Virus record (IMG/VR): IMGVR_UViG_3300030060_003808
Coordinates: 1-51,382 of that record
DNA length: 51,382 nt
Strand: one strand, 5' to 3'
Source of the DNA: a virus
The notes below the pieces were generated by a model that searched no databases, was not told the DNA's origin, and saw nothing but the letters and a program-made list of their open reading frames with translations. Each line of letters starts with the position of its first letter. The stretch's first letter is position 1. Both the position numbers and the translations under genes were made by a program. Positions 1 through 51,382 of this stretch are shown here, piece by piece.

Positions 1-507
1 GCCCTGGGTGATCGGATTCACCTTATGTGAGATAAACGAGCTGAAAGCAACCACTTCACCCGCCTTCGGACGCGTACAACTCTCCTCTTCGCTGGATCGA
101 AAGCATATATCGCCGCCCTCATAATCGTCATTCAGCAGCAAGCTCATGCTGATCTTGCGTAGAGCTGCTGTTCCCTTTGGCCCAATGTCAATGTGGTATC
201 TATATCCATTGGATGGCGCCTTATAGTGGATAATCTGGGCCCTTTCGATGCCAGATATGTCGTATTTGAAGTATTTATTGGCAGAAACAGCGATTTTATT
301 CAAAATATCGTACAAACGGACCTGTTTTTCATCAATCGGGTAGATCTCAGCGTCCCGGATCGACGTTTTTTCCACTTTTTCACCCTGGGTATGGATCCTA
401 CCGGGCTCTTTTTCTGCATCAACCAGGTAATTCATAAAAGAATCGACGTGATCCTGGCCAACATCGAGGCCTGTGACTCCGTGATTAGGTAGATTCTCTG
501 AGCTCAT
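1..507 (-). CDS. 2OG-Fe(II) oxygenase, 3' end cut by window edge
   Basis: Reading the minus strand from the ATG at 507 gives 169 residues with no stop before the window edge. Visible Fe-binding residues are H105 and D107 in YHID and a distal His161 in ISHKVNP; GGDICF precedes the second His as in prolyl-hydroxylase-like double-stranded beta-helix enzymes. The 2OG-binding Arg would lie beyond the edge. The family hydroxylates protein or small-molecule substrates using 2-oxoglutarate and O2; the substrate here is unknown. The start lies inside the last 23 bases of the upstream nuclease gene, which suggests translational coupling. It is one of three such oxygenases in the window. Confidence 0.85.
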   Translation of the reverse strand, partial: MSSENLPNHGVTGLDVGQDHVDSFMNYLVDAEKEPGRIHTQGEKVEKTSIRDAEIYPIDEKQVRLYDILNKIAVSANKYFKYDISGIERAQIIHYKAPSNGYRYHIDIGPKGTAALRKISMSLLLNDDYEGGDICFRSSEEESCTRPKAGEVVAFSSFISHKVNPITQG

Positions 508-904
508 AGTCTTTCCAGTTGGTTTTCAGTGTTTCCAGCCAATCATCCATCGACATGACACAGATCTTGTCGTTTTCATGCGGCCAGTCCAGGTTAATTG
601 CATACAAAGGCACACACACTCGGATCGGTCTGCGGTTGTATTTGAAGATCAATACCGGGATCTTATCGCCGGAGCTGTCACACACTTGATCCCACCAGGC
701 GGATTTAATCCAGTCGCCTTCTTTGTAGAATTTACATTCAACTGCATGAAAGGGAATGTTTAGATCGCATAAATCTTTTTGCTGGTATTGATCCAGGTTC
801 CTTTTTGTCTCGTAATCGATTCCGTTGTCGACAAAGAAACCATTGAGAATTTTGGCTATATCTCGTTCAAATTTGGCGCCTTTGTTTCTCGAGTTGATCG
901 GCAT
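485..904 (-). CDS. PD-(D/E)XK-type nuclease, Holliday-junction-resolvase-like
   Basis: 139 residues. The N-terminus (NKGAKFERDIAKIL, E13) is the usual first helix of resolvase-like PD-(D/E)XK nucleases, followed by KDLCD (D44/D47) and VECK (E56-x-K58), completing the E...D...ExK catalytic signature. Such small phage enzymes cut branched DNA during recombination or before packaging. The exact substrate cannot be read from sequence; a restriction-like nuclease is the alternative. It sits between the ADP-ribosyltransferase-like gene and the 2OG oxygenase, with a 29-base gap upstream and a 23-base overlap downstream. Confidence 0.75.
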   Translation of the reverse strand: MPINSRNKGAKFERDIAKILNGFFVDNGIDYETKRNLDQYQQKDLCDLNIPFHAVECKFYKEGDWIKSAWWDQVCDSSGDKIPVLIFKYNRRPIRVCVPLYAINLDWPHENDKICVMSMDDWLETLKTNWKDYELREST

Positions 905-933
905 TAAACGAGTTTATAAAAGTTAATACAAAA

Positions 934-2268
934 TTACAAATCTAAGGAATCATTTTGTGCAGCTGCCATTTCTTGATCTTGGGCCAACAACATTGCACCA
1001 GCCACAGGTATTGCAACACCATATTTTTTAGAGATATCGATTACTCTGTCGTCAAAAATAACATAGTTACTGGTTTGGTCACCGACTTCCGAATACCGAC
1101 TAAATTCATCCAGGTATTTATTTCCTTTAATACCAACTGAATCTAATAACTCAGATGTTTTTTTAGCACCGATAAGCCCCTTCAACTCTCCTGTTAGACT
1201 GGCTCCACTGAAAGGTAACGGATTAGGAACAGATCTTTTTATAGCTTTTAATTCTTTTATGTAGTCACCAATGGTTTCTAGGCCTTCTAAAAAATCACTT
1301 TTTACAAATCCTTCATCAAGATTCAAACTTGAAATGGGTATTTCAAAAAGGTCATCAATTTTTTTCTTTACAGCTTTGTTTTGCTCGTTGAGCGGTTTAT
1401 CAAGATCAAGCAATTCATCTGGCGTTACTTTTAGTTTGACTTCATAAAGTTTTCCCGTGTCTTTTATTTTAATTTTGTCTATATTTTCTTCCAATAATGC
1501 AAGCTCGTCGGCATAACGCATTTTTTCATCAATCGTTCCGAAATCTTCTGCTCTTTTATAAGTTTCTTTTACTTCACCTAGCCATTTTCCAGTATCTTTG
1601 CCTGTTCTGTTTATTCTTTCAAAAAGATAAGTGTCAAAATATTCATTGCCTGTCGTGCCAACATATTCGTTGCCGATCCAAACTGGCTTTCCATCGTATT
1701 CAATGACAGCGCCCAATGCTTCTTTGTAGTTTTTTCCTACTTCATCTGCTTCTGCAAAATATAAACCACGGCCAAATGCTTGCACTCCTTCACCTGTGCC
1801 GATTTTTCCAATATCAAACTTATCGAAATCAGCAGCGGTTCCATGATAAGCAGTAATATAGTCCTCGCTTTCTGGTAAAGATGATAAGCCTTTCGCTTTT
1901 GCACCTTTGCTGGCCTTGCCTACAGCTCCGATCCCTTTGAGAGCTGTTCCAGCAATCGCTCCGTATGGTCCTGTGAGCGGAATTGAGGCATAAGCAGCAT
2001 CTCCCAGGACACCAGCTGACTGCAAAATTGCATCCAGGTATTGTTTGTTGGCAATGTTTTCAACAAAGCTCGGCATTTGCTCGGTAGGAATCATTTGTTC
2101 TTCGGTTGGCATCTCTGGATAGAAACCAAGATAGTCTGAGATCCCGGAGCTGGGTGCCATCAATCCAGCCATCCAAGCAGCTTGAGCTGGCAAAGCGCCT
2201 ACGCCTTCGCGATATGCTTGTGCTTCCTCCTGGCTGCGGAAGGGTTGAATTGAAAACTCACTGACCAT
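934..2268 (-). CDS. ADP-ribosyltransferase-like (ART polyvalent type) protein
   Basis: 444 residues. Residues 1-130 are alanine/glycine-rich with hydrophobic stretches (about 82-115), like the non-catalytic leader of ejected phage proteins. The catalytic-looking part begins with AYHGT (140-144), then GRGLYFAE (166-173), and near the C-terminus YVIFDDRVIDI (about 400-411). This H...G-(R/K)-G-(L/I)-YF pattern is typical of ART-fold domains in phage polyvalent proteins, which transfer ADP-ribose from NAD to a host target. The gene is downstream of terS, separated by a hairpin-rich non-coding region. No clear Shine-Dalgarno precedes the ATG. The ART assignment is from motifs only; activity and target are inference. 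Confidence 0.7.
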   Translation of the reverse strand: MVSEFSIQPFRSQEEAQAYREGVGALPAQAAWMAGLMAPSSGISDYLGFYPEMPTEEQMIPTEQMPSFVENIANKQYLDAILQSAGVLGDAAYASIPLTGPYGAIAGTALKGIGAVGKASKGAKAKGLSSLPESEDYITAYHGTAADFDKFDIGKIGTGEGVQAFGRGLYFAEADEVGKNYKEALGAVIEYDGKPVWIGNEYVGTTGNEYFDTYLFERINRTGKDTGKWLGEVKETYKRAEDFGTIDEKMRYADELALLEENIDKIKIKDTGKLYEVKLKVTPDELLDLDKPLNEQNKAVKKKIDDLFEIPISSLNLDEGFVKSDFLEGLETIGDYIKELKAIKRSVPNPLPFSGASLTGELKGLIGAKKTSELLDSVGIKGNKYLDEFSRYSEVGDQTSNYVIFDDRVIDISKKYGVAIPVAGAMLLAQDQEMAAAQNDSLDL

Positions 2269-2417
2269 GTAAGAAATTTAACACAAAATGAGCTCAGATA
2301 AAATTTTGTCGTAAGGAATCATTTTTTTTGGTGATTCAATGTATCTAACTTAGTTATATTTACCATCGCCATGGCCAGCGCCAAATATGGGGTGGTGGGG
2401 CCCCAGGAAAAACCAGG

Positions 2418-2515
2418 CCCTAGGAAAAAACGGATCCTAGGGACTCCAAGCCCCGCAGCCAAAGGGCTGCGACACCGCAGCGGACATGCTGCGAGCTGGC
2501 AGCGGATCGGCTGCC
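2418..2515. other. Four tandem GC-rich hairpins in a non-coding region
   Basis: The 405-base gap 2269-2673 shows no convincing gene but holds a GC-rich island in AT-rich DNA. Perfect stems: 2418-2424/2436-2442 (CCCTAGG, 11-nt loop), 2454-2460/2465-2471 (CGCAGCC, AAAG loop), 2476-2481/2488-2493 (CGCAGC, 6-nt loop) and 2498-2503/2510-2515 (GGCAGC, 6-nt loop). The last three share a GCAGC/GCTGC core and are spaced about 22 bases apart. None is followed by a convincing U-tract, so simple terminators are unlikely. A structured RNA, a packaging (cos/pac) element next to terS, or a REP-like repeat are candidates. Confidence 0.6.
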
Positions 2516-2673
2516 GTTACTGTTGTGCTCACAGTTTGCACATAGTTGCATATAAATATTAGAGCTTGCAATAGGAAAAAAGTCAATAATATCAAGGACT
2601 TAGGGCATTTTTTGTAAAAAAACAAAAAAATCTGAGCTCATCTACGGGAGAGGGCCATAACGAAGTTTATTCT

Positions 2674-3180
2674 TTACTTATCCTTGTCAGAGTAAGTCGA
2701 CGTATCAGATCCGAGCAGCTGGCCCAATCTTTCCTTGATTTGATCCCTGGACATCTTCTCCAGGTTGGCGTTGATGTTGATGTTCTGCGACCGATTGATT
2801 GACAGTCCGCCGAGTTGGTTCAGCTCTTTGATCGCTGAAACCGCAGCATTAAATTGTCCATTATCGTAAGCACTTTCCATGATCTTCCACAGCATCGTCC
2901 CGGTCTTTTGTGGTGTGATCGCATACTTCTCTCGCAGCTCATCCTGTTTGATCCGGATGGCCTTAACCACATTCGGATAATCCTTGCCGTTTAGCATTTT
3001 ATTGGCAGCTTGACTCGGGAACTCGTAGCCAGCTTTCCTGGCCGCCTCGGTCATACCGCATGCACCTTCGGTGTAATGCCAGACAAAGCTGACTTGCATC
3101 TCGGTCAACTTATGCTCCTCATCCTTCTCGAATTGAAGCGGTGCATTAACCATTGGTTTCTTGGGCTTTCTCTTTGGCAT
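2674..3180 (-). CDS. terS: Terminase small subunit
   Basis: 168 residues. LTEMQVSFVWHYTEG...MTEAARKAGY, about residues 25-50, is the helix-turn-helix signature of Terminase_2-type small subunits, followed by A..ML....YPNVVKAI and a C-terminal helical region. The protein recognises phage DNA and recruits TerL for packaging. The start follows GAGGTAAG in a plausible Shine-Dalgarno position. Unusually, the gene lies beside the helicase-primase and about 32 kb from the large subunit gene at 35666-37150. The N-terminus is rich in Lys/Pro, which suits non-specific DNA contact. Confidence 0.8.
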   Translation of the reverse strand: MPKRKPKKPMVNAPLQFEKDEEHKLTEMQVSFVWHYTEGACGMTEAARKAGYEFPSQAANKMLNGKDYPNVVKAIRIKQDELREKYAITPQKTGTMLWKIMESAYDNGQFNAAVSAIKELNQLGGLSINRSQNININANLEKMSRDQIKERLGQLLGSDTSTYSDKDK

Positions 3181-3226
3181 AATTTAATCTTACCTCATTT
3201 TAACTTTTGGATCAGTGCATAGAGGG

Positions 3227-3435
3227 TAGTGTATAGCCACTTCTAAATACCCGCTGTGTAACCCATAAGAATACAGTCTTATAACCACTTAATACTAATA
3301 TCTTTATATATATATACACTATACACTAATAAGACCTCTAAACCGCATAGATAAAGGCTTTCAGCATACCCTTTACTATACCCTCTGCTCTACCCTTCTT
3401 ATGCTAACCATTGCTTTAAATGGCTAATCATTGCT
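3227..3435. other. Iteron-like repeat field, candidate replication origin or operator
   Basis: The gap 3181-3423 contains ordered short repeats. TACACTA occurs twice in tandem (3315-3321, 3322-3328) and once inverted (3227-3233), next to an alternating TA run (about 3305-3316). TACCCT starts at 3367, 3379 and 3391, an exact 12-base period. GCTAAYCATTGCT occurs at 3403-3415 and 3423-3435, exactly 20 bases apart. Helically phased iterons plus AT-rich DNA beside a primase-helicase gene are typical of origins; a regulator-binding region is the alternative. The assignment is inference. Confidence 0.5.
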
Positions 3436-3522
3436 AAAGATTGCATACAGCAATATACACAGCAAGACCACCGATGCCACCAATATCAGTGTACCTAACC
3501 CTGTCAACAGTGCATCAATCAT
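3424..3522 (-). CDS. 32-residue single-pass membrane protein
   Basis: Starting at the ATG at 3522 gives MIDALLTGLGTLILVASVV... with one hydrophobic segment (about residues 8-28) and a short charged tail. GGGAG lies about nine bases upstream, which supports this start over longer in-frame versions that run inside the primase gene. It overlaps the primase stop by eight bases, consistent with coupled translation. Function is unknown; small phage membrane peptides can be holins, antiholins or host-inhibitory peptides. Nothing in the sequence discriminates between these. Confidence 0.5.
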   Translation of the reverse strand: MIDALLTGLGTLILVASVVLLCILLYAIFSND

Positions 3523-5686
3523 TCCAATTACTCCCGGATCCGCTCGATGTTCCATCGTCAACAGCGGTGTAATCGAGATCATATATCTTCTTCCCATTTG
3601 ATCTGCGCGGCTCGATGCCTCTCTCGTGTAACACACGATTCGCTTCTTTGAAGTCTGGCATCCTCGGGGCCTTAATGCCCAAATCGCGCAACAGCTTCGT
3701 CATCTGCACAGGCTTGGTATATGTGCTGCCAAAGTTGATGTTCTCTAGGATCAGATCCTCGACGCTCGATTGTGTTCGATACGCCTCATTGCTGTCTTGT
3801 AACAGCTCCCGCTCGTCCGGTGATAGAAACCAATTCTTCTGGCCTTGCACATACATAGTCTCTTTGACCTGGGCCCAGAGCTGCTGCATGTTGACACCAT
3901 GATTCACATTGATGTCTTTGACCGCGAGTACCCAGAATCTTCGATTCCCCGACGTGTCCGTCAAAAACTCGCGAGCATTGACCGATGCATAGAACGCCGT
4001 GCGGCGCTGATACGTTGTGAAGGCTCGGTCATACGGCAATCTCAGCTCATCCGTCTTCGCCGTGACAAATGCTTTCAGCTGGTCGATGTCCGACTTCTTA
4101 AAGGTCGACTCGATCTCGCCTAACTCCACAATCCAATGACTCACGGCTCGCTTCACAGAGTCCTTGTCAGAAGGGTTAAGCGTCGCACCCTCTAAGAGCC
4201 AGCCATTATTGTAATTGCAAAGGCGCTTGAACCATAAGGTTTTACCGAGTCCTTGAGCGCCCTGGAGGACCAGGATGCCTTCGAGCTCTACGCCATTCTT
4301 TTCACATGCTGCGGCCACACAGCTGATTAACCACTTTTTCAGCAGCATTTCTTTCAGCTGCGCCGACTCTTCTGTGACCAGCGAATCCATAAAGGCTTGC
4401 AGTCGGTCGGTCCCGTCCCAGGGTTCGCTCTCGATCCATTCCCGGACCGGGTTGTATTCTCTGGCCAAGACCTTGAGATAATCTCTGACCTTTGTGTGTG
4501 GGATGCCCATGTTGATGCAACGATCTTCGATCTCAATGAGACTGGCTTCCTCATACATATCGGCAATAAACTCCATGTTCGGTATGTCAATCTCCATCTT
4601 CTTCTTAATCACGTTGTATCGCACATCGACGCCGTGTGTAATCAATACGCCATTGATGTTGTCTTTGGTGTTTAAATATCTGCCGTTTGCATTGCGGTTG
4701 AAATCGTATTCAACAGGAACGTCGATCTTCTGCAAGACCACCTCGCCTTCGACGACTTCAACTTCGTTCTTATGGTCGTTGTAATCGCCTTGGCTTTCCG
4801 GCATCTGGATCTCGGCGTAACCGCCATTCTTTTGGATAAAGGCTGCCGCCTTCTTCGCTTCCTTCTCGCCTGTTTTACTATCATCGTTATCGGCCACGAA
4901 TATGTGTTTGTGCTTCGGAAAATACTGATACATGACCTCTGCGACCTTGATTAAGTTGTAAGCGTCAAATGCGACGACGACAGGCTGTGAGCGGTCAGCA
5001 TATATGGATGCGGCCGTGGCATAGCCTTCGGCATAATTCAAGCTGTCGCTTGTTTTAAAGATCTCACGGCCAAGAAGAAAAAAGCTGCCGCTTTTTTTGG
5101 AACCAGTAAGGAAACGCTTTGAGCCATCGGCTGCGATAAACTGTAGACCAACGATAGAGCCTTGATTGTCTTTAAGCGGGATCACCAGGTTATCGTGTTT
5201 GTCTTTCTTTAAACCATAGGACAAGACTTGCTTCTTCTCCAGGTACGGATGTTTAATCACGTCCTCGCATTGGTCCCAAATCGACTGCGATCGCTTCGCG
5301 GCCTGTGAATATTTCTCAGCGGATTTGACCTCGGCTTGTTTTTGTAAAGCTGCGATCTCGGCTTTCTGAGCTGGCGTCATACGATAGCGCTCACTGTTCT
5401 CTGGTTTCCAAGTCGCTGTGGGTTGGTCGGCACTGACTCTGTAATCGCCTAAACGTCCAAATGGAGAGGACTGATCGAGCCATGCTTGATACCAACCCAC
5501 GAGCTTCCTCTGGTTGCCAATGTTGATGTACGCTCTACCCACTGAGCCATCGGTAACCAGTCCCTTCTTGGGATCGGGTTCATAGCCATTGCTGGCCAGG
5601 AAATCGCTGAATTGTGTTATGTAATCCCCGGTAAATGGGGCGCTGAAATTTTTGGGTTTAGGTCCTTTTATCTTTAATGACATCAA
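3515..5686 (-). CDS. Helicase-primase (Toprim plus VirE-like P-loop ATPase)
   Basis: 723 residues. A Toprim-type region is seen at about 215-270: YAEGYATA (E220), VVAFDAYN (D241) and FVADNDDSKTG (D266, D268). A C-terminal ATPase domain of the VirE/DUF5906 type has Walker A QGAQGLGKT (475-483) and Walker B-like WIVELGEIE (518-526), then SVNAREFLTD and NRRFW (sensor/arginine-finger region, about 568-585). The protein should unwind the replication fork and prime synthesis. A lone ATG is followed directly by a second ATG; either may be used. It is transcribed away from the early operon at 5788, so the two share a 101-base divergent control region. Confidence 0.85.
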   Translation of the reverse strand: MMSLKIKGPKPKNFSAPFTGDYITQFSDFLASNGYEPDPKKGLVTDGSVGRAYINIGNQRKLVGWYQAWLDQSSPFGRLGDYRVSADQPTATWKPENSERYRMTPAQKAEIAALQKQAEVKSAEKYSQAAKRSQSIWDQCEDVIKHPYLEKKQVLSYGLKKDKHDNLVIPLKDNQGSIVGLQFIAADGSKRFLTGSKKSGSFFLLGREIFKTSDSLNYAEGYATAASIYADRSQPVVVAFDAYNLIKVAEVMYQYFPKHKHIFVADNDDSKTGEKEAKKAAAFIQKNGGYAEIQMPESQGDYNDHKNEVEVVEGEVVLQKIDVPVEYDFNRNANGRYLNTKDNINGVLITHGVDVRYNVIKKKMEIDIPNMEFIADMYEEASLIEIEDRCINMGIPHTKVRDYLKVLAREYNPVREWIESEPWDGTDRLQAFMDSLVTEESAQLKEMLLKKWLISCVAAACEKNGVELEGILVLQGAQGLGKTLWFKRLCNYNNGWLLEGATLNPSDKDSVKRAVSHWIVELGEIESTFKKSDIDQLKAFVTAKTDELRLPYDRAFTTYQRRTAFYASVNAREFLTDTSGNRRFWVLAVKDINVNHGVNMQQLWAQVKETMYVQGQKNWFLSPDERELLQDSNEAYRTQSSVEDLILENINFGSTYTKPVQMTKLLRDLGIKAPRMPDFKEANRVLHERGIEPRRSNGKKIYDLDYTAVDDGTSSGSGSNWND

Positions 5687-5713
5687 TCATCCTTATTTTC
5701 TTTTACTATTGTT

Positions 5714-5742
5714 TTGACATGCTAGGGGTTATAGGATAATAT
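5714..5742 (+). promoter_or_regulatory. Sigma70-type promoter of the early operon
   Basis: TTGACA (5714-5719), a 17-base spacer, then TAATAT (5737-5742): a perfect -35 and near-consensus -10 at optimal spacing. It lies 45 bases upstream of the SSB-like gene, whose own site is AGGTAGGAG before the ATG at 5788. A promoter this close to consensus suggests strong transcription by unmodified host RNA polymerase early in infection. Confidence 0.8.
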
Positions 5743-5787
5743 CCAAGTTTATTAAATTTTGCAAATACATAAGGTAGGAGATTTATT

Positions 5788-6510
5788 ATGAGCTTAACAA
5801 TCAGCGGCGAAAGCGGCGGTGGGGACTTCCCCAAACTGGAACCAGGTATCTATCACGGCACATGCTACAGCATCATAGATCTGGGTGAATCAGACCAAGA
5901 ATACAAAGGCGTGGTCAGCAAGAAAAAGAGAATACATCTCGGATTTGAGATCACTGAGGCAGTCGATCCCTCAACCAATACAGTAATGATGGAAGACGGC
6001 AGACCATTTGGTGCATTTAAAACTTACACTGCATCTACATCTGAGCTTTCGACTTTAAGAAAACACGTTGAGAGCTGGCGCGGTAAAAGCTATACAGATG
6101 AGGAAGTAGAATCATTCGATATTACTCAAATGATTGGCTGCACAGTTAAGATCGAAATTGGTTTAACAAAAAAGAGTGATTTCGGTGAGGGCGGTAATCC
6201 AAAAATCGTAGCACTCAGAGAACCGAGAGATGGCATCAAGAAGGTAGAAACACACAATGACATAGTGCTTTTTGATATCGACGATTACTGTGACGAGTTT
6301 ACTGGCAATTCCAGTCCGAAAAGCAAGGCCATGTGTGATGTCTTTGAATCTTTGGCTGATTGGCATAAGAGTGACATTGAAGCAAGTTATCAATGGATGG
6401 CCGCAAAACAAAAGTTTGAGGACACACCTGTTGAAAAACTTATGGAAGAAATGCCGCCAGAAGAAACGAACAACAAAGACGACTTCGAAGACGACAAAAT
6501 TCCTTTTTAA
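5788..6510 (+). CDS. Phage single-stranded DNA-binding protein (SSB-like)
   Basis: 240 residues. Its C-terminus ends DDFEDDKIPF, the acidic tail with terminal Ile-Pro-Phe typical of SSB proteins that dock replication and repair partners. The N-terminal half is beta-rich (EPGIYHGTCYSIIDLG..., KKRIHLGFEI...) as expected for an OB-like fold. It would coat single-stranded DNA at phage forks and during recombination with the RecE-like exonuclease downstream. It has a strong ribosome-binding site and follows a near-consensus promoter. No sequence-diverse SSB signature other than the tail was identified, so the assignment rests on tail plus context. Confidence 0.75.
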   Translation: MSLTISGESGGGDFPKLEPGIYHGTCYSIIDLGESDQEYKGVVSKKKRIHLGFEITEAVDPSTNTVMMEDGRPFGAFKTYTASTSELSTLRKHVESWRGKSYTDEEVESFDITQMIGCTVKIEIGLTKKSDFGEGGNPKIVALREPRDGIKKVETHNDIVLFDIDDYCDEFTGNSSPKSKAMCDVFESLADWHKSDIEASYQWMAAKQKFEDTPVEKLMEEMPPEETNNKDDFEDDKIPF

Positions 6511-6518
6511 TCGATCCC

Positions 6519-6592
6519 GGTGGGTGGTTTTCTCCTAGATGTCTCACAGCACTTGAAAATTCCACCCACCACCCCAAATGGCATTGGGTGGG
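6519..6592 (+). promoter_or_regulatory. Mutually exclusive hairpins between SSB and DUF3310 genes
   Basis: GGTGGGTGG (6519-6527) is a perfect complement of CCACCCACC (6562-6570). CCCACC within the second arm can instead pair with GGTGGG in GGGTGGG (6586-6592). The two stems cannot form together, an arrangement like an attenuator or RNA switch. There is no clear U-run after the second stem, so transcription termination is not proven; an operator or translational control element is also possible. Confidence 0.4.
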
Positions 6593-6656
6593 CACCCTAA
6601 ATGTTTAAACTTTATTCATGTTTGTATCAGCTCACCCAATGACCAAGGAAATAAAA

Positions 6657-6896
6657 ATGATAGATAAAATCAATCCAGATCATTACAAAAAAGCACCACT
6701 GGAAAGCATCGAATACATCGAGCACCAGCTGGGCCCAAATTTTAAATATTACCTGGTTGGAACGATCTACAAGTACCTTCATCGCTGGGAGTATAAAGAC
6801 GAACCATTAACGGACCTCAAGAAAGCACGTTGGTACCTGGATAAATTAATTCAACAGGTACAAGAAAAAGAACCATGGAAAAGTAAGAAGTTATGA
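6657..6896 (+). CDS. DUF3310 family protein
   Basis: 79 residues from the ATG at 6657, chosen because AAGGA lies seven bases upstream; an in-frame ATG at 6618 lacks such a site. INPDHYKK...ESIEYIEHQLG...FKYYLVGTIYKYLHRW...DLKKARWYLDKLI matches the compact DUF3310 pattern (sometimes named nucleotide kinase-like in phages), which is common in phage replication modules. The biochemical role is not established. Its stop overlaps the next gene by ATGA. Confidence 0.8.
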   Translation: MIDKINPDHYKKAPLESIEYIEHQLGPNFKYYLVGTIYKYLHRWEYKDEPLTDLKKARWYLDKLIQQVQEKEPWKSKKL

Positions 6897-7054
6897 AAAA
6901 TTTATACGAAAAAATAATCGTACCTTTATTACAAATACTTTTTTGGAATAAAGAAGAAGGCGAAAATGCAGAGCAGAATAAAATTAACAAAGAGCTTAGA
7001 AAAGGTGGATATCCTCCATACAACGATTTAGATAGAAGATGGTGGATGAAGTGA
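6893..7054 (+). CDS. Small unrecognised protein (53 residues)
   Basis: An ATG at 6893 overlaps the DUF3310 stop (ATGA), and the frame runs to TGA at 7052-7054, overlapping the start of the next oxygenase by 16 bases. The N-terminus is moderately hydrophobic (IIVPLLQILFW, about residues 8-18), the middle is charged, and the C-terminus is aromatic: GGYPPYNDLDRRWWMK. No family recognised. Overlaps on both sides and lack of any alternative gene here support it being real. Confidence 0.6.
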   Translation: MKNLYEKIIVPLLQILFWNKEEGENAEQNKINKELRKGGYPPYNDLDRRWWMK

Positions 7055-7773
7055 GCAATCAAATAGAATACGAAGTTTACTCTTTACCCGCAGCTCTTAT
7101 GATGCAACACAATATGTCACAAGAGGTAGTGGCAAATCTCAATAATTACCTGGACGTTTTAAGATCCGACAAACACAAAGAATCAGCCTCCAAATTTTTG
7201 GTGGGCCAGATTCACCAGGGCGAACAACTCAGTATGGATTACATGGATAATCTACTGGCACCTTTCGTTAGCATTGTTGAGAGTCTGGGCATGGCTTATC
7301 TAAGACATTTCGTCGAGTACACAAAATCTCCCTTGAAACCGAAGAAAATAAGTATAGATAAGCTGTGGTCAGTCCACAGTTATGAGGGTGATTACAACCC
7401 TATTCACGATCATTTAACAGCGTCGAATATGGGCATTTCATTTACCACCTGGACCAAAGTGCCAGACCAAATATTAAAACCAGACGAAGAAGACAGTCTG
7501 AGATATGAGCTGTACGAAAATTCTGGCGCCATAGACGGCTTTATAAATTTTACCTATGGTTTGAATCAAACCGGGGATCCAGAGAGTCTAAGGCCCTCTC
7601 AGTCGCGCTATGTAAAACCAGAACCCGGTAAGTTATTGATGTTTCCGTCCTGGATGCAGCATTGTGTTTATCCTTTCTTTGGTGAAGGCGAGCGCAGAAC
7701 AGTGGCCGGGAATTTGAATTGTTTTGATTTAACCAGGGAAGAATTAGAGGAGATAGAGAATGAAAGAGTTTAA
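7039..7773 (+). CDS. Putative 2OG-Fe(II) oxygenase
   Basis: 244 residues. The likely facial triad is H123/H125 in NPIHDH with H208 in SWMQHCVYPF, and the 2OG-anchoring Arg is in GERRTVAGNL (R219/R220). GKLLMFPSW precedes the second His. This matches the phage-common putative 2OG-Fe(II) oxygenase group (PF13759-like). It may hydroxylate a protein or nucleobase; the target is unknown. It lies in the early operon between a small gene and the RecE-like exonuclease, overlapping both. No strong Shine-Dalgarno, consistent with coupling from the preceding gene. Confidence 0.75.
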   Translation: MVDEVSNQIEYEVYSLPAALMMQHNMSQEVVANLNNYLDVLRSDKHKESASKFLVGQIHQGEQLSMDYMDNLLAPFVSIVESLGMAYLRHFVEYTKSPLKPKKISIDKLWSVHSYEGDYNPIHDHLTASNMGISFTTWTKVPDQILKPDEEDSLRYELYENSGAIDGFINFTYGLNQTGDPESLRPSQSRYVKPEPGKLLMFPSWMQHCVYPFFGEGERRTVAGNLNCFDLTREELEEIENERV

Positions 7774-8536
7774 AATAGGAATGTATGACGATATCCCATA
7801 CGAACAGTATGCAGAGATCCCAGCTTTTAGATCTCACGATCTAACCTCGGTCATTAAATGCCCGTTCAGCTGGCAGAATAAAAAAGAAATGGTGCAAACA
7901 CCAGCTCTCTTGGAGGGCCGAGTGCAGCACACAGTTTTCCTGGAGCATCACAAATTCGACGAAGAGTTTGTCATTCAACCAAAAATTGATCGACGAACCA
8001 AAGCGGGCCGCGAGGAATACGAAGACTTCATGGCAAGTGTAGGCAATCGCACTCCAATCACCCAGGATCTATATGACACCTGTATGGAACGTCGTGAAGT
8101 AGTGAAACACTACATACCCAAAGACACTGACAAAGTAGAACACACCCTAGTCTTTGAGTGGCACGGCCACCCTTTCAAATGTCGTATGGACTGGTATGAC
8201 AACGAGTATGTATGGGACCTTAAAACTTGCCGCGACGCTTCGCCTCGTGGCTTTATAAGAGCGATTAATATGTTCAACTATCACATGCAAGCGGCAATAT
8301 ATGTCGATGCCTGTAGGGCTCTGGGATTGACTGCAAAAGGATTCAACTTCCTGGCCCAAGAAAAACAACACCCATATCCTTATGTTGTTTACACCTTATC
8401 CGACGAGGCCCTGGTCTATGCTCAAAAAAGAAATGAGCAAGCCTTGAGTTTATTGCTGAGATGCAAAGATGGTGAAGATTTCAAACCATACAACATCGAA
8501 GGAATCCAGACAGTAGAGCTCGGAGATCTATACTAA
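7760..8536 (+). CDS. RecE/PD-(D/E)XK-type exonuclease
   Basis: 258 residues. The order of motifs fits the lambda-exo/RecE branch: EGRVQHTVFLE (H57), FKCRMDWYD (D144), VWDLKTC (D153-x-K155) and YHMQAAIY (Y174, Q177). Such enzymes degrade DNA ends 5' to 3' to leave single strands for annealing or recombination. GAGGAG precedes the ATG, which overlaps the previous gene by 14 bases. No annealing protein is seen alongside, although the SSB-like gene is in the same operon. Confidence 0.8.
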   Translation: MKEFKIGMYDDIPYEQYAEIPAFRSHDLTSVIKCPFSWQNKKEMVQTPALLEGRVQHTVFLEHHKFDEEFVIQPKIDRRTKAGREEYEDFMASVGNRTPITQDLYDTCMERREVVKHYIPKDTDKVEHTLVFEWHGHPFKCRMDWYDNEYVWDLKTCRDASPRGFIRAINMFNYHMQAAIYVDACRALGLTAKGFNFLAQEKQHPYPYVVYTLSDEALVYAQKRNEQALSLLLRCKDGEDFKPYNIEGIQTVELGDLY

Positions 8537-8538
8537 AA

Positions 8539-8563
8539 AAAGGGAGCTCAGTGAGCTCCCTTT
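8539..8563. terminator. Bidirectional terminator between convergent genes
   Basis: AAAGGGAGCTC (8539-8549), loop AGT, GAGCTCCCTTT (8553-8563): an 11-base-pair perfect stem. On the minus strand it is followed by a run of seven U, making a classic intrinsic terminator for the cassette ending at 8582. On the plus strand the tail is shorter (UUUCUCC), so it may stop the early operon less tightly. Confidence 0.8.
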
Positions 8564-8581
8564 CTCCCCTCTGGCTTCGAG

Positions 8582-8938
8582 TTACACTCTGATGCCAGCC
8601 TCTCTAATATCATGTAAACACTCAGAAAGATCTGACATAAAGCCTTTGAAAAGATCAAACGGATGATTTGATGTCAACCAGGAGTGGAGCTCCTCAGTTT
8701 TATCCATGCCAGATTCATCAAAGTAGAAATCACCCCAATGTCCATCATCGTTCCAACCAAGCAAACAACTCGGCAGAGCTCCTGTGCTTTTGGGATTGTC
8801 AAAAAACTTGATGATTCGCATGTGCCTTATGCCGTTGTCGTCCGAAAAGCAAATGTAATCGTCATGGTTTCCGGATATTGCAAAAGGAATCCTCAACATA
8901 TTTTTGCCATAAAGAGATTTTATATATTCAATCATCAC
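8582..8938 (-). CDS. Unrecognised acidic protein (118 residues)
   Basis: No family recognised. The protein is soluble-looking, acidic and aromatic (GNHDDYICFSDDNGIRHMR, WNDDGHWGDFYFDESG), with a helical C-terminus. Its ATG overlaps the stop of the gene at 8935-9300 (ATGA-type overlap), so the two form a two-gene cassette from the promoter at 9344-9372 to the terminator at 8539-8563. Early host-takeover proteins often look like this, but function is unknown. Confidence 0.65.
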   Translation of the reverse strand: MMIEYIKSLYGKNMLRIPFAISGNHDDYICFSDDNGIRHMRIIKFFDNPKSTGALPSCLLGWNDDGHWGDFYFDESGMDKTEELHSWLTSNHPFDLFKGFMSDLSECLHDIREAGIRV

Positions 8939-9300
8939 TCACCCTCCTCTATTTCAAAATTGCAAGAATCATAAGGAGTCATCATCAACCCAACTTCTTC
9001 AAAGTTTTTATAGATAATGGTTTCCCACTCATAAATTGGATAATCCGCATAACATGGATTTAAAAGATCGTAAAGAATACCGCCTTCACAAATGAAACTA
9101 AATTTGTCGTTGTGTTCATACTCTGGAACCCAAGCAACAGCCTCATCATCCCACCCTCTCTTTATCTCAAAAGCATCAGCATCATTCTTTTTAACTCTAA
9201 TGTAGCCATCCTTTTCATAGATAGTGTAGTCACCAAAATCGTAAAAATCTTTCAAAGTTTTGAGCAACACTTTCTTGATTTTTGGTCTAAGGTCTTTCAT
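8935..9300 (-). CDS. Unrecognised acidic protein (121 residues)
   Basis: First gene of a two-gene cassette. A GGGAG Shine-Dalgarno precedes the ATG and a complete promoter lies about 44 bases upstream. Residues 1-20 are basic (KDLRPKIKKVLLKTLKDFYD), the rest acidic and aromatic, with alternating short strands (YTIYEKDGYIRVKK). No family recognised. It shares the small, acidic, aromatic character of the gene at 28614-28940, which has the same promoter type. Confidence 0.65.
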   Translation of the reverse strand: MKDLRPKIKKVLLKTLKDFYDFGDYTIYEKDGYIRVKKNDADAFEIKRGWDDEAVAWVPEYEHNDKFSFICEGGILYDLLNPCYADYPIYEWETIIYKNFEEVGLMMTPYDSCNFEIEEGE

Positions 9301-9343
9301 ATTTTTCTCCCGTTTTGTTGTTATTTATATGTCTCACATAACT

Positions 9344-9372
9344 AATGTATCGTAAGTTGCAACTATATGCAA
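9344..9372 (-). promoter_or_regulatory. Promoter A of a three-member shared promoter family
   Basis: On the minus strand: TTGCAT (9367-9372), 17 bases, TACATT (9344-9349). The -35 and spacer contain a direct repeat AGTTGC-N4-AGTTGC. The start region carries TGTGAGAC, which also follows the promoter at 28506-28534. It drives the cassette 9300 to 8582. The same design recurs at 28506-28534 and 28985-29013. Confidence 0.65.
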
Positions 9373-9401
9373 CTATTTATTTACAATAATAACAACTTTT
9401 T

Positions 9402-10151
9402 TTAGGACAGATTTTCGTACAAATTGACCAGTCTTTGATGGTCGTGCAGCCAAAAAACCAACAAGTATCTATCACCCGTTCCGACGGGCAATCCTTTGTG
9501 GAGGTTGGTGAAACTTGGAAAGAAAAGCGCGTGGCCCGTTGGCAACGGACTGATCTCACCATAGTTGTGAAATGCGGTTCCACCGCCTTCATACTTACCA
9601 GTATTGAGCGGCACAACCACTGAGATATCCGCGCTCTCGTCGTGGTGCCAGGCACCTTGGCGTTTATCTTTCAGATTGTAATTGGCGATTTGGATGGTTG
9701 ATGGATCTTTGCAATCTCTTTGCCAGACCGCATTGAATATAGGATTCAAAACAGTTTGGACCACAAACCACATACTCCGATAGAGCTCCGGGACCTGTTC
9801 TCGCAGAATAATCTCTGGGATTTGGCGCAGCTCATCTTCTTCATCGTTGGCTGCAAACGAGACTTCTTTCTTCATCATCTCGATTTCTTTCAGCAGCAAC
9901 TTACAAAACTTTCTGCGGAACAACGGAACCCGGTAGATCTCCGGGTGTATTTTCTTTATGACTTTATGCACCGGAGTCTTTCCCATTGACTCTAAACCCT
10001 GGGCACCTTTAAATTTTGCAATCTGTGGCAAAGTGTCCTGGACAGCATTGTATGTCGTGTGATTAACCATCCAATGAGACTGCATACTGAGCAAATAATT
10101 TTTTACCTGGTACATGGCCCAATAGTATAACAAATAAAAAAGAATAATCAT
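9402..10151 (-). CDS. Prolyl-4-hydroxylase-like 2OG-Fe(II) oxygenase
   Basis: 249 residues. The C-terminal half has the complete signature: AWHHDES (H169-x-D171), NLHKG (H218) and GDRYLLVFW (R228), with GGGTAF and GHALFFPS between, as in P4H/PLOD-type enzymes. The N-terminal 100 residues are helical and unrecognised. The first ATG lacks a Shine-Dalgarno; an alternative start at 10115 would remove a short hydrophobic leader (MIILFYLLYYWA). The gene stands alone between promoter A downstream and a divergent plus-strand operon upstream. Substrate unknown. Confidence 0.8.
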   Translation of the reverse strand: MIILFYLLYYWAMYQVKNYLLSMQSHWMVNHTTYNAVQDTLPQIAKFKGAQGLESMGKTPVHKVIKKIHPEIYRVPLFRRKFCKLLLKEIEMMKKEVSFAANDEEDELRQIPEIILREQVPELYRSMWFVVQTVLNPIFNAVWQRDCKDPSTIQIANYNLKDKRQGAWHHDESADISVVVPLNTGKYEGGGTAFHNYGEISPLPTGHALFFPSFTNLHKGLPVGTGDRYLLVFWLHDHQRLVNLYENLS

Positions 10152-10180
10152 TTGTATCTTTGTATTAAAAGTTATAGAAT
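10152..10180 (+). promoter_or_regulatory. Sigma70-type promoter for the RHH gene
   Basis: TTGTAT (10152-10157), 17-base spacer, TAGAAT (10175-10180), placed about 30 bases before the start at 10210. Both hexamers match four or more consensus positions. It is divergent from the oxygenase gene starting at 10151, so the small DNA-binding product could control both directions. Confidence 0.55.
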
Positions 10181-10209
10181 CTCACTACATGATTACAGGA
10201 TCTAACAAT

Positions 10210-10389
10210 ATGGAAAACAGAAAAGAAGGAAAAGAAATTAGGAAAAGTCTAGCGGTGGATCCGGCCACTTACGATCTTTTGCAATCAATCTGTGATATGG
10301 AGCAGAGATCTAAGATAAACCAGCTCAAAGTTTTGATTCAAAGAGAACACAAGCGGCTGTCGAATTTACCCGAAAATGAATTTGTTTAA
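10210..10389 (+). CDS. Small ribbon-helix-helix-like DNA-binding protein
   Basis: 59 residues from the ATG at 10210, selected because AGGA lies about ten bases upstream; an ATG at 10189 is also in frame. IRKSLAVDPATYDLLQSICD followed by a second helix (KINQLKVLIQREHKRL) resembles the short beta strand plus two helices of Arc/MetJ-type repressors. It may autoregulate or repress the divergent oxygenase gene. Only weak fold-level similarity is visible. Confidence 0.55.
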   Translation: MENRKEGKEIRKSLAVDPATYDLLQSICDMEQRSKINQLKVLIQREHKRLSNLPENEFV

Positions 10390-10627
10390 AAAAGTGGCAG
10401 ACATGCCGAAAAAAACGAAATCCGTTCCTCAATCTTACAAGCCTGTGCTCGAGGCCCAGGAAGTCATTGATTTGTTCAGTAGACTGACACTGCACCAACA
10501 AGCAGCGCTTATGAGGCTCATATCGCGCAATTTAGAGGTTGTTGTGGGTGAGGATAGGTATATGGGTTATGAGCTTGATTATGAGGTTGTAGGCGCAATT
10601 ATTCGCGCTTCTGAATCCCTAGACTAA
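10376..10627 (+). CDS. Unrecognised helical protein (83 residues)
   Basis: Overlaps the preceding RHH-like gene by 14 bases, suggesting coupling. The N-terminus is basic (MPKKTKSV), followed by two helices (AQEVIDLFSRLTLHQQAALMRLI and a C-terminal one). No family recognised. It ends convergently with the HNH gene, overlapping its stop by four bases, with no terminator between the two. Confidence 0.55.
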   Translation: MNLFKKVADMPKKTKSVPQSYKPVLEAQEVIDLFSRLTLHQQAALMRLISRNLEVVVGEDRYMGYELDYEVVGAIIRASESLD

Positions 10628-10878
10628 ACCCTTTTCTTGCGAGCTGTTCTGGTTCGAGCGAAAGATCTATTCTTGCTTTTAGACATAGAGCGTAAATTTC
10701 CATTTTTATTATTTAAAGGATTTCCGTCGCGGTGGTGAATGTCTTTGCCATCGCCTTTTTTGGCTTTGCCCATCTTGACTGCCAGTCTCCTGGCCTTGTT
10801 TCTGGAGGATCTTTTTTTAATCTGCTCTGGCCGCGAGTGATAGTTTTTGTATTCTTTGGCGTAATCTCGGGCCATCAA
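10624..10878 (-). CDS. Small HNH-endonuclease-like protein
   Basis: 84 residues, strongly basic. DIHHRDGNPLNNKNGNLR (about 47-64) is the H-H...N...N-L core of small phage HNH nucleases; the CxxC zinc motifs of larger versions are absent. HNH proteins near packaging genes can assist terminase; this one is at the far 3' end of the structural operon, overlapping the preceding virion gene by four bases. Free-standing homing-type activity is the alternative. Confidence 0.65.
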   Translation of the reverse strand: MMARDYAKEYKNYHSRPEQIKKRSSRNKARRLAVKMGKAKKGDGKDIHHRDGNPLNNKNGNLRSMSKSKNRSFARTRTARKKRV

Positions 10879-13289
10879 ATCAAACCAGCTATACCGCCAG
10901 GCGTTTGCCGCATTGCGATCTCACGATCTTTCTCATCCGGAAGGATGGTCGGCGACATGGCCAGACTTGCATCACTTACTGTCGGCACGTCAAAAGATTG
11001 TATGTCGTCTACCAAGACATCTACATTTTGGTTTTGAGCGCCAATGAGCTTATCGCTCACCTCTCTATTTGAAACTCCACGAAAAGATAATTCGTTTGCA
11101 ACCTCTGGCGCTTGATCTATTACATTTTTAGCATCTTGTTCTGGGTTTGGTTCAGCCAACTCACCAATATGTCCAGCTGCGATGGCTTGTACTTGATCCC
11201 TAATTTCTGGTTCCAACTCATATATTTGAACCAATCTTCTGACATGTTGGCCTAAACTATTAGGATCATAAGCAGCTTTTTCAATGCCTTCGCCTAACCA
11301 ATCAACGAATCTTGGAGTCGTCATTAGTTTTGCCATACCTGGTGCAGCTGCAATCGATAAAAAACCAGCGTCATAAAAAGCGCCTCCTTTACCAACTGCC
11401 TCTACTGCCATACCAATCGCACTAGGACTAAACATACCCATAGCGCCATACAACCTAGCTGTGCCGGAAGGATTTGACATGGCTTCTGCATCTTTCGCAA
11501 TTCTTTCTAACACCTCTGTGAAGCTGTTTAATGAGGTAAACAACTCCTTATCACCGCCAAATAAAACTTGTTTCGCCTCTTCGGAAAGTTTATTGTAATT
11601 AGTTATAAAAGTTTGAGGCGAATAATTACTTTCAGCTAAAACTTCTGTGGCATCAATAGCTCCTTCTTTTATTGTAGTTGCCCCACGTCTTGCATAGGTA
11701 GGTAAACCAAGTTCACCAATCATGTGCCCGGACAAAATTTCCCATTCTTCTGGTGAAAACTCATCTTTTAATTTTTGTAACCTCATGCCGCCTTTTCCTT
11801 TTTTTGACAAAGCAAAATCCAAAGCGTCCGTTGCATCCTTTTTACCTTTGTTTATCACTTCTCTAACAAATGCAATATTTCCAGCACCAGGTTTCAGCTT
11901 TTCACGAGTAAAATTGTTTGCAGCTTTGTATGCTTCTTGTGCTTCTGGGCCAGCTTTTTTTACGATCTCATCCAATTCTTGTGTAATAATTCCATATAAT
12001 TCATCGAGTTTTCTATCAGCTCCAGTCATGGCACCTCGATATTTCGGATCAGCTAAATCAGCGCCCAAGCTCGACCTAAAATCTCTCAAAACACTATATG
12101 TAAGTTTGCCCTCTGCTTTATCCTTCAAAAGATTTGCCGCTGCTTCCATCGCTGGAGCATAAGTTTTTTTGAGAGCATTGGTTTCGGCACTAGCAATATA
12201 CCTGTTTACAAATCCGCTTATCGCAACCCCATTGGATTTCATCGAAGGATCAATGAAATCATCCACCGCACGATACAAAATATCTTGTTCTGCAATAAAC
12301 CTTTTATTTGCTGCACTTGCAGCTTCTAACAACTCTTCACTGGCTTGCTGATATGTCCTTGCTCCTCCATAACGATAAGTCAAAGTAGCTGCGAATCGCG
12401 TAATTTCATCAAGGGTTTGGCGAGCGTTATCTTGCATAATTTTTGTGCTCATAGGCATCGCTGCTAATGCTTTTTCAGTCATTTGTATGAGTGGGTTTGC
12501 TGTTACTTGACCAGCTGTAGGGTTGGTAATCCCAACATCTTCCATCATTTTAACAGCTTCATTCGCCGCTGGCCCGTTGACATTGTTGTCATACCTAGCT
12601 TTACCACCAACAAAACCTTTTATGCCTCTAAAAACTTTGTTGACGATTGGCCCAAATGCAGCGTTTATTGTTCCAGTTGTGCCAAAATCAAGTAATTGTT
12701 GCATGCCTGTTCTTTCATCTACAGTCTCGCCTAAAAAATCTAAAGCAGAGATGTAAGCCTCTCTTGCAGTTGCAGATCCCAAGCCTTCCCCAGCTATTAT
12801 GCCAGCAGCGATACCTGGAGGTCCGCCAGGAGCTCCTAGAATACCACCACCGATTGCGCCACCAATCGCACCACCTGTTTCTGCTATCTCTGGTCCTACG
12901 TCTGCTAGATCTCGTAAAGAAAAAGGGATCGGCATGCCAAACAAACGATTATATTCATCAAACAAAGTTAATTTTCCGGTTTCTGGATCAGTATATACGA
13001 AATTACCATTGCCAAATCTTTGTGCCCCATATATAGGATCAAACGATTCAACCATTTCCGCATCTGGGTAAAACTGCCTCAAAGTTGCCAATTTGTCAGC
13101 TGGTCTTTGTGCTGCACCAACAGCCATCCTCACATTCCCTGGTGCTCCTGTAAATGTATCAACAGAATCAAGTTTTGCCTTCTGTATTGCTTCTTCTATC
13201 ATTTGATCTTCCGCACTACCTGGATTCCTAGACGGCAAAGCCATGTCCAGTAGTGTGTTTGGATCCAAATTTTCTAAACCATTGCTCAT
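10875..13289 (-). CDS. Large probable internal virion / DNA-ejection protein
   Basis: 804 residues. A glycine-zipper-like hydrophobic stretch (about 135-178, with repeats such as GGAIGGAIGGGILG) suggests membrane insertion. The remaining sequence is helical and charged, with an alanine-rich middle and an acidic tail. This composition and position at the end of the tail gene cluster match podovirus ejection proteins, which form a trans-envelope channel, but no homologous domain is recognised. The start overlaps the stop of the next upstream gene by four bases. Confidence 0.6.
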   Translation of the reverse strand: MSNGLENLDPNTLLDMALPSRNPGSAEDQMIEEAIQKAKLDSVDTFTGAPGNVRMAVGAAQRPADKLATLRQFYPDAEMVESFDPIYGAQRFGNGNFVYTDPETGKLTLFDEYNRLFGMPIPFSLRDLADVGPEIAETGGAIGGAIGGGILGAPGGPPGIAAGIIAGEGLGSATAREAYISALDFLGETVDERTGMQQLLDFGTTGTINAAFGPIVNKVFRGIKGFVGGKARYDNNVNGPAANEAVKMMEDVGITNPTAGQVTANPLIQMTEKALAAMPMSTKIMQDNARQTLDEITRFAATLTYRYGGARTYQQASEELLEAASAANKRFIAEQDILYRAVDDFIDPSMKSNGVAISGFVNRYIASAETNALKKTYAPAMEAAANLLKDKAEGKLTYSVLRDFRSSLGADLADPKYRGAMTGADRKLDELYGIITQELDEIVKKAGPEAQEAYKAANNFTREKLKPGAGNIAFVREVINKGKKDATDALDFALSKKGKGGMRLQKLKDEFSPEEWEILSGHMIGELGLPTYARRGATTIKEGAIDATEVLAESNYSPQTFITNYNKLSEEAKQVLFGGDKELFTSLNSFTEVLERIAKDAEAMSNPSGTARLYGAMGMFSPSAIGMAVEAVGKGGAFYDAGFLSIAAAPGMAKLMTTPRFVDWLGEGIEKAAYDPNSLGQHVRRLVQIYELEPEIRDQVQAIAAGHIGELAEPNPEQDAKNVIDQAPEVANELSFRGVSNREVSDKLIGAQNQNVDVLVDDIQSFDVPTVSDASLAMSPTILPDEKDREIAMRQTPGGIAGLI

Positions 13290-13912
13290 TTTCCTAATAA
13301 CCTTACTAATTCTTCAAAACTTTCCGCAGCTTTTGGATCAAGTTGTCCAGCATCATATTTTGGCTTCAATATTTCGTAAACATCGCTTTGAGTCTTTCCT
13401 TGCTCCCCAGCTTCCATTTCTTTTACTAATCTTTCGTAAGCCTTTCCAGCTACAGCTTTGTTTCCTAAGTGAGCTCGCATACGAGCATCTCTTTTTCGCT
13501 GTCTTGTCACATCATCGTCACCTAATTTTTCCCACATGGTATCATCAATCCAATAAATTTCTGATTCATTGATAACAGCTCCGGTTTCTGGTCTAAGTTG
13601 AGCTGTAGACAAATCAATCCGAGCTCTCTGCCATTGTTTGTAACGTGAGCTAGTTATAATTCCCTCTAAGATGTCTGGAGCAAAAGAAGCCAAGTAGTTG
13701 AAATAATCTGTTGAGGGGTTGTAACCAGAGGCCAACAAATTATCTGTTTCCTCGATAGCAATTTTTTGTCGGTAAGCAAAAGCAGCTGCTTTGTTTTGAA
13801 CATCTGTAAAAGGGTTTTTTGGATCTTCTAACAATATTTCGCTTACGACTGGTTTGGGCGTTGGATCAGTTGCCGCATGAAATTTACTAAAATGATTATC
13901 TGACTCTTGCAC
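13286..13912 (-). CDS. Unrecognised probable virion protein (208 residues)
   Basis: Predominantly helical and charged, without signal peptide or membrane segments. It lies in an overlapping block of probable virion genes (10875-18884), two bases downstream of the gene ending at 13915. Its KRDARMRAHLGNKAVAGKAYERLVKEME region is likely helical. The context suggests an internal core protein; no family recognised. Confidence 0.6.
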   Translation of the reverse strand: MQESDNHFSKFHAATDPTPKPVVSEILLEDPKNPFTDVQNKAAAFAYRQKIAIEETDNLLASGYNPSTDYFNYLASFAPDILEGIITSSRYKQWQRARIDLSTAQLRPETGAVINESEIYWIDDTMWEKLGDDDVTRQRKRDARMRAHLGNKAVAGKAYERLVKEMEAGEQGKTQSDVYEILKPKYDAGQLDPKAAESFEELVRLLGK

Positions 13913-13914
13913 TA

Positions 13915-14757
13915 TTATTCCCTTCTCAAATCTACTGGCACTTGATCTTCACCATAATACGACACAAATTGATCGTATAAACTTGAATCCTTCCTCAACT
14001 CATCTATTGCTTCTTTTGGCGGCACTGGTTTTTGAACACTAATAACGGCATCAACATCAAAACCAGGTGTTGTAATTTGTCTTTCACCACCACCAGGTTC
14101 TTTTCTCAGTTCGGTTTTTGCTTGTTCAAGCGTTGCTTTCGCTACTCTAAAATATGGATCTTGTGCTGGATCATAAGGTTTCATTCCACCTTCTCCATCT
14201 GGTACCATTCTAAAAGTGTTTGTAGATGGATCAATTTTGGAAAGTATGTAATTCCAAGCACCAGCCTCAGTTGAGGTGCCGCCGAATAATTCGCCCTTAT
14301 TTTTCATTTGCTCAACCATCAAATCAAATTGTTGATCCAATGCCTTCGATCTAAGTGCTGCTTGCTCTTGTCTCTTTGTTTCGACTTGTTGATATGCCAA
14401 CATAGCAAGATCTTGTTTTAATTTATTTTTTTGAGCTTTTAGGTCACTAACTTTTCTATTAAACGATTCTAGGCCCGCCGTTAAACCAACACCAAAACCA
14501 CCTGGATCTGAGGCACCCGCGACCATGCCAGCACCAACAGCAGACGCTAAATCATAAATGTTTGCTTTTCTCGGTTGTGGAAACAATCCAGCCATGTTTT
14601 CCATTTGGTTTTCTATATCTGTTTGTGTGACAGGCGCACTCGCCCCAAGCGCACTATACAAATCAATAATTTCTTGTTGAGTAAAATTAGAAGTTGCGCC
14701 ACCACCTTCCTGGAATACGTCAATTTGCTCCGGTATTTGTGCCCGTGTGATTGCCAT
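13915..14757 (-). CDS. Probable internal virion protein with FQEGG N-terminus
   Basis: 280 residues. The N-terminus contains IDVFQEGGGA (about residues 12-21), nearly the same as DIDIFQDGGAA in the RelA-like protein at 49682-51049. A glycine/alanine segment (about 65-90) is followed by a coiled-coil (SDLKAQKNKLKQDLAML). Located between two large glycine-rich virion genes, with an ATG that overlaps the previous stop by one base. Function unknown. Confidence 0.6.
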   Translation of the reverse strand: MAITRAQIPEQIDVFQEGGGATSNFTQQEIIDLYSALGASAPVTQTDIENQMENMAGLFPQPRKANIYDLASAVGAGMVAGASDPGGFGVGLTAGLESFNRKVSDLKAQKNKLKQDLAMLAYQQVETKRQEQAALRSKALDQQFDLMVEQMKNKGELFGGTSTEAGAWNYILSKIDPSTNTFRMVPDGEGGMKPYDPAQDPYFRVAKATLEQAKTELRKEPGGGERQITTPGFDVDAVISVQKPVPPKEAIDELRKDSSLYDQFVSYYGEDQVPVDLRRE

Positions 14758-16727
14758 TAAGTTGTCCCGCTGCCATATAGATTACCCAATGCTCCGAAAG
14801 TTGACAGACCTGTGCCGATACCAATTTGTGTTGCACTAGGTGGCGGTGCAAAGTCCGTGATAGTTTGGAATTGTCCGGCTGGTGCCATGCTGACAAACGG
14901 CTGCAATGCTTGATATTGAAGCAACGGAGTCATCTGTCTTTGTTGTAAGTTTCTGCGCTGTGCATCCAACATTCTTTGGGCCTGTCCTTGTTGTTGCCCA
15001 CCCATGCCATATAGAGCAGCTATGTCGGATGCCGAGGCGCCAGCTGCTTGCGCTCCAAGACCTTGTAAGCTAGAACCAAGGCCGAATTGGCCGCTGTATC
15101 TTTGTTGTCCGATTTGTTGCTCGGTTCCACCGAGTCCACTGAGAGCTCCAGCCAATGCTTGCGATCCACCGAATCCTTGCCCGGCTAAACCAGCTAAACC
15201 AGCAGAAGCCGCTCTTTCAGCTGCTCTCTGTCTTGCAAATTCACCCAAACCAGTCCTCTGAGCCTCTGAGAAGCCCCTAGATCGTATTCCGCTGACTGCT
15301 TCTGCTAATCCCCTTCCGAGCGCTTCTTGGCGCTCTGAGGCGCCCAAACGGGCTCTGGAGCCAAAGGCTGACTCTCCGCCTCTTGCGATATCCCCAGCTC
15401 TCGCTGCTATATCGCCTTGTGCTCCCCTTTCCATTATATCGCTGATGGTTTGTTGAACCACGCGATCTTCATACGGATCGTAAAATCTATCGGTCATGCT
15501 CGGATCATATCCGCCGATCGTGCCTCTCAGAATGTCAGCTGACTCACCCAAGCCACGTTGCAATGATCCCACACCGCCTCTTGTGGCCGCTAGTGAACCG
15601 ATTGCAGCTGTTCGGCCTCTTTGTAATCCTTCTTCCAATGCTTGTGTTCCAGCTCCATAAGCCCCAGCTGCTTGTTGCAAGTATGGATCTTGCATCCCAA
15701 GAGACTCTCGTTGCATTTGCATGGCTGCAAGCTGATCTGGGCTGAAATCAGCCACTTTTTCATCAATGACGATGGGTTGACCTTGATCGTCATAAAAAAC
15801 CTTCTCAGAGGCTCTCATTGCCCCAGGAATAAAACCGCCTTTTCCGCCAATACCGAATAATAATTGCTCAGTTAGAGGATCTAATCTTGTTGAAACTTGT
15901 TTTACACCAGCTGCATATGGCCCAGGCGCTTGAGCTACATTACCTGTGGATGGCGCTGTCTCTGTTGTTACTGGAGCAGTGTCCGGCGGCAGTGTTGTTT
16001 CTGCTGGTGGAATTACCTGTGGTGCTGGTGGTGAAATATCGACACCTACATCGGGCGGCATCATCGGTTGCTGTATAGGAATACTTGTATCTACAGGTTG
16101 TCCTGTAGTCAAATCAATTGGGGTAGGCATCACTTGAGCACCCGCCATCCCAGGTGCCAAAGTAGGCATGGGAGGTTGATACATCTGATTTCCGGTTATT
16201 GGATCGGTATAGTATTGGCCACCAGGATCAATACCTTCTGGAAGACCTGGTTGTGGCATAGTTGAGGGTGGTAAAACAGCGGGCATGTTACCACCACCGA
16301 TGTCTGGATTCATGCTCATTAGCATTTCTTGTGTTGGCTGAAAAGATGGAGGCACCAATGGACCAGTAAACATATCTTTCCCTCCAAAGATGGGCACTCC
16401 TCGATCATCTACTGCATCTAATCTAGGCATCTGCTCTATACTTGGTAGAAGCGGAGGTTGAACGTATCGCTTTCTTGGTGGAATCTTTCCAATTAAGTCA
16501 GCTAATCCGTCCTTTCCCATGGGCGGCAATAATTGCGTTAAACCCGTTGTGGTACCAGGATTTGGCCTTCTAATATTTGCCGGGTTCCTATTTCTGCCTC
16601 TTAGTTGACGTGGCGTCATTTGCCTTTCAACTGGCGAAACAATAGGACTAAGTGGACTAATGCTAGGCGGCTTAACTTGCTGCCTTGCTCTCATCATTGC
16701 ATCTCTAATACTATCAAAAATAGCCAT
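14757..16727 (-). CDS. Large Pro/Gly/Gln-rich virion protein
   Basis: 656 residues. The first 260 residues are proline-rich and disordered-looking (PPSISPLSP, PPSTMPQPG). The middle and C-terminus are rich in Gly, Ala, Gln and Arg, with helices suited to a pore or core (GAQGDIAARAGDIARGG, AGASASDIAALYG). It is probably an internal virion or ejection protein, judging by its place between tail and ejection genes. No named family recognised. Confidence 0.6.
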   Translation of the reverse strand: MAIFDSIRDAMMRARQQVKPPSISPLSPIVSPVERQMTPRQLRGRNRNPANIRRPNPGTTTGLTQLLPPMGKDGLADLIGKIPPRKRYVQPPLLPSIEQMPRLDAVDDRGVPIFGGKDMFTGPLVPPSFQPTQEMLMSMNPDIGGGNMPAVLPPSTMPQPGLPEGIDPGGQYYTDPITGNQMYQPPMPTLAPGMAGAQVMPTPIDLTTGQPVDTSIPIQQPMMPPDVGVDISPPAPQVIPPAETTLPPDTAPVTTETAPSTGNVAQAPGPYAAGVKQVSTRLDPLTEQLLFGIGGKGGFIPGAMRASEKVFYDDQGQPIVIDEKVADFSPDQLAAMQMQRESLGMQDPYLQQAAGAYGAGTQALEEGLQRGRTAAIGSLAATRGGVGSLQRGLGESADILRGTIGGYDPSMTDRFYDPYEDRVVQQTISDIMERGAQGDIAARAGDIARGGESAFGSRARLGASERQEALGRGLAEAVSGIRSRGFSEAQRTGLGEFARQRAAERAASAGLAGLAGQGFGGSQALAGALSGLGGTEQQIGQQRYSGQFGLGSSLQGLGAQAAGASASDIAALYGMGGQQQGQAQRMLDAQRRNLQQRQMTPLLQYQALQPFVSMAPAGQFQTITDFAPPPSATQIGIGTGLSTFGALGNLYGSGTT

Positions 16728-18884
16728 CTAGCTAGACTCCGCATTGGTAGAGAAAGCATCCATCATCTTATACATAAGATCCATGCCTCTTTCTCTGTTC
16801 TCTTCAAAACTAGGAACCAAACTGATTATGCCTTTTGGATCCATGGCCATATCATAAGAACCAGCGCCTCTGACCGCTTGGCCAGTCATTACAAATTCGC
16901 CGTCTGATAGCATGGCGGGTATATCGTCACTGGTTTCTGTGCCTGGACCATTGATGTCGCCATCCATTCTTGGAAACTGACTCGGATCCATGCCGCCACC
17001 TTCTTGCATTTGCACAGCTCCGCCTTGAGCGTAAGCCATAACTGGACCGCCGTACATCATAGCTGGCATAGAGGCAATGCCTTTTTTTACATCGTCAATT
17101 TCTGATTGTTGTATCAAATTTCCACTTCGCGGCCTTAACTGCCTAACTATTTCTTGTTCCATTTCTTGATTTGTAAACATTGAACCCGACCTCTGTTTCA
17201 ACATTTGCAAAACTGATCTTGCTACTTCATATTCTGGCGTGTTTTTTAATCTTGGATCTTGTTCTGCTCTGATAATAAATTGCATTGCAGCTTCTTCTGT
17301 TGAAACACCAGGATTGACAGCTCCACCTTCTTGTAAACCCCTAGCCATTCCGCCTGTAAGATCTTCAACAGCTCCGCCGTACATCATACCAGCCGGTTTT
17401 CCTCCAGATAGCTCTGGTATTGTGCCTTCCGGCAATAAACCAAACTCAACAGGATTTGGTGCGGGTTGTCCCATTCTTCTAGCGATCTCAGCTTCTATGT
17501 TGTATCGCCCGGTAGGGCTCTCCATAACCATAGGCGTCAGAGGTACGCCTTTTTGTTTCTTCGCATCTTCATAAGCCAGTTTACCTAAACCAGCAGCCAA
17601 AGCGCCAATTCCAAGATCTTTAGCAAACCCACCAAGACCGCTGCCACCGCCGCCGCCTAGTAAACCACCAAGACCGCCGCCGACTTGACCTTGGCCTTGA
17701 CCTTGGCCTGTCCCTAAAAAGAAATTTCTTAATTTTGGCCCAAGTGTTCCACCAAACATTCCGGTTTCCGCTACTTGATTCTCTGGCATTGCAAGATAAG
17801 CGTCGATTTTAGCAACGTCTTCCATATTTCCAGAAGCAAGAGCTTGTGCTCTGGCTTGCTCTAATTGTGTTTTTACTTGTTGTTTTGCAATCGATTCTGG
17901 ATCAGAACCCGGTCCCCCAGCATAATAATCTGGAGCACCCGCTAAACCCGAAAACGGACCGCCACCGAAAAGACCAGCTTTTGTAGTAAGCGCACCTTTA
18001 ATACCACCGAAACCGCCAGCTGTGCCTCCCGCTATGGAAGATATGCCGGGTATGCCAAGATTAGCAATCCCGCCCATAACAGTGCTGCCTATTTTTCCTA
18101 AAGCTCCACCGATGCCAGGTATTTTTGTAGCCAATCCGCCAATGCCGCCTAAAACACCGCCCAATGCTGTGCCAACACCGGGTATCAACATAGCTACTGG
18201 CGCAACTTTCTTAACGACTTTCTTAATGCCTTTGAATATCTTTTTGAAGAAACCAAACTGTTCTAGGCCTGTTTGTGGGTTTAGACTTGCAATACCCATG
18301 CCGACCACGGCTTCTTCTGGGTTGATGTTAAACTCTCTGAATTTTCTTTCTAATGCGCCTTCAAACTCGTCGTCTTCCATAAACTCGGGCGGTATTACTA
18401 TCTCGCCAGGTCGTAAATGCGCCAATGCCGTGTCTTCTCCGGTGCCAGCTGCTTTGAGCTGTTCTGCCAATGGTGCCATGGGTGCCATTTGTTGAGCTGC
18501 GGCCTTGCCAAGCAATTCGTCCAATCTTTGCCTAGTTTCCTCATCCATCTCATCCATGGGATCTTGGTCGCTTGGCATTGTGGACATACCGCCTTCTGGC
18601 ATTACATTAAAAGCATCTGGATAATTCATTTGTGGTGGAAGACTGTCCTCTGGAACCAAATCTTTTTCCATGTAAATGCCCTCGGCTCTGTCTTCTATTC
18701 CATTTTGATTAAAGTCCCTAAACTCCATGGTTTTCCTCATGCCGGGAACCATTCCAGTAGGCAGTGCAGAACCACCGATCAAACGTGGATTTTCTTGAGC
18801 CTTTTTCATCATCGTCGCGAAACGATCGGAACCTACGCTCGGTAATTTATAAACTTTTCTTAAACTGTCTTCAAGTGCACTCAT
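16728..18884 (-). CDS. Large Gly-rich probable virion protein
   Basis: 718 residues. Two related peptide patterns are visible: GEDTALAHLRPGEIVIPPEF (about 147-166) and ETSDDIPAMLSDGEFVMTG (near residue 660). The middle is a hydrophobic glycine-rich stretch after KKIFKGIKKVVKKVAPVAML (about 214-235), resembling pore-forming or membrane-active peptides. Phrases such as LQEGGAV and MQEGGG recur. Such proteins are common in marine phage tail regions. An ejected membrane-active role is inference. Confidence 0.6.
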   Translation of the reverse strand: MSALEDSLRKVYKLPSVGSDRFATMMKKAQENPRLIGGSALPTGMVPGMRKTMEFRDFNQNGIEDRAEGIYMEKDLVPEDSLPPQMNYPDAFNVMPEGGMSTMPSDQDPMDEMDEETRQRLDELLGKAAAQQMAPMAPLAEQLKAAGTGEDTALAHLRPGEIVIPPEFMEDDEFEGALERKFREFNINPEEAVVGMGIASLNPQTGLEQFGFFKKIFKGIKKVVKKVAPVAMLIPGVGTALGGVLGGIGGLATKIPGIGGALGKIGSTVMGGIANLGIPGISSIAGGTAGGFGGIKGALTTKAGLFGGGPFSGLAGAPDYYAGGPGSDPESIAKQQVKTQLEQARAQALASGNMEDVAKIDAYLAMPENQVAETGMFGGTLGPKLRNFFLGTGQGQGQGQVGGGLGGLLGGGGGSGLGGFAKDLGIGALAAGLGKLAYEDAKKQKGVPLTPMVMESPTGRYNIEAEIARRMGQPAPNPVEFGLLPEGTIPELSGGKPAGMMYGGAVEDLTGGMARGLQEGGAVNPGVSTEEAAMQFIIRAEQDPRLKNTPEYEVARSVLQMLKQRSGSMFTNQEMEQEIVRQLRPRSGNLIQQSEIDDVKKGIASMPAMMYGGPVMAYAQGGAVQMQEGGGMDPSQFPRMDGDINGPGTETSDDIPAMLSDGEFVMTGQAVRGAGSYDMAMDPKGIISLVPSFEENRERGMDLMYKMMDAFSTNAESS

Positions 18885-19192
18885 GTTATGCTCACTGTGA
18901 CACTACCTAAACTCATTGTAGCAGATAATCCAGTCAAGTATGTTTGATGTTCATACAGATTTCTAAACTCTGTTCCATCAAAGGCTTGGTGAACCTCTAC
19001 TGTAGAATTAAATATAATCGCTCCAGTAGCAAATTGCAATTCACTAATCTCGGTCGAATTATAAATTTTTATTCTATCTGGATCGACTGCGCCCAGGTTA
19101 ATCTCTAAAATTCTTACCAAACGATTGAAAGTATCTGCTGTTACACTCTGACCATCTGCGATTGGTAGCCTAGTTGGTAATAACTTGCTCAT
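18881..19192 (-). CDS. Unrecognised small virion protein (103 residues)
   Basis: Begins MSKLLPTRLPIADGQSV and ends in a beta-rich threonine/serine segment (TMSLGSVTVSIT). The C-terminal pattern SVTVSIT resembles VGEVTVTT at the end of the neighbouring gene at 23200, suggesting related short beta modules. It overlaps the next gene and starts one base after the stop of the tail stabilisation protein. Likely a tail component. Confidence 0.55.
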   Translation of the reverse strand: MSKLLPTRLPIADGQSVTADTFNRLVRILEINLGAVDPDRIKIYNSTEISELQFATGAIIFNSTVEVHQAFDGTEFRNLYEHQTYLTGLSATMSLGSVTVSIT

Positions 19193-21091
19193 TTACCTTC
19201 TCCCCGACGGCTGTATTTCTACTCTTGTGCTACCCAATCTCCATTTATAGTTTTTTCTGTCTGTTTCTGCGTTATCATCGTCGGACTCAAACCTAAAAAC
19301 AAATTGTCTGCCCCTGGATCTCAATGATCCGTAAGTGGTGCTGGATGTGATCTGCGTGGTTGAGTCTGTTGTGAGTGTTTGATTACTAAAGTCTCTTCGT
19401 TTTACAACGATATTCACGGCAGCATTTTGACTGGTTCCGGTGTCATTGACAAAAAGTATGTCCGGCAGAATACGTTTCAAAAATGCAAATCTATCGCCAT
19501 CCGATATATCAATGTCGGCAGATTCAATAAAAACACCATCCATTGAGCTCGTATCATTGTTGAATCCTTTTTCATGCTCATAAATGTATTTAGTTGACGA
19601 GGCTTCTCCAGCCGATAAAGGTTTATTGAATACGCCAGCTGACAACCAAGCATATCTCTCTAAAGATCCGATGCTCCACAAATTTTCTTCATAATTGTAA
19701 ATGACATATCTGGATATTTCCGTTCCGCTATCTGTCAAAGATGGATAAAAAAACCAAACTTCTGAAAACTCTTCGTTTAGCCCAGCAAAGCACTTATATG
19801 CTTGGCCTTCATCCAAATCACCAAAAACATAGTCTTGGACAGAACAAGGCAATTTTTGTACTGCGCCATTGTAAAAGTAAAACCCTTTTTTAGACATGTA
19901 AAATACGCCTTTCGCCGAGTTCACCGCTGCCTTTGGTCCAATCAATCCAGCGCCTTCGTTTATCAAATTCATTGCAAAAGTCAGTGGCGGCCCAATAAAG
20001 TTCATCGAATATAAAGATGTATCGGTCCAAATAAGAATTTCTTGTCTTGCTTTTAGGCCGCCAACAATCGATGAACCAGAAGATAAACGTAAAGATCCAG
20101 CCGTATTTGTAGTCAATGGTTCAAACTCAAGTTCGTTTTCTTGGTCACTAAATGCCACCAACATTGGATCAATGGTTCCTGTTCTGGAGCTCCCACTGAT
20201 CGGATCAGCACCCAATACTATCAAATGTCTGTCGGTTTCTGAGGTAATCACTTGCAAACCTTGAGTGGGCACCAAGTTTGCACCAGAAACAGAGGACAAT
20301 TTTGCTGCCCTAGTGCTCAAGCCATTATTCTCAACCCAACGATAAATGTCGCCACCACGAGGATTTATGATTAAATTCTCACCGAAATTATCGTGTGTCC
20401 AAAGCCTTAACTGATTTGTGTTTGATAAACTAGTGGATGATCCAAAACCACCAGCTCCCCAAGTACCAACACCCCAACCTGTAGATTGCACATAAACATC
20501 CAAACCAGAATTGACCTGGTATGCTGCATCTGTAGCAGATCCACCATTGCCAGAATCATTTGCATTGGCGGTTACTGTAGCTCCAGAGGTATCTTTAGCT
20601 GTGATTTTATAAGTGTTAGTGCCTGTTACAACATCAATCTGATATTCTTGGTTTAAAACCGCAGCTGTAATATTACCACTTACGCCTAATGCTACGGCGC
20701 TACTAAAGGTAACAAAATCACCAGCGACAGCTCCATGACTCGCATCTGTAACAGTAAGAGTAGATTCCCCGTCGGTCGCAGCGAATGTAGCTGCATTGGT
20801 CGTGTCTTTACGGATAGGCGTTACATCGTTGTATGTTCCACCTTCTTCAATGTAATACTTGTTTGTGGTGCCGATACCTAAATATTTAGCTCCGCCCAAT
20901 GATATCCAAGAGTGCAAAGCTCTAGCAGAACCAATTAAAGTATCGGAAGAATATTTTTCCCAGCCACCAATCTTTTCTGCGCGGCCTTTGCGGAAACGAA
21001 TTTTGTCGCCGTCAACCCAACCGCCTTCGTTTGAGTAATCGGTTTCTTCTTTGTTTATTCCTGGCTTAAAGTTTAATTTGGTCAGAGGCAT
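19193..21091 (-). CDS. Tail/DNA stabilisation protein, P22 gp10-like
   Basis: 632 residues. The opening LNFKPGINKEETDYSNEGGW...GDKIRFRKGRAEKIGGW is a characteristic start of phage stabilisation proteins that form the hub/needle-support part of short-tailed phages, probably as a beta-propeller. An inserted module rich in Thr/Ala (about 98-195, ...FVTFSSAVALGVSG...) interrupts the fold. It closes the portal channel after packaging. Its presence is the strongest sign of a podovirus-type tail. Confidence 0.75.
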   Translation of the reverse strand: MPLTKLNFKPGINKEETDYSNEGGWVDGDKIRFRKGRAEKIGGWEKYSSDTLIGSARALHSWISLGGAKYLGIGTTNKYYIEEGGTYNDVTPIRKDTTNAATFAATDGESTLTVTDASHGAVAGDFVTFSSAVALGVSGNITAAVLNQEYQIDVVTGTNTYKITAKDTSGATVTANANDSGNGGSATDAAYQVNSGLDVYVQSTGWGVGTWGAGGFGSSTSLSNTNQLRLWTHDNFGENLIINPRGGDIYRWVENNGLSTRAAKLSSVSGANLVPTQGLQVITSETDRHLIVLGADPISGSSRTGTIDPMLVAFSDQENELEFEPLTTNTAGSLRLSSGSSIVGGLKARQEILIWTDTSLYSMNFIGPPLTFAMNLINEGAGLIGPKAAVNSAKGVFYMSKKGFYFYNGAVQKLPCSVQDYVFGDLDEGQAYKCFAGLNEEFSEVWFFYPSLTDSGTEISRYVIYNYEENLWSIGSLERYAWLSAGVFNKPLSAGEASSTKYIYEHEKGFNNDTSSMDGVFIESADIDISDGDRFAFLKRILPDILFVNDTGTSQNAAVNIVVKRRDFSNQTLTTDSTTQITSSTTYGSLRSRGRQFVFRFESDDDNAETDRKNYKWRLGSTRVEIQPSGRR

Positions 21092-21120
21092 CGTTAGATT
21101 CTAACATATCCTTGTTGACC

Positions 21121-21549
21121 TTATGCTAAACGAATAATAGCGTTTGAAGCATCTGCGGTTGGAAAGACAACTGTAAAGTCACCAGCTGTCGATGTTTTAT
21201 CTGCGCCGAAATCAATCGCACAAACCGCTTTGTCTGATTGTGTATCGTTGTAGATTAAACAGCCTCTAGCTGTAACTGTTGCATTGCTGAACGTCAAATC
21301 TGCAAAATCACAAAAAGCCGTTGTGCTAGATGTGGTTGGCGTGACATTCGTTAAAGCGGCTCCGCCAGCTGTATAATTGGTACCAGTCGCTTGCCCTGTG
21401 GTGACATACGCTGTTGTCCCAGCTCCCAAAGTAGCCGAGCTTGTATATAAAGCCAATTTGAAGCTGTTTCCACTTGAGTTGGTAAAATTGTGAGTTCCAA
21501 CCAACAATTCTTGTTTGAAACTTGTTGCTATTGCCGATGTAATTGCCAT
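21121..21549 (-). CDS. Beta-rich virion protein (142 residues)
   Basis: Starts AITSAIATSFKQELLVGTHNF, then Thr/Ser/Ala-rich strands (FKLALYTSSATLGAG, TFSNATVTARGCLIY) typical of phage tail or capsid surface proteins in this gene position. No enzymatic motif. It lies one base after the stop of the small gene at 21550-21837. Function is inferred from composition and context only. Confidence 0.6.
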   Translation of the reverse strand: MAITSAIATSFKQELLVGTHNFTNSSGNSFKLALYTSSATLGAGTTAYVTTGQATGTNYTAGGAALTNVTPTTSSTTAFCDFADLTFSNATVTARGCLIYNDTQSDKAVCAIDFGADKTSTAGDFTVVFPTADASNAIIRLA

Positions 21550-21837
21550 TTAAAGCTCCCTCAATATTTTAGCCATGTCTTCATGGCCCTGTTCTTTTAA
21601 TAAATTGGCATAAGTTGTGTTCTGTGACTTAATCGCGTTCTTTATTGTATATAAGATTACAGTATAAACTTGGTTTTGAAAAGCACGAGCTTGTTGTTTT
21701 ATATGATCGGGTGCACTATCTGATATATCACATATCTTTTTTGTGGCCTGTGCAGCCCAAAATTCAGCATCGTGCCCCTTATATTCTGTGGTTGAAACAG
21801 AGACATTCCCTAAAACAAAATCACCTTCTACGCTCAT
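21550..21837 (-). CDS. Unrecognised small protein (95 residues)
   Basis: The C-terminal two-thirds is a long helix (ARAFQNQVYTVILYTIKNAI) with conserved-looking polar faces; the N-terminus is beta-like. No family recognised. It sits between a Rossmann-like enzyme and a beta-rich virion protein, all in the same direction with minimal spacing, so it is probably a virion assembly or tail chaperone component. Confidence 0.55.
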   Translation of the reverse strand: MSVEGDFVLGNVSVSTTEYKGHDAEFWAAQATKKICDISDSAPDHIKQQARAFQNQVYTVILYTIKNAIKSQNTTYANLLKEQGHEDMAKILREL

Positions 21838-21839
21838 AT

Positions 21840-22559
21840 TTATCCTTTGTATGGCTCTGGAGGCACCACGTCTTCATTTATTTTCAAACCAAGCTCTCCG
21901 AGCTTGTCATTGATTTCGTCAAAGGGACCAATAATAAACTTGCCCTCGTGTGGTATGGCAACCAAAGGTTTATCGAGCCTATGAAAACCATAAAGTTTCT
22001 CTGTGGCCGGAACATTCGAGTCTAAGACTGTGGATCTACCGCTGATCCCCACTAAAATGTCAGCACTCATACATTTGCTGATCCAAAACTCAACACAAGC
22101 CCTTCCAGCCTCCGCAAAGTGCATGTTCTCTTTGTATGAAAAATCAATGCCATAAAGATCGATTCTCCCAACCTTATTCCACAAAGCAAATGCGATTGTA
22201 TAAGCCACAGTCGTATTCAAGTATGCACATTTTGTGTCATTGCATACTTCTTCTACCGGGTATAAGACTGGATTCTTTATTCTGGGATCGAGCTCGCATG
22301 TGTAAACTGGCTTTTCAGTTTCGTCAAGTAAACGACACATAACCGAAGTTTGTTTCCCAGCATCGTCCGAATCATAAAATCTGCTTGCTGGATCCAGCAT
22401 AAAAATTCTATCACATGGGTATGTGGCCGCAGCTGAGTTGATGCACCAAATTTCATCCCATTCTCTTCCGTTTTGCAAACCGATAGCAAAATCAACCTGG
22501 GAAATCCCTAATCCAACTATTGCTACTCTTTTGCCTTCTAGTGACTCTATGCGATCCAT
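21840..22559 (-). CDS. Rossmann-like enzyme in the tail cluster (DUF115-like)
   Basis: 239 residues. GKRVAIVGLGISQVDFAI (about 9-26) is a nucleotide-binding-like loop. WCINSAAATYPCDRIFMLDP (about 38-57), CELDPRI and RIDLYGIDFSY follow, a layout seen in DUF115/sialyltransferase-like phage proteins that may handle nucleotide-sugars. Its presence inside the tail cluster suggests modification of a virion glycan or receptor, but that is inference. The start overlaps the stop of the preceding connector gene by one base. Confidence 0.55.
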   Translation of the reverse strand: MDRIESLEGKRVAIVGLGISQVDFAIGLQNGREWDEIWCINSAAATYPCDRIFMLDPASRFYDSDDAGKQTSVMCRLLDETEKPVYTCELDPRIKNPVLYPVEEVCNDTKCAYLNTTVAYTIAFALWNKVGRIDLYGIDFSYKENMHFAEAGRACVEFWISKCMSADILVGISGRSTVLDSNVPATEKLYGFHRLDKPLVAIPHEGKFIIGPFDEINDKLGELGLKINEDVVPPEPYKG

Positions 22560-23203
22560 CAGCTCACATTAGAGCGGACTGAATCGTATCGATACTCGTC
22601 GCGGGTGCCACGACCTTCTGAGGTATTTTTCATTCTACCTACCGCCTCCTTAAATCTGCCCTCGAGCTGGGCAACGACATCGGCGGGTTCTTTTAAAAAG
22701 ATTGCACCTTCCACTAAAGAGCCATACAACAAAGCATCCGGATAATCCGTTGATAAAAATGTTGTACCGCTGTCACTACCATCTGTGAGGGAATTTGGTT
22801 TGTTTAAATAATGCAGCTCAACAGTATAATCCGCATCCGGTAGCGGAGACACCTCAAAAGCTGCTTCGTCAAATAAAGAGTAATACTTAGGCGTCGCACG
22901 AGTCGTGCCCGAAGAATATTCTTTAATAAATGACGGGTGTTTGAAATCTAAATAATCGTATGTGCTTGAGCTGATAATAGCCAAACTCATTGGCGCATAA
23001 AAATCAGTTGGTGTTGCTAAAAAACGATTTCCTGTTGTCAATGTGCCCTGGACATTCTTTCTTTGCTCTGGGAGCTGCACAAAAGAGAATATACGATCCT
23101 CAGACTCTTTGATAAAAGTCGGTAGTTGTGTTGTAAAAGTAGACTCAGAAACCTCAAGATAATCTTGAATTGCTGTTTTTAATGTTGCGTAGGTAAAACT
23201 CAT
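22559..23203 (-). CDS. Head-tail connector/adaptor-like protein
   Basis: 214 residues. YATLKTAIQDYLEV...LPTFIKESEDRIFSFVQLPEQRKN followed by beta strands about a DFYAP segment and LHYLNKPNSLTDG is a conserved pattern of short-tail adaptor proteins in marine phages. It overlaps its neighbours by one and four bases. It is a probable ring protein joining the portal to the tail, with the gene at 23511-24206 as a related partner. Confidence 0.6.
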   Translation of the reverse strand: MSFTYATLKTAIQDYLEVSESTFTTQLPTFIKESEDRIFSFVQLPEQRKNVQGTLTTGNRFLATPTDFYAPMSLAIISSSTYDYLDFKHPSFIKEYSSGTTRATPKYYSLFDEAAFEVSPLPDADYTVELHYLNKPNSLTDGSDSGTTFLSTDYPDALLYGSLVEGAIFLKEPADVVAQLEGRFKEAVGRMKNTSEGRGTRDEYRYDSVRSNVS

Positions 23204-23511
23204 GTCGTTACTGTAACCTCACCGACGCTTGTTGTCACAGAAAATGTGTCCAGTACAGCGCCTAGCTTGCCGTCGCCCACATTTGTATAAACCAAAAATT
23301 TTGTGTTGTCTTCATCGACGTCCGGTCTTGCATTTCTAATAGCCTGTGGATCATTTGGTGAATTTTTTGGCATAAGCTGTGGATGTTTTGGGCTCCATTG
23401 ATCTGGTCCTACAAGTAGTCCGTCCCAAGTTTTTTTCATGTCCTGGAGCTTGTAACGAAAACCAGTTATGTCACAAATTCCGTAAGAGTATTTTCCAGAT
23501 GCAAAAGCCAT
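23200..23511 (-). CDS. Conserved small virion protein (103 residues)
   Basis: Pattern SYGICDITGFRYKLQDMKKTWDGLLVGPDQWSPKHPQ (read in parts: CDITGFRYKLQDMKKTWDG then PDQWSPKHPQ) is familiar in phage structural regions next to connector proteins. A C-terminal beta strand ends VGEVTVTT. Overlaps both neighbours (four bases and one base), so it is translated with them. Probably a head-completion or tail-assembly component. Confidence 0.55.
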   Translation of the reverse strand: MAFASGKYSYGICDITGFRYKLQDMKKTWDGLLVGPDQWSPKHPQLMPKNSPNDPQAIRNARPDVDEDNTKFLVYTNVGDGKLGAVLDTFSVTTSVGEVTVTT

Positions 23512-24206
23512 TACGCGCTGTTATAACTTCTCAAGTTAGGTGAAATATTAAAAGAAGATCGATCTTCGTCTTGTGCCAAGGCTCTAGCAAATTCGTCTTC
23601 ATACAAGGCTTTCAACATTTGTGTTCTGTCTGGAGCTCTTTTCAATGATATGTAATAAGCTAGGCCAGCTGCTAAACAAGGATAAAAACGAAACGGCATA
23701 TCAAGTGTATTAGCCCCAGCATCCGCATCATCCATTCTAGTAAGCACGTTCATGTAAATAGTATAGGTGCTGTTTTTATCTGGTGCGGGCCACACAGAAA
23801 TAGTTGGCGTTAGCTGTTTATTTACAAAAAACTGATTTGGCTTCCCGGTTGTTGATTTTGTGGTTATGTGAGAATACTCCGCTCTGCTTAACCTGGACAT
23901 TGGAAGATCTGTGGCCTCAGATCCAATAGTTTCTCTTATAAAGACATCCAAAACATCGATTGCGGCTGTTCCATTGGTGCTGTCAACATTGTATGTGGTT
24001 GTATCTTTAACCATGGCCACAGTTTTCTCTTTAATAGACCATTGGTTTAGGCCGCGATTCGACCATTCTGCTAACATCAAATTTAAGCTCCTGGTTGCCG
24101 TTTTTAGATCGTAACCAGTTCTGAGCTCAATTCCGCAGCGCTCAAATGCCTCTTCGACGTAATCTGCTACATCTAGTTCAAAATTTTTGCTTCCCGAAGT
24201 TGCCAT
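23511..24206 (-). CDS. Head-tail connector, P22 gp4-like
   Basis: 231 residues. FELDVADYVEEAFERCGIELRTGYDLKTATRSLNLMLAEWSNRG is the recognisable opening of this connector family (quoted in parts: YVEEAFERCGIELRTGY, SLNLMLAEWSNRGLN). It ends with ALYEDEFARALAQDEDRSSF. Proteins of this type lengthen the portal channel and hold packaged DNA. It precedes the other connector genes in the same transcript. Confidence 0.65.
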   Translation of the reverse strand: MATSGSKNFELDVADYVEEAFERCGIELRTGYDLKTATRSLNLMLAEWSNRGLNQWSIKEKTVAMVKDTTTYNVDSTNGTAAIDVLDVFIRETIGSEATDLPMSRLSRAEYSHITTKSTTGKPNQFFVNKQLTPTISVWPAPDKNSTYTIYMNVLTRMDDADAGANTLDMPFRFYPCLAAGLAYYISLKRAPDRTQMLKALYEDEFARALAQDEDRSSFNISPNLRSYNSA

Positions 24207-24208
24207 AA

Positions 24209-24904
24209 TTACTCTTTTTCAATATCTTCATCTGGAGCGTATAGATTGTCAAATGTTATTATCGGATCTGTATAGCTCTCATGCTGCTCCGCAGAGTGAA
24301 CCCATTGCGAAGGCGAAAAATCCGGTGCGCCTTCACCAGTCCTCCATAAAGCTGGATTTGTGGCTCTGACTCTATTATTAGGCAGCGCAACAAAATTACC
24401 AGTCCAGGGACCAGCATCAGTCAAGTATAGCACATGAGATTGTTTGTGTTGAGCTGGATCATCCGCGATTGAATGTTCGGTATAATCTACTGTAAACATG
24501 TATTTACCCAGGTAAAATTCACCGCCTATTTTACAATACCAGGGGCTTGAGCTTACCCGATCTAAAGAAACCACGCTGTGATGGTGGCTCAAACAGTCCC
24601 AAGGCTGCGCTAAATGGTCTTCCATAGGCTCTGGCCATTCTTCTAAAGGAATATCGGCAACAAGCGCTTGTATTGGCATCCTGGCCCACATAGCCCCGCC
24701 ATGCACGTTTTGATCTGTCGAATCTTCTAAATCGGTTTCACAGCCTGTGAAAACCACTTGGAAAGACAGGGATCTGTCCGGGATTGTGTTTACTGCAAAT
24801 GCCAAGGCATGCAGATACTCACCATGATAGTTTTGGTGATTTGATGTAAATTCTCTTCTTACCCAGCATTTAAACTGAGGAATGTTTGATATTAAATACG
24901 CCAC
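24209..24904 (-). CDS. Unrecognised probable virion protein (231 residues)
   Basis: Soluble, rich in Trp/His (PWDCLSHHHSVVSLD, GEFYLGKYMFTVDYTEHS) with a beta-sheet appearance. No family recognised. It lies between the basic small proteins and the gp4-like connector, two bases from the connector gene, so a structural or assembly role is the best context-based guess. Confidence 0.55.
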   Translation of the reverse strand: MAYLISNIPQFKCWVRREFTSNHQNYHGEYLHALAFAVNTIPDRSLSFQVVFTGCETDLEDSTDQNVHGGAMWARMPIQALVADIPLEEWPEPMEDHLAQPWDCLSHHHSVVSLDRVSSSPWYCKIGGEFYLGKYMFTVDYTEHSIADDPAQHKQSHVLYLTDAGPWTGNFVALPNNRVRATNPALWRTGEGAPDFSPSQWVHSAEQHESYTDPIITFDNLYAPDEDIEKE

Positions 24905-24927
24905 AATATTTAATTATATTAGTTAGT

Positions 24928-25101
24928 CTAAATGTTATAGTCGCCGCCTCTAGTCGCTGCACCCATGCCTCTTGCTACACCTCTCTTCTTGACAGGTCCA
25001 CCCTTAGACATATATTTGGTGCCTTTCATCTTGCCACCTTTAGCCATGTATTTGGTGCCTTTCATCTTGCCACCTTTAGACATATATTTACTTTTTTTCA
25101 T
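24928..25101 (-). CDS. 57-residue Lys/Gly repeat protein
   Basis: ATG at 25101 with AGGAG upstream; stop TAG at 24928-24930. The protein is a tandem repeat of a 12-residue unit, KYMSKGGKMKGT, present two and a half times, then KKRGVARGMGAATRGG. Very basic, no acidic residue except one near the end. It begins a run of four basic proteins (24928-26043). Possible roles are DNA compaction in the head or ejected nucleic-acid binding; neither is shown. Confidence 0.7.
   Translation of the reverse strand: MKKSKYMSKGGKMKGTKYMAKGGKMKGTKYMSKGGPVKKRGVARGMGAATRGGDYNI
24998..25090. repeat. 36-base tandem repeat inside a small gene
   Basis: Units at 24998-25033, 25034-25069 and a partial one at 25070-25090 are almost identical in DNA. 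They encode the 12-residue repeat of the Lys/Gly protein at 24928-25101, so the repeat is coding and not a CRISPR or origin array. Near-identity in DNA points to recent duplication. Confidence 0.85.
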
Positions 25102-25102
25102 T

Positions 25103-25399
25103 TCAGCTCCTACCGAATAATCCCATGTTAGGTTTTGATCTTATCATACCACCTCTGGCCGCAAAAGTTTTGACATTGGTTGGCTTTCCACCAACCCCTT
25201 GTTTTTTGGCTCTTTTTCTTTTGACCGCAGATTTTCTTTGTGATTTTGTCATGCTGGCCGCTTTTGCAGCTGGCACACATTTTGGATATTTTCTTTTAGA
25301 TTTTTTTGCTTTAGGTCTGCCGCACTTTTTAAATCCACCGCCTTTCTTTGGGGATCCAATATCAACCCAATCTTCTTTAAACCACTTGGTTAAGCTCAT
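25103..25399 (-). CDS. Small basic Cys-containing protein, DUF5872-like
   Basis: 98 residues. WFKEDWVDIGSPKKGGGFK, then KKCGRPKAKKS...KYPKCVPAAKAASMTKSQRKSAVKRKRAKKQGVGGKPTNV (given in parts) forms a Cys/Lys/Arg-rich core familiar from marine phages and some giant viruses under DUF5872. Strongly positive charge. One of four consecutive basic proteins between tail and capsid genes; may bind nucleic acid. Role unproven. Confidence 0.6.
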   Translation of the reverse strand: MSLTKWFKEDWVDIGSPKKGGGFKKCGRPKAKKSKRKYPKCVPAAKAASMTKSQRKSAVKRKRAKKQGVGGKPTNVKTFAARGGMIRSKPNMGLFGRS

Positions 25400-25743
25400 T
25401 ACGCTCTAGGCACTTTGGTTTTTTTGCGCTTTGATTCCATCATCGCGCCACAACCTCTGCCTTGGACCATCATTACAGAGCCACCATTTTTCATGTAGCC
25501 CATTTTATTACGGACTTTCTTTGGTAGTTTTGACAATCCTTTATTTTTAGATGGCACTGCTTTTAAACTCATCTCTCCTCCAGTTGCTTTTTTGGCGCCT
25601 TTATATTTGCCGCCCATTTTTTTGTATTCTTTAACCATATAAGCATTGGCATAAGCAGACGGATAAACATCAAACTTAGCTTTCGCTTTGGATTTTGCTT
25701 TTTTATATAGACTTGGATTTGCTACGTTTTTTGGAATTGCCAT
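25399..25743 (-). CDS. Small basic protein (114 residues)
   Basis: AIPKNVANPSLYKKAKSKAKAKFDVYPSAYANAYMVKEYKK (in parts: PSLYKKAKSKAKAKFDVYPS, ANAYMVKEYKKMGGKYKG) is a recurring pattern in marine phage small basic proteins. The rest is Lys/Gly/Met-rich (MKNGGSVMMVQGRGCGAMM). It overlaps the next gene by one base. Probably the same functional set as its neighbours; function unknown. Confidence 0.55.
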   Translation of the reverse strand: MAIPKNVANPSLYKKAKSKAKAKFDVYPSAYANAYMVKEYKKMGGKYKGAKKATGGEMSLKAVPSKNKGLSKLPKKVRNKMGYMKNGGSVMMVQGRGCGAMMESKRKKTKVPRA

Positions 25744-25749
25744 TCTTTA

Positions 25750-26043
25750 TCACCAATTTTTACAAGACCAATATCCAGCTGTAAAAACATCCTTTTTCTT
25801 TTGGACCGAATCGCAATTATGCCTGGCCCTAAAACTTTTTTTACGAGCTGGTTGGCTTTTTTTAATTGTCATTTTTGGATCCCCATATCGAACAATTTTT
25901 ACCTGGTCGCCTTTTTTAGCCAAGACAGCAAATTTTTTGTTCTTGCCTGGAGTCCTTTTTTGTTTGTTGAAACCAGAAAAAGTTTCCCCGCGGTAGGAAA
26001 GCCTACCGCTGGGAGATCTTTTTACATCCTTCGTAGTCGCCAT
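25750..26043 (-). CDS. Small basic protein with His/Cys tail (97 residues)
   Basis: KRSPSGRLSYRGETFSGFNK..., KKGDQVKIVRYGDPKMTIKK and KKSFRARHNCDSV...YWSCKNW. The SFRARHNCD...SCK pattern could bind a metal or nucleic acid and is familiar in phage and algal-virus small proteins (DUF6321-like, from memory). Highly basic. It follows the virion protein at 26043-26444 with a one-base overlap. Confidence 0.55.
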   Translation of the reverse strand: MATTKDVKRSPSGRLSYRGETFSGFNKQKRTPGKNKKFAVLAKKGDQVKIVRYGDPKMTIKKSQPARKKSFRARHNCDSVQKKKDVFTAGYWSCKNW

Positions 26044-26444
26044 TAATAGTTCTTATTAAGAACCAAAATGATTGTGTAAGCATCGCCGCTACTGTGTCCA
26101 ACAGTTGTTAAATCAATGTCTCCAGTTACTCCGCTTCCAGCATTGTTCGGAATACCAGTAAATAAATCATAGTATTCGTCCCCGGTGCTGTCAGCTGGCA
26201 AGTGTACTAAAAGGACATTGGAAGTTGCATCAAATTCTAATTTGACGCTCATACCAAGTGTTACCCAATAGATTCTTGCTACTGAAACAGAGGTGCATGT
26301 TTGCCCGGCACTGTTTGTTGCCAGGGCAGAAACATCTACTTTTTTAACAGCTGATTCACCAGTGCCATCAGAGACATTGGTGAATTTCAGTATGGCAGTC
26401 TTCTCACCATCTTGGATAGTTTGTGAAGTTACTGCATCAGCCAT
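26043..26444 (-). CDS. Beta-rich virion protein (133 residues)
   Basis: Thr/Ser/Val-rich with strands (TAILKFTNVSDGTGESAVKK, VKLEFDATSNVLLVHLP, AYTIILVLNKNY) typical of capsid decoration or tail surface proteins. No catalytic motif. It is followed by the basic protein set and preceded by a lectin-like decoration gene. Function inferred from context. Confidence 0.6.
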   Translation of the reverse strand: MADAVTSQTIQDGEKTAILKFTNVSDGTGESAVKKVDVSALATNSAGQTCTSVSVARIYWVTLGMSVKLEFDATSNVLLVHLPADSTGDEYYDLFTGIPNNAGSGVTGDIDLTTVGHSSGDAYTIILVLNKNY

Positions 26445-26454
26445 AATCTACTCC

Positions 26455-27165
26455 TTACAGCTCTGTAACTGCTGTACGCTCTTTCATGGCTCCAACATAA
26501 TCGACTGTCAAAGTTTTAGCAGCAGCAGCACCATTTTGTATGCCAAATGAAAGAGTCATCTCTTCATTATCTGGAGCATTGGTACTTACTACAGTGCCCG
26601 CCAAAACATTGTTTTGGAAGACATGAAACTTCTGATCTTTAGGATCATAAACAAAACCTACAGTCATAAAAGTATCGTCGGCCAAAGCGTTTGGCAGATC
26701 CAAAGTCGATTGCGTGCTGTCTTTTTCAACGATGAAAGTAACAGTTGTTCCGCCGTCAGACTTCAAAAAGAAAATACCATCTGTCACATCCAAAGGCGTC
26801 GTGTCAGTCAGTTGTAAACCGCCTACGATGTCTGATTGCGTGGCATCACTGGTTTTAAACCTCATGTTGAAAGCCAGCTGCTTTCCAGTTTCGTATTTGA
26901 AACCTTCTTTAACCAGTTGGAAAAAGTCATGGTCATTGTCGCCAGCTGCATTGGTAATGAGTAGTAAACCACCATCGCCATCGGCTAGTGCCTCTGTAGC
27001 AGATCCAGTTCCGTCCTCAGTTGTTGTTATTGTCCAATCGGACGCTAAGTAAGTATCAAAATCATTGAAGTATGAGTGATACTTGTGTGGTGCGGGCATT
27101 TTAATTTTACCTAGTGTTGTATCAGTCCCAACATTGGTAACACCCGAAGTGAAATGTGTAGTCAT
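26455..27165 (-). CDS. Lectin-like jelly-roll virion protein
   Basis: 236 residues from the ATG at 27165, chosen for the strong AAGGAGGG site just upstream (27173-27180) rather than an ATG further up. Beta-sheet pattern (GKQLAFNMRFKTSDATQS, GIFFLKSDGGTTVTFIVEK, TFMTVGFVYDPKDQKFHVF) resembles concanavalin-A-like folds used as capsid decoration or receptor-adhesion proteins in marine phages. An 8-bp imperfect hairpin at about 27189-27209 precedes it, possibly shaping its 5' leader. Confidence 0.6.
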   Translation of the reverse strand: MTTHFTSGVTNVGTDTTLGKIKMPAPHKYHSYFNDFDTYLASDWTITTTEDGTGSATEALADGDGGLLLITNAAGDNDHDFFQLVKEGFKYETGKQLAFNMRFKTSDATQSDIVGGLQLTDTTPLDVTDGIFFLKSDGGTTVTFIVEKDSTQSTLDLPNALADDTFMTVGFVYDPKDQKFHVFQNNVLAGTVVSTNAPDNEEMTLSFGIQNGAAAAKTLTVDYVGAMKERTAVTEL

Positions 27166-27240
27166 AAACAGTCCCTCCTTATAAATAGACCATTGCGAGC
27201 ACCATGCCCGCAACATTTATTCTACTCTTTGATGATACTA

Positions 27241-27750
27241 CTAGGCGGTCTTTTGTGCAACAGAGCTGATTCCGAGTGATTCGAGCTGCTCTATTGTGCT
27301 CTCAGCTGTAGTATGTACGATTCCAATACCACCAGCTCCGGTCCAGGCATCGATGTTTGATTTTCTATCATCGATAAGGACGTGAGATGGCCTGGCATAA
27401 ACCGCCTTGTCTGCGCCTCTTAATGTAGAGGTGACTATCGGCTTTGGATGTATGTATTTGTTTACCCAAATAGTTTTGTCTCTGACAACCACTGGCCTGT
27501 TGATTGAGCCAGAGGCCGTCAAGATCTCCCAATGGATCCCGGTATTCTTCAAATGATTTACCAGGAGCTCCATACCGGGCATTGGAGGTAGAGCTGCAAA
27601 CAATCCTTTGTCGGATAATTCTTTCTTCCTGGAGTCGTAGTCGTCTTTGTTGGTAAACGGGCCGTTGAGAAACATCGGCAGCTCAATACCTTTTTCAAAG
27701 TCGGCTAAGACTCCATCCATATCGACAAATATTTTGTTTATTTCAGTCAT
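27241..27750 (-). CDS. HAD-family 5'-(deoxy)ribonucleotidase
   Basis: 169 residues. FVDMDGVLADFEKG (D10, D12) is motif I of NT5C-type deoxyribonucleotidases; LTASG is motif II and HVLIDDRKSN (D-D) is motif IV. The enzyme would dephosphorylate deoxynucleoside monophosphates in the cytoplasm and so adjust nucleotide pools. It is the last gene of the three-gene cassette from promoter 28506-28534, overlapping the previous stop by one base. Confidence 0.8.
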   Translation of the reverse strand: MTEINKIFVDMDGVLADFEKGIELPMFLNGPFTNKDDYDSRKKELSDKGLFAALPPMPGMELLVNHLKNTGIHWEILTASGSINRPVVVRDKTIWVNKYIHPKPIVTSTLRGADKAVYARPSHVLIDDRKSNIDAWTGAGGIGIVHTTAESTIEQLESLGISSVAQKTA

Positions 27751-28271
27751 TAGATCAACCCATTTTTAACCAGGCATTTGCCATAAACATGGTTGGCATA
27801 GTTGTTGAGCTTGTCTTTGATTTCTTTTTGTTCAGCATCGTGTTTTGCCTGTTCCTCTGGAGTTCTTTGAGGGTTAATTTCACACTCAACCTTTACAAGT
27901 TTCTGACAATGCAAAATTGTTTTAGCCTCGCAAATCTTAGCCCTTTGAGCATCGGTCAACTTGGTAACGTCAACATTTTTTTGAAAATGAGCAAGACTTT
28001 CTTTGGTGGCCCACTGAGGATCTAGTCCAATAGTCTTGATATGTCCATCTTCGTTCTCATAAAGAACCTCTATACCGCTATAAGTGCTTTTTTTCACAGC
28101 GCACCATTTGTCAGTCTTGGGATTCAAAGTCTGGTAACAAAGTCTGTCACCTCTTTTGGTTGTCTCAATCCAATACTTTCTCTTGGTTCTCAGTTTATAT
28201 CCCCAAGGATAATCTTCAACCACAACAGCATTGTCAGCTGCGTCCTTATTGTAAATTATATTATTTATCAT
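27750..28271 (-). CDS. Unrecognised Cys/Trp-rich protein (173 residues)
   Basis: VVEDYPWGYKLRTKRKYWIETT...GDRLCYQTLNPKTDKWCAVK looks like a conserved beta-rich domain in marine phages; the C-terminal half is helical (LTDAQRAKICEAKTILHCQKL). No family can be named with confidence. Middle gene of the three-gene cassette, overlapping both neighbours by one base. Confidence 0.6.
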   Translation of the reverse strand: MINNIIYNKDAADNAVVVEDYPWGYKLRTKRKYWIETTKRGDRLCYQTLNPKTDKWCAVKKSTYSGIEVLYENEDGHIKTIGLDPQWATKESLAHFQKNVDVTKLTDAQRAKICEAKTILHCQKLVKVECEINPQRTPEEQAKHDAEQKEIKDKLNNYANHVYGKCLVKNGLI

Positions 28272-28462
28272 TACGCTACCTCCCTAATTTTTCTAAGTAT
28301 GCCCTCGGCCACTTCCCAATCTTTATCAAGTCTTTCTTCTAAATCGGGGTGATTGTAATCACAAGGTTTCAAGACGGGGCTTCCGTCCCCACAAGCATAG
28401 GCAAGCTCAAGAGCATAGTCTATGAGCTTAACTTCATCTTTTTTCAATTTGACGTTAATCAT
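28271..28462 (-). CDS. Unrecognised small acidic protein (63 residues)
   Basis: A short helical protein (DEVKLIDYALELAYACGDGSP... then LDKDWEVAEGILRKIREV). First gene of the cassette; ATAGGAGAAAAAA precedes the ATG and the promoter at 28506-28534 is 44 bases away. Function unknown; its placement suggests early expression before the surrounding capsid genes. Confidence 0.6.
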   Translation of the reverse strand: MINVKLKKDEVKLIDYALELAYACGDGSPVLKPCDYNHPDLEERLDKDWEVAEGILRKIREVA

Positions 28463-28505
28463 TTTTTTCTCCTATTGGTTTGTTAATAAAATGTCTCACA
28501 AATAT

Positions 28506-28534
28506 ATTATGGAATAATATGCAACTAATTGCAA
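28506..28534 (-). promoter_or_regulatory. Promoter B of the shared promoter family
   Basis: Minus strand: TTGCAA (28529-28534), 17-base spacer, CATAAT (28506-28511). The spacer contains the second half of an AGTTGC direct repeat, as in promoters A and C. TGTGAGAC follows at the expected start region, as in promoter A. It drives 28462 to 27241. Confidence 0.65.
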
Positions 28535-28554
28535 CTAATTATATACATTATTTT
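28530..28554. repeat. 25-base exact repeat upstream of promoters B and C
   Basis: Bases 28530-28554 and 29009-29033 are identical. On the minus strand the repeat covers ATGTATATAATTAGTTGC, i.e. an AT-rich UP-element-like stretch plus the -35. The duplication of the promoter face in two adjacent cassettes suggests that they were inserted or duplicated together, or that a phage regulator binds here. Confidence 0.8.
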
Positions 28555-28571
28555 CATCTTTTTTTTGACGT

Positions 28572-28596
28572 AAAAAAGGGCCCCGAAAGGCCCTTT
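28572..28596 (-). terminator. Intrinsic terminator of the 28614 cassette
   Basis: AAAGGGCC (28575-28582), six-base loop, GGCCCTTT (28589-28596), followed on the minus strand by six U. It lies 18 bases after the stop of the gene at 28614-28940 and directly before promoter B, insulating the two cassettes. Confidence 0.8.
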
Positions 28597-28613
28597 CTTT
28601 TTTGGTGTGCAGC

Positions 28614-28940
28614 TCACTTATGGTTTTCACCATCTGGATTGATTGGTGTCATGCCCATCACAGATGGTCTGTGGGTTACTCTTGACAACCTCAACGGATC
28701 ACCAGGCTTGATCTCATCAATCGGTATGTGCTCCCAAGTATAAGCGCCACCACCATTGTAAATACCAACCAACGTGATTAAAGTTTCCTCATCTGGATCT
28801 TTGCCAAGCCTTTCTGCCATTCCGTTCCATTCGGCAACAGGATCAAATCTTTCGTAAAAGTTTGCACCCTTGCTAACAGTCTTGGTGTAGGTATTGACTT
28901 CATTGTCAGTGTTACAGGTTATATACATCATTCGTTCCAT
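28614..28940 (-). CDS. Single-gene cassette, unrecognised acidic protein (108 residues)
   Basis: No family recognised. Residues are acidic and soluble (VNTYTKTVSKGANFYERFDPV, IPIDEIKPGDPLRLSRVTHRP). It has its own promoter (28985-29013) and terminator (28572-28596), so it is transcribed independently in the middle of the structural genes. Such autonomous units are moron-like. The start follows GGGGG before GATCCC-ATG. Confidence 0.65.
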   Translation of the reverse strand: MERMMYITCNTDNEVNTYTKTVSKGANFYERFDPVAEWNGMAERLGKDPDEETLITLVGIYNGGGAYTWEHIPIDEIKPGDPLRLSRVTHRPSVMGMTPINPDGENHK

Positions 28941-28984
28941 GGGATCCCCCTATATTTATTATTAATTAAAAAGAACATATTTGT

Positions 28985-29013
28985 AATGTATCAAAGTTTG
29001 CAACTATATGCAA
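28985..29013 (-). promoter_or_regulatory. Promoter C of the shared promoter family
   Basis: Minus strand: TTGCAT (29008-29013), 17 bases, TACATT (28985-28990), the same hexamers and spacing as promoter A at 9344-9372. The AGTTGC-N4-AGTTGC repeat overlaps the -35. It drives the single gene at 28614-28940. Confidence 0.65.
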
Positions 29014-29050
29014 CTAATTATATACATTATTTTGCAACTATTTACAGGCC

Positions 29051-29075
29051 AAAAAAAAGGGCCCGTGAGGGCCCT
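29051..29075 (-). terminator. Intrinsic terminator after the major capsid gene
   Basis: AGGGCCC (29058-29064), loop GTGA, GGGCCCT (29069-29075) followed by eight U on the minus strand. It lies 42 bases downstream of the capsid stop, ending a capsid transcript before the independent cassettes. Confidence 0.85.
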
Positions 29076-29116
29076 CTTTTGTAATACTGAGTAATAAAGT
29101 GTATTACGACTTCAAA

Positions 29117-30034
29117 TTATGCACCTTGAGATCCGTAGATTCCTCTCCAATCAGAGAAACCGAAAGAATATCTTTCTCTAGCCTTATATCTAATGTTGCC
29201 AGTTGAAAAGTCTGGTTCCATAGAAGTCTCCATTGGAGATCTTTGGAACATTTTTAGACCTTCGCCCGCTCCATTGACAGAAGTAAGGAGGAAGAAAGCA
29301 TCCGGATCAGAAAGATAATGATTGACTGCGTAGCCACCTGGTAATACTCCAGTGTTTCTAATCGCGTTGATGTCATTATCAGCTGTTCCAGATCTATTCG
29401 CAGAGTTTAAGATTCTGTCTGCAACAAAAACGAGTTGCGGCGGAATAATCATTTTTTCCGCTTGAACAGAAACAGTTAATCCTCTGTCGTCTGTAAAGGT
29501 TGAAATGTCAATTAAAGCATCTTCTAAGGAAGCCTCATTGAGATCCGCCATAGTTGTCGCTCTATTAGCAGCTGTTCCTCCACCGGAAAGTGGGTGAGCA
29601 GTGTTAATGAGTGATACGCCATCGCCTCCAGTAAAACTGGATGAGAAAGCGTTGTTCAACACGTCGGCTCCTTTGGTTTCTTTAGTATTAGCCATAGATT
29701 TGGCCAATGCTTTAACATATCGTTTGCCCAGAGAGTCATAAAGATTGTCTTCGACAGCTTCTTCTGTAAGTGCAAATGCAAGTGCAATCGTATCATGCGT
29801 ATATCTTGCGCTGTAACTTTCAGAAGCGTTGTCAAATACAACACCTTGACCTTCTGATTTAACGGGTGCAGAACCGAATCCTGTTATCAACACCTCTTCT
29901 TCAAATGCTCTACTTGAATCTTCTGTGACGAAAATATCTTCATATTCTCTGTCATAAGAGTCGTAGGACATTCCAAAAAGTGCATTTAGCCCAGGCTCAA
30001 GCTCTTTCGCTAGTTGTGCTCTTGAAATAGCCAT
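29117..30034 (-). CDS. Major capsid protein (HK97-like fold)
   Basis: 305 residues. An N-terminal ELEPGLNALFG...YEDIFVTEDSSRAFEEEV region, a TGGDGVSLINTAHPLSGGGTAAN segment, RGLTVSVQAEKMIIPPQLVF and a C-terminal YKARERYSFGFSDWRGIYG are hallmark patterns of the Mu-gpT-like/HK97 major capsid proteins of marine phages. It forms the shell. A terminator follows, and a decoration-like protein gene precedes it by eleven bases. Confidence 0.85.
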   Translation of the reverse strand: MAISRAQLAKELEPGLNALFGMSYDSYDREYEDIFVTEDSSRAFEEEVLITGFGSAPVKSEGQGVVFDNASESYSARYTHDTIALAFALTEEAVEDNLYDSLGKRYVKALAKSMANTKETKGADVLNNAFSSSFTGGDGVSLINTAHPLSGGGTAANRATTMADLNEASLEDALIDISTFTDDRGLTVSVQAEKMIIPPQLVFVADRILNSANRSGTADNDINAIRNTGVLPGGYAVNHYLSDPDAFFLLTSVNGAGEGLKMFQRSPMETSMEPDFSTGNIRYKARERYSFGFSDWRGIYGSQGA

Positions 30035-30045
30035 TATTTATCTCC

Positions 30046-30633
30046 TTATGCTAAACCAGCACCTTTCTGCCCCATGATGTGGTTTTGAATCACACATAGA
30101 ACATTGGTGTTGCTTGACGCTACGTCGTCGTTATCGGGATCCTGGGAAATGTCAATACATTTGAGCGGTAACGTCGCGGTCGTAGCACCAGTAGTTACAT
30201 CTAGCTCTGCATTGGATCTTCCAGATTTAGTATCGCCAACGGGAGAACCATCCACGATGTCAAAGTTTCCAAACAGATCAGCTACCGGGAAGGTATCGTC
30301 TGCTTGTACTTCAAAGACAACATTAGGATCGTCAATCACGCTTGCAATGATATCCGAAGCAGAAATACTGCCAGGATAATAGTTTTTAAAGACTTGTTCG
30401 CCTGTAGTGGGATCGGTGTATGAAACTCCGTTAAACACTCCGACAATCGGAACAGTACCAGTTGCGGCATGACGTCCTAAAACTCCAGCTGTTAGCTGTG
30501 TTACCAAGTCGCCTTGGTAAATTGGAGTTGTGGCGCCACTAGCAATTCTATATCTGGATTGACCTCCAGAGTAGGGTGCTCCGCCCATTTCACGAACAGG
30601 CTTTAAACCAAAAGCGGCATCTTTATTTGCCAT
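30046..30633 (-). CDS. Head decoration-like protein
   Basis: 195 residues. ANKDAAFGLKPVREMGGAPYSGGQSRYRIASGATTPIYQGD (in parts: GLKPVREMGGAPYSG, RYRIASGATTPIYQGD) is the characteristic opening of a conserved capsid-associated protein encoded immediately upstream of the major capsid gene in marine phages. Beta-rich throughout. Likely decorates or stabilises the capsid. A plausible ribosome-binding site (AGGAG) precedes it. Confidence 0.65.
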   Translation of the reverse strand: MANKDAAFGLKPVREMGGAPYSGGQSRYRIASGATTPIYQGDLVTQLTAGVLGRHAATGTVPIVGVFNGVSYTDPTTGEQVFKNYYPGSISASDIIASVIDDPNVVFEVQADDTFPVADLFGNFDIVDGSPVGDTKSGRSNAELDVTTGATTATLPLKCIDISQDPDNDDVASSNTNVLCVIQNHIMGQKGAGLA

Positions 30634-30657
30634 AAGATTTACTCCTATTTATGTTTG

Positions 30658-31137
30658 TTACTTTTTCCCAAAAGTAACATTGGACTTTCGATTGGAGTCA
30701 TACTTCACATATCTTCCATCTTTTCTGGCATCGTTAAACATATTGTTGTCCAAGGCCTCAGTTCTAAGACGGGTTTGTTCTTCGTAATATTCATTACGTT
30801 CATCTCGAGTCTGTGAAGGTATTTTCGCCAATAATAGTCCTTCGCTATAAATTAAACCAGCATGTCTACCTGTTTCTGCAACGGGGTAAGAATATTCATC
30901 GGGTAAATCAGAACCTCTTACGAGCTCCCAACCTTCACGGATTCTTCTTGCCACATTCGCTTTATCCTCTTGCCCCAGCATGGATTCTCTTATCCAACGA
31001 TATTCGTATCCTTCTGGTGCCGGAGGTGTTTCAAGTTTTCTTACTGGCCTCCAAGGTTGTCTACGAGATGTTTTAGCGTGAGACTCGGACTCACGAGATT
31101 TTCTGGTATGTATCGGTTCATTATTTGATTCAGTCAT
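30658..31137 (-). CDS. Basic capsid-region protein (159 residues)
   Basis: Charged N-terminus (HTRKSRESESHAKTSRRQP), then PAPEGYEYRWIRESMLGQED and WELVRGSDLPDEY, a pattern seen next to scaffold genes in marine phages. It overlaps the scaffold gene by four bases. Function is unknown; a head-assembly factor is the context-based guess. Confidence 0.6.
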   Translation of the reverse strand: MTESNNEPIHTRKSRESESHAKTSRRQPWRPVRKLETPPAPEGYEYRWIRESMLGQEDKANVARRIREGWELVRGSDLPDEYSYPVAETGRHAGLIYSEGLLLAKIPSQTRDERNEYYEEQTRLRTEALDNNMFNDARKDGRYVKYDSNRKSNVTFGKK

Positions 31138-32066
31138 TTTGCCTCCCGGCTTGCTATTTTTTGTTTTTCTTTAGCAACGGATTTCAACCAGGCATCATCT
31201 GTCATGCCATATGGTTTTATCCCACGGAGAGTCTCGACTTCACTTTTTGTGAATGATACGCCGTTCTTTTTGCCTTGTGTTTTTTGCCGACTCCCAACGG
31301 AAGCAGAGGTGACTCTTTGCACAGCGGGCCTTTCCTCTTTCTGTCCGGCATTATCGGATCTAAGATCCGGATAAACTTTATAAATTCTTGTATTTAACTC
31401 ACTATAATACTCTTCGGAGTCTGGTTCAAATCCTTCATTAACTAAATTCACATGAGTAAAGTAAGCATATTGTGTTGGCTCTGGATCTTTTCCATACCAA
31501 TTATTTTGTGACTGCCAATCCAATGCTTCATTTGTTGGCTTAACCTCTTGTTGAGTTTGTTGCTGATTTGGTTGTTGAGATTGCTGTACGTTTTGCGGAT
31601 ATTGAGTATATTGCGCTTGCTGCTGAGATTGTTCTTGATTTTGTTTTGCAATACGAATTTTCTCTTTTTGTATAGAAACCTCGTTTTTCAAACTATCGGC
31701 TTTCGACATTAAATCAGCATCGCCAGCTGTATGTGCTCTTTTGTAGAGCTCATTTGCCTCTCTTTCTTTAACCTCAACATTTTCTTCTTCTTTTGCTAAA
31801 AGATTTTGTTGTGCTTGGAGAGCATGTTGATAGTAAGTTTGCACTTCTGACTCTCTTTGTTGGAGGGCCGTTTCTAATTGCTGTGCTCTTTCTTCGGTTG
31901 CTCTATTTCTAGCGTTTAATTTATTAATTCGTTTAGAAACACCTTTTGTATATTGTTCTAACTCATCATCGGTCGATGCTTCGGCTGGCGCCTCATTGTC
32001 AGTCACTTCTACCTCGATGTCCTCAACCTCTGGTTGCTGGACTTCTTTTACTTCATTCTCTGTCAT
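31134..32066 (-). CDS. Capsid scaffolding protein
   Basis: 310 residues. Acidic N-terminus, a long coiled-coil (about 50-150, ATEERAQQLETALQQRESE) and a Gln-rich linker (about 145-170), followed by a short basic C-terminus. This acidic, helical, Gln-rich composition next to the capsid gene is typical of internal scaffold proteins that direct procapsid assembly and leave before DNA filling. It overlaps the GroES-like gene by four bases. Confidence 0.7.
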   Translation of the reverse strand: MTENEVKEVQQPEVEDIEVEVTDNEAPAEASTDDELEQYTKGVSKRINKLNARNRATEERAQQLETALQQRESEVQTYYQHALQAQQNLLAKEEENVEVKEREANELYKRAHTAGDADLMSKADSLKNEVSIQKEKIRIAKQNQEQSQQQAQYTQYPQNVQQSQQPNQQQTQQEVKPTNEALDWQSQNNWYGKDPEPTQYAYFTHVNLVNEGFEPDSEEYYSELNTRIYKVYPDLRSDNAGQKEERPAVQRVTSASVGSRQKTQGKKNGVSFTKSEVETLRGIKPYGMTDDAWLKSVAKEKQKIASREAK

Positions 32067-32503
32067 AAGCTCACTATATCATCTGGATTAAGAATTGTGG
32101 CTATTACTTCATCATCATTGATGATTCGTACCTCTGCACCATCCTCAAGTTTAAATCTCGAACCAGAGTAGCGTCCGATTAAAACCCATTGTTTTTCTTC
32201 ACACCAAGGCTTGTCTCCAAACCTGGATTCATCGTTGTAACATTGCGGCCCCATTTTTACCACATAAGCAACAACTGTTGCCAATGCTTCACGATCGACT
32301 GTTTCCTTTGCAAGCACAATCCCGCCTTTTGTTTTTACTTTACCAGCATAAGGCAATACCAACATACGCCAACCTGTGGGTTGTGGCATCCTTTCTAATA
32401 TTGAGGAATCCAGCTTTTCTGGATCTAAAACTAAGTCTGTTGGATCAACATAAGCCTCTGCTACCTTTTTTGCCATAATGTTGTTTTCTGCTGCTTCCGA
32501 CAT
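32063..32503 (-). CDS. GroES-like co-chaperonin
   Basis: 146 residues. RMPQPTGWRMLVLPY, KTKGGIVLAKETVDRE (mobile-loop-like, compare GGIVLPD in GroES), VVAYVVKMGPQCYND and GAEVRIINDDEVIATI fit the Cpn10 beta-barrel order: N-terminal barrel, mobile loop, roof and C-terminal strand. Phage versions such as T4 gp31 help GroEL fold capsid proteins. Here it is encoded directly upstream of the scaffold, matching that role. An N-terminal extension of about 30 residues is unusual for GroES itself. Confidence 0.75.
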   Translation of the reverse strand: MSEAAENNIMAKKVAEAYVDPTDLVLDPEKLDSSILERMPQPTGWRMLVLPYAGKVKTKGGIVLAKETVDREALATVVAYVVKMGPQCYNDESRFGDKPWCEEKQWVLIGRYSGSRFKLEDGAEVRIINDDEVIATILNPDDIVSL

Positions 32504-32685
32504 TATATATCCTTTCCTATGTCACTAATTTCGTTTGCAATATAGTATAAAGCAGAAAGCTCTCCTTGCAAATATTTATAATGTTCCATATCTTTTAGAC
32601 TACCCGACATGAGAGTTTCTTGTATCTGTTCCTCTCTGCGCTCGATTAGTCTTTTAACCTTATCGATTAAAGAAATATCATCCAT
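32503..32685 (-). CDS. Small helical protein (60 residues)
   Basis: DKVKRLIERREEQIQETLMSG then MEHYKYLQGELSALYYIANEI: a helical hairpin. This short protein family is common between portal and scaffold genes of marine phages; function unknown. It overlaps the GroES-like gene by one base, and its start lies next to the stop of the basic protein upstream. Confidence 0.6.
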   Translation of the reverse strand: MDDISLIDKVKRLIERREEQIQETLMSGSLKDMEHYKYLQGELSALYYIANEISDIGKDI

Positions 32686-32997
32686 TTATTTTGATTTTTT
32701 TGGTCTACCTTTTTTCTTAGCAGCTGGTTTTTTCTTAGCAGCCGTTGCTTTTTTCTTAACTGGTGCTTTTTTCTTAGCCGCAGCTTTTTTAGGAGCTGGT
32801 TTTTCAACCACTTCCTCTTCAACAGGCAATCCAGCTTCAATTCTAGCCATTTTATTGGCTATCCGATCAAGATTTGCCTGGTGTTTTTTCTCCTCTGCAT
32901 CTTGAGCAGCTTTGAGTTCTTCGGCTTCTTTAATCCTTTCAGCTTCTTTTTCAGCTTTAAGATTTTTAACCGCTTCTAATTTGTACGATGTTGTCAT
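32686..32997 (-). CDS. Histone-H1-like Lys/Ala/Pro tail protein
   Basis: 103 residues. The first 55 are a charged coiled-coil (LKAEKEAERIKEAEELKAAQ), then a tail of about 45 residues built from APKKAAAKKKAPVKKKATAA-type repeats ending KKKGRPKKSK with a GRPKK AT-hook-like end. Composition matches the C-terminal tail of H1 or bacterial HU-fusion proteins and implies non-specific DNA or RNA binding. It overlaps the portal gene by four bases. Role in packaging or DNA condensation is inference. Confidence 0.65.
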   Translation of the reverse strand: MTTSYKLEAVKNLKAEKEAERIKEAEELKAAQDAEEKKHQANLDRIANKMARIEAGLPVEEEVVEKPAPKKAAAKKKAPVKKKATAAKKKPAAKKKGRPKKSK

Positions 32998-35486
32998 AAC
33001 AAGCCTCTAATTTTATTTTCTAATTCAAACAATTTCAGATCTGCATTTTGTTTCAATCTGTCAATCGCCACTTCGAGTTTATCATCTGCTATTGATTTTT
33101 GCACATTCATGCGCTCCGCTTGCAATTCCGCATCCATCATTTTTTCTTGAGCTCTTTGATTTTGTTTCTGTGAGAATTGTTGATTTTCAAGATCCAACTC
33201 TTTGTCTTTAAGATCTAATTCTCTCTTTCTTATGTCAACCAATGGATCTTCGCCACCGCTCATCCCTATAGATTGTAAAAACTCAGAGGCAAGTTCAGCC
33301 ATGATGCTAGAGCTCATCTGCTCCATCATCATTTGTATTTGTTGGCCAATCATTTGTGCTTCTTCTTGTGGGACTTGCTGCATCTGTGCTTGGATCTCTA
33401 CAATTCTTTGTTTCATCTCTTCTGGCATTTGTTCTTGAGCAATTTGGCTGGCCATAAATTGTAGATGTTGCATGCAATGACTAATAATCAATGCTTGCAC
33501 CTGGGGACTTTGTTTAACCAAATCTGTAAAAAATAAACTTTTGTGGGTTTCAACATGGGCTTGGTGATTCTGCTCTGGAAATGCTTGAGCTGGTTGGCCT
33601 AGTAATAAAGTAGAGTTTTCTGTTCCCGCATCTATTGGTTTTGGTGTCATGTCTGGCGGTGGCTGTATCAATGATTCTACATTATCGACGCCTAATGCTG
33701 CATACATTCTTCGGTATGCCTCATAAATACCCATCGGACCATGTATCTCTGGATTTGACTGCACCATTTGTAATAACTCTTGGGCCAAAGTTACTCTTTG
33801 GCTTTGTGAAAATATATTGGGATCTGATATTGGTATGATGTCTACCCGATCATCAAAATCTTGTTGTTTAATTTCGCTTGGAGCTGTGCCATTTTGGAAT
33901 GTATAAACAGGCGGTAAAGATTCCGAAAACACTTTAGACAATAAGCCAAACTCTACTTTTTGGGAGTGATGCAATCTTTTGTGGATTGCGCTCATCACTT
34001 TCGTTCCACGTTCCAACAAAGCGACTGTGGTTCCCACAGGCATTGCTTGGTTCATGTCGCCCACATTCATGTCAGCTATGGCCGCAAATCGTTTGCCAGA
34101 ATCAACCAAGATTCCTAATAATTGCATCAATACATTGCTTGGCTCTTTAATCGGCAGCGGGATTAAATTTTCTCTTAGCGATCCGCCAGTAGTATCAATG
34201 TCTCTAAACTCTCCTGGTTGCAATGGATCATCTTCATCCCGGATCCTCATTCCTCTGGCTTTAAAGCCAGCTGGTAAATTCGCCAATGTTCCGGCATCAA
34301 TGAGTTGTCTAAGTATTGATGTCGATGCTTTTGATAAGCCGCCGATCATGTGCGAAAGTCCTAGGCCATAAAAACCGAGTCCTGGCATAAACTTGTATTG
34401 CACAAAATAATTAATCTTATTTTTGAGCATGTCATTTGGAAGGTAATTTCTTCTAATTGACAATACTTTTTCAGAGTCTTCTTCTATTGTGACAATGTAA
34501 GGCAGCTTCAATCCGGTTGTTCTGCCTTCTTGGTCCATGTCCTCGAAGCCTTCAATATCCAATACTGTGTGGACTTCGTAAACTGTTCTGTTCCGGTTTT
34601 CTTTATAAGAAGGTGAGACACCTTGTATTTCATCGATTGCTTCTTCGACATCGGACATATCTTCTGAGTAAGAATCAGATCCGATATCTACATTTGCGTA
34701 AAAACCAGTAAGTTGTTGTTTTTTAATCTCGTTTGAAGACATGCTAATCGCATGTGTAATTCTCTCAGCAGAGCTGATATCTGTGGCCTCGTAAGGCACA
34801 ATTAGATCCTCTGGAGTTATAAATTTAGAAACTGCTCTGTTTAAAACAAAATCAAAATAAACTTTTTTGAATGTCGATCCAGCCAATGGCAAATAAAATA
34901 ACATTTGGTCGAGCTCTGGATCATATTCCTCCATTACATTCATAATGTAATAATTCATAAACTCCTGGACTCTTTCGGCTTGGCTCTCTGTTTCAACTGT
35001 GCGAGCTCCTACAATTTCTGTTTTTACTGGACCTTTAGCTGGCAACATTTCCTTATAAGCCTGGGCTTGGAATTGGGTTGTGGCTTCTGCTAGGATTGGG
35101 TGAATAACACCAGAGCTGCCCTCAAAAGGTTGTGATCTGCCTTCGTCAAATTTCATTCCTAAATATTTTAGGCCTTCTGTGTAAGTTTTTTCCCAATCGC
35201 TTCTGGATTGTTTGTCGCCTTTAATAGAGCTCAATAAATCACCAGAAATACTTTGCAAAATATCATCCGATAAAAAATCGACTAGGTTGGCGTTAAAATC
35301 ATCTGTGGGTTGTGGCTGACTTTGTTCTATCTCATCGTCAATAAAAATTTGTTCATTATCGACCAATATTTGTGCTGCTTCTGCAATTTGATCTTCCCGA
35401 GTTGTATCGGGAAAAACCTCTACAGCGGATCCTTGAGTTCTTACATCTGGATTGCTTTCGGTTCCTAATTGTTTGTCAATCGCCAT
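32994..35486 (-). CDS. Portal protein
   Basis: 830 residues. The gene directly follows the terminase and precedes scaffold, as usual. WEKTYTEGLKYLGMKF...PFEGSSGVIHPILAEA, MNYYIMNVMEEYDPELDQM, LPLAGSTFKKVYFD and a long C-terminal Gln/Met-rich helix (QQVPQEEAQMIGQQIQMMM) fit the large podovirus-like portal proteins of marine phages. It forms the dodecameric DNA gate and tail docking site. Confidence 0.8.
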   Translation of the reverse strand: MAIDKQLGTESNPDVRTQGSAVEVFPDTTREDQIAEAAQILVDNEQIFIDDEIEQSQPQPTDDFNANLVDFLSDDILQSISGDLLSSIKGDKQSRSDWEKTYTEGLKYLGMKFDEGRSQPFEGSSGVIHPILAEATTQFQAQAYKEMLPAKGPVKTEIVGARTVETESQAERVQEFMNYYIMNVMEEYDPELDQMLFYLPLAGSTFKKVYFDFVLNRAVSKFITPEDLIVPYEATDISSAERITHAISMSSNEIKKQQLTGFYANVDIGSDSYSEDMSDVEEAIDEIQGVSPSYKENRNRTVYEVHTVLDIEGFEDMDQEGRTTGLKLPYIVTIEEDSEKVLSIRRNYLPNDMLKNKINYFVQYKFMPGLGFYGLGLSHMIGGLSKASTSILRQLIDAGTLANLPAGFKARGMRIRDEDDPLQPGEFRDIDTTGGSLRENLIPLPIKEPSNVLMQLLGILVDSGKRFAAIADMNVGDMNQAMPVGTTVALLERGTKVMSAIHKRLHHSQKVEFGLLSKVFSESLPPVYTFQNGTAPSEIKQQDFDDRVDIIPISDPNIFSQSQRVTLAQELLQMVQSNPEIHGPMGIYEAYRRMYAALGVDNVESLIQPPPDMTPKPIDAGTENSTLLLGQPAQAFPEQNHQAHVETHKSLFFTDLVKQSPQVQALIISHCMQHLQFMASQIAQEQMPEEMKQRIVEIQAQMQQVPQEEAQMIGQQIQMMMEQMSSSIMAELASEFLQSIGMSGGEDPLVDIRKRELDLKDKELDLENQQFSQKQNQRAQEKMMDAELQAERMNVQKSIADDKLEVAIDRLKQNADLKLFELENKIRGLL

Positions 35487-35492
35487 ATCTAA

Positions 35493-35657
35493 TTAGTGTA
35501 GCACTCTTGGACTATGATAATCCATATCAATTAAATCTGTCAGCTCGCCGTCAACAGACAAACCATGATAATCTGCAATCGTTTCCGCGTCTTCTAAATT
35601 TTGTGCATGTATGTTTGGTCCAGCATAGTCTTTCCCGTCCAATTCAAAACTCGTCAC
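35493..35657 (-). CDS. 54-residue protein starting with GTG
   Basis: A GTG at 35657 opens a frame to TAA at 35493-35495: MTSFELDGKDYAGPNIHAQN, then LEDAETIADYHGLSVDGE and a charged tail. Similar short proteins beginning with an aromatic-DG.dYAGPNI pattern occur in marine phages by memory. It fits exactly between TerL and portal. No clear Shine-Dalgarno, but coupling from the TerL stop eight bases upstream is plausible. Confidence 0.55.
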   Translation of the reverse strand: MTSFELDGKDYAGPNIHAQNLEDAETIADYHGLSVDGELTDLIDMDYHSPRVLH

Positions 35658-35665
35658 AAATATTT

Positions 35666-37150
35666 TTAGTAATATACTGTTCTGTTCTTCTTTAATAATC
35701 TCACCTCATCTTGGTAGTCTTCATTCAAAGATATAAAACCGCCTTGTCTAAATCTCATCAATGCCATTGTAGCACTATCGCAAAAGTCGTCATAATCGCC
35801 GAAAGGGAAGGATGCCATCTCTTCAATCACTTCATCTGCAAAATCTTTCTCTGGTGCCCATACCATGCCAGACTCAAATATGGGTGCAACACTGTTCATC
35901 CTAGCAATTTTATCCTGGCCTCTGCTCGGCGCATAAGAAGTTACAGGTATGCCCATTCTTCTCAGCTCATGTGTCAATGGTGTTCCAGACGCTTTGGCTT
36001 CAATTAAAACACAATCTGGCTCCCAATATCTATATTCTTCTAATGCCATTCTTTTAAGCTCTGGGAAGTCTACTCTTACTCTTTTTGCATCAAGTAATAT
36101 AATTTCATCTGCCTCGCCTTCTTCTCTGTTGAATATTGCCCAGGTTGTAATTGCTGAGTAATCAGCTGTTTCTTTTTTTGAAAAAGCGGTGTCATAACTT
36201 TGAATTACATAAGAATATGGCGGTATATCTGGGTTTTCCCATCGATTCCACCATTCTCTTTTAACAATAGAGCCTTCTTCCGCAGTTGGGTTTTGCATCC
36301 ATTGGCTATTCCATTTGGATATTGGCAAAGATGCTTTAACACCCAGGAGCTCCTCTTTTTTCCAAAATTCTGGCCATAAAGGATCTTCTGATTCTGGCAT
36401 AATTGCTGGAAACTCAATCACTTCCCATTGATCGGCATGATCCTCGCCTTGCCTGTTTAATACTTTTCCAACCAAATCTTTGGTGCTCCAACGTGTCATT
36501 ACTATCACGATTATTCCGCCTGGTTGTAGACGCTGCCTTGGACCAGAAGTGTACCATTCGTATGCGGACTCTAAGGCTTTTGGTGACATTGCATCTTGCT
36601 CTGAATGAGGATCATCAATAACCAAAAGATCAGCACCACGGCCTGTAATTGCACCACCCACGCCAGCTGCGAAAAACTCACCTTCTTGGTTGCTCGTCCA
36701 ACGGCCAGCTGATTTGTTATCCGCTTGTAACTGTAGCTCTGGAAAAACATGTTGGTAATCTTCGCTGCCGATAAGGTTTCTGACTTTACGACCGAACCTT
36801 ACAGCAAGTTCCGCTGTGTGTGTTGTCTGAATAATTTTTAAGTCGCCTCTTCTGCCCATCATCCAGGCCGGGAAAAATGTTGATGCAAACTCTGATTTTG
36901 AGTGCCTGGGCGGTAAACAAACAATCAATCTCTTGAGTTTACCATCTGCAATTCGATTGAATTTATCTGCTATTATTTTATGATGTCGGCCTTCAATAAA
37001 ATCTGGCCACATGTGTTTGATAAAAGACATGAAATCGGATTGGCAACTGTCTTGTTTCTCTAATTGATCGTATCGATTAATTAAAGCAAGCGCCTCGGCT
37101 TTATCTTGCTCAGACAGAATATCAAAATCTTTGTAGGAAACTTCACTCAT
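35666..37150 (-). CDS. terL: Terminase large subunit
   Basis: 494 residues from the ATG at 37150; a GTG at 37189 would add 13 residues. Walker A-like LPPRHSKSEFAS, coupling region IIQTTHTAEL, Walker B LLVIDDPHSE, then the nuclease domain with SYDTAFSKKETADYSA (first Asp), VLIEAKASGTPL and DDFCDSATMAL (last Asp). The ATPase pumps DNA into the procapsid and the RNase H-like nuclease cuts it. It sits between lysozyme and portal genes. Confidence 0.85.
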   Translation of the reverse strand: MSEVSYKDFDILSEQDKAEALALINRYDQLEKQDSCQSDFMSFIKHMWPDFIEGRHHKIIADKFNRIADGKLKRLIVCLPPRHSKSEFASTFFPAWMMGRRGDLKIIQTTHTAELAVRFGRKVRNLIGSEDYQHVFPELQLQADNKSAGRWTSNQEGEFFAAGVGGAITGRGADLLVIDDPHSEQDAMSPKALESAYEWYTSGPRQRLQPGGIIVIVMTRWSTKDLVGKVLNRQGEDHADQWEVIEFPAIMPESEDPLWPEFWKKEELLGVKASLPISKWNSQWMQNPTAEEGSIVKREWWNRWENPDIPPYSYVIQSYDTAFSKKETADYSAITTWAIFNREEGEADEIILLDAKRVRVDFPELKRMALEEYRYWEPDCVLIEAKASGTPLTHELRRMGIPVTSYAPSRGQDKIARMNSVAPIFESGMVWAPEKDFADEVIEEMASFPFGDYDDFCDSATMALMRFRQGGFISLNEDYQDEVRLLKKNRTVYY

Positions 37151-37231
37151 AAGCGAGCCGGGGGGCAAGGTAGTGACGTAAAAGACCACCCGACTCTAAG
37201 CGAAACCGCCTAGACGTAGTATTACACATCG

Positions 37232-37675
37232 CTAAATCTCGTGCCATGGTTCATTCATAAATAACAAACTTTCTGCCTCACGCCTACGGATCAAGCCATC
37301 CAGTGTCTTTCCGCCAGCTTTATTCCATCGTCGCATTTCGCTTGGTACTTTGGCAAAATTCTTGGCATTTATTTCTTTCAACATTGTAGAGGACTTGAGA
37401 TTAGTCGGTCCAAGGTTGTATGTCCAAGCAACCAATGAATCAAATTCATTCTGTTGCAGATCCACAGTCACCATATTGTTGACATAGCCCTCATACTCAA
37501 TCAGCTCATCTTCAAGCATTTTGTCCGCATCTTCTTGTGTAATGCAATCACCTTTGCAAACATTTTTTGTGTGGCCATAGCCAATAGTCCATACATCTAC
37601 TGCATCTTTGTATGCAGTTAGTTCACACCCCTCAAATTTTTTGATAAGTGCCTTTCCCTCTTCGGATATTTTCAT
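37232..37675 (-). CDS. T4-type lysozyme (GH24 endolysin)
   Basis: 147 residues from the ATG at 37675, which has GGGGAG just upstream. Catalytic triad E15...D24...T30 (KKFEGCELTAYKDAVDVWTIGYGHT read in parts: FEGCELTAYKD, VWTIGYGHT) matches T4 lysozyme E11/D20/T26. It cleaves peptidoglycan after membrane permeabilisation. The apparent 60-residue upstream extension lies within the nuclease gene in another frame, so it is probably not expressed and there is no SAR signal. Confidence 0.85.
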   Translation of the reverse strand: MKISEEGKALIKKFEGCELTAYKDAVDVWTIGYGHTKNVCKGDCITQEDADKMLEDELIEYEGYVNNMVTVDLQQNEFDSLVAWTYNLGPTNLKSSTMLKEINAKNFAKVPSEMRRWNKAGGKTLDGLIRRREAESLLFMNEPWHEI

Positions 37676-37676
37676 T

Positions 37677-38090
37677 TCATACTCCCCATGTTCCGTCCGA
37701 TCTAATCTTAGCGACTTTTTTACCGCCGTGATATTCAACAGCCAACTGTTCATCAATAAGAATAGCGCAGATATCCCGACCATCTTCACTGTACGGAATA
37801 CCCAAGATACGTCCGTATTTACCTTTGCCAAGCGATTTAACTTTGAATTTACCACTACATAACTCCTTTAATCGTTCTTTTGCTTTCAACCCTAAGACCT
37901 TTTCTTGTGCTCTTTCTGGATATCTTTTTGTGTTGATGCGACTCTCCGGGGTATCGATCCCGGCAAGTCGTATTCTTTGTTTGTGCAATCTGACTGAAAA
38001 TCCTAGGTCCAGCACACAATCCAAGGTGTCCCCATCTATTATTCTGTCTAGGGTTGCGTTATATACAAAAGCATCTGGCGCATCACTCAT
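37677..38090 (-). CDS. Thermonuclease-like (SNase) protein
   Basis: 137 residues. RIIDGDTLDC (D21), RIRLAGIDTPES (R41, D46, E49) and GKYGRILG (R94) reproduce the catalytic Asp/Arg/Asp/Glu/Arg set of staphylococcal nuclease. No signal peptide is visible, so it may act on DNA or RNA inside the cell, or be released at lysis. It overlaps the spanin gene upstream by eight bases and the lysozyme start follows immediately. Confidence 0.8.
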   Translation of the reverse strand: MSDAPDAFVYNATLDRIIDGDTLDCVLDLGFSVRLHKQRIRLAGIDTPESRINTKRYPERAQEKVLGLKAKERLKELCSGKFKVKSLGKGKYGRILGIPYSEDGRDICAILIDEQLAVEYHGGKKVAKIRSDGTWGV

Positions 38091-38472
38091 TTGTTTCTCC
38101 TTCTTTGGTTGTAACCATTCTATAATAGACTACGACATCTTTGAGCTCAGTGATGTATCGTTTGAGCTCTTGCATGTTGTAGGCCATCACTTCGTAATCC
38201 GGCACTGTCATTGCTAAAAATACAAGCTCACCTTCTTGTTCTTCGATGATTTTAAATTGTTCTGTGTAGTTTTCTGGCGTAATCGTCAACCATCTGACTT
38301 CCTTGAGATCTATTTCCCTAGGCATTACAGGCTGGACAATCGTTCTGTCTATTGGCTTCGATGTAACCTGTATTTCTTTAGTTGGAATTAGACTGCAACT
38401 GCAAGCCATCATCGAGATCATCAACAGTGCTGCTGAGTTTTTCGATGTCTTCCATGATATGTTTTGTGCCAT
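38083..38472 (-). CDS. Rz1-like outer-membrane spanin lipoprotein
   Basis: 129 residues. Basic N-terminus, hydrophobic stretch AALLMISMMA and lipobox MMAC (Cys about 24) indicate an exported lipoprotein. PVMPREIDLKEVRWL and a helical C-terminus follow. It overlaps the Rz-like gene by 95 bases in another frame, the classic nested spanin arrangement. With the inner-membrane partner it should disrupt the outer membrane at lysis. AGAGGA lies upstream of the ATG. Confidence 0.7.
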   Translation of the reverse strand: MAQNISWKTSKNSAALLMISMMACSCSLIPTKEIQVTSKPIDRTIVQPVMPREIDLKEVRWLTITPENYTEQFKIIEEQEGELVFLAMTVPDYEVMAYNMQELKRYITELKDVVVYYRMVTTKEGETNE

Positions 38473-38773
38473 TGTTTATTTTCCTCTGCATTTCTACCGG
38501 ATCTGCAAGTATTTTAGCTGTCAATTTATAATTCTGAATAAACTGAGTGTATCTGTTGAGCTCTCTCATTGCCGCTTGACTTTTAACTGTCATGTCTTGG
38601 AGCTGTTGTGTTTGGAGTTGAAAATCATTCTCCAAGGTTTTGATTGTCTCTTCCTGGATTGCAACAGCTCCCTCCAGGCTTTTATTATTGGCTTGTAAAA
38701 CAATGTTTTCGTTATATAGCCAATAAGAGAGAGCACCCAATACCAATATAATTCCTATAAGTAACTGTTGCAT
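38378..38773 (-). CDS. Rz-like inner-membrane spanin
   Basis: 131 residues. An N-terminal transmembrane anchor (LLIGIILVLGALSYWLY) is followed by a long periplasmic coiled coil (NNKSLEGAVAIQEETIKTLE and onwards). This topology and nesting with the lipoprotein gene match Rz/Rz1. It should span the periplasm to the Rz1 lipoprotein and drive the last step of lysis. Confidence 0.75.
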   Translation of the reverse strand: MQQLLIGIILVLGALSYWLYNENIVLQANNKSLEGAVAIQEETIKTLENDFQLQTQQLQDMTVKSQAAMRELNRYTQFIQNYKLTAKILADPVEMQRKINNGTKHIMEDIEKLSSTVDDLDDGLQLQSNSN

Positions 38774-39012
38774 TATAATCTTTTGATTATGTAGTTAAGG
38801 CCGCCAGCGCTTCTGTATTCAATCAATTTATTATCCTCATCTATAAATTTTAAGTGCCTATCTTTTTGAACCATGACTCTTTTCGATATATAAATTCTAT
38901 CATCGGCATCGCCATACTCTTTGTTCCAGGACACTGTAATTTCATATCTTGGCCTCATTAAGTTTATCAACCAAGTAAAAAACTTTTTAGCAGCTTTTTT
39001 TATACTGTCCAT
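38773..39012 (-). CDS. Unrecognised basic protein (79 residues)
   Basis: The N-terminus is basic and amphipathic (SIKKAAKKFFTWLINLMRP), possibly membrane-peripheral; the rest is beta-rich (YEITVSWNKEYGDADDRIYI). It lies between the cyclase and the spanins, overlapping the cyclase by 13 bases and the spanin by one. Function unknown. Confidence 0.55.
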   Translation of the reverse strand: MDSIKKAAKKFFTWLINLMRPRYEITVSWNKEYGDADDRIYISKRVMVQKDRHLKFIDEDNKLIEYRSAGGLNYIIKRL

Positions 39013-40766
39013 ATTGGCAGCTCATCCTTTTTACCTTTTACTTTAATCGATTCTAGTGATTTTAATACAAGTTTGCAATTCTTTGCAGTGTTCTCACCAA
39101 TCAATATATCTACACCTACGTCTTTTGTTGCGCTTTCTAATCTCGCCGCAGTATTAACTGGATCACCGATTGCTGAATAATCAAATCGAGTGTCAGATCC
39201 CATGTTACCTATGACAGCATTACCGGATTGACAGCCGACGCCCACTTGGACTGGATTGGATAATGTTTTGTTGAGCTCGTCTATTCCTTTTTGTATGTCT
39301 ATGGCCGCTTGAACAGCTTTGGTTTCATGTTCATCAAGATCCAAAGGAGCTCCAAAAATAAACATCCCGGCATCCCCAATAAATTTGTCGGTCATTCCTC
39401 CTAGTTTTTGCACAGCGTTTACTTGGACTGTCAAAGTTTTATTCATTATTTCGGTTACTTCTTCTGGAGATAATTTTTCACTGAGAGCTGTAAAACCACG
39501 AAGATCTGTAAAAAGATAAGTGCAGTATCTTTTTTCTCCGCCCAGCTTCAACAGATCTGGATTTTTTTGGAGCTGCTTAACTTGTCTTGGATCCAAATAA
39601 TGCTCAAATTGTTTTTTGATCTGTTGTCTCAGTTTATATTGTTTTCTGAAATTTAGATAAAAAGCGACAAAACCTACGATAAAACCAGCAATTAATGTCC
39701 AGGTAACATCAATTAAAAGCCCTTTTTGTATGGTTTGGTATCCAAAATAAGCGATTAGAGCGTTTATCAGCCCATAAGATACTAGACCAAGGGTAATGCC
39801 AAATACGTTCAATACGATCCAAATACAGCTTACTGAGAGCAAAAACAGTGCTATTTCTGCCAACAAAGCATAGTCTGGGATAATTGGGCTGTCTTGGATT
39901 AAAATTGACTCAGAAAGCGCAGCTTGTATTTTATGCGGTTCCAATAGGCCAGCTGGTGTCGCAACCTGTGGCATGATGCCTTTGGCCGTTACACCAACAA
40001 AAATAAAACGACCTTTGATGAGCTCAGTCTGTCTAATATCATTTAATGAAAATTGTGGCGTATCAACCCAGCTAATCCATTTTCTTCCCAGGGTGTCTGT
40101 TTTGACAGGAGGCAAGCCTTTAACTCGGACCTCTTGGATTCCAGCATCGGAGGTTTTAATTACATAAGTATCGGCACCAGCAAGGACTTTTAAGACTTCT
40201 GTTCCGTATGCACTCACCCAGCCATCTGGTGTTCTGAGCAACAATGGCATACGCCTTACCAGCTGATCTACTTCTGTGGGTGCTACCGCAATGCCCTGGT
40301 ATGCTGCTTCTCTTAATATCGGTATGTTCTGCACCACGCCTTTTGCTTTGAAACCGCCATGGTCTTGGCCCAAAATCACTGTTCCGGTTGTCATTGGGTA
40401 TTCGCCATTGTCGTTTTCAAATGTAGCCAATACGCTTGGTGCAGCTGCTAGGCTTTTTGCAAACTCTGAGTCACCACCAAATCTGTCATTCTGTGGAAAA
40501 GAGATTACCCAGCCAACTCCCAAGGCGCCTTGATCTAATAATTCATTTTGAATTTTTGCCAAGCGGTTTCGTGGAAACGGATAACCGCCTTCTTTTTCTA
40601 CGTCGTCTTCCGTAATGTTTAGTATCGAGAAATATCCAGAAGGTTTTTGTTCTGGAACCAATGTATCAAATGTTTTGAGTTTTAGTATTTCTAATGGAGT
40701 CCATTGTTGGACCAAAGGAGCTCCTAATAAAATGAGCAAAAAACCTAGCTGTATGGCTCTAATCAC
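39000..40766 (-). CDS. CHASE2-domain class III adenylate cyclase
   Basis: 588 residues, GTG start. After a signal-anchor (about 5-20), an extracytoplasmic CHASE2 domain spans about 28-290; three membrane helices follow (about 300-320, 322-345, 350-372). The linker FEHYLDPRQVKQLQ leads to a class III cyclase domain (412-588): metal-binding D421 (FTDLRGFTAL) and D465 (FIGDAGMFIF), adenine-selecting K461 and D535, transition-state N538 and R542 (DPVNTAARLE). All key residues for cAMP synthesis are present. A phage-encoded membrane cyclase of this type is unusual. Its start overlaps the curlin-like 2 stop by eight bases. Confidence 0.9.
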   Translation of the reverse strand: MIRAIQLGFLLILLGAPLVQQWTPLEILKLKTFDTLVPEQKPSGYFSILNITEDDVEKEGGYPFPRNRLAKIQNELLDQGALGVGWVISFPQNDRFGGDSEFAKSLAAAPSVLATFENDNGEYPMTTGTVILGQDHGGFKAKGVVQNIPILREAAYQGIAVAPTEVDQLVRRMPLLLRTPDGWVSAYGTEVLKVLAGADTYVIKTSDAGIQEVRVKGLPPVKTDTLGRKWISWVDTPQFSLNDIRQTELIKGRFIFVGVTAKGIMPQVATPAGLLEPHKIQAALSESILIQDSPIIPDYALLAEIALFLLSVSCIWIVLNVFGITLGLVSYGLINALIAYFGYQTIQKGLLIDVTWTLIAGFIVGFVAFYLNFRKQYKLRQQIKKQFEHYLDPRQVKQLQKNPDLLKLGGEKRYCTYLFTDLRGFTALSEKLSPEEVTEIMNKTLTVQVNAVQKLGGMTDKFIGDAGMFIFGAPLDLDEHETKAVQAAIDIQKGIDELNKTLSNPVQVGVGCQSGNAVIGNMGSDTRFDYSAIGDPVNTAARLESATKDVGVDILIGENTAKNCKLVLKSLESIKVKGKKDELPIWTV

Positions 40767-41472
40767 CTTGATTAATCGTCAATGTTTTATTGCAATTATT
40801 GGTGCAGTTATAATTTACTGTGATTGATTTATTGGTTGTTCCCGATTGACTTGCGGTGACATCGTAATCATCTGTGTAGAAATTTAATCTCATGTAATGA
40901 TCCCCGCTGCCTGTTTGTGTGATTGTGGCATCGTTGTTATCAGCCGAAGTGCTCGCATAAATCTTGGCGTAATGTTCTCCCGTTCCGGATTGATTGATAG
41001 AAAAATTGGAGCTGTCGCCAAAAGCACGGATCTCGCCTTCTTTATCATCGCCAGTTTGAGTTATGGAATACACGTTATTATCGCCTTGCATGTAGATTTC
41101 TGCATCGTTGTTGTTGCCATTCTGCACAACATCCATATCATTTCCATCATCGTCTGCATCGATATAACCAAAGTTATCATTGCCGTCCTGGTCAATCTTG
41201 TATTCATTTCCTGTGTGGTTGGCTACTTGGCTGTAAGCTCTGGCCGTGTTGCTCGTTCCTTCTTGGTCAATATCAATCGTAGCATTGCTGCAATTATGTG
41301 TGGTGTAAGTGCCTTGCGATAACCCGCACCAAACTCTTGCAGTATTACTGGTGCCAATTTGATCGATATGTATTAGCGAGGAGCTGCCTTTGGTTCTGAT
41401 CTCAACATTGTTGTCGCCCGCAACAGCAACAAAAGAAAATATACTAATCAGACTGATTGATAATAATTTCAT
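40759..41472 (-). CDS. Curlin-like amyloid protein 2
   Basis: 237 residues from the ATG at 41472, preceded by GGAGGCGGAGAAA. Signal peptide KLLSISLISIFSFVAVAG. The mature protein is a series of curlin-type strands: IDQIGTSNTA, IDQEGTSNTA, IDQDGNDNFG, VVQNGNNNDA, ITQTGDDKEG, INQSGTGEHY and ITQTGSGDHY, as in the Q-x-G-x-x-N repeats of CsgA/CsgB. It ends TLTINQGD. Expected to be secreted through CsgG and to form amyloid. Four Cys (two pairs) are unusual for curlins. Confidence 0.85.
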   Translation of the reverse strand: MKLLSISLISIFSFVAVAGDNNVEIRTKGSSSLIHIDQIGTSNTARVWCGLSQGTYTTHNCSNATIDIDQEGTSNTARAYSQVANHTGNEYKIDQDGNDNFGYIDADDDGNDMDVVQNGNNNDAEIYMQGDNNVYSITQTGDDKEGEIRAFGDSSNFSINQSGTGEHYAKIYASTSADNNDATITQTGSGDHYMRLNFYTDDYDVTASQSGTTNKSITVNYNCTNNCNKTLTINQGD

Positions 41473-42535
41473 TTTCTCCGCCTCCATTGGTGGTTATGTT
41501 TATCTGCTTACCAGCAGAGAGTATCTGTATATTATATCCACCGGATTTATCTAATTCTAAATCAATGGTGTTTTCTACTTGCCTAACCAAAGTTAAGATT
41601 TCGCCTTCGACAAACGTATATACTTGTGCATCTTGGTCAAATCCAGCAATGATTCCTTCTATTCTCACGCCATCAATTTCACTAGCGTCTTGTTCTTTTT
41701 TACCTAAATCTTCAATGATTTCAAGTAGATCTTGTAGAAAATCGACGGCCAGTAAATCAATATCAAGCCTGGTAATCTCATCTTGTAGTTCATCTTCCGA
41801 TAAACCGCTGTCGTCGTCTAGGTCATTTTCCTCCAAAAAATCAGCATCCAAAACATTGCTCGACGAAGTGCTTTGATCTTCAACAGCTCTTTCAACTTCT
41901 TCTGGTGGGCTCACGATCAATAAATTATCAATAAAATTGAGCGATAAGTTTGCCAATACGACAGGTTGTGTCGGTGGTCTTTCTGCAACACTGACCATTG
42001 TGGCTTGGAATGGTTGATTCAAAACCTCGGTCCCGGCTATGGTTTCGACACTGATTGATCCAGAAGTGGTGCCGTCTGGGTTGGGAAGTAGAATTATAAG
42101 CGAGCGGCCGAGCTCATCGACTGTGGTTGTAAAATCAGTGCCTCTGATAAAAATTGAAGCACTCGGTGTCTCTATGGAGATGTTTTCTTTGTCTATTTTT
42201 CCCAGGGCGCCAGTAATAAAGCGGGCTGTTCCGCTGGCCATCTTGAGTGCCATTTTGCTTTTAGAAGGGTTAGGATCAAATATGTATTCATCAATAATGA
42301 TTTTAGAGTGCTCAGTAAGACGAATAACAGAAGAATCGAGAAACGTAATGCCAAGCCTACCATTGCCAGTCCGCACATCATCATAACTAAGAATGTCCAA
42401 AGAAGTTCTTGCGAGAAGTTTATCCGTTTGATCTGCTCGTAAAACTTCTCCATTGCCTCTGAGCTCAGATATCTCGCCCACTTGTGCATAAACATTGAAA
42501 GCCAGTGACGCTAGGATTAGCAGCCACTTGTGCAC
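41444..42535 (-). CDS. Secreted FecR-domain protein
   Basis: 363 residues, GTG start overlapping the curlin-like 1 gene. Signal peptide MHKWLLILASLAFNVYA. A FecR beta domain spans about 45-145 (GNGRLGITFLDSSVIRLTEH, MASGTARFITGALG, IETPSASIFIRGTDF). The middle is acidic (about 215-290). The C-terminus ends NEIIINQSD, resembling the curlin-like TLTINQGD end. FecR proteins transmit periplasmic signals and are often found next to CHASE2 cyclases in bacteria. Confidence 0.75.
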   Translation of the reverse strand: MHKWLLILASLAFNVYAQVGEISELRGNGEVLRADQTDKLLARTSLDILSYDDVRTGNGRLGITFLDSSVIRLTEHSKIIIDEYIFDPNPSKSKMALKMASGTARFITGALGKIDKENISIETPSASIFIRGTDFTTTVDELGRSLIILLPNPDGTTSGSISVETIAGTEVLNQPFQATMVSVAERPPTQPVVLANLSLNFIDNLLIVSPPEEVERAVEDQSTSSSNVLDADFLEENDLDDDSGLSEDELQDEITRLDIDLLAVDFLQDLLEIIEDLGKKEQDASEIDGVRIEGIIAGFDQDAQVYTFVEGEILTLVRQVENTIDLELDKSGGYNIQILSAGKQINITTNGGGENEIIINQSD

Positions 42536-43200
42536 TGATCTATGTCTATCGTTGCATTACTGGTGGTGGATGTAATTACCACAACGTCTGAAACACTGCC
42601 TGTGCTATTTGTTTGATCGATGTCTATGTTGTTCGTGGATCCGTCGATCTCAGCTGTGATTGAATGGTCAGAGTTTCCTGTTTGTGTCGTATCAATATCA
42701 TTAGAATCGCCATCAACATCCCAATTATTTATGCAGCCAACCACCTCACATGTTGCATTGAGATCATTTGAGTTTCCAGCAATTACGATGTCTTGATTAC
42801 CAGCGGTTGCGGTTGCTGCTGCACCTTGGGTAAATGTTACTGTGTTTGAATCACCTGTGGCCGCGTAATCGAAATCAGTGTTCGCTACATCTCCACTCGC
42901 ACCCAATGCCAATGTGGTTGTATTACTATCACCTGTAGTTGTAGCTGTAAAACTGGTGCTATTACCTTGGGCCACAGAAGCAGCCATGGTATTACTGTCA
43001 CCCACTTGGTCAATATCCACAGTCATGGATGTTCCTGTAAATGTTGCTCTCGTTTGTGATGTACCCACCTTGTTTGTGTCACCGATCTGATCTATATTCA
43101 TGGTCAACCCGGTTCCAGACTGAGTGATATAAATATCATTATTGCCAGCGTAAACTGTAGATACAGCAAACAATAAAATTAAACTAAGTATTTTCTTCAT
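42517..43200 (-). CDS. Curlin-like amyloid protein 1
   Basis: 227 residues from the ATG at 43200; an upstream in-frame ATG would add nine residues inside the csgG gene. Signal peptide KKILSLILLFAVSTVYA. Repeats such as IDQIGDTNKV, IDQVGDSNTM, TGDSNTTTL and TQTGNSDHSI show the x-Q-x-G-x-x-N amyloid pattern, but less regular than in curlin-like 2. Four Cys near the C-terminal half. Likely a second secreted amyloid subunit. Confidence 0.8.
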   Translation of the reverse strand: MKKILSLILLFAVSTVYAGNNDIYITQSGTGLTMNIDQIGDTNKVGTSQTRATFTGTSMTVDIDQVGDSNTMAASVAQGNSTSFTATTTGDSNTTTLALGASGDVANTDFDYAATGDSNTVTFTQGAAATATAGNQDIVIAGNSNDLNATCEVVGCINNWDVDGDSNDIDTTQTGNSDHSITAEIDGSTNNIDIDQTNSTGSVSDVVVITSTTSNATIDIDQCTSGC

Positions 43201-44005
43201 AACTAATGTCCCACAATTCTTCGTCAATACCTATTTGAATTAGATTATACACGGATTCTTCGATCGCAGCTTTTGTCGCATATCCCATGGGCTCATTTTC
43301 ACTATACCCGGTTTCTAGCTCAACGAGCTCCGTGCCCATTTCTATAAAACGAAACACATCTCTGCTCACGCCAGCGCTTAATATTGTTTTTGAAACCATC
43401 GTATTTAAAATGACTTCACCTGTTTGCACCAAGACAGCTCTCAAAGAAACAGTTATTTCGTCTTTACGCCACTGGTTATTTGAGCCAATTCCAAGGTATC
43501 TGGCCCCGTTTCCTCCGGTACCGATATTTGTATCATACTGTATAATCGCGCCTTCAATTATAATACCAGCAAATAATAGGGGTTTTAAAGTGTTGCCATT
43601 TTCACCATCATAACTTTGCCTGGTAGATTTTATGAGTTGACGTTCCCGTGTCAAAGCGTCTAAATTATTACGCTCAACGACTACAAACCAATTCCCTTTG
43701 CCCGCGCTTCTCAAGGAATCAATCAAATAATGGTCAGCTCCCTGGGTAACAGCGGTGCTAAATAATGCCATTTTCTGTGAGCTCTTGCGCTGTCCAGTCA
43801 AATCTTGAAACTTATATACGGCGACAACTGCTTTTTGATTGGGTGGCGGCAAATTAACCAGTTTTTCATGTGTTGGCCGCACAATTTTTGCTTCTTCAAC
43901 ACATTCTAAAAAACTGCCACAGCCAGTGCTGCCTACAGGTGCAAAGCTCGCACATCCATGCAAAATTGGCAATAAAACTATTAAATACCGCACTCGCCAG
44001 TACAT
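43184..44005 (-). CDS. csgG: CsgG-like curli secretion channel lipoprotein
   Basis: 273 residues, nearly the E. coli length. Lipobox ILHGC (C18). Conserved blocks: LPPPNQKAVVAVYKFQDLTG, FSTAVTQGA, NWFVVVER, GIIIEGAIIQYDTN, GGNGARYLGIGSNNQW, SKTILS, FRFIEMG and SENEPMGYAT, all in CsgG order. It should form the outer-membrane nonameric pore for curlin subunits. Constriction residues differ from E. coli (see findings). GGGG site upstream. Confidence 0.9.
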   Translation of the reverse strand: MYWRVRYLIVLLPILHGCASFAPVGSTGCGSFLECVEEAKIVRPTHEKLVNLPPPNQKAVVAVYKFQDLTGQRKSSQKMALFSTAVTQGADHYLIDSLRSAGKGNWFVVVERNNLDALTRERQLIKSTRQSYDGENGNTLKPLLFAGIIIEGAIIQYDTNIGTGGNGARYLGIGSNNQWRKDEITVSLRAVLVQTGEVILNTMVSKTILSAGVSRDVFRFIEMGTELVELETGYSENEPMGYATKAAIEESVYNLIQIGIDEELWDISYEENT

Positions 44006-44454
44006 ACGCCAAATATCCCCACTGGAATTATTATTTCTGTGATATTTCCATCTGAATCAATCACTGTCAATGTTATGTTGATACCATCGTTCACAAAACT
44101 TATGGTATTGCCTTCGAGATCTATGGTCCCACCAGTGCCACCGCTTTCTGAGTTAAATAACGATTCTGCAATGTCTCTGGAGAGCTGCGAGTAAATTCTG
44201 GATTCTAGGTTTCGTAAAAATTTTGCAAGCGTTGTGTTCTCGGCTTCACGCTCTGCTTCTTTTAAAGCATCTTCTACTTCTTGTGCAATTTCGTCACGCC
44301 TGGTCTTTTCTTGCTCATCGATCGTTAAATAATGTGAGGAGCTCCCAATACCAGAAAAACTTGGGCTTTTGAATTGATGTACGATCTCATCCGATATAAC
44401 ATTCGGTGATAAAAAGATAGCTACATATAACCAATAGTTATTCCTTTTTTTCAT
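43981..44454 (-). CDS. csgF: CsgF-like curli accessory protein
   Basis: 157 residues with a signal peptide of about 21 residues. The mature N-terminus EIVHQFKSPSFSGIGSSSHYL aligns by eye with the CsgF segment FQFRNPNFGGNPNNGAFLL that plugs into the CsgG pore. The rest (FLRNLESRIYSQLSRDIAES, then beta strands ISFVNDGINITLTVI) also follows CsgF order. It ends with a CTGEC motif, absent in E. coli. It overlaps the CsgG gene by 25 bases. Confidence 0.8.
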   Translation of the reverse strand: MKKRNNYWLYVAIFLSPNVISDEIVHQFKSPSFSGIGSSSHYLTIDEQEKTRRDEIAQEVEDALKEAEREAENTTLAKFLRNLESRIYSQLSRDIAESLFNSESGGTGGTIDLEGNTISFVNDGINITLTVIDSDGNITEIIIPVGIFGVCTGECGI

Positions 44455-44689
44455 TTTTCTCTTGCTCTCTAAGACGCACCACTGTATCGACTTTCTCTTT
44501 CAATCGTATCATATCCTGGTCTAGCAGTCGAAGCTGGTCGGTGAGCCTTATGATTGTGACTCGCATCTCTTCCACAGCTGGATCAATGATTCTAGTGATT
44601 GTCTGCCAAACAAAGAAAACAAAATAGCCTAGACCTATGGCCATGACTGTAGGAAAACCAAACTTCTGAACGAGCTCCACAATATCCAT
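44438..44689 (-). CDS. Small membrane protein with coiled-coil tail (83 residues)
   Basis: One N-terminal membrane segment (TVMAIGLGYFVFFVWQTI), then a helical coiled coil (VEEMRVTIIRLTDQLRLLDQ). It resembles the next gene upstream (98 residues) in layout, suggesting paralogues. It overlaps CsgF by 17 bases. A holin or membrane-scaffold role is possible; function unknown. Confidence 0.6.
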   Translation of the reverse strand: MDIVELVQKFGFPTVMAIGLGYFVFFVWQTITRIIDPAVEEMRVTIIRLTDQLRLLDQDMIRLKEKVDTVVRLREQEKNEKKE

Positions 44690-44985
44690 TAATCTCTCCT
44701 GGCATCGATCTTTCCATCTTCTACAAAGTTTTCAGCTCTGGCAATTCGGTCCAAATCTGGAGGCATGTTCAAAGCACTTGACACGATTGTATCAATCCGA
44801 ATGATATCGTTGTTCATTATGGACGCCCGGGTAATGAGCATTTTCGTGATTCCTTGTATTGTTTTTATATCGTCGACTAGGCCGCCCATGAGCTGTCGCA
44901 TAATTAGAAATATAAAGTAGCCCATGATGAGGCCACTTGCGATGGGTAAACCGAGATCGCTAATCAAGCCAATGGCTTGTTCCAT
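44689..44985 (-). CDS. Small membrane protein (98 residues)
   Basis: One membrane segment (LPIASGLIMGYFIFLIMRQL) followed by helical region. The arrangement (short N-terminal peptide, one helix, coiled coil) is like the 83-residue neighbour. It overlaps both neighbours by a single base. Candidate holin-like or membrane-anchored accessory protein. Confidence 0.6.
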   Translation of the reverse strand: MEQAIGLISDLGLPIASGLIMGYFIFLIMRQLMGGLVDDIKTIQGITKMLITRASIMNNDIIRIDTIVSSALNMPPDLDRIARAENFVEDGKIDARRD

Positions 44986-45371
44986 TACTTATCTTCGCCT
45001 TTGAATCCTTTGCTTTGTCCGGATTTACCCGAGTAGACTCCAAATACGACGCCCATTGCCCCAACCACGACACTAACCAGAGCAGACTGTTCTAAATTTG
45101 GATCGGTTAAATTCATAAACCAAATAACAGATTCATACATGAGATAAATGTAAACGACTACAAATATTCTGGGAAAAATTCTCCAAGCATCAATCGCCCT
45201 GGCTAGATGTATGACTTTTTGCCAAGGATTAACATTTGATTCATCTTCGAGCTCTCTTATTTTGTCTTTTAATTCAGATATCTCTCGCATCATATCCATA
45301 AATTTCGAAAGGTCGATCTCGACCTCATTCCGGTCCATGTCTCCTTGGAATTGTCCTGGATGTTGATTCAT
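44985..45371 (-). CDS. Two-segment membrane protein with coiled coil (128 residues)
   Basis: Start at 45371 is chosen because its ATG overlaps the upstream stop (ATGA). A coiled coil (DLSKFMDMMREISELKDKIR) precedes two hydrophobic segments (IFVVVYIYLMYESVIWFM; ALVSVVVGAMGVVFGVYSG) and a basic tail. Two-helix phage proteins with this topology can be class II holins. The role is inference. Confidence 0.55.
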   Translation of the reverse strand: MNQHPGQFQGDMDRNEVEIDLSKFMDMMREISELKDKIRELEDESNVNPWQKVIHLARAIDAWRIFPRIFVVVYIYLMYESVIWFMNLTDPNLEQSALVSVVVGAMGVVFGVYSGKSGQSKGFKGEDK

Positions 45372-45550
45372 AACATTGCAGCCAATCCTACTACTGCGAC
45401 AATAAATGGGTAAACGGCCCAAATCATGCTTTCTAACTTATCAAATCTTTTGGATCCGTCTTCAAGCCGCCTTTCAATGTTTTGATAGCGTAGTGTGCAC
45501 TCTCTTTCGTGTGCTGCAATCCTTGTCATTGCTTTCTCGAGATCAGCCAT
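45368..45550 (-). CDS. Small protein with C-terminal membrane segment (60 residues)
   Basis: An N-terminal helix rich in charged residues (EKAMTRIAAHERECTLRYQN) followed by a C-terminal hydrophobic segment (WAVYPFIVAVVGLAAML), i.e. tail-anchored topology. A holin or antiholin is possible, since classical holin genes are not seen elsewhere. It overlaps both neighbours. Confidence 0.55.
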   Translation of the reverse strand: MADLEKAMTRIAAHERECTLRYQNIERRLEDGSKRFDKLESMIWAVYPFIVAVVGLAAML

Positions 45551-45714
45551 TATTTGTTCTTTTTTTTAACGGCGACTGTTTTGTAGGCCTCATTGACATC
45601 ATCGGTCGATTTATCATCGCCCACATAAGTCCCGTCTTCATTTCTGGCCCGAACCTTTTTTGATTCATAGCCTAAGAATTTAATTTTGAACCAATCTGAT
45701 AATCCGTAAGCCAT
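45550..45714 (-). CDS. Small charged protein (54 residues)
   Basis: Start at 45714, supported by CAGGAGAAAAGTA upstream. AYGLSDWFKIKFLGYESKKV...DGTYVGDDKSTDDVNEAYKT, Lys-rich end VAVKKKNK. No family recognised. It overlaps the preceding small membrane gene by one base. Confidence 0.55.
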   Translation of the reverse strand: MAYGLSDWFKIKFLGYESKKVRARNEDGTYVGDDKSTDDVNEAYKTVAVKKKNK

Positions 45715-45890
45715 TACTTTTCTCCTGGTTTCATTTTGGCGCGGCCGATATTGAGCGCACATAAATCTATTAATTTATATAGCTTGCCAATCCAAACGTC
45801 GTCTTTCGGTGTTTTAGTAACCGCAGCTATGATGCTGCTCACACTAATGATTGCCATTATTAATGCCATCATATTTGCAAAAGTTTGCAT
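45714..45890 (-). CDS. 58-residue membrane protein
   Basis: ATG at 45890 with GGAGAAGAATA upstream and stop TAA at 45714-45716. One hydrophobic N-terminal segment (MMALIMAIISVSSIIAAV), then TKTPKDDVWIGKLYKLIDLC...NIGRAKMKPGEK. A TPKDD-x-GK-Y pattern is recurrent in small marine phage membrane proteins. Holin-like candidate; no proof. Confidence 0.6.
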   Translation of the reverse strand: MQTFANMMALIMAIISVSSIIAAVTKTPKDDVWIGKLYKLIDLCALNIGRAKMKPGEK

Positions 45891-46096
45891 TATTCTTCTC
45901 CTTCATTTTCATCATCGAGGACCATACTGGTTGTCTCGAGATCTTCATTTTCAGTGTCTTCTAAATTTTTTATTTTTTCAACGACACTTTCTCTTATTGT
46001 GCCTATCGATTTGAGCTCGCTTCCATCCCATGCACCTCTTTTTGTGGCAATATCAATGAGCTGTAATATGTTTAAAAATAAATTTTTTTCTTCCAT
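45890..46096 (-). CDS. Small acidic protein (68 residues)
   Basis: FLNILQLIDIATKRGAWDGS-ELKSIGTIRE is a conserved-looking helical pattern; the C-terminus is acidic. It overlaps the next membrane gene by one base. No function is assigned; likely expressed with the late membrane genes. Confidence 0.55.
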   Translation of the reverse strand: MEEKNLFLNILQLIDIATKRGAWDGSELKSIGTIRESVVEKIKNLEDTENEDLETTSMVLDDENEGEE

Positions 46097-46116
46097 TTTT
46101 CACTACCTTTTTGAAT

Positions 46117-46461
46117 TTAAGTTAAATCTTTAGTTACGCTACTGGGTGATATTTGTTGAGAAATTTTTTGGTCTAACGAAGTTTTCAATTCAGCCACTTT
46201 ATCTGCGCCCATCGCAGTTTCAACCCATCCTTGAACATCACTTGTTTTTAAGCTAGACCAATTAATAAAACTAGATAAATCCGAAGTATCTAATATTTGT
46301 GTACTACATATAGTTTCTGAAATGTTTACACCATCACCATCTGTATTGGAACCATCTACACCTTTTAATTTCCAATGAACATTATGGACTACGTTTGATT
46401 TTCCGCTTTTCGTAGGGTACACATCACATCTGGAAACATCCCATGTATATGAAATTGCCAT
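46117..46461 (-). CDS. Unrecognised tail-region protein (114 residues)
   Basis: Beta-rich N-terminus (YTWDVSRCDVYPTKSGKSNV, VVHNVHWKLKGVDGSN) and helical C-terminus (GADKVAELKTSLDQKISQQI). It directly follows the tail fibre gene by one base. Probably a tail assembly or fibre accessory protein; no family named. Confidence 0.6.
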   Translation of the reverse strand: MAISYTWDVSRCDVYPTKSGKSNVVHNVHWKLKGVDGSNTDGDGVNISETICSTQILDTSDLSSFINWSSLKTSDVQGWVETAMGADKVAELKTSLDQKISQQISPSSVTKDLT

Positions 46462-46462
46462 T

Positions 46463-48805
46463 CTAGTTTCCTCCTTCTAATGCTGATATTTTTGTTTCAG
46501 CAACTTCTAGTCTTTCAATTAATTGCTGTATGACCGAAATATACATTGCATCCTTTTGGACAAATTCAGATGTTTTTGAGATGCCTTTTACATCGCCATC
46601 TAGTTTAGTAATCTGATCGAGCAGAAGTGTGTCTTTTCTGTCTGCATCGGTTTCGACTTCTTCAATAAATCTTGGATCGATTGCTTCTTGTTCTTGAGCA
46701 ATGAATCCGATTTGCTGTGTTTTTCCGCCATGTTCTTCTGGGTTTATCCAATCAAAAGTTTTAGGAGAATACGCTTTAAACTTTTCAATGTCGTATGAAA
46801 AATCTTCAATGTTTTCTTTCAATCTTCCATCAGACGGACTATACGAGCCTTGAATGGTTAGATTACCAGAGCTGTCGAGTGTCATGTTCTCTGTGCCACC
46901 TGTTATCCAATACATCGTGTTTCCATCGTGATTGTAATAAAACTGACCAGAACCAGTGCCCGCTCCCGCACCATCTGCGAAATTGATTCTATTTTGTGAA
47001 CCGCCATTTCGAGTGTGCATAGAGATTATTGCATCTCTCGCGCTGGAGTCTTCGGTGCAATGTATTAAAAGTTTGCAAGTTCCCTCTTTTGATATGGCTG
47101 CTCTTTCTCCGTCAACGGCTGCTGTAGCACCGACAAAGAATACTCCATCTCCAACAACCGCGGTTACACCTGTAGATGAGCCAGCTCCCATATCTATCCT
47201 ATTTCCATTGTGGGCATAATTTATAAAGCCCGAAACAGTGCCTTCATCTTTGAATCTAATAAGTGCATTTCTATTGGCGGCACCTGTATCAAATACTAGT
47301 GTTGGATCGCCACCGCTTGCAGAATCTATAAGTAATGTTGGATCTGCAATATTTGACATTCCTACTCTAAGTGTTCCACTTTGACTGAACTCATAAAGAG
47401 CAGTTCCAGCGTTATTGCGATATGAAAGAGCATTAGTCCTTGAATCATCGCTGTGTAATTCCCACAGTCTGCTTCCGTTTTGATAAATTTCAAAACCTGT
47501 GTCATATCCGTCAGCAGTATTATCTATACGAATAAAGGCAGAAGCTCCGCCGCCTTTTACATGAAGGTCTTTAGACGGGGCATTGGTCCCCACGCCCAAA
47601 CGATCTTCTCCACCATCAACAAAAAGCATATTGGCATTGCCGTTGCTTTCAACACGGAAATCTAAATCTACTGAATCTTCGTTTATAACTGTTTCTGTGC
47701 TGTTAGCAAGAACCCTAGAATTTTGCGCTCCAGCTAAAATGGTGTAAAGCTCGAAACGACCATCTTCTGTGCCATCGGAAGCATCGACAATCCTCGAAGC
47801 CAATCCAGCATAAATTACATCTTGAGAGTTATCGTTTCTGCCTTCAAACTGTATTTCACCTATGTAATCGTTATCTGCTGGTGAACTTGAGTTTCTATAC
47901 ATTCTAATGTTTGGACCAACTGCTGCATCTGCATCCGTTGAAACAAGAGAAAGCTGATCGGTATTATCGCTTGTCGTAATGGTTAATCCGCCATCTGGGA
48001 TCGCTACATCTTTGTTCTCATCGACAGAAATAATTGGTGTAGTGCCTACTGTTGAACCTAGGCCAATAAGTAAATCATCGGCTGAATCATCTAGGGCAAT
48101 GTAAAAATCTTGTGCATTTCCGTCAAAAACTATTGCGGTGTCAACTGCTGCGCCATCTCCTAGGGTTACAGTATCATCGGTGATTGTCAGTATATTGTTG
48201 GTTCCGACTGTAGAACCTTCACCAATCACTAATTTATCGGCTGAATCGTCTAAGCCAACATAAAAATCTTTTGCATTTCCGTCATATACAAGTTTTGTGT
48301 CTTCTGCTGTTCCATCACCAAGCGTTATGGTTGTTCCGGAAACAGTTAAAGAATCAGCGACGTTGAGATCTGTAAATGCCTCAACCATAGCCCCGCCCGC
48401 GCCAGCTCCGTCTGAGTAAATTGTTTTTACATGACTATTGGGTATTGTAACAGTAGCCCCGGTGCCTTGTTTAATAATAATGTCGTATGGCCCAGAAGAT
48501 CCGCTGTCTGTTGTGGCGTTTTCAATAAACCATAGCTTTGAAACTGTGTTTGGGCTTATGGTAATTGTGCAAGTCGAATCCAATGCCCCGGTGTACTTCA
48601 AATACATCGATCTGCCTGGATCAGTCGCTCCGTCCGCAATCACAGTAGCGTGTGTATCGGCATTGCTGGTGATGGCCTCAGTCCCAAAACTAAAGGCTTC
48701 TGAAATCAACTCCAGATTTGTATTAGTGGTATCGCCCCAGGTTCCACTCTGCTCACCCGTTGTTATCTCTTCTAGTCTTAAATCATTTGTATATGCACTT
48801 GCCAT
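46463..48805 (-). CDS. Tail fibre/spike with C-terminal intramolecular chaperone (Peptidase S74)
   Basis: 780 residues. C-terminal domain from about 656: SPSDGRLKENI (Ser658/Asp659 area, autoproteolytic site), then the IEKFKAYSPKTFDWINPEEH...QIGFIAQEQEAID series of endosialidase-type chaperones and a terminal coiled coil (VIQQLIERLEVAETKISAL). The body contains two nearly repeated blocks about 160-255 (YDGNAKDFYVGLDDSADKLV; FDGNAQDFYIALDDSADDLL). The trimer should bind host receptor and self-cleave after folding. Confidence 0.85.
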   Translation of the reverse strand: MASAYTNDLRLEEITTGEQSGTWGDTTNTNLELISEAFSFGTEAITSNADTHATVIADGATDPGRSMYLKYTGALDSTCTITISPNTVSKLWFIENATTDSGSSGPYDIIIKQGTGATVTIPNSHVKTIYSDGAGAGGAMVEAFTDLNVADSLTVSGTTITLGDGTAEDTKLVYDGNAKDFYVGLDDSADKLVIGEGSTVGTNNILTITDDTVTLGDGAAVDTAIVFDGNAQDFYIALDDSADDLLIGLGSTVGTTPIISVDENKDVAIPDGGLTITTSDNTDQLSLVSTDADAAVGPNIRMYRNSSSPADNDYIGEIQFEGRNDNSQDVIYAGLASRIVDASDGTEDGRFELYTILAGAQNSRVLANSTETVINEDSVDLDFRVESNGNANMLFVDGGEDRLGVGTNAPSKDLHVKGGGASAFIRIDNTADGYDTGFEIYQNGSRLWELHSDDSRTNALSYRNNAGTALYEFSQSGTLRVGMSNIADPTLLIDSASGGDPTLVFDTGAANRNALIRFKDEGTVSGFINYAHNGNRIDMGAGSSTGVTAVVGDGVFFVGATAAVDGERAAISKEGTCKLLIHCTEDSSARDAIISMHTRNGGSQNRINFADGAGAGTGSGQFYYNHDGNTMYWITGGTENMTLDSSGNLTIQGSYSPSDGRLKENIEDFSYDIEKFKAYSPKTFDWINPEEHGGKTQQIGFIAQEQEAIDPRFIEEVETDADRKDTLLLDQITKLDGDVKGISKTSEFVQKDAMYISVIQQLIERLEVAETKISALEGGN

Positions 48806-48823
48806 GTATTATGCCCTCTTTTT

Positions 48824-49540
48824 TTATACGGAGTCTCTACCCGCATCTATATTAGTATAGTTTGGAGTTTGAGTTGTTGCAATGTCTGAGTAACTAGGAG
48901 TTTGTGAAGTGCTGACATCCGAATAGTTTGGAGTTTGGTCAGTATCAATCAATCCATACACTAAAATAAATCCTGGGCTCACTGTCACGCTTACTCCGGT
49001 AAGGCTTACAATGGCTCCGGCTTGTATTGATACAGAGCCAATCGAGCTGGACATTGATTGGCCATCCAGGGTAAATATCTCATTGTGGAAGACAGTAACC
49101 GATCCAATGGCCGAAGTTATGGCCACGCCTGTTGGTGTGACGTTGGCTTTGGCGCTGACTGTTGGAGCTCCCAAAGCAGAAGTAATCGCTTGGCCGCTGA
49201 CACTGACAACCGCTCCAGCAACGACGCTTGGAGAGCCTAAAGCAGAAGTGGCAGCAATGCCTGTTGGTGTGACGTTGGCTTCTGCGTCAACACTCGGAGA
49301 TCCGAGCGCAGAAGTAATTGCTATCCCGGTTGGGCTGACATTGGCCTCTGCATCGACACTTGGAGTTCCAAGTGCGGATGTAATCGCTATCCCGGTTGGT
49401 GTGACATTAGCCTCTGCATCGACTGTTACGCTGCCAAGAGCAGAGGTAATTGCAATACCAGTAAGATCTACAGATACGTTGACAACAGCGGGTTGTCCCC
49501 AAGGACCAGAACCCCAAGTAGATCGTCCCCAACCAGCCAT
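48824..49540 (-). CDS. Tail protein with 22-residue beta repeats
   Basis: 238 residues. Starts AGWGRSTWGSGPWGQPA, then about seven copies of a 22-residue unit (TGIAITSALGSPSVDAEANV) covering residues 25-190, and three copies of a ten-residue unit near the end (TPNYSDVSTS, TPSYSDIATT, TPNYTNIDAG). Such Ser/Thr/Ala-rich beta repeats are typical of tail spikes or adhesins. It follows the small gene at 49540 and precedes the S74 fibre. Confidence 0.7.
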   Translation of the reverse strand: MAGWGRSTWGSGPWGQPAVVNVSVDLTGIAITSALGSVTVDAEANVTPTGIAITSALGTPSVDAEANVSPTGIAITSALGSPSVDAEANVTPTGIAATSALGSPSVVAGAVVSVSGQAITSALGAPTVSAKANVTPTGVAITSAIGSVTVFHNEIFTLDGQSMSSSIGSVSIQAGAIVSLTGVSVTVSPGFILVYGLIDTDQTPNYSDVSTSQTPSYSDIATTQTPNYTNIDAGRDSV

Positions 49541-49677
49541 TAGAGATTATCGCGTACTTCAACCAATAAGGTTTTGATCTTGGTAAGCTCCGCTTCGACT
49601 GTATCGGTTATGAATTTGTAATCCAAAAGATAGTCAATCTTAGCAATGGCCTCAATTATTTTTTGTTTATTAGTCAT
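49540..49677 (-). CDS. 45-residue helical protein
   Basis: ATG at 49677; stop TAA at 49540-49542 overlaps the next start (TAATGG). NKQKIIEAIAKIDYLLDYKF and ITDTVEAELTKIKTLLVEV are two helices. Short, conserved-looking proteins with this pattern occur before fibre genes in marine phages by memory. Function unknown. Confidence 0.55.
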   Translation of the reverse strand: MTNKQKIIEAIAKIDYLLDYKFITDTVEAELTKIKTLLVEVRDNL

Positions 49678-49681
49678 TGTG

Positions 49682-51049
49682 TTATTCTACCTCAAAAATA
49701 TTTATGTTTTTAGGATTGTAATTATTTATAAACTTTTGTAAACTTGAATCTATGGAAGAATTTAATACATTATATTTTACTTGGGAAGAAGGGCCAGCAG
49801 TATTAGAGCCTGTTGAAAATGGCGATATTGGGTTCTTCATTACGCCTGGCGAATCTAATTGGATGCTTGCTACACCAAGGCAAGTTGCAGACTTTTTTAT
49901 TGACGGCTCAGAGATGTCCAAAACAAATTTTGAAAATAAATTTGGCGGCATAGGCGAAGGCTTGCCAGAGCTCCCAGCTGTAACATAACCACCACTAGCA
50001 AACTTTTTGATGTCTTGATCGTAAAATCTTGGATCTATTTCTTTTTTTGCTTGCCCAAAAATACTTTGCATTTCCTCAACCAATATTTTTCCTTTTGTTC
50101 GAGCTTCTCTGTTGAGTTTTGCAAGGTCATCAACATTATCCGGCAAACCTTTTGGAAAAACAGATCTAAACTCCTCATAGGCTAAGTGTGTCTTGTTTAC
50201 CGCTTTCCACATTGGTTCAGTTATGACACCAATCTCTGCCACTAGGGTTTCACCATCAGAGCCAGTAAACTGAATGTTTAATTTACGATCTACAAAACCT
50301 TCTGGCTTTATTTTTCTGCCTTTATCAAAAACTTTATAATTTTTCTTCATCAAATTTACAAAGGCTTCTTCTTCGGCTGGTGTTTTGATAACAACTCTTG
50401 TTCTAAGTGAATCGGTTATTTTTGATATATCGCCTTTGTATTTGGTGTCGGTTTTTTCTACAATTCTAGGAACTTGTTTTATTGTTCCAAGTGGCTCTCC
50501 ATGTTTGCCCATTTTTCCAATAGATTCTGGTATTGTTGTTTTTAAATCTAACTGTCTTGCTAGATTGTCAATTTGTTGATTAAACTCCGGGGCCAGTTTT
50601 ACCGCAACACTTCGCATCTTGTGTGCTTTTCCTATGGTAGAGTGTTTTTTATCAAATAATTCACGTTGAACAAATGTCAAATTTTCTCTGCTTGATGTTT
50701 CGCCTAAACCGCCAATTCCTTTCCTAACTGCTGGCATCAATGCTCGTTTGAGCGGTTCTTTGCCGAATCTTGTCAGCTCACCTACAACGGGTATGGCTGC
50801 AAGACCGGATAATCCAGCAATCCCAAGTTTCATCGCGGCGGATCCGAGCTCACCCTGGCTAAAGTCACGATAAGCATCACGGCCGTATTTGCCAGCTGCG
50901 GCTATGTCCATGGCTACGCCTGGAGGAGTGAAGCCAGCTGCAATCTGGGCCAGTAGCGGTACATTTTGTTCGTAACCTTCAACAGCTTTATCAAGGAAAT
51001 CTCTCTGTGCCGCACCGCCATCTTGAAAAATGTCGATATCTCGATACAT
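49682..51049 (-). CDS. RelA/SpoT-fold nucleotidyltransferase-like protein
   Basis: 455 residues. The N-terminus IDIFQDGGAAQRDF is followed by a hydrophobic module (35-92, PGVAMDIAAAG...AIPVVGELTRF). The middle (about 205-295) carries DISKITDSLRTRVVI, KLNIQFTGSDGETLVAEIGVI and KTHLAYEEF, the layout of RelA/SpoT-like synthetase folds (substrate pocket, then E-hxh...H). The C-terminus is Ser/Pro-rich and unassigned. A (p)ppGpp- or pApp-type activity is possible but not demonstrated. No obvious Shine-Dalgarno. Confidence 0.55.
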   Translation of the reverse strand: MYRDIDIFQDGGAAQRDFLDKAVEGYEQNVPLLAQIAAGFTPPGVAMDIAAAGKYGRDAYRDFSQGELGSAAMKLGIAGLSGLAAIPVVGELTRFGKEPLKRALMPAVRKGIGGLGETSSRENLTFVQRELFDKKHSTIGKAHKMRSVAVKLAPEFNQQIDNLARQLDLKTTIPESIGKMGKHGEPLGTIKQVPRIVEKTDTKYKGDISKITDSLRTRVVIKTPAEEEAFVNLMKKNYKVFDKGRKIKPEGFVDRKLNIQFTGSDGETLVAEIGVITEPMWKAVNKTHLAYEEFRSVFPKGLPDNVDDLAKLNREARTKGKILVEEMQSIFGQAKKEIDPRFYDQDIKKFASGGYVTAGSSGKPSPMPPNLFSKFVLDISEPSIKKSATCLGVASIQLDSPGVMKNPISPFSTGSNTAGPSSQVKYNVLNSSIDSSLQKFINNYNPKNINIFEVE

Positions 51050-51080
51050 ACCAAGATTATAACTGAAACTCTAAATATTT

Positions 51081-51382
51081 CTAATTTGAATAATCTCCGT
51101 AGCCAATATCATATTTTTCATCTTCCATATCAAGCAAGCCCTGGAATTTTCTCTTCAAGATTCTGTGAACCTTGTGATAAGGGAAATCTTCGTAGCCCGG
51201 GTGTGAGCTCTGAATCTGTCTGGCAATCTTTCTGGCCCCTAAACCTTTGGCTCTGAGCGCATAGATGTGTTTCAGCACTTCCTGTTCTTCCGGGATTGGG
51301 ACCAGCTTGGTTCTGCGTCTGCTGCCAGAGCCATCGTATTCTTTACGATAACCAAATGGTGTGTGGCCGCCAATCGAGTAGC
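51081..51382 (-). CDS. Serine recombinase-like C-terminal fragment, 5' end beyond window
   Basis: YSIGGHTPFGYRKEYDGSGS, then LVPIPEEQEVLKHIYALRAKGLGARKIARQIQ, is the recombinase (PF07508-like) segment of serine recombinases that follows the catalytic domain. The catalytic Ser-containing N-terminus and zinc ribbon are not visible: the first lies beyond the right edge and the latter is absent. It could be an integrase or invertase, or a host-derived fragment. It is transcribed toward the RelA-like gene. Confidence 0.65.
   Translation of the reverse strand, partial: YSIGGHTPFGYRKEYDGSGSRRRTKLVPIPEEQEVLKHIYALRAKGLGARKIARQIQSSHPGYEDFPYHKVHRILKRKFQGLLDMEDEKYDIGYGDYSN

Follow-up and report, generated by a model that had tools for sequence, protein, structure and literature searches.

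The tandem GC-rich hairpins that lie 3' of the terminase small subunit gene (terS) in this viral DNA are best explained as the by-product of a 22-bp, GCWGC-rich palindromic unit, three copies of which stand in the spacer between two conserved DNA boxes. In the same proposal the conserved boxes (A to D) would form a single-copy, cis-acting region, read as double-stranded DNA, at which TerS starts packaging (pac/cos-type). We consider the two parts taken together to be moderately probable from sequence comparison, and put the chances that the boxes serve packaging at roughly even. The 51,382 bases analyzed here, which make up one virus record, are referred to as the window, and the features discussed are collected in Table 1.

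Table 1. Genes, conserved boxes and hairpins of the terS region, with terL, by position in the window.
Feature	Position	Strand	Remarks
ART-PolyVal-like gene	934-2268		downstream of terS; Pfam score below its cut-off
Box D	2316..2339	(-)	TTGAATCACCAAAAAAAATGATTC region; conserved in part of the family
Box C	2340..2358	(-)	TATAACTAAGTTAGATACA; conserved in relatives
Fourth stem	2418-2442		CCCTAGGA/TCCTAGGG; 8 bp, 9-nt loop; overlaps box B
Box B	2420..2447	(-)	GGAGTCCCTAGGATCCGTTTTTTC and following bases; conserved in relatives, single-copy
Clade-specific insert, 67 nt	2449..2515	(-)	box A-box B spacer; three diverged 22-bp units, three stems inside
Hairpin	2454-2471		CGCAGCC/GGCTGCG, 7 bp
Hairpin	2476-2493		CGCAGC/GCTGCG, 6 bp
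Hairpin	2498-2515		GGCAGC/GCTGCC, 6 bp
Box A	2516..2550	(-)	two TGTGCAAC-like repeats, dyad TGTG-AG-CACA (2524-2533), ACAGTAAC; near-fixed distance from terS in relatives
terS	2674..3180	(-)	terminase small subunit, 168 aa; PHROG 51 (E 4.7e-8); Pfam Terminase_2 (E 2.7e-5; score 25.3, just under the cut-off of 26.1)
VapE-like primase-helicase gene	3515-5686		upstream of terS
terL	35666-37189		far from terS

All four of the perfect stems reported in the preliminary description of this DNA are present. Three of them share a GCAGC/GCTGC core, and the spacing of about 22 bases given for them proved to be exactly 22 nt, the three units lying in one insert. Within it, six GCWGC motifs, alternately GCAGC and GCTGC, start at 2455, 2466, 2477, 2488, 2499 and 2510, a pitch of exactly 11 bp, and the window holds no second run as long as six at this pitch. 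Three perfect stems of at least 6 bp appeared in 1 of 20,000 mononucleotide shuffles of the 67-nt insert, and elsewhere in the window no stretch of 100 nt contains three such stems. Self-match of the insert at 22 bp was 0.64, a periodicity reached by none of 5000 shuffles, and the z value of its DNA fold was about -3 on both strands. The departure of the island from the base composition of its surroundings was likewise borne out, with a GC content of 0.63 against 0.29 on either side. These stem, periodicity and GC statistics demonstrate that the island is not a product of chance; as sequence, the hairpin feature is both real and significant. The stems had been described as flanking terS; they do adjoin the gene, but on its 3' side only and not on both sides. 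The dyad of box A is in phase with the repeat: exactly 22 bp separate its center from that of the nearest hairpin, whether by chance or by design. A hidden coding sequence in the insert was considered and rejected, as the substitutions between the window and two related loci (L007 and L096) look non-coding when judged by eye in the alignment.

Scanning IMG/VR contigs for relatives of terS gave 498 coding stretches, and 80 of these were retained; together with those of a second scan, about 160 loci were compared, including some that are copies of one contig. Nearly all of these relatives lack the GCWGC insert, and most have about 12 nt in the corresponding spacer; the only carriers found were the window, L002, L004, L006, L007 and L096. 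The insert is identical to that of the window in L002 and L006, and also in L004 outside an extra insert of its own. In L007 and L096 no perfect stem is left and folding does not surpass that of shuffles (z of -0.17 and +0.50, versus -3.0 in the window), the motifs being gone as well while boxes A and B are almost unchanged. The units of the window resemble one another more closely than those of either of these two loci do, which suggests, without proof of the direction, that the repeat has decayed in L007 and L096. In a four-sequence alignment, 14 of 67 insert columns were variable compared with 1 of 64 in the adjoining flanks (Fisher p 5e-4), and inside the insert variation was about equal in stem columns (9/38) and the others (5/29). 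The contrast was weaker when 120-nt flanks were taken, as in L007, where the insert differed by 13.4% and the flanks by 9.2% and 10.0%. The covariation check proposed at the outset revealed no compensatory change in any stem pair: among the three distinct insert sequences available, two-sided change was seen in 0 of 19 stem pairs, and 17.5% of cells were unpaired. For the fourth stem, the pairing is not common to the relatives. Because stem columns are about as variable as the other insert columns, and the stems are not kept and show no two-sided changes, we read the hairpins as a probable by-product of the tandem repeat, and infer that the insert is nearly neutral.

Conceivably, the GCWGC hairpins have instead a function of their own in this clade, such as that of phased protein sites reinforcing a packaging or regulatory complex. 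The exact 11-bp phasing of the six motifs, the perfect stems of the window and the identity of the insert in the nearest relatives would fit such a role. We nevertheless consider it improbable, given that the insert is missing in most relatives, and that the sister loci L007 and L096 lost motifs and stems alike next to boxes that hardly changed. The stems might still have a clade-specific role in the subclade formed by the window, L002, L004 and L006, which have the insert in common (in L004, outside its extra insert). Conservation among relatives with the same terminase is a property to be expected of a packaging site, and the hairpins alone do not show it, since the insert is mostly missing and varies freely where present. 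The lack of conservation in relatives that the preliminary description had named as evidence against the feature was thus found for the hairpins, but not for the flanking DNA.

Two further origins had been offered for the island, and neither fared well. A REP-like or other mobile palindrome inserted at the spacer would agree with the fact that this is a recurrent insertion point, and with the presence in L004 of another insert inside one of the hairpin loops. However, the window has neither dispersed copies nor a second cluster of the unit, the insert was found in only five contigs besides the window, the pattern of its first unit was found in viral_contigs only at this locus (four contigs), and it is without similarity to the other inserts at the same spacer. 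This explanation is already largely refuted, and we regard it as very unlikely. A structured RNA, whether a small RNA or a terminator made from the tandem hairpins, could account for the folding of the 404-nt region, which on either strand surpasses that of shuffles (z of -4.1 and -5.7), but is hardly credible on the remaining evidence. No Rfam match reached the gathering score (the only one, isrK with an E of 0.24, was far below the cut-off), an alignment of the region from 33 relatives gave no consensus fold (energy -0.33), and stems were lost in L007 and L096 without compensation anywhere in the clade. There is also no U-tract in the direction of terS, in agreement with what had been noted before. 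An intrinsic terminator of terS was rejected, in that the sole terminator-like site is on the opposite strand and has a poor tail, and chance alone would produce about one site of this kind. In relatives, terminator-like alternative hairpins (of the AAAGCCTT...AAGGCTTT or AAGTCA...TGACTTTTTT types) are seen about 70-120 nt past the terS stop (A1 columns 75-120).

The non-coding DNA around the insert, in contrast, is strongly conserved. On the terS strand of relatives, box A is found about 160 nt after the terS stop and consists of TGTGCAAC-like repeats, then TTGTG-NN-CACA and then AnAGTAAC. It is followed by a spacer, usually of about 12 nt, and by box B (GGAGTCCCTnGGAnCCGnTTTTTT); box C (TATAACTAgGTTtGAcaCA) starts 87-89 nt after the start of box B where both were found, and box D comes next. 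Boxes A to C are conserved over the approximately 160 loci, and each has one good match in the window. In distant relatives boxes A and B are changed and their models score poorly, while box C is still recognized in many. At the center of the box A dyad, 62 relatives have AG and 11 have CT, and other dinucleotides are almost absent, a pattern compatible with a symmetric site in double-stranded DNA. The boxes remain 3' of terS when the next gene differs (RusA-like, ART, oxygenase or others). The RusA-like gene is on the same strand as terS in most relatives and convergent with it in 11 loci of one clade (L082, L084-L087, L106 and L108-L112), and because of this convergence the boxes are not its promoter in those 11 loci. 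In the window, the gene that bears the PHROGs name RusA-like (485-904) has a Pfam match to PDDEXK_15, a phage PDDEXK endonuclease. The non-coding region lies between the two arms of a 12-bp inverted repeat, ATGAGCTCAGAT / ATCTGAGCTCAT, at 2288-2299 and 2630-2641; this repeat is partial in L006 and absent in L007.

Packaging sites usually adjoin terS, as in P22, SPP1 and lambda. Many of the known ones are located upstream of or inside the gene and not 3' of it, which counts against a packaging role for boxes A to D. We prefer this role for them because they are single-copy, are conserved as DNA, adjoin terS whatever the next gene is, and show no consensus RNA fold. A packaging site had been among the options listed for the island, and the idea is plausible for the conserved boxes around it, but not for the hairpins themselves. 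The main rival is a replication origin, in which the boxes would supply iteron-like repeats, a dyad and A/T-rich stretches close to a VapE-like gene, and the hairpins would be a neutral or helper insert. Box A does combine a dyad with TGTGCAAC-like repeats at intervals of 10-11 bp, and the window shares with most relatives whose DNA extends far enough a VapE/Toprim gene upstream of terS. However, the distance between terS and the primase gene varies, whereas the boxes stay at a near-fixed distance 3' of terS, and we judge an origin to be possible but rather unlikely. Contig ends cluster near box C, but their reading as physical DNA ends was rejected; they fall inside the conserved block and are better taken as assembly breaks. 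No terminal repeats were found in the window or in the related records G001 and G002, and a search of genome_contigs for prophages that might reveal the host found no terS relatives.

The spacer between boxes A and B is an insertion hotspot, which tolerates inserts and so collects repeats. Inserts other than GCWGC occupy this spacer in L004, L005, L043, L059, L082, L113, L122 and L124. That of L004 (4581-4695; also in L083 and L094) is 115 nt long, contains three copies of the 27-nt unit CCTAGTCCATCATAGAGATCATCTTCC, and sits inside the loop of the hairpin that corresponds to 2454-2471 of the window; its opposite strand reads as EDDLYDGLG repeats, which had no match in annotated phages. L005, whose terS is 99% identical to that of the window, has no GCAGC hairpins and carries the start of a different array, ended by the contig end. 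Arrays of 388 to 596 nt fill the spacer in L043, L059, L082, L113, L122 and L124. Over all array loci (L113, L122/L123, L124, L082/L106/L112, L043, L059/L100 and L005/L107), the repeat units measure 17-54 nt and are in direct orientation.

The units of these arrays end in AAY-(ACN or GTA)-GCW-GTW-GG, which translates to N-T/V-A-V/I-G with synonymous variation, and they resemble the repeats of phage tail fibers (tblastn against annotated tail fibers, E 5e-5 to 9e-4, with a query peptide composed from several array units and partly bridging frames). In-frame versions of the units occur in long ORFs of tail-fiber type in the related records G001, G002 and G005. The arrays themselves are not one gene, because successive units differ in frame and stops intervene. 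The distances between unit ends are mirror-symmetric about one central CTTATAAACA element, located at 0.52-0.55 of each array. The spacings are 38,40,17,40,17, then 82, then 17,40,17,40,38 in L113; 40,47,40,17, then 82, then 17,40,47,40 in L124; 48,49,54, then 73, then 54,49,48 in L059; and 49,53,53,40,38, then 82, then 38,40,53,53 in L082, while L122 and L043 are nearly mirror-symmetric. A CCTTATAAACAAAGG hairpin, similar to those 3' of terS, recurs at the center of each array. The two halves of an array resemble each other chiefly as direct repeats and, in some arrays, also less strongly as inverted ones. A left arm that is the reverse complement of the right is clear in L059, L082 and L043 and weak or absent elsewhere, and was rejected as a general description, direct similarity being stronger throughout. 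A common RNA fold of the arrays was also rejected (z from -8.3 in L059 to +1.4 on the other strand of L113).

A DNA pattern for the array units matched, besides the arrays, only by chance in coding genes, and the L082 array had no DNA match in annotated phages. The first pattern for mid-sized spacer inserts gave no match, and L097, which matched the next one, proved to be a coding gene. Similarity between the window insert and the arrays of other relatives was no better than in shuffles, and homology between them was rejected. A tentative and rather doubtful suggestion is that, in a widespread family of marine phages, repeat arrays dock at the A-B spacer, the GCWGC repeat of the window being a different occupant. 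The non-coding arrays of tail-fiber type (N-T-T-G-x-x-N-T/V-A-V/I-G in shifting frames) could be a nucleoprotein site organized around a dyad, or a silent store of tail-fiber segments. These arrays are the most unusual find of this work.

These results tell a striking but poorly conserved structure apart from the conserved element around it. The four short boxes next to terS make a concrete candidate packaging site for a large and mostly uncultured family of marine phages, and the candidate site contains a hypervariable gap in which relatives hold mirror-symmetric, tail-fiber-like arrays. A limited literature search found no report on the non-coding region or the arrays, which is weak evidence of absence.

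Among the closest annotated phages are pelagiphages of the HTVC023P type (HTVC023P, HTVC027P and 023Pt_psg01), whose TerL is 57-63% identical to that of the window. Between 39000 and 44454 the window encodes CsgG and CsgF (curli-type), a FecR-domain protein and a CHASE2-adenylate/guanylate cyclase; CsgG and CsgF fit with the curli-type genes reported in the HTVC023P group (PMC9599517). The terS region sets the window apart: TerS of HTVC027P is only 33% identical to that of the window, the boxes have no convincing match at the HTVC027P locus (L089), and the terS region of the window has no DNA match in any annotated phage. The window insert resembles REP/BIME palindromes in being made of short, GC-rich tandem palindromes in intergenic DNA, but unlike them it is found at one site and in one clade, is not dispersed, and has no transposase linked to it among the annotated parts. 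The candidate site formed by boxes A to D resembles the pac/cos sites of P22, SPP1 and lambda types in being single-copy, conserved non-coding DNA that adjoins terS and contains repeats and a dyad. It differs from those sites in its position 3' of terS and in an A-B spacer that takes inserts as long as about 600 nt; the hairpin insert forms no part of what is conserved.

What the first reader, a model, noticed from the sequence alone, without database searches (positions are those of the whole stretch)
49682..51049. RelA/SpoT-fold enzyme with virion-like N-terminus
Residues 205-295 match the order of a (p)ppGpp synthetase fold, while the N-terminus resembles virion proteins. If ejected with DNA, it could disturb host alarmone signalling at the start of infection. 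It is located among tail-fibre genes.
Basis: partly seen in the sequence, partly recalled or inferred. Interest (0 to 1): 0.75.

Follow-up and report, generated by a model that had tools for sequence, protein, structure and literature searches.

The report
Swappable phage cargo with alarmone-synthetase fold
A marine phage gene beside the tail fibres encodes an enzyme with the fold and catalytic acids of bacterial alarmone (stress-signal) synthetases; related phages carry other toxin-like enzymes at the same spot behind the same leader, so it looks like one item in an exchangeable cargo probably shot into the host with the DNA.

Summary
The 455-aa ORF (49682-51049, -) is real. Residues ~119-345 form a small-alarmone-synthetase-type RelA/SpoT (RSH) domain: the domain modelled alone has pLDDT 89 and matches solved SAS enzymes at Z 13-15, unrelated folds at ≤8.5. 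The catalytic Asp213 and Glu272 are invariant down to 39% identity, with dN/dS 0.10-0.27. It lies between a serine recombinase and tail genes in a phage with the curli/FecR/cyclase cluster of HTVC023P-type pelagiphages.

The gene is a cargo slot: the same ~110-aa leader carries RSH, RSH+ADP-ribosyltransferase, or an unrelated zeta kinase toxin; a second leader carries PBECR5 nuclease or RSH. Cassettes insert cleanly between ~95%-identical flanks. The leader's N-terminal IDIFQxGG recurs on a structural-cluster protein. This supports delivery in the virion but does not prove it.

Syn motifs match neither (p)ppGpp-type nor (p)ppApp-type signatures, so the product, alarmone or pyrophosphorylated tRNA, is open. 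RelA/SpoT in polyvalent and MuF phage proteins is known; the leader system, module shuffling and active-site signature are a new variant.

The parts
49682..51049 (-). Cargo gene, 455 aa: leader + RSH (small-alarmone-synthetase-type) domain + C-terminal tail
   Evidence: ORF; homologues; models
50696..51049 (-). Leader, residues 1-118 (low-confidence fold; one weakly hydrophobic stretch near residues 71-90); homologous leader precedes zeta toxin in other phages
51014..51037 (-). N-terminal motif IDIFQDGG (residues 5-12), shared with window 13915-14757
50705..50722 (-). Junction motif KGIGGL (residues 110-115), at the leader/payload boundary
50015..50695 (-). RSH / Pol-beta-type nucleotidyltransferase domain (residues 119-345)
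50411..50413 (-). Catalytic Asp213 codon (aligned to YwaC Asp87)
50234..50236 (-). Catalytic Glu272 codon (aligned to YwaC Glu154, EIQIRT motif)
49685..50014 (-). Conserved C-terminal tail (residues 346-455) ending INIFEVE; present on all complete RSH relatives, also after inserted ART cassettes
49540..49677 (-). 45-aa ORF; also found behind the zeta payload (L084), not found in L002, so not an RSH-specific immunity gene
48824..49540 (-). Minor tail protein (phrog_8501)
46463..48805 (-). Tail fibre with Peptidase_S74 chaperone
51081..51380 (-). C-terminal part of a serine recombinase (truncated by the window end; full length in L001)
934..2268 (-). Second cargo gene: ART-PolyVal ADP-ribosyltransferase-like protein, at the slot that holds leader-P + PBECR5 in L005/L006; homologous to the ART cassette inserted in the RSH gene of L010
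13915..14757 (-). Structural-cluster protein with the same N-terminal motif (QIDVFQEGGGA); orthologues in L068, L070, L072 keep it

Best explanation
The gene encodes a phage cargo effector: a short leader that probably recruits the protein to the virion (or its ejection apparatus), an RSH-fold pyrophosphokinase payload, and a conserved tail. The payload probably transfers pyrophosphate from ATP to a nucleotide or to a tRNA 3' end in the newly infected cell, slowing host transcription or translation as infection starts. Shown by computation: fold, conserved catalytic residues, purifying selection, payload exchange behind a constant leader, motif shared with a structural-cluster protein. Inferred: catalysis, virion packaging, delivery with DNA, effect on the host. 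The payload slot is exchangeable: related phages carry ADP-ribosyltransferase-like or zeta-toxin modules at the same place, and a PBECR5 nuclease behind a second leader.
For: Fold: Z 14.8-12.4 to SaEAS, SAS1, RelP, Tas1, CapRel with the next unrelated fold at 8.5; pLDDT 89. Catalytic Asp/Glu plus K199, K203, R216, R218, K248, D254-R255-K256, H288, R295 invariant to 39% identity; dN/dS 0.10-0.27 in the domain. Cargo slot: same leader with RSH, RSH+ART, or zeta toxin (PF06414 E=8e-16); leader P with PBECR5 or RSH. Clean cassettes: ~521 bp and ~345 bp inserts between 94.7-96.5% identical flanks; zeta replaces RSH between 85% and 88% identical flanks. ART cassette homologous to the window's own second cargo gene. 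N-terminal IDIFQxGG only on this protein and on a structural-cluster protein of 66 window genes, 0 in 2000 shuffles, kept in orthologues. Nearest viral folds are polyvalent proteins (DdrB-like, ART-PolyVal-like) and a phage RelA/SpoT protein. Literature: polyvalent and MuF phage proteins with RelA/SpoT domains are proposed to be injected (PMC5512222, PMC5576092).
Against: No virion proteomics or ejection data. Syn2-4 motifs are non-canonical (SxH becomes DxK, EIQIRT becomes E[IV]xxIT), so activity or substrate may differ from an alarmone synthetase. The leader is not MuF and has no known fold (model pLDDT <50). Single-protein Pfam score is below the gathering cut-off. The motif regexes were chosen after seeing the sequences, and homologous leaders are not independent.
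Confidence: 0.6

Rival explanations
1. The enzyme is made inside the infected cell and is not packaged: an intracellular host-takeover, superinfection-exclusion or toxSAS-like anti-rival factor.
For: Known toxSAS/CapRel enzymes act this way (PMC9712102, PMC11559606). Adjacent serine recombinase/integrase-like gene (phrog_95) leaves a temperate life possible.
Against: No RSH-specific antitoxin: the 45-aa ORF also follows the zeta gene and was not found in L002; no HD_4 hydrolase in six related records. Leader conserved across unrelated payloads and N-terminal motif shared with a structural-cluster protein argue for targeting.
Confidence: 0.22
2. The payload is an RSH-fold enzyme but not an alarmone synthetase: it pyrophosphorylates tRNA 3' ends like FaRel2/CapRel, or another acceptor. 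(This concerns the product only and can hold together with the best explanation.)
For: Syn3 DxK and Syn4 without Arg differ from both the GTP (SxH, IR) and ATP (GxN, YH) signatures reported in PMC12226406; CapRel is among the fold matches (Z 12.4); basic residues are strongly conserved.
Against: Single-domain SAS/EAS structures match slightly better than CapRel (14.8 versus 12.4); fold does not discriminate.
Confidence: 0.35
3. The RSH fold is catalytically dead and serves as a structural or binding module of the virion.
For: Divergent Syn motifs; location among tail genes.
Against: Catalytic Asp and Glu and the basic ATP-site residues are invariant in sequences down to 39% identity, dN/dS 0.10-0.27, and the slot is occupied by other enzyme domains with no structural relation.
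Confidence: 0.1

Closest known systems
Phage polyvalent proteins with RelA/SpoT and PBECR domains (Iyer et al. 2017, PMC5512222)
   Same: Phage-encoded, near virion genes, RelA/SpoT, ART and PBECR modules reshuffled, predicted to be injected
   Different: Here one or two enzyme modules behind a constant leader with IDIF and KG[ILV]xSL motifs; RSH there reported from Spirochaete and epsilonproteobacterial prophages; no processing peptidase domain was seen in the window protein
MuF-RelA toxins / Apk2 (p)ppApp synthetases of prophages (PMC5576092, PMC12226406)
   Same: Phage protein with N-terminal targeting part and SAS-type payload; proposed delivery from the virion
   Different: No MuF domain, no adjacent IapK/Aph1-type immunity found, no GxN Syn3 signature; located with tail rather than head genes
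Exported alarmone synthetases such as SaEAS, and T6SS effector Tas1/Apk1 (PMC12691689)
   Same: Best solved-structure matches (8vx3 Z 14.8, 6ox6 Z 13.4)
   Different: Bacterial, exported by Sec/T6SS/T7SS; sequence identity only 15-18%; EAS survey domains (MuF, WXG, PAAR and others) do not include this leader
CapRel / FaRel2 toxSAS tRNA pyrophosphokinases
   Same: RSH fold, conserved catalytic Asp/Glu
   Different: No fused or adjacent antitoxin recognised; regulatory arrangement not seen

Membership tests
RSH / small alarmone synthetase domain | Pol-beta-type RSH synthetase fold over the whole domain | tested here: met
   Domain model pLDDT 89; Z 14.8 (178 aligned, rmsd 3.5) to 8vx3; unrelated folds at 8.5 or less
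RSH / small alarmone synthetase domain | Catalytic Asp (Syn2) and Glu (Syn4) | tested here: met
   D213 and E272 invariant in 13-16 sequences, aligned to YwaC D87/E154
RSH / small alarmone synthetase domain | Curated Pfam RelA_SpoT cut-off | tested here: not met
   14.6 bits versus 27 for the protein; members up to E=1.4e-4
(p)ppGpp-specific synthetases | Syn3 SxH and Syn4 IR signature | tested here: not met
   F252-V-D254-R-K256 and E272-I-G-V-I-T instead (signatures from PMC12226406)
Apk (p)ppApp synthetases | Syn3 GxN and Syn4 YH signature | tested here: not met
   DxK and VI instead
RSH / small alarmone synthetase domain | Pyrophosphotransferase activity | not testable with these tools
   needs purified protein
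Phage polyvalent proteins | Two or more disparate enzymatic domains in one polypeptide | tested here: inconclusive
   Window protein has one recognised enzymatic domain; relatives L008-L010 have RSH+ART
Phage polyvalent proteins | Encoded with virion components | tested here: met
   Adjacent minor tail protein and S74 tail fibre
Phage polyvalent proteins | Injected with DNA | not testable with these tools
   no proteomics or ejection data
MuF toxins (Apk2) | N-terminal MuF domain | tested here: not met
   No MuF hit at E up to 1 in Pfam or PHROGs; sequence-level test only
MuF toxins (Apk2) | Adjacent immunity genes iapK/aph1 | tested here: not met
   No HD_4 hydrolase in 6 records; the 45-aa ORF is not RSH-specific
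toxSAS toxin-antitoxin modules | Cognate antitoxin fused or adjacent | tested here: inconclusive
   Only a 45-aa ORF that also follows the zeta payload and was not found in L002; an unrelated neutralizer elsewhere is not excluded

The most novel reading that the evidence does not exclude
These HTVC023P-type marine phages have a general virion-loading system: short leaders with an IDIFQxGG tag and KG[ILV]xSL joints (possibly cleavage sites) onto which unrelated enzyme toxins (RSH, ADP-ribosyltransferase, PBECR5 nuclease, zeta kinase) are swapped as cassettes, and the RSH payload is a pyrophosphokinase with a new acceptor specificity.
Probability: 0.3. Interest if true: 0.82.

Novelty: new variant of a known kind. 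Interest (0 to 1): 0.62.

Why it matters
If right, some marine phages related to SAR11 phages strike the host's nucleotide or translation machinery from the first minute with a payload that they exchange like polymorphic toxins. That gives a defined, testable leader for virion loading outside the MuF family, a divergent RSH subfamily for biochemistry, and a candidate type of cause for the ribosome-poor infected SAR11 cells reported for the related phage HTVC027P (PMC11066056), although that isolate showed neither motif in the 50 kb examined.

Tried and rejected
tblastn of the protein against 50,697 phage records: no match. Genome-contig scan with the domain alignment: 64 pattern matches, none a relative, so no host or prophage copy was found. 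Sequence search of the single protein against PDB gave only chance hits. The profile of 14 members (A9) ranked TPR-containing OGT chains above YwaC; these match only the N-terminal helix and were rejected as composition/helix artefacts. The 45-aa downstream ORF was considered as an immunity gene and rejected as RSH-specific because it also follows the zeta gene. Inverted repeats suggesting that the neighbouring serine recombinase flips or swaps the cargo: only short imperfect pairs, none convincing. IDIFQxGG and KG motifs in HTVC027P and 023Pt_psg01 (first 50 kb): none. Large proteins between terminase and portal in these isolates: no effector domain by Pfam. L045's payload and the insert of L024 gave no Pfam family.

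Full report
What is there. The window is one whole IMG/VR virus record of 51,382 bases. The ORF at 49682-51049 (-) codes for 455 residues. On its upstream side lies the end of a serine recombinase (51081-51380; full length in the near-identical contig L001, where a C5 cytosine methylase precedes it); on its downstream side a 45-aa ORF, a phrog_8501 minor tail protein and a Peptidase_S74 tail fibre. The phage has podovirus-like structural genes, a terminase 58-62% identical to those of Pelagibacter phage HTVC027P and phage 023Pt_psg01, and a CsgG, curlin-repeat, FecR and CHASE2-adenylate cyclase cluster like the one described for HTVC023P-type pelagiphages (PMC9599517). CsgG also occurs in 6 of the 8 records searched, the window included. 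The host is therefore plausibly SAR11 or a relative; this is inference.

Fold and active site. For the single protein, RelA_SpoT is a sub-threshold Pfam hit, but every homologue points to the same family and a profile finds YwaC. AlphaFold2 on 16 sequences models residues 119-345 well and the rest poorly. The domain alone (residues 131-343) reaches pLDDT 89.1 and pTM 0.84. Foldseek and VIA-align return only RSH enzymes at the top: exported synthetase SaEAS Z 14.8, SAS1 14.2, YwaC 14.1, Tas1 13.4, CapRel 12.4; DNA polymerase X family members, which share the Pol-beta core, follow at 8.5 and below. The match runs over the full length of single-domain SAS enzymes, so this is SAS-type, without a hydrolase domain. 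Asp213 and Glu272 align with YwaC Asp87 and Glu154; they are invariant, with many basic residues, even in relatives of 39-42% identity. dN/dS in the domain is 0.10-0.27. The aromatic residue at the acceptor site is kept (F252, or Y in divergent members), but SxH of (p)ppGpp synthetases is DxK and EIQIRT is E[IV]xxIT; the (p)ppApp signature GxN/YH (PMC12226406) is not met either. The protein is thus very probably an enzyme, with an unpredictable acceptor.

A cargo slot. Searches with domain, leaders and tail gave relatives in several dozen viral contigs. HMM mapping shows modules: leader R (residues 1-110), RSH, tail (346-455). In L011 the leader is replaced by leader P, which elsewhere precedes PBECR5 nucleases. 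In L008-L010 an ART-like cassette sits between RSH and tail; it is homologous to the window's own second cargo protein at 934-2268 (ART-PolyVal, E=6.8e-6; BLASTP 2e-9). In L024, L101 and L103 another module follows RSH, and in L099 and L111 one precedes it. In L084, L102, L104 and L112 leader R carries a zeta toxin (PF06414 E=8e-16 in L084 and 1e-17 in L112, the others near-identical to L084) and no RSH. At DNA level the cassettes are clean: about 521 bp and 345 bp inserted between flanks of 94.7-96.5% identity, and zeta in place of RSH+tail between recombinase+leader (85%) and tail genes (88%). This is the behaviour of polymorphic or polyvalent toxins, not of a structural protein.

Targeting signs. 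IDIFQDGG at residues 5-12 recurs as IDVFQEGG in window 13915-14757, in the structural cluster; no other of 66 genes has it in its first 40 residues and no shuffle does. Orthologues of that protein keep it in three inspected loci (L068, L070, L072) and lose it in two (L073, L074). A second motif, KG[ILV]x[SNGT][LI], marks leader/payload and payload/payload joints and the C-terminal ends of leader-P proteins: 20 occurrences in 13 cargo proteins against 0.31 expected. Both regexes were defined after inspection and several proteins are homologous, so the counts overstate significance; the internal second copies (L010, L024, four in L045) are the stronger part. A role as packaging tag or protease site is a hypothesis.

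Mechanism. Most likely the protein is loaded into or onto the virion through its leader, enters the cell with DNA, and uses ATP as pyrophosphate donor to modify a nucleotide or tRNA, damping host gene expression. Injection of such domains has been proposed for polyvalent proteins and MuF toxins (PMC5512222, PMC5576092), and SAS-type enzymes are toxic when made in the cytoplasm (PMC12691689, PMC12226406). No specific antitoxin or hydrolase was found next to it, which fits a cargo that acts in the next host better than a toxin-antitoxin pair, though a lytic phage might need no immunity at all.

Known and new. RelA/SpoT domains in phage polyvalent and MuF proteins are known; the nearest viral predicted structures are polyvalent proteins. 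New here are the non-MuF leader system with interchangeable RSH, ART and zeta payloads (and a second leader with PBECR5 or RSH), its presence in marine podoviruses of the HTVC023P kind, and a divergent Syn signature. I call it a new variant of a known kind.

Noticed in passing
window 934-2268 (-): Second cargo-like gene: ART-PolyVal ADP-ribosyltransferase-like protein (E=6.8e-6) with a KGLSSL joint; the corresponding slot in L005/L006 holds leader-P + PBECR5.
   Followed up: partly
window 39000-44005 (-): CHASE2 + class III nucleotide cyclase, FecR, curlin-repeat protein and CsgG in a phage; matches the curli cluster published for HTVC023P-type pelagiphages (PMC9599517).
   Followed up: partly
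window 13915-14757 (-): Structural-cluster protein of unknown family whose N-terminal IDVFQEGGGA matches the cargo leader.
   Followed up: partly
L084 1480-2682 (+), L112 257-1570 (+): Zeta toxin kinase fused to the same leader as the RSH protein; in L084 at the same genomic position, between recombinase and minor tail gene.
   Followed up: partly
L045 2720-4525 (+): Leader-P protein with four KG[IL]xSL motifs and no Pfam family; possibly several unknown payload domains.
   Followed up: no
L099 812-2575 (+), L111 3977-5713 (+): About 150-aa insert between leader and RSH domain that looks ParB-like by eye; no Pfam hit.
   Followed up: no
window 49540-49677 (-): 45-aa ORF conserved between cargo gene and minor tail gene behind both RSH and zeta payloads; function unknown.
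   Followed up: partly
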